This document shows positions 1 through 10,486 of a stretch of 10,486 bases of DNA, one piece after another. The notes under the pieces are model-generated. The model was given only the letters and a program-made list of their open reading frames with translations, did no database searches and was not told where the DNA came from. The DNA is from Oscillospiraceae bacterium (lineage in GTDB: Bacteria > Bacillota > Clostridia > Oscillospirales > Acutalibacteraceae), in NCBI GenBank assembly GCA_902796295.1, contig CADBOL010000043.1, positions 1 through 10,486 on the forward strand. The letters are read 5' to 3'. Numbering within the stretch: the first letter of the stretch is position 1; each line of letters opens with the position of its first letter. The position numbers were made by a program, and so were the translations under genes.

Positions 1-1
1 A

Positions 2-460
2 AGCCAGCTTAAGCAGGCGGGAAAATCCGACAAGCTCATGGAGGTTTTGCAGGAGGTCCCGCGGGTGAGAGAGGACATGGGATATCCTCCGCTCGTGACG
101 CCGACAAGCCAGATCGTGGGCACGCAGGCGGTTTTGAACGTGCTCTCCGGCGAGAGATACAAGGTGGTTTCACGAGAAATCGAGAATTATATCAGAGGCG
201 AATACGGCAAAGCGCCCGGAGCAATCAACCCCGAGCTTCAGAAGAAAATCCTCGGTGATGAAAAACCGGTGGAGTGCAGATATGCCGACCTGCTTGAGCC
301 CGGATTCGAAAAGGCAAAGGCGGAAATCGGCAGCAAGGCAAAGAACGATGAAGATGTGCTCTCATATATCGCTTTTCCCGCTCAGGCGGAGGCGTTCTTT
401 GACAAAAGGGAAATGAAAGAGAAAAACTCCTTCAATTACAGAATAGCAAGAGTTGACTGA
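2..460 (+). CDS. oadA: Oxaloacetate decarboxylase alpha subunit (carboxyltransferase), C-terminal part
   Basis: This is a partial gene, open at the window's left edge, with 152 codons visible. In the family this cytoplasmic subunit transfers CO2 from oxaloacetate to carrier biotin, giving pyruvate, and it docks on the membrane beta/gamma subunits. The visible part matches the conserved C-terminal region of the PycB/OadA family. Recognisable stretches are EVPRVREDMGYPPLVTPTSQ, then IVGTQAVLNVLSGERYK, an REIENYIRGEYGKAPG stretch, and later KAKNDEDVLSYIAFP. The metal-binding TIM-barrel catalytic core lies upstream, outside the window. The protein ends without a fused biotinyl domain, unlike Klebsiella OadA. 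The biotin carrier is instead a separate gene two positions downstream. The TGA stop forms the first bases of the next gene's ribosome binding site (TGAGGTG). A pyruvate carboxylase B-type role is the main alternative, but the OadG and OadB genes alongside argue for the Na+ pump. Confidence 0.9.
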   Translation, partial: SQLKQAGKSDKLMEVLQEVPRVREDMGYPPLVTPTSQIVGTQAVLNVLSGERYKVVSREIENYIRGEYGKAPGAINPELQKKILGDEKPVECRYADLLEPGFEKAKAEIGSKAKNDEDVLSYIAFPAQAEAFFDKREMKEKNSFNYRIARVD

Positions 461-464
461 GGTG
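458..464 (+). promoter_or_regulatory. Ribosome binding site overlapping the oadA stop codon
   Basis: TGAGGTG combines the oadA TGA stop with a GAGGTG Shine-Dalgarno site. It sits 6 nt before the ATG at 471, which decides that start over the in-frame TTG at 453. The arrangement suggests translational coupling. Confidence 0.7.
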
Positions 465-470
465 AAAACA

Positions 471-851
471 ATGAATCATATTACACTGGCAATCTGGCAG
501 GGTGAAGGTATGACGGTTCCCGAAGCGCTCGGAACGGCGGTTGTGGGTATTCTCGTTGTGCTTGCGGAGCTTGCTCTGCTTGCTCTGTTCATCACAATCC
601 TCTCAAAAATAATCGGCGCATTCACAAAGAAGAAAAAGGCGGCGGAGCCCGCAGAAGAGGCGGCCGCGCCTGCTGCGGTTCAGCCCGCGGCTCAGCCGGC
701 GGTGCAGGCGGTCCGCGCAGACGATTCGCCGAATCTTATTAATGTGGATGAACCTACCGCGGCCTGTATCATGGCGATAGTCAGCAACCGCAGCGGAATC
801 CCGCTCGAGCGGCTCAGATTCAGGTCGATTAAGCTTCTGGAGGATAAATAA
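471..851 (+). CDS. oadG: Na+-pumping decarboxylase gamma subunit (OadG family)
   Basis: This is a 126-residue membrane protein. In the family it holds the alpha and beta subunits of the Na+-translocating decarboxylase together. The sequence shows a short N-terminal segment, one strongly hydrophobic helix at about residues 19-50, a basic KKKK cluster at 53-56 that should stop transfer on the cytoplasmic side, an Ala/Pro-rich flexible linker at about 57-81, and a C-terminal domain ending in a FRSIKLL-type motif typical of Firmicute OadG proteins. The size fits a family of roughly 80-130 aa. The C-terminal histidines linked to Zn2+ binding in Klebsiella OadG are absent; the only histidine is residue 3. 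The ATG at 471 is chosen because GAGGTG lies 6 nt upstream. It follows oadA by 10 bp and directly abuts the biotin carrier gene. Identification rests on topology, motif and neighbours. Confidence 0.88.
   Translation: MNHITLAIWQGEGMTVPEALGTAVVGILVVLAELALLALFITILSKIIGAFTKKKKAAEPAEEAAAPAAVQPAAQPAVQAVRADDSPNLINVDEPTAACIMAIVSNRSGIPLERLRFRSIKLLEDK
839..843 (+). promoter_or_regulatory. Ribosome binding site of the biotin carrier gene
   Basis: GGAGG lies inside the last codons of oadG, 8 nt before the ATG at 852. That ATG follows the oadG TAA with no gap, which suggests coupled translation. Confidence 0.65.
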
Positions 852-1220
852 ATGAAATATATAGTTAATCTCAACGGTAAAAATTACGAGGTCGAGGTAG
901 AGGAAGGCAGCGCATCGATAGTTTCCGTTTCCGATGCTCCCGTATCCGCCCCGGCTGCAGCACCCGCGCCTGCTGCCGCTCCGGCTCCCGCCGCCCCCGC
1001 AGGCAGCGGTGAGAAAGTGGTTGCCCCCATGCCCGGTACCATCCTTTCGGTTTCTGTATCTGAAGGTAAACCGGTAAAGGCAGGAGACATAATTATGGTT
1101 CTCGAGGCAATGAAGATGGAAAACGAGATTGCCGCCCCCTGCAGCGGAACGGTTACTCAGGTGTTTGTTCAGAAAGGCTCAACAGTTGATACAAACACAG
1201 TTCTTGCAGTAATAGGCTGA
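852..1220 (+). CDS. Biotin carboxyl carrier protein of the decarboxylase
   Basis: This 122-aa protein carries the biotin that shuttles CO2 from the alpha carboxyltransferase to the membrane beta subunit. Residues 1-28 form a short N-terminal segment (MKYIVNLNGKNYEVEVEEG) seen in many stand-alone carriers. Residues 30-50 are an Ala/Pro swinging-arm linker. Residues 55-122 form a biotinyl/lipoyl domain with the canonical EAMKMENEI motif. The biotin-accepting residue is predicted to be Lys88 (codon 1113-1115). The flanking PMPGTI and APCSGTV segments are the expected hairpins on either side. The gene starts immediately after the oadG stop, and its own TGA is part of the next gene's TGAGGTG ribosome binding site. 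The sequence alone would also fit a glutaconyl-CoA or methylmalonyl-CoA decarboxylase carrier. The upstream OadA-type alpha subunit points to oxaloacetate. Confidence 0.93.
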   Translation: MKYIVNLNGKNYEVEVEEGSASIVSVSDAPVSAPAAAPAPAAAPAPAAPAGSGEKVVAPMPGTILSVSVSEGKPVKAGDIIMVLEAMKMENEIAAPCSGTVTQVFVQKGSTVDTNTVLAVIG

Positions 1221-1224
1221 GGTG
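1218..1224 (+). promoter_or_regulatory. Ribosome binding site overlapping the biotin carrier stop
   Basis: This is the same TGAGGTG arrangement as at 458-464. GAGGTG sits 6 nt before the ATG at 1231. The GTG of this site is in frame and could be mis-called as an upstream start at 1222. Confidence 0.7.
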
Positions 1225-1230
1225 CATTGT

Positions 1231-2415
1231 ATGAATCTCTCAAGTATTTTTGAAATAGTCAGAGGAATCTGGGACGGCTCCGGCTTTGCCTCTCTGACAT
1301 GGCAGAATCTGGTTATGATTCTTGTTTCATGTGTTTTCCTCTATCTTGCGATTGCAAAGAAATTCGAGCCTCTGCTGCTCGTACCGATTGCTTTCGGAAT
1401 CCTGCTTGCAAATATGCCCAATGCAGGGCTTATGGCAGACCCTTCGGGTATTATGGATACCTCTCACCTTGTAGAGGGGGCGCACTGGTACAACAGCGGC
1501 GTGCTCAGACTTATCTACGCAGGCGTCAAGAGCTCGATTTTCCCGTGCCTGATATTTATGGGGATAGGGGCCATGACCGATTTCGGTCCTCTGCTCGCTA
1601 ATCCCGTCAGTCTTATTCTCGGCGCGGCGGCTCAGCTCGGAATCTATGTGGCTTTTGTTATAGCGATTGCGCTCGGATTCACCCCGTCGGAGGCGGCATC
1701 AATTGCAATTATCGGCGGAGCCGACGGCCCCACGGCAATCCTTGTTGCTTCGCGTCTTGCGAGCCATCTGCTCGCACCGATAGCTCTTGCGGCTTATTCC
1801 TATATGGCGCTCATCCCGCTTATTCAGCCTCCCATTATGAAACTTCTCACCACGGAAAAAGAGCGCAAGGTTGAAATGAAACAGCTGCGTGAGGTTTCAA
1901 AAACCGAAAAGATTCTTTTCCCGATTATTGTTTTTGTCGTAATTTCTCTGCTCCTGCCGGATGCAGCTCCCCTTATCGGTTTCCTTATGCTCGGAAATCT
2001 TTTCAAGGAATGCGGAGTTACGGAAAGACTCAGTGACACGGCGCAGAATTCTCTTTGCAACATTGTTACGATTATGCTCGGCGTAACTGTCGGCGCAACG
2101 GCGGACGGCACGGAATTTCTTAAATGGTCAACCATCAAGATAGTTATTCTCGGCCTTGTCGCCTTCTCGTTCTCGACTGTCGGCGGTCTGCTTCTGGGCA
2201 AACTGCTCTATCTCATTACAAGAGGCAAAATCAATCCGCTCATCGGCTCGGCAGGTGTTTCGGCTGTGCCTATGGCGGCGCGTGTTTCGCAGACTGAGGG
2301 CAGAAAGTATAACCCGACAAATTTCCTGCTTATGCACGCTATGGGTCCGAATGTCGCCGGGGTTATCGGCTCCGCGGTCGCGGCCGGTTTCCTGCTTCTG
2401 ATGTTCGGTAACTGA
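1231..2415 (+). CDS. oadB: Na+-translocating oxaloacetate decarboxylase beta subunit
   Basis: This is a 394-aa polytopic membrane protein. In the family it decarboxylates carboxybiotin and couples the reaction to Na+ export. Many hydrophobic helices are visible along its length. The family signature GGADGPTAI occurs at about residues 162-170, and its Asp165 corresponds by motif to the essential Na+-binding aspartate (Asp203 in Klebsiella). Near the C-terminus the HAMGPNVAGVIGSAVAAG region contains Ser381, the equivalent of the second functional site (Ser382 region in Klebsiella). The segment GNLFKECGVTERLSDTAQN in the middle is also characteristic. The length is normal for clostridial members, slightly shorter than Klebsiella's. 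ATG 1231 is preferred over GTG 1222 because the GTG is part of the Shine-Dalgarno site. It is the last gene of the operon, with an intrinsic terminator about 45 bp downstream. GcdB or MmdB are close homologues with the same chemistry. Confidence 0.95.
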   Translation: MNLSSIFEIVRGIWDGSGFASLTWQNLVMILVSCVFLYLAIAKKFEPLLLVPIAFGILLANMPNAGLMADPSGIMDTSHLVEGAHWYNSGVLRLIYAGVKSSIFPCLIFMGIGAMTDFGPLLANPVSLILGAAAQLGIYVAFVIAIALGFTPSEAASIAIIGGADGPTAILVASRLASHLLAPIALAAYSYMALIPLIQPPIMKLLTTEKERKVEMKQLREVSKTEKILFPIIVFVVISLLLPDAAPLIGFLMLGNLFKECGVTERLSDTAQNSLCNIVTIMLGVTVGATADGTEFLKWSTIKIVILGLVAFSFSTVGGLLLGKLLYLITRGKINPLIGSAGVSAVPMAARVSQTEGRKYNPTNFLLMHAMGPNVAGVIGSAVAAGFLLLMFGN

Positions 2416-2458
2416 TATAATCGGTAATAAAATATATTTTTAATTAAACAATGATTCA

Positions 2459-2511
2459 CCGGCATTGCTTCAGCGAAAAAACAGCTGAAACAATGCCGGA
2501 TTTTCTCTTTT
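2459..2511 (+). terminator. Rho-independent terminator of the decarboxylase operon
   Basis: CCGGCATTG (2459-2467) pairs with CAATGCCGG (2491-2499). After one C/A mismatch the stem continues with TTCAGC (2469-2474) pairing with GCTGAA (2484-2489). The loop is 9 nt (GAAAAAACA). A T-rich tract (TTTTCTCTTTT, 2501-2511) follows. It separates the metabolic operon from the surface-protein genes. Confidence 0.9.
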
Positions 2512-2548
2512 AGGATATTGTTTTATTTTTTGTGAAAAACCTGCGGAT

Positions 2549-2570
2549 TTGTCACCTTTTTGTCACCCTT
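2549..2570 (+). repeat. Direct repeat in the promoter region, 11-bp period
   Basis: TTGTCACCTTT (2549-2559) is followed at once by TTGTCACCCTT (2560-2570), with 10 of 11 bases the same. The spacing is about one helical turn and the repeat spans the putative -35 box and spacer, so it could be an activator or repressor site. Chance similarity in a T-rich region is also possible. Confidence 0.45.
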
Positions 2571-2576
2571 TATACT
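2549..2576 (+). promoter_or_regulatory. Candidate sigma-A promoter for the surface-protein genes
   Basis: TTGTCA (2549-2554) and TATACT (2571-2576) are separated by 16 bp, close to the consensus. An overlapping perfect TATAAT lies at 2578-2583 but has no well-spaced -35 element. The site lies between the terminator and the next gene, the expected place for a new transcription start. It was found by eye only. Confidence 0.5.
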
Positions 2577-2612
2577 ATATAATGGCAACGTAAAATGCGA
2601 TTACTGGGAAAA

Positions 2613-2618
2613 GAGGTG
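2613..2618 (+). promoter_or_regulatory. Ribosome binding site deciding the beta-helix gene start
   Basis: GAGGTG lies 6 nt before ATG 2625, the same spacing as for oadG and oadB. The in-frame ATG at 2595 lacks a comparable site and would put ten extra polar residues before the signal peptide. Confidence 0.6.
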
Positions 2619-2624
2619 CATTTG

Positions 2625-5018
2625 ATGAGGGAAAAGCTTAAAAAACTGTTTCCTCTTCTGCTTGCTCTGACGGTTGTCTTCGGCGCTCTGCCTTTCAGCG
2701 TTATGCCGGTTTCAGCCGCTTCAAATGCTGGAACAGAGGATGCTCTCATAAAGGCCGTAAACAAGGGCGGGGATATCAAGCTGACAAAGGATATTGATTT
2801 GTCGGCCGAGCTTAATATTCCCGCGGGTATTACCGTTTCGCTTGACCTCAACGGCAAAACGCTGAACAGAGGTCTGACGGAATGCGCCGATCACGGCGGA
2901 GTTATCCGTGTCAATCCCGGCGCAACGCTGACGGTTTCCGACTCCACCGGATACAACTCCGGAAAGATCACCGGCGGCGCTTCGTTCGACGGCGGCGGTA
3001 TCTGCAATCAAGGCACGCTTTATTTTGACGGCGGCACGATTGAGAAAAACAAAGCTCTCGGCGACACCGGATGCGGCGGAGGCATTTACAACGGCCCCGA
3101 AGCAGCGCTTACTCTTCACGGCGGGTTTATCTCAGAAAACGAAGCCGTCAACGGCGGAGGAGTTTATAATGCCGACGGCAGCAGTCTTATAATTGAAAAA
3201 AAACTGACTGTAAAAAAAGTCGGTATAGGCTCAGTCGAAAAAATCACCAATGTAACTGTTTCCGGCAATAAAGCAGAAAACCTCGGAAACGGTATTTATA
3301 ATGATTCCGAAATGAGCCTTTGTGACGCTCCCGCTTTAGGCGATAACGGCAGCCATGATATTTACAATTCCCGCGGAAAGGTTATCCGTATCGCTGGTGA
3401 ACTTACCTTTACAAAGAAAATCCGCATAAAGACGCCCGGCGGAAATAATATCATCACAGAGGATTATTCGTTATATAACTCAAAAAAGCCGTCTTCTTTC
3501 TTCACCTCTGCCGACAGCAGCACGGTAATCAGGCTTACAGCGGCAGAAAACGGCGAAGTGCTGTTTGCGGGTGAAATGGAAAACACTCTTCTGGAAGTTT
3601 ATGAAAACAAAAAACTTGTGAAGAGAGAAGAATACGAAAACCCATCCGATGCCTGGAGCAAAGCCCTTGAATACGCAGGCGATAACGAATACACTCATGG
3701 AATCTCAGACGAGAAATCCGTTGTTGAAATCACACTCGGCTCGGATTTTGATACCTCTGAGTGCTTATATACCGGAACAAAGAAAAATGTTGTTGTTGAC
3801 CTTAACGGATATTGTATCAAACAGGACGGCAAAAAGCGAAACGACGGCGGCGTTTTCAGAGTAGGCGAGCTTTCCGTGCTGGAAATATATGATTCAAATC
3901 CGACTTCGGAAGGTTATTCCGGCTGTAAAGGCGGCGTTATCGCAGACGGCAACGGCAAAGACTGCGGCGGCGGAATAATCATAGAAAAAACCGGTCAGCT
4001 GATTATGCACGGCGGCACGCTGTATAACTGCATCACCGATGAGCATGGCGGCGGTATTTATGCAAAAGGTGAAAAAACTTATATCAATTTGAAAAATTGC
4101 ACAATTGACTCCTGCAAAACAAAAGACAGCAAAGATGACTGTCACGGCGGCGGTATTTATGTCAGAAACGCAACTAACGTTATACTCGACAACGTAACAA
4201 TCAGAAACTGCGAAAGTGAGGATAAGGGCGGCGGCCTTTATCTGTGTAAAAAACCCGGTTATGTTCATCTCAAGGATGTTACTTTTGAGGGCAACAGCGC
4301 CAAGGACGGCGGCGGTGCGCTTTTCATTGATGACCTGAGCAGTGATAAGGAATTTGAGTTTACAGCAGAAAACTGCATCTTCACAAAAAACAAGTCGGAT
4401 GACAGGGGCGGCGCTGCTTATATTAATGACGACGATGAGAGCAAAAACAGAAATCCGACCGCTTTTATCAACTGCACATTCCGCGAGAATGAGAGCAAAC
4501 ACAACGGCTCCGCGATTGAAGTAAATGACAACGGTGTCGTTATCAGCGGCGGCACGATTACAAACAATACCACGAAAGAAAAAGGCGCCGTTTATGTTGA
4601 GGATAAATATGACATCACAGTCGGCGGCAAACTTATCATCAAGGATAACAAAGGCAAAAGCAACAATCAGAACCTGGTCCTTGAAAAAGACGACAAAAAG
4701 GCTTATGTTTACGGCTCCGGGCTTTACAAGGGCTCCGAAATATGGATAAGCACCTCGGGCAGCGGCACGGGCTTCGCGGGTGTGAAAGATATAAGCGAAT
4801 ATCAGTCAAAATACTTTCACGCAGAAAAAGGAAGCCTCAGTTTCAAAAAGACAGGAGAAAAAGAAGCGGAGATGGTTACTACCGCTTCGCTCTTCGGCGG
4901 CGGTTCAAAAACCGCAATACTTATTATGACCGGCTCCGCCGTTTTGCTTGCCGGCGCAGCATTGATTATATTCAAAAAGAGGAAAGGAGCTGTAATTGAC
5001 AATGATGACGAAGAGTAA
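2625..5018 (+). CDS. Exported, membrane-anchored protein with two right-handed beta-helix domains
   Basis: This 797-aa protein was not recognised as a named gene. Residues 1-31 are a Gram-positive signal peptide: MREKLKK, a hydrophobic core, and a likely cut after VSA. Residues about 40-275 form a first beta-helix region with GGGI/GGGIY/GGGVY turns and [DH]GG[TF]I coils such as DGGTIEKN. A charged linker follows at about 290-365. A second, longer beta-helix region (about 365-710) has GGG-hydrophobic turns every 27-33 residues (about 475, 508, 535, 562, 595). Both domains begin with a matching capping segment (DLNGKTL and DLNGYCI). The C-terminus has a hydrophobic helix (about 763-783), then KKRK and an acidic tail. 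There is no LPXTG, so membrane rather than sortase anchoring is inferred. The repeats resemble Pmp-like and adhesin beta-helix proteins, whose members often bind glycans or host surfaces. Its 3' end overlaps the next gene, implying co-expression. Confidence 0.85.
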   Translation: MREKLKKLFPLLLALTVVFGALPFSVMPVSAASNAGTEDALIKAVNKGGDIKLTKDIDLSAELNIPAGITVSLDLNGKTLNRGLTECADHGGVIRVNPGATLTVSDSTGYNSGKITGGASFDGGGICNQGTLYFDGGTIEKNKALGDTGCGGGIYNGPEAALTLHGGFISENEAVNGGGVYNADGSSLIIEKKLTVKKVGIGSVEKITNVTVSGNKAENLGNGIYNDSEMSLCDAPALGDNGSHDIYNSRGKVIRIAGELTFTKKIRIKTPGGNNIITEDYSLYNSKKPSSFFTSADSSTVIRLTAAENGEVLFAGEMENTLLEVYENKKLVKREEYENPSDAWSKALEYAGDNEYTHGISDEKSVVEITLGSDFDTSECLYTGTKKNVVVDLNGYCIKQDGKKRNDGGVFRVGELSVLEIYDSNPTSEGYSGCKGGVIADGNGKDCGGGIIIEKTGQLIMHGGTLYNCITDEHGGGIYAKGEKTYINLKNCTIDSCKTKDSKDDCHGGGIYVRNATNVILDNVTIRNCESEDKGGGLYLCKKPGYVHLKDVTFEGNSAKDGGGALFIDDLSSDKEFEFTAENCIFTKNKSDDRGGAAYINDDDESKNRNPTAFINCTFRENESKHNGSAIEVNDNGVVISGGTITNNTTKEKGAVYVEDKYDITVGGKLIIKDNKGKSNNQNLVLEKDDKKAYVYGSGLYKGSEIWISTSGSGTGFAGVKDISEYQSKYFHAEKGSLSFKKTGEKEAEMVTTASLFGGGSKTAILIMTGSAVLLAGAALIIFKKRKGAVIDNDDEE
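2835..2978 (+). repeat. First copy of the beta-helix capping segment
   Basis: It encodes a protein-level repeat: a DLNGK turn, HGGVIRV, a TLTVSDS strand, then a Gly-rich turn ending KITGG. It corresponds in order to the segment at 3789-3941. The DNA itself is too diverged to be called a direct repeat. Confidence 0.6.
3789..3941 (+). repeat. Second copy of the beta-helix capping segment
   Basis: It encodes VVVDLNGYCI, DGGVFRV, a strand ending LEIYDS, then a turn and CKGGVI, in the same order as the segment at 2835-2978. This suggests that the two beta-helix domains arose by an old internal duplication. Confidence 0.6.
4984..4989 (+). promoter_or_regulatory. Ribosome binding site inside the 3' end of the beta-helix gene
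   Basis: AAGGAG lies 6 nt before a TTG (4996), 12 nt before ATG 5002 and 15 nt before ATG 5005, all in frame. It falls within the codons for the basic KKRKG tail of the upstream protein. Confidence 0.6.
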
Positions 5019-8000
5019 TATCAGATTCAGATTATTTGCTTCCGTACTCTGCATTCTGCTTGCTGTCAGCATCGGCGCTGTCGCATCACTTCAGCTGATT
5101 GCCAAAGCAACCGAGCCGGTACTCTATGTTGAGGACATCCGTCTTGCTGTTATCAACAGAGAGAATGAAACAATGGATGATGCTCAGGAGGAAGTCGGCA
5201 AAGATTATATCATCGCCGATAAGGTGGAATTAAACCCCGGCACCTCTACCGGCAGGGATGTGTACCTTGCCTATAAAACAACTACAAATAAAGATATGGC
5301 CATACGCGATATCAAGCTCATGGCGATGGACAGCGGCTATACCGAGTATGACTATAACGATATGAATAAATACATCGCCTCTCAGAATGCCGATAAAGCG
5401 CAGACCATGGCCGACGCGGCAAAAGCATTTGCCGAAAACTACGCGGCAGGCAGCCCGAGAGCGCTGGACGCTTATAAGGCGCTGAATCTTTTCCGTATCG
5501 AGAGTAACGGCACCGAGCTGCTCGGCGATTATGTTATCGCCGGCAAAGCGGATCAGGCATTTTTCTCAAAGATGCTGGTCAGTTCCAATGTGCAGGCACT
5601 CAACGCCGTTATCGGTTTTCTCAATATCGGCCTAACGCCTTATCTCAATGAATATGAGGAAGAGAGCGGTCAGCAGGTTACCACCGACTGGGCAAGCCTT
5701 GTCCCGATAAGCGCTCTCTGGCAGAAATATGAGGCAGGTCTTACTGCCGATGAGGAGGCCGAGCTTGACAGAAAATATCAGGATATTGCGAGAGAGCTTT
5801 TCCATCAGATACAGGATTTCACTACATTCTATGAGAACGCAAGAGCGAGAGCAGGAGAAAATTACGAAAACCTGAATCTCGATACCGAAGGCGATATCGG
5901 CGATGCCCCCAAGGCAATGGAAAACGCCGATGAAAACGATATGGATGTAACCTATATCGTCTGCTATGAAAAGCTGAATGAATATAATTTTGATGAAAAC
6001 ACGAAACTCGGTGACTGGTTCCTTTCACTCGGTCATCAGACTTCGGATAATATAGACATAAAGCAGATTTACCCCATTATTGACGCCATGGGTGAAAACC
6101 AGGCATGTATCGTGAATACGGGCGGTCTTATTTCAGCTGTTTTCAATCTTGCCGAAAACGTCCATAATGACGAAATTGACGATATGATTAAAAGCGTCAG
6201 GAAAGAGCTCGGGAAGATTGATGACACCGAAACCTTCTATATTTTTGACAACAGGGACGATATCTTTTTAAAGCACTCCCGTTTTGCGGTTACGGCGGAA
6301 TCCGCAAGACAGTCGGCGGCTTCCAACCCCATTGACCGCACGACCTTCTGGTGGGATGATATTTATGAAGTATATTATCCCGGATTCACTCAGATGAGTT
6401 TCCTGCTCGGCGCGATTTATGCCGCAGTGGGTGTGGTGGCGATTGTTGCCGCAGTCGGTGGATTTGTCACAGGCCTTATGGCCGGCACCTGTGTTGCAAT
6501 GGCGGTTATCAGCTCAGTGCTTATGGGCGTATTCTCCGTCATTTCCTGGGTGAGCACCGTTATAGGCCCATATTTCTCAATGGTTACCGCCGCTCTTACC
6601 GCAGTGCTTCTCGGTATGCTGATTGTCAATTTCCTTATTCAGGAATTCAAGAAACTGGTGAAGAAGGAATTCCAGACCGACAAGCCCGATTATATTGTTG
6701 ATACCCGTGAAACAAAAGACGGAACAATCAACGTTCTTTATGAATGCGTAAGGGATGCCAACAGCAGTGTAAAAGATGTCAACGGTTCACAGCAGTGGAA
6801 GTGGGTCGTAATGGGCATTACCAAGGATCCGCGTGTAGGCAGCCCGATAGTCGCCGATGAAAAAGGCGGCATATTCCTTCAGGTAAACGGCGACGCCGGT
6901 GTTCAGAAAGGCTATGACAGCGTAAAATATTTCGGTGAGCGCACCGCAGGCGATTTCAATGCTTACTGCGCTAAAAACAATGTTAAAGGCGCATATCTGC
7001 ATTATCACACCGAAGAGTCAATTAAAAGCTTTGTTCCTTCCGACGGACAGCAGGCGGCAACTCCGGATAATCCTGCTGAAAATACCGGCGGGGATGAAGG
7101 CAATGCCGATGAGTCAAAAAGCGGCACCTATATTGCCGATCTTGTGGTAGCGGTCGCATCCGACGGCGAATCGGCAAGAAACGAACTTATAAAGAGAGAA
7201 ACAAAAACCTATGTGTTTGACAAAGACCTCTCAGAGAATCAGGATTTCGCCACCTACATCGGCTATTCGCTGACAAATGATCCGAAGGGCGCGATAACCG
7301 ACATCCGTATCGCTCCGTATGTGGGCCAGAATACGCAGTCAAACACCATCCGCTACGGTGATGTGGATTATACTTTCTCTCATGTACTGGGCTTTGATAC
7401 GGGCCCCGGTAACAAACAGGGAGTTCCTCTCTGCGATGCTTTATACTTCACGAGAGACAGCAGGGCGGGCGATCCGATTCCCGCGGATAATCTTGTAACC
7501 GCCGATAATCTTGAAAAATACGGCTCAAAGGATTCCGAGTGGATTCCCGTATCGTATTTCGGCAACGACCAGCCCTATAACTTTGATTCATTTTATGATC
7601 TTTTCCCGGACGGCGACGGCGTAAGCTGTATCAAAACGAGCAAGGATAACGGGCTTAACAAGCTGCCCTGCTCTTACCTCTATTACAAACCGCAAAACGC
7701 GAAAAACAGCGGCGAAAGATACCTTTCCGGTGTATTCTTCGTGGGCGGCTACGATTATGTTGACACCACATTTGACGATGTTGAATTCTATTCCTCCGAT
7801 CTCTGGGACAGAGTGCTCGAAAGCAGAAAAACCGCCCCATATAACAGACAGCCGAATTTATGCTTTTCCGTCGGCGACAAAAAGTGGGGTAAAATGTACA
7901 GGGATATGAACCTCAGACTTATGTACACCTGGACTTATTATCCCAAGCGCGCGCTTACAAACATTGCGGCGTATCAGGGCGATTCTTACAGCATCAATCT

Positions 8001-9930
8001 GCCGTATTCCATGACCAAGCCTCTTGACGGTATCCGTCAGAGTTTTGTTGCCGCGGTGAATTTCCAGGAGGGATTTGCCGACGGCGATGATAACGCCTAT
8101 CGCTTCATTTATCCCGGCAACGTATTCAGAAACAGCAATGTGTGCGTTTTTGACTCGCAGGATTCCAACTGGAATTTTGAAGATGATATCAACGGCACCC
8201 GTACGGATGAACTGCCGGACGGCATTCCTTTCGGGTATAAGAAATCACATTTCCTGCCGACCGCTCTATATCTCAGCGGCCCGGTGAAGGGCAGAGAACC
8301 GCTGAAGCTCAGCGATGTCATTTTTTCCGTTGACAAGCTAACTTACACTTATGAAGACGGCGTTTATCACTATGATACAGAGCATGTTATCAGCCACTTT
8401 AACGGTAAAGACCAGGGCGCGGCTTATTCTCTGGCACCCGACCCGAACGGCAGATTTCATGACAGCCTTATGACCGCAACAGGCGAATTCAGACCCGTTA
8501 CGGATATCAAGAATCCATACTCGCCTGAGCCGTTTGACCTTTCCTATCCGAGAGCATTAAACGGTAAAAACAAGGTCATTAATGAAAGACAGTCCTGCTA
8601 TATTTACATAAGAGGTCAATTGACCGATAAGCCGAAATATATTTCCGCTCTGACTGTCGGCGCATATTCAAGGTCACAGTTCAAAAAGGATAATCCCGAT
8701 CAGGATACCGATACGGCGGATTCGATTGTTGAGGGTACGGCGATGTTTGCCGCGGCTTCCGGCTGTTCCGATGAGATGGTCGTCTATAACATAGCCGTTT
8801 CAAATCAGAACGACGCGTGGTATAACAGGCAGTCTGACGGCGTGGGCAAGACCGAAGCCCCCGGAAACAAGCCGGCTGCGTATGTCGGAATCACAAGAAC
8901 GGACGACCCGAACAAAGCGATTACGGGTGTTCTGCTCTATCAGATGAAAGAGATGATTGCCCCTAACGAAATAACCTGCGACGGCGTTAAATATACCTGC
9001 GCGGGCAGCACGATGCCGATTGTTATGGACGGCAAAAACTATTTTCTTTATTACTCTAAGAATACAGGCGATTCCGTAGGCCGCCCGATTGAGGATATCA
9101 AGATAGACACCACTCCTCTTATACCCGGGTACGCTACCAATCTCTGCGCCGACAAGGAGCACGATGTACCTTACGGCAATCCCGATCAGAACTGCTTTAT
9201 CCACACAAAATACACGGGAGGCCGCGATTTCTTCAATAAACTATATGTAGGTACCGGCTCAACAAAGCGCGAGGCGATGTGCGACCTGCTCAGCCAGGGC
9301 TGCGTTGAATGCCTTGACATTGACCTTAATAAAGGCATCCGCGGTGATACCATCCTGCTCGGCTACCGTATGAGCGCGGTTGACCCGAATGCCAAAAAGG
9401 CAATCCGCGAGCTTCAGGAGTCGGAGAAAATCTACGATATTGTCATCACCTGCGGCGAGCCGTATCACAGCGACGGCATAATCAAAAACAATGTGTATTA
9501 TCAGCCTGTCGGCAGTTACGACTTTAACGGCATGTACGGCAAGGCGATATATATGTATTTCGCTTCACCATATTATTCTGCGGAATACAATAAAACTCAC
9601 AACGCAAAAACAAGCCTGCCGCAGGATGTGTTCAGCGGATATCTCACAAAGCTTTCATTCGCCGAGAGCGACAGGGTACCTTATAATGAAACCCTCGCCT
9701 CTTCCTCGGATTCACAGGATTATGCGCGCTGGGAATATGTGATGCAGATTACCGATGATACTCCCGCAGATCTTAATGAAGGCGCGATAAGCTATTCACC
9801 TCATCACGCCAAGGATGTACGTATTTCAATGTTTGCGCAGCGCAGCGACGGCAGCGTGAAGCCATCGGGCGAAATCACCGGCGGTTTTGTTGAGAGTACC
9901 TATGATGTAGGAGATCTGGAATTCGCATAA
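5002..9930 (+). CDS. Giant exported protein with MABP-like repeats and a central hydrophobic segment
   Basis: This protein of about 1642 aa is not a family I can name. It begins with a signal peptide or signal anchor (basic KSNIRFR, then a hydrophobic core to about residue 35; cleavage near AKA is possible). Residues about 58-107 form a first module (VELNPG, VYLAYKTTT, AIRDI). A mostly helical, acidic region follows (about 110-460). A hydrophobic Gly/Ala/Val-rich block at about 464-547 could hold two to three membrane helices, and basic FKKLVKKEF comes next. The C-terminal 1,080 residues carry dispersed repeat cores of the form GYxxTxDPxxAITDI, often preceded by DxDLNxG, near 600, 755, 975, 1205, 1295 and 1450. 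An acidic, Pro/Gly-rich linker lies near 679-707. The repeat core resembles MABP/beta-prism modules; this is recall, not a search. ATG 5002 overlaps the upstream gene by 17 bp; TTG 4996 is a real alternative because it has better ribosome-site spacing. The function is unknown. A role in surface binding or membrane interaction is inference. Confidence 0.85.
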   Translation: MMTKSNIRFRLFASVLCILLAVSIGAVASLQLIAKATEPVLYVEDIRLAVINRENETMDDAQEEVGKDYIIADKVELNPGTSTGRDVYLAYKTTTNKDMAIRDIKLMAMDSGYTEYDYNDMNKYIASQNADKAQTMADAAKAFAENYAAGSPRALDAYKALNLFRIESNGTELLGDYVIAGKADQAFFSKMLVSSNVQALNAVIGFLNIGLTPYLNEYEEESGQQVTTDWASLVPISALWQKYEAGLTADEEAELDRKYQDIARELFHQIQDFTTFYENARARAGENYENLNLDTEGDIGDAPKAMENADENDMDVTYIVCYEKLNEYNFDENTKLGDWFLSLGHQTSDNIDIKQIYPIIDAMGENQACIVNTGGLISAVFNLAENVHNDEIDDMIKSVRKELGKIDDTETFYIFDNRDDIFLKHSRFAVTAESARQSAASNPIDRTTFWWDDIYEVYYPGFTQMSFLLGAIYAAVGVVAIVAAVGGFVTGLMAGTCVAMAVISSVLMGVFSVISWVSTVIGPYFSMVTAALTAVLLGMLIVNFLIQEFKKLVKKEFQTDKPDYIVDTRETKDGTINVLYECVRDANSSVKDVNGSQQWKWVVMGITKDPRVGSPIVADEKGGIFLQVNGDAGVQKGYDSVKYFGERTAGDFNAYCAKNNVKGAYLHYHTEESIKSFVPSDGQQAATPDNPAENTGGDEGNADESKSGTYIADLVVAVASDGESARNELIKRETKTYVFDKDLSENQDFATYIGYSLTNDPKGAITDIRIAPYVGQNTQSNTIRYGDVDYTFSHVLGFDTGPGNKQGVPLCDALYFTRDSRAGDPIPADNLVTADNLEKYGSKDSEWIPVSYFGNDQPYNFDSFYDLFPDGDGVSCIKTSKDNGLNKLPCSYLYYKPQNAKNSGERYLSGVFFVGGYDYVDTTFDDVEFYSSDLWDRVLESRKTAPYNRQPNLCFSVGDKKWGKMYRDMNLRLMYTWTYYPKRALTNIAAYQGDSYSINLPYSMTKPLDGIRQSFVAAVNFQEGFADGDDNAYRFIYPGNVFRNSNVCVFDSQDSNWNFEDDINGTRTDELPDGIPFGYKKSHFLPTALYLSGPVKGREPLKLSDVIFSVDKLTYTYEDGVYHYDTEHVISHFNGKDQGAAYSLAPDPNGRFHDSLMTATGEFRPVTDIKNPYSPEPFDLSYPRALNGKNKVINERQSCYIYIRGQLTDKPKYISALTVGAYSRSQFKKDNPDQDTDTADSIVEGTAMFAAASGCSDEMVVYNIAVSNQNDAWYNRQSDGVGKTEAPGNKPAAYVGITRTDDPNKAITGVLLYQMKEMIAPNEITCDGVKYTCAGSTMPIVMDGKNYFLYYSKNTGDSVGRPIEDIKIDTTPLIPGYATNLCADKEHDVPYGNPDQNCFIHTKYTGGRDFFNKLYVGTGSTKREAMCDLLSQGCVECLDIDLNKGIRGDTILLGYRMSAVDPNAKKAIRELQESEKIYDIVITCGEPYHSDGIIKNNVYYQPVGSYDFNGMYGKAIYMYFASPYYSAEYNKTHNAKTSLPQDVFSGYLTKLSFAESDRVPYNETLASSSDSQDYARWEYVMQITDDTPADLNEGAISYSPHHAKDVRISMFAQRSDGSVKPSGEITGGFVESTYDVGDLEFA
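5176..5322 (+). repeat. Repeat module 1 (MABP-like), N-terminal
   Basis: It encodes the order DDAQEEVGKDY, VELNPG, VYLAYKTTT, AIRDIKLM. The same order occurs at the N-terminus of the gene starting at 10070, which makes this the shared N-terminal domain of the two paralogues. Confidence 0.65.
6391..6642 (+). other. Segment encoding the central hydrophobic block of the giant protein
   Basis: About 84 codons encode an almost uninterrupted hydrophobic stretch rich in Gly, Ala, Val and Ile (for example GVVAIVAAVGGFVTGLMAG, then TAALTAVLLGMLIVNFLI). It ends at a basic cluster. It could be two or three transmembrane helices or a hydrophobic hairpin that inserts conditionally. Confidence 0.75.
6796..6885 (+). 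repeat. Repeat module 2 (divergent MABP-like core)
   Basis: It encodes WKWVVMGITKDP, then GSPIV and a strand GGIFLQVN. The MGITKDP core matches VGITRTDDP of the module near 8863, but the AITDI part is lost, so this is the weakest listed copy. Confidence 0.4.
7036..7122 (+). other. Segment encoding an acidic, low-complexity interdomain linker
   Basis: About 29 codons rich in Asp, Glu, Gly, Asn, Pro, Ser and Ala (PSDGQQAATPDNPAENTGG and onward) separate module 2 from module 3. This looks like a flexible linker between folded domains. Confidence 0.55.
7174..7320 (+). repeat. Repeat module 3 (MABP-like)
   Basis: It encodes ARNELIKRETKTYVFDKDLS, then YIGYSLTNDPKGAITDIRI. It keeps the full order of the consensus: an A-x3-L helix, DKDL, then GYxxTxDPxxAITDI. 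Confidence 0.7.
7891..7977 (+). repeat. Repeat module 4 (divergent)
   Basis: It encodes MNLRLMYTWTYYPKRALTNI followed by an AAY strand. It aligns with GYxxTxDPxxAITDI by position, but the Gly and Asp residues are replaced. Confidence 0.45.
8593..8670 (+). repeat. Repeat module 5 (divergent)
   Basis: It encodes CYIYIRGQLTDKPKYISALT followed by VGAY. It matches the YIGYSLTNDPKGAITDI core of module 3 with substitutions. Confidence 0.45.
8863..8943 (+). repeat. Repeat module 6 (MABP-like)
   Basis: It encodes AAYVGITRTDDPNKAITGVL, a close match to the core of module 3. About 40 residues on comes a second strand pair, YFLYYSKNTGDSVGRPIEDI, which may be the other half of the same beta-prism-like unit. 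Confidence 0.65.
9265..9420 (+). repeat. Repeat module 7 (best-preserved MABP-like)
   Basis: It encodes KREAMCDLLSQGC, then LDIDLNKGIRGDTILLGYRM, then DPNAKKAI. The DLNKG, LGY and AI elements of the consensus are all present in order, just after LYVGTGST. Confidence 0.7.
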
Positions 9931-9938
9931 AGCGAAAC

Positions 9939-9966
9939 CGGCAGTCTGCATTTCGTAGACTCACCG
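9939..9966 (+). other. Weak hairpin after the giant gene
   Basis: GTCTGC (9944-9949) pairs with GTAGAC (9955-9960), including one G-T wobble, over a 5-nt loop. It extends by one A-T pair and, past a small internal loop, by CGG/CCG. No T-tract follows, so it is not a standard intrinsic terminator; it might protect the mRNA end or be chance. The rest of the 9931-10069 gap shows only a poor promoter-like match (TTGATA at 10005, TTTTAT at 10029) and a ribosome binding site. Confidence 0.3.
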
Positions 9967-10053
9967 CTGTAATTAAAAACACAAAAGGTCTTAACCGGCC
10001 TGCGTTGATATCACGAATATTCAAAATCTTTTATCCGATATTTATTATATGAC

Positions 10054-10059
10054 AAGGAG
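10054..10059 (+). promoter_or_regulatory. Ribosome binding site of the 3'-truncated paralogue
   Basis: AAGGAG lies 10 nt before ATG 10070. It supports that start, which opens directly into a clean signal peptide. Confidence 0.65.
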
Positions 10060-10069
10060 ATTATTTCAA

Positions 10070-10486
10070 ATGAAACATCTGTCAGCAATCCTTATTTCAC
10101 TTGTGCTTGCCTTAACAATTGCGGGCACTCTTCCCGCGCAGGTATTCGCGGATTCGCTTCCCGAATACATCAGCGTTGTTAAAGTTTATGAAGGCAACTG
10201 CGACAAAGCCGCGTCTGAGGGCTTCAAAATCCTCAGTGATGAAAAGGGCAATCCGATTGACCTGAACCAGGGCTCCGGCTCAAAGGAAATCGGCGCCAAA
10301 GGCAATAAAAAGGTTTATCTCGGTTACAAGACAACTACCGACAAAAACGATGCAATCACCGACCTCGCTCTTATGAATATGCGCGGCGGCTATGACTGCG
10401 CCGAGTATGACAAACTGATGGAAGGCCAGATGAGTCAGCAGATTGTTCCGTTTGTTGAGAGTTTCCTTGCCGCCATCAATGAATAC
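10070..10486 (+). CDS. Exported paralogue of the giant repeat protein, 5' part only
   Basis: The gene runs off the right edge, with 139 codons visible and no stop. Residues 1-27 are a typical signal peptide (MKHLSAILIS, hydrophobic core, likely cleavage after VFA) with no lipobox cysteine, so a secreted or surface protein is expected. Residues about 34-139 match the N-terminal domain of the preceding giant protein. The shared order is IDLNQG (VELNPG in the other), VYLGYKTTTDKNDAITDL against VYLAYKTTTNKDMAIRDI, then LMxMxxGY, a tyrosine-rich turn, and a predicted helix containing Gln and Met. The two genes are therefore tandem paralogues, 139 bp apart. The gap contains only weak promoter and hairpin signals, so co-transcription with the upstream gene is possible. 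The function is unknown. The full length and the presence of the hydrophobic block cannot be judged here. Confidence 0.85.
   Translation, partial: MKHLSAILISLVLALTIAGTLPAQVFADSLPEYISVVKVYEGNCDKAASEGFKILSDEKGNPIDLNQGSGSKEIGAKGNKKVYLGYKTTTDKNDAITDLALMNMRGGYDCAEYDKLMEGQMSQQIVPFVESFLAAINEY

Follow-up and report, generated by a model that had tools for sequence, protein, structure and literature searches.

A beta-prism apparently split by a membrane insertion in giant and short exported proteins of gut bacteria

What kind of system is encoded where a giant exported repeat protein lies between a beta-helix surface protein and a truncated relative? The stretch analysed here (the window; 10,486 nucleotides from an Oscillospiraceae bacterium) spans contig C43 from end to end, in a genome bin that is incomplete (79.47%, 344 contigs), which leaves no sequence for an extension to the right. 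All genes lie on the + strand, in the order sodium-pump decarboxylase genes, beta-helix gene, giant gene and 5' part of a further gene. The decarboxylase genes (alpha end, gamma-type subunit, biotin carrier and beta; 2-2415, assigned by Pfam/NCBIfam) are ordinary and outside the finding. The beta-helix (POMP-repeat) surface protein is encoded at 2625..5018, with a likely ATG at 2625 in an open reading frame listed from 2595. A promoter-like site upstream of it (TTGTCA, spacing 16, TATACT, 10/12 matches; 2549..2576) is weak, as the motif scan returned 16 sites against 12.9 expected in shuffles. Gene starts were picked by eye from Shine-Dalgarno sites. For the giant gene (5002..9930) the Shine-Dalgarno-like AGGAAAGGAG at 4980..4989, within the 3' end of the beta-helix gene, has both ATG 5002 and TTG 4996 within reach, giving an overlap with the beta-helix gene of 17 or 23 bases, respectively; residues of the 1644-aa protein are numbered from TTG 4996. 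The last gene (10070..10486), with AAGGAG at 10054..10059 and ATG 10070 in a frame listed from 10049, is cut at the contig end.

The sequence-only reading of this DNA had taken the giant and the cut-off gene for tandem paralogues of one giant family, on the strength of motifs behind their signal-peptide-like stretches. These motifs are present in both, as VELNPG..DVYLAYKTTTNKDMAIRDIKLMAMDSGY in the giant and DLNQG..KVYLGYKTTTDKNDAITDLALMNMRGGY in the cut-off gene, and the paralogy stands, but the two genes do not encode two giants. Over 139 residues the cut-off gene shares 83% identity with a copy on contig C15 of the same genome, an open frame of 805 residues; it is 58-73% identical to six copies on C83, C23 (two), C323 and C31 (two), 42% identical to one copy on C300 and only 26-32% identical to giants. 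With identities far higher to short copies than to giants, it belongs to a short family of about 790 residues. Single-sequence searches within the genome connect giant and short proteins with E values of 3.6e-5 and 3.0e-6, and profiles built from giant residues 1-700 and from the short family bring giant residues 10-675 and short residues 1-742 into one collinear alignment of 594 columns (score 386.5). The likeness therefore extends beyond the GYKTTT motif, and the collinear alignment excludes that it is confined there. Within it, the helical parts of the two profiles align with a score of 130.8 against a best of 26.8 in 25 column shuffles, controls that covered only this helical part and the MACPF-prism profile described below. 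This collinearity indicates that the giant consists of a short-type core followed by a long tail.

Judging from profiles and a structure model, the domain common to giant and short proteins is a MABP-type beta-prism, a known fold. A search with the giant-family profile in 394 genomes of the order, the window's own included, gave matches in 12, and stretches were fetched from ten of the 11 others (G215 was left out). Three of the matched proteins, at loci L076, L077 and L080, are MACPF proteins (PF01823, E values of 9.2e-11, 2e-10 and 4.4e-7), and a PDB search with the L076 protein matched Mpf2Ba1 across both MACPF domain and prism (E 1.3e-9). These proteins (L076:3601-5232, L077:2713-4341 and L080:3497-5140) end in a C-terminal prism with three DLN-type repeats that carry the motif seen in the window. 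The prism also occurs as a module elsewhere, in a surface protein at L081:2472-4790 where it is N-terminal and followed by InlB-type and Ig-like repeats, and near the C terminus of a 1076-residue protein at L078:1305-4535 that looks lipoprotein-like by eye; an open frame of similar length is found in L079.

A MACPF-prism profile was built from the L076, L077 and L080 proteins together with the L081 surface protein. It matched the giant at residues 712-864, 1412-1597, 38-106, 1296-1459 and 594-671 with scores of 118, 99, 90, 82 and 50, against a best of 29.1 in 25 column-shuffled giant profiles, and the short protein at residues 29-99 with a score of 83, against a best of 23.8 in 25 shuffles. 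This profile alone misses the later repeats of the short protein; residues 670-742 were reached through the giant's second prism (its columns 104-195, score 52) and also through giant segment 560-690. Searched against the PDB, the giant profile (A1) hit Mpf2Ba1 with E 0.0015 for the whole chain on two prism repeats which, taken singly, are not significant (i-E 0.75 and 7.3), and the short-family profile (A2) found no prism entry by sequence. With the giant model, Foldseek gave nothing at E <= 0.001, the best match being Mpf2Ba1 at E 0.02. The short-protein model (pLDDT 65.4, pTM 0.55) had unrelated top matches in plain Foldseek, and its split prism was visible only in the VIA second look. Pfam found MACPF (PF01823) neither in the giant nor in the first short member (4 families), and it is absent among the matches listed for 58 short proteins (25 of 64 families).

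The arrangement of these repeats suggests that the prism is cut in two. All three repeats of the fold are found, with the motif DLN..VYL-Y--..AITDI detectable by profile, but the domain is not contiguous, as both the giant's first prism and the prism of the short protein are interrupted; in the second and last prisms of the giant the aligned stretches are unbroken. In the giant, repeat 1 (residues 38-120; 5107..5355, + strand as for all features here) is matched by the MACPF-prism profile at 38-106 with a score of 90.4. It is followed by a helical insertion (residues 126-455; 5371..6360), assigned by its match to the short-family helical part, which forms helices in the short-protein model, and by a hydrophobic region with several possible transmembrane segments by hydropathy (residues 469-551; 6400..6648). 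Repeats 2 and 3 (residues 560-690; 6673..7065) then complete the split prism in the profile alignments: residues 594-671 match prism columns 93-166 (score 50.3), and the whole of 560-690 pairs with residues 610-742 of the short family (score 83.3). The short-protein model shows one prism closed across the helical and transmembrane insertion. Profiles and model thus define a core common to giant and short proteins, made up of a signal-peptide-like start, prism repeat 1, helices, hydrophobic segments and repeats 2-3, and the beta-prism appears to be divided by a stretch dipping into the membrane.

Past the common core the families diverge, the short proteins ending in a hydrophobic anchor and a basic tail and the giant continuing with further prisms, which bears out the repeat build earlier ascribed to it. 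A second prism (residues 708-905; 7117..7710) aligns over 143 columns with a score of 118.2 and has partly recognisable DLN motifs. The beta-rich region behind it (residues 905-1225; 7708..8670) has weak profile matches only and is of uncertain assignment. Prism-like repeats follow at residues 1228-1404 (8677..9207; profile match at 1296-1459, score 82.0), and a C-terminal prism occupies residues 1409-1618 (9220..9849), with DLN-type motifs at 1443, 1509 and 1592. At one other locus (L051:8357-13310) the giant is present as two overlapping open frames, possibly through a frameshift or sequencing error.

The DLNxG motif pointed out in the sequence-only reading is most likely the DLN motif of Mpf2Ba1-type prisms. 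In Mpf2Ba1, according to an extract of PMC10344926, three DLN motifs bind a Mg2+ on the three-fold axis, the ligands being the carbonyl of Leu and the side chain of Asn. By its sequence the split prism would likewise bring three DLN-type motifs to the symmetry axis, in the giant ELN at residues 78-80 (5227..5235), DVN at 594-596 (6775..6783) and DFN at 653-655 (6952..6960). Their asparagines are nearly invariant in the giants: N80 is kept in 75/75 (L79 in 71/75, D at 78 in only 39/75), N596 in 74/75 (D of this motif in 75/75) and N655 in 75/75 (D in 53/75, the middle residue being variable). In the short family N66, N665 and N720 are kept in 120/120 of the best 120 of 780 homologues. The motifs are incomplete in the giant's other prisms; in the C-terminal one N1445 is kept in 73/75 and N1594 in 75/75, with the middle N1511 in 41/75. 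Only the first DLN motif keeps its form in the short protein of Eubacterium oxidoreducens, and in the P6B14 short proteins the later motifs are partly lost, which argues against a universal metal site.

Signal-peptide-like starts support the export proposed from the sequence, and hydropathy (threshold 1.6, lowered to 1.4 at the C terminus of the short proteins; topology is inferred from it) gives a layout for both families. In each of the 74 giants above 1500 aa there is one hydrophobic stretch at the N terminus and between two and four in mid-protein; a C-terminal one is present in 7/74. The short proteins have an N-terminal stretch in 117/120, two middle stretches in 112/120 (one in 8/120), and a C-terminal stretch and basic tail in 120/120. 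The idea of a diversifying locus finds no support in the prisms, which are among the conserved stretches in these 120 short homologues, a sample biased to close relatives; variation there peaks at residues 501-575, between two hydrophobic segments, and in the helices at 301-375.

The giant has at least 76 homologues (two of them shorter than 1300 aa) and the short protein at least 780 at E <= 0.001, both lower bounds because the searches scored only candidates sharing most words. Precomputed Pfam domains are absent from the 76 giant homologues and the best 120 of the 780 short ones, and NCBIfam gave nothing above cut-off for the giant, the cut-off gene, two whole short proteins, a second giant or the E. 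oxidoreducens pair, in keeping with the first impression that no named family fits. The fold is already known; going by these sequence scans, neither Pfam nor NCBIfam has a family to match the split prism, the multi-prism giant or the operon, and no description of any of the three was found among the matches listed from titles and abstract starts in open-licence PMC. Short-family genes occur in 6/394 sampled genomes of the order and 1/398 of the phylum (the window's own). Five of those six are also among the 12/394 found with the giant profile, at least 3 of the 12 through MACPF proteins. The gene group is carried by gut bacteria, mostly of ruminants: among 45 locus titles, counted by eye and with several loci sharing a genome, a ruminant or ruminant stomach is mentioned in 18, another 18 belong to RUG and 2 to RUI isolates, which we take to be ruminant series, and 7 are others.

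Gene order shows that the locus belongs to a recurring neighbourhood that includes the beta-helix protein, a 221-residue membrane protein (TM221), a PrsW intramembrane protease and a two-component system. This emerged from a survey, of the kind the sequence-only reading had proposed, of 45 loci from named genome records with genes classified by us. A giant or giant piece is found in 41 loci, the beta-helix protein in 30, a short protein in 26, PrsW in 22, TM221 in 20, a kinase in 12, a regulator in 11 and a DUF4367 protein in 10; PrsW is missing from 23/45 and TM221 from 25/45, many of these being short contigs, and both are absent from the window. Among giant pieces of at least 600 aa (41 rows, own genome included, 33 with a readable upstream gene), the gene directly upstream is a beta-helix gene on the same strand in 27/33 (26 overlapping), a short gene in 3, another giant piece in 2 and a different gene in 1. 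The beta-helix neighbour noticed in the window is confirmed. Three loci (L067, L068 and L072) have the short gene first, then the giant and then the beta-helix gene; the full row at L068, from Eubacterium oxidoreducens DSM 3217, is PrsW, kinase, regulator, 133-residue protein, 618-residue protein, short, giant, beta-helix. By eye, the 133-residue protein (L068:3337-3738) combines a single prism-like repeat with a hydrophobic tail, and the 618-residue protein (L068:3722-5578) has a similar motif near its N terminus.

PrsW is a separate, unfused gene, and where PrsW and TM221 lie beside a giant they share its strand; the histidine kinase is on the opposite strand in 6/15 cases. TM221 has no Pfam match and directly precedes and overlaps PrsW (L032:17428-18716, L036:18274-19562, L038:1920-3226 and others), and it may be a partner of that protease. 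Of the two PrsW genes found in the genome that the window comes from, one lies near two short genes on C31, separated from them by one gene, and on C256 the giant has beside it, on the other strand, a kinase, a regulator and a pair of small proteins that look exported. A large protein fragment with a HINT/intein-type motif by eye (L018:3-1601) shares its contig with another short-family gene. The beta-helix protein of the window has a signal-peptide-like start, a C-terminal hydrophobic segment and a basic tail, and its POMP repeats are recognised by the curated model TIGR01376 (21.3 bits, cut-off 15; NCBIfam), with PF02415 just below threshold (20.5 against 20.6 bits; Pfam). In Pfam its E. oxidoreducens homologue has 5 POMP stretches (76 bits) and its C300 homologue no match.

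The reading we prefer, at a probability of roughly 0.5, is a membrane-anchored surface complex in which prisms bind ligands, the insertion links them to the membrane, PrsW processes them and the two-component system regulates them. Architecture and gene linkage rest on computation; from these we infer surface display, binding, a complex and PrsW processing. Giant, short and beta-helix proteins would together make up this surface complex. Outside the cell its prisms, which a metal probably pins at three DLN motifs in this clade, would bind ligands; anionic lipids or glycans on another surface are the likeliest. We place such docking first because MPEG1 and MVB12, according to an extract of PMC6753088, have MABP domains with a preference for anionic lipids. 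Binding may be coupled to the membrane by the helical domain and transmembrane segments, PrsW may trim or release the prism proteins, and the two-component system may control their expression. More tentatively, and on balance doubtful, this could be a new cell-surface machine, mainly of rumen Clostridia, in which a metal-pinned prism split by and seated atop its own membrane insertion works with giant, beta-helix protein and a dedicated PrsW to dock on or act upon the membranes of other cells.

Several short copies per genome, and the use of the prism as a module of other surface proteins (with InlB-type repeats in L081, lipoprotein-like in L078), would also suit an expanded family of stand-alone adhesins that are neighbours through co-expression, with no complex and no role for PrsW. 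We regard this as rather unlikely, though the most credible of the rivals, since beta-helix and giant genes stay linked in distant lineages despite a reversed order (L067, L068, L072), and the strand shared by PrsW, TM221 and giant also speaks against it. The linkage of PrsW, TM221, kinase and regulator could instead point to a sensor, with short and giant proteins as receptors whose signal would reach the two-component system by way of their transmembrane segments and PrsW; a kinase in only 12/45 loci and a regulator in only 11/45, no anti-sigma factor noticed, and a number and size of prisms beyond the apparent needs of a sensor, make this improbable.

A contact-dependent membrane-damaging machine, in which prisms dock and the helical domain and hydrophobic segments insert in place of MACPF, is in our view the least probable. 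In relatives from the same order this prism follows MACPF domains, and the succession of helical bundle and hydrophobic hairpin is reminiscent of alpha pore formers. However, matches of the whole short model to alpha pore formers (ClyA-type) are at noise level (Foldseek prob <=0.06), the hydrophobic stretches and basic tails resemble ordinary anchors, and no MACPF was found in the window's own, incomplete genome. A prism split around a transmembrane insertion would be unusual as a link between an outside binding domain and the membrane. The presence of the module in a named strain, Eubacterium oxidoreducens DSM 3217, makes its function testable.

The comparison with known systems links an unnamed family, with at least 780 short and 76 giant members, to the fold of innate-immune perforins and ESCRT. 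The beta-helix partner has the repeat type of chlamydial polymorphic membrane proteins (POMP) but ends in a hydrophobic segment and basic tail, and Pfam reports no autotransporter barrel in it. PrsW-linked polymorphic toxin systems, as an extract of PMC3482391 describes them, likewise associate exported proteins with a PrsW peptidase; here PrsW is unfused, with no N-terminal PrsW-toxin fusion, and Pfam recognises no toxin domain in the giant or, among the matches listed, in the short proteins. MPEG1/perforin-2, by an extract of its description (PMC6753088), resembles these proteins in carrying a MABP domain in a membrane-anchored protein, and is set apart by that description in its MACPF domain and the order of its parts. 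Compared with the MABP domain of MVB12B of human ESCRT-I (PDB 3tow), the prism here is bacterial, predicted to be extracytoplasmic, and interrupted by helices and transmembrane segments totalling about 500 residues. Bacterial MACPF proteins such as Mpf2Ba1 (8b6u) and Plu-MACPF (2qp2) carry a C-terminal beta-prism behind a MACPF domain that has no match in giant or short, whereas the giant has several prisms and appears to hold transmembrane segments inside the first of them.
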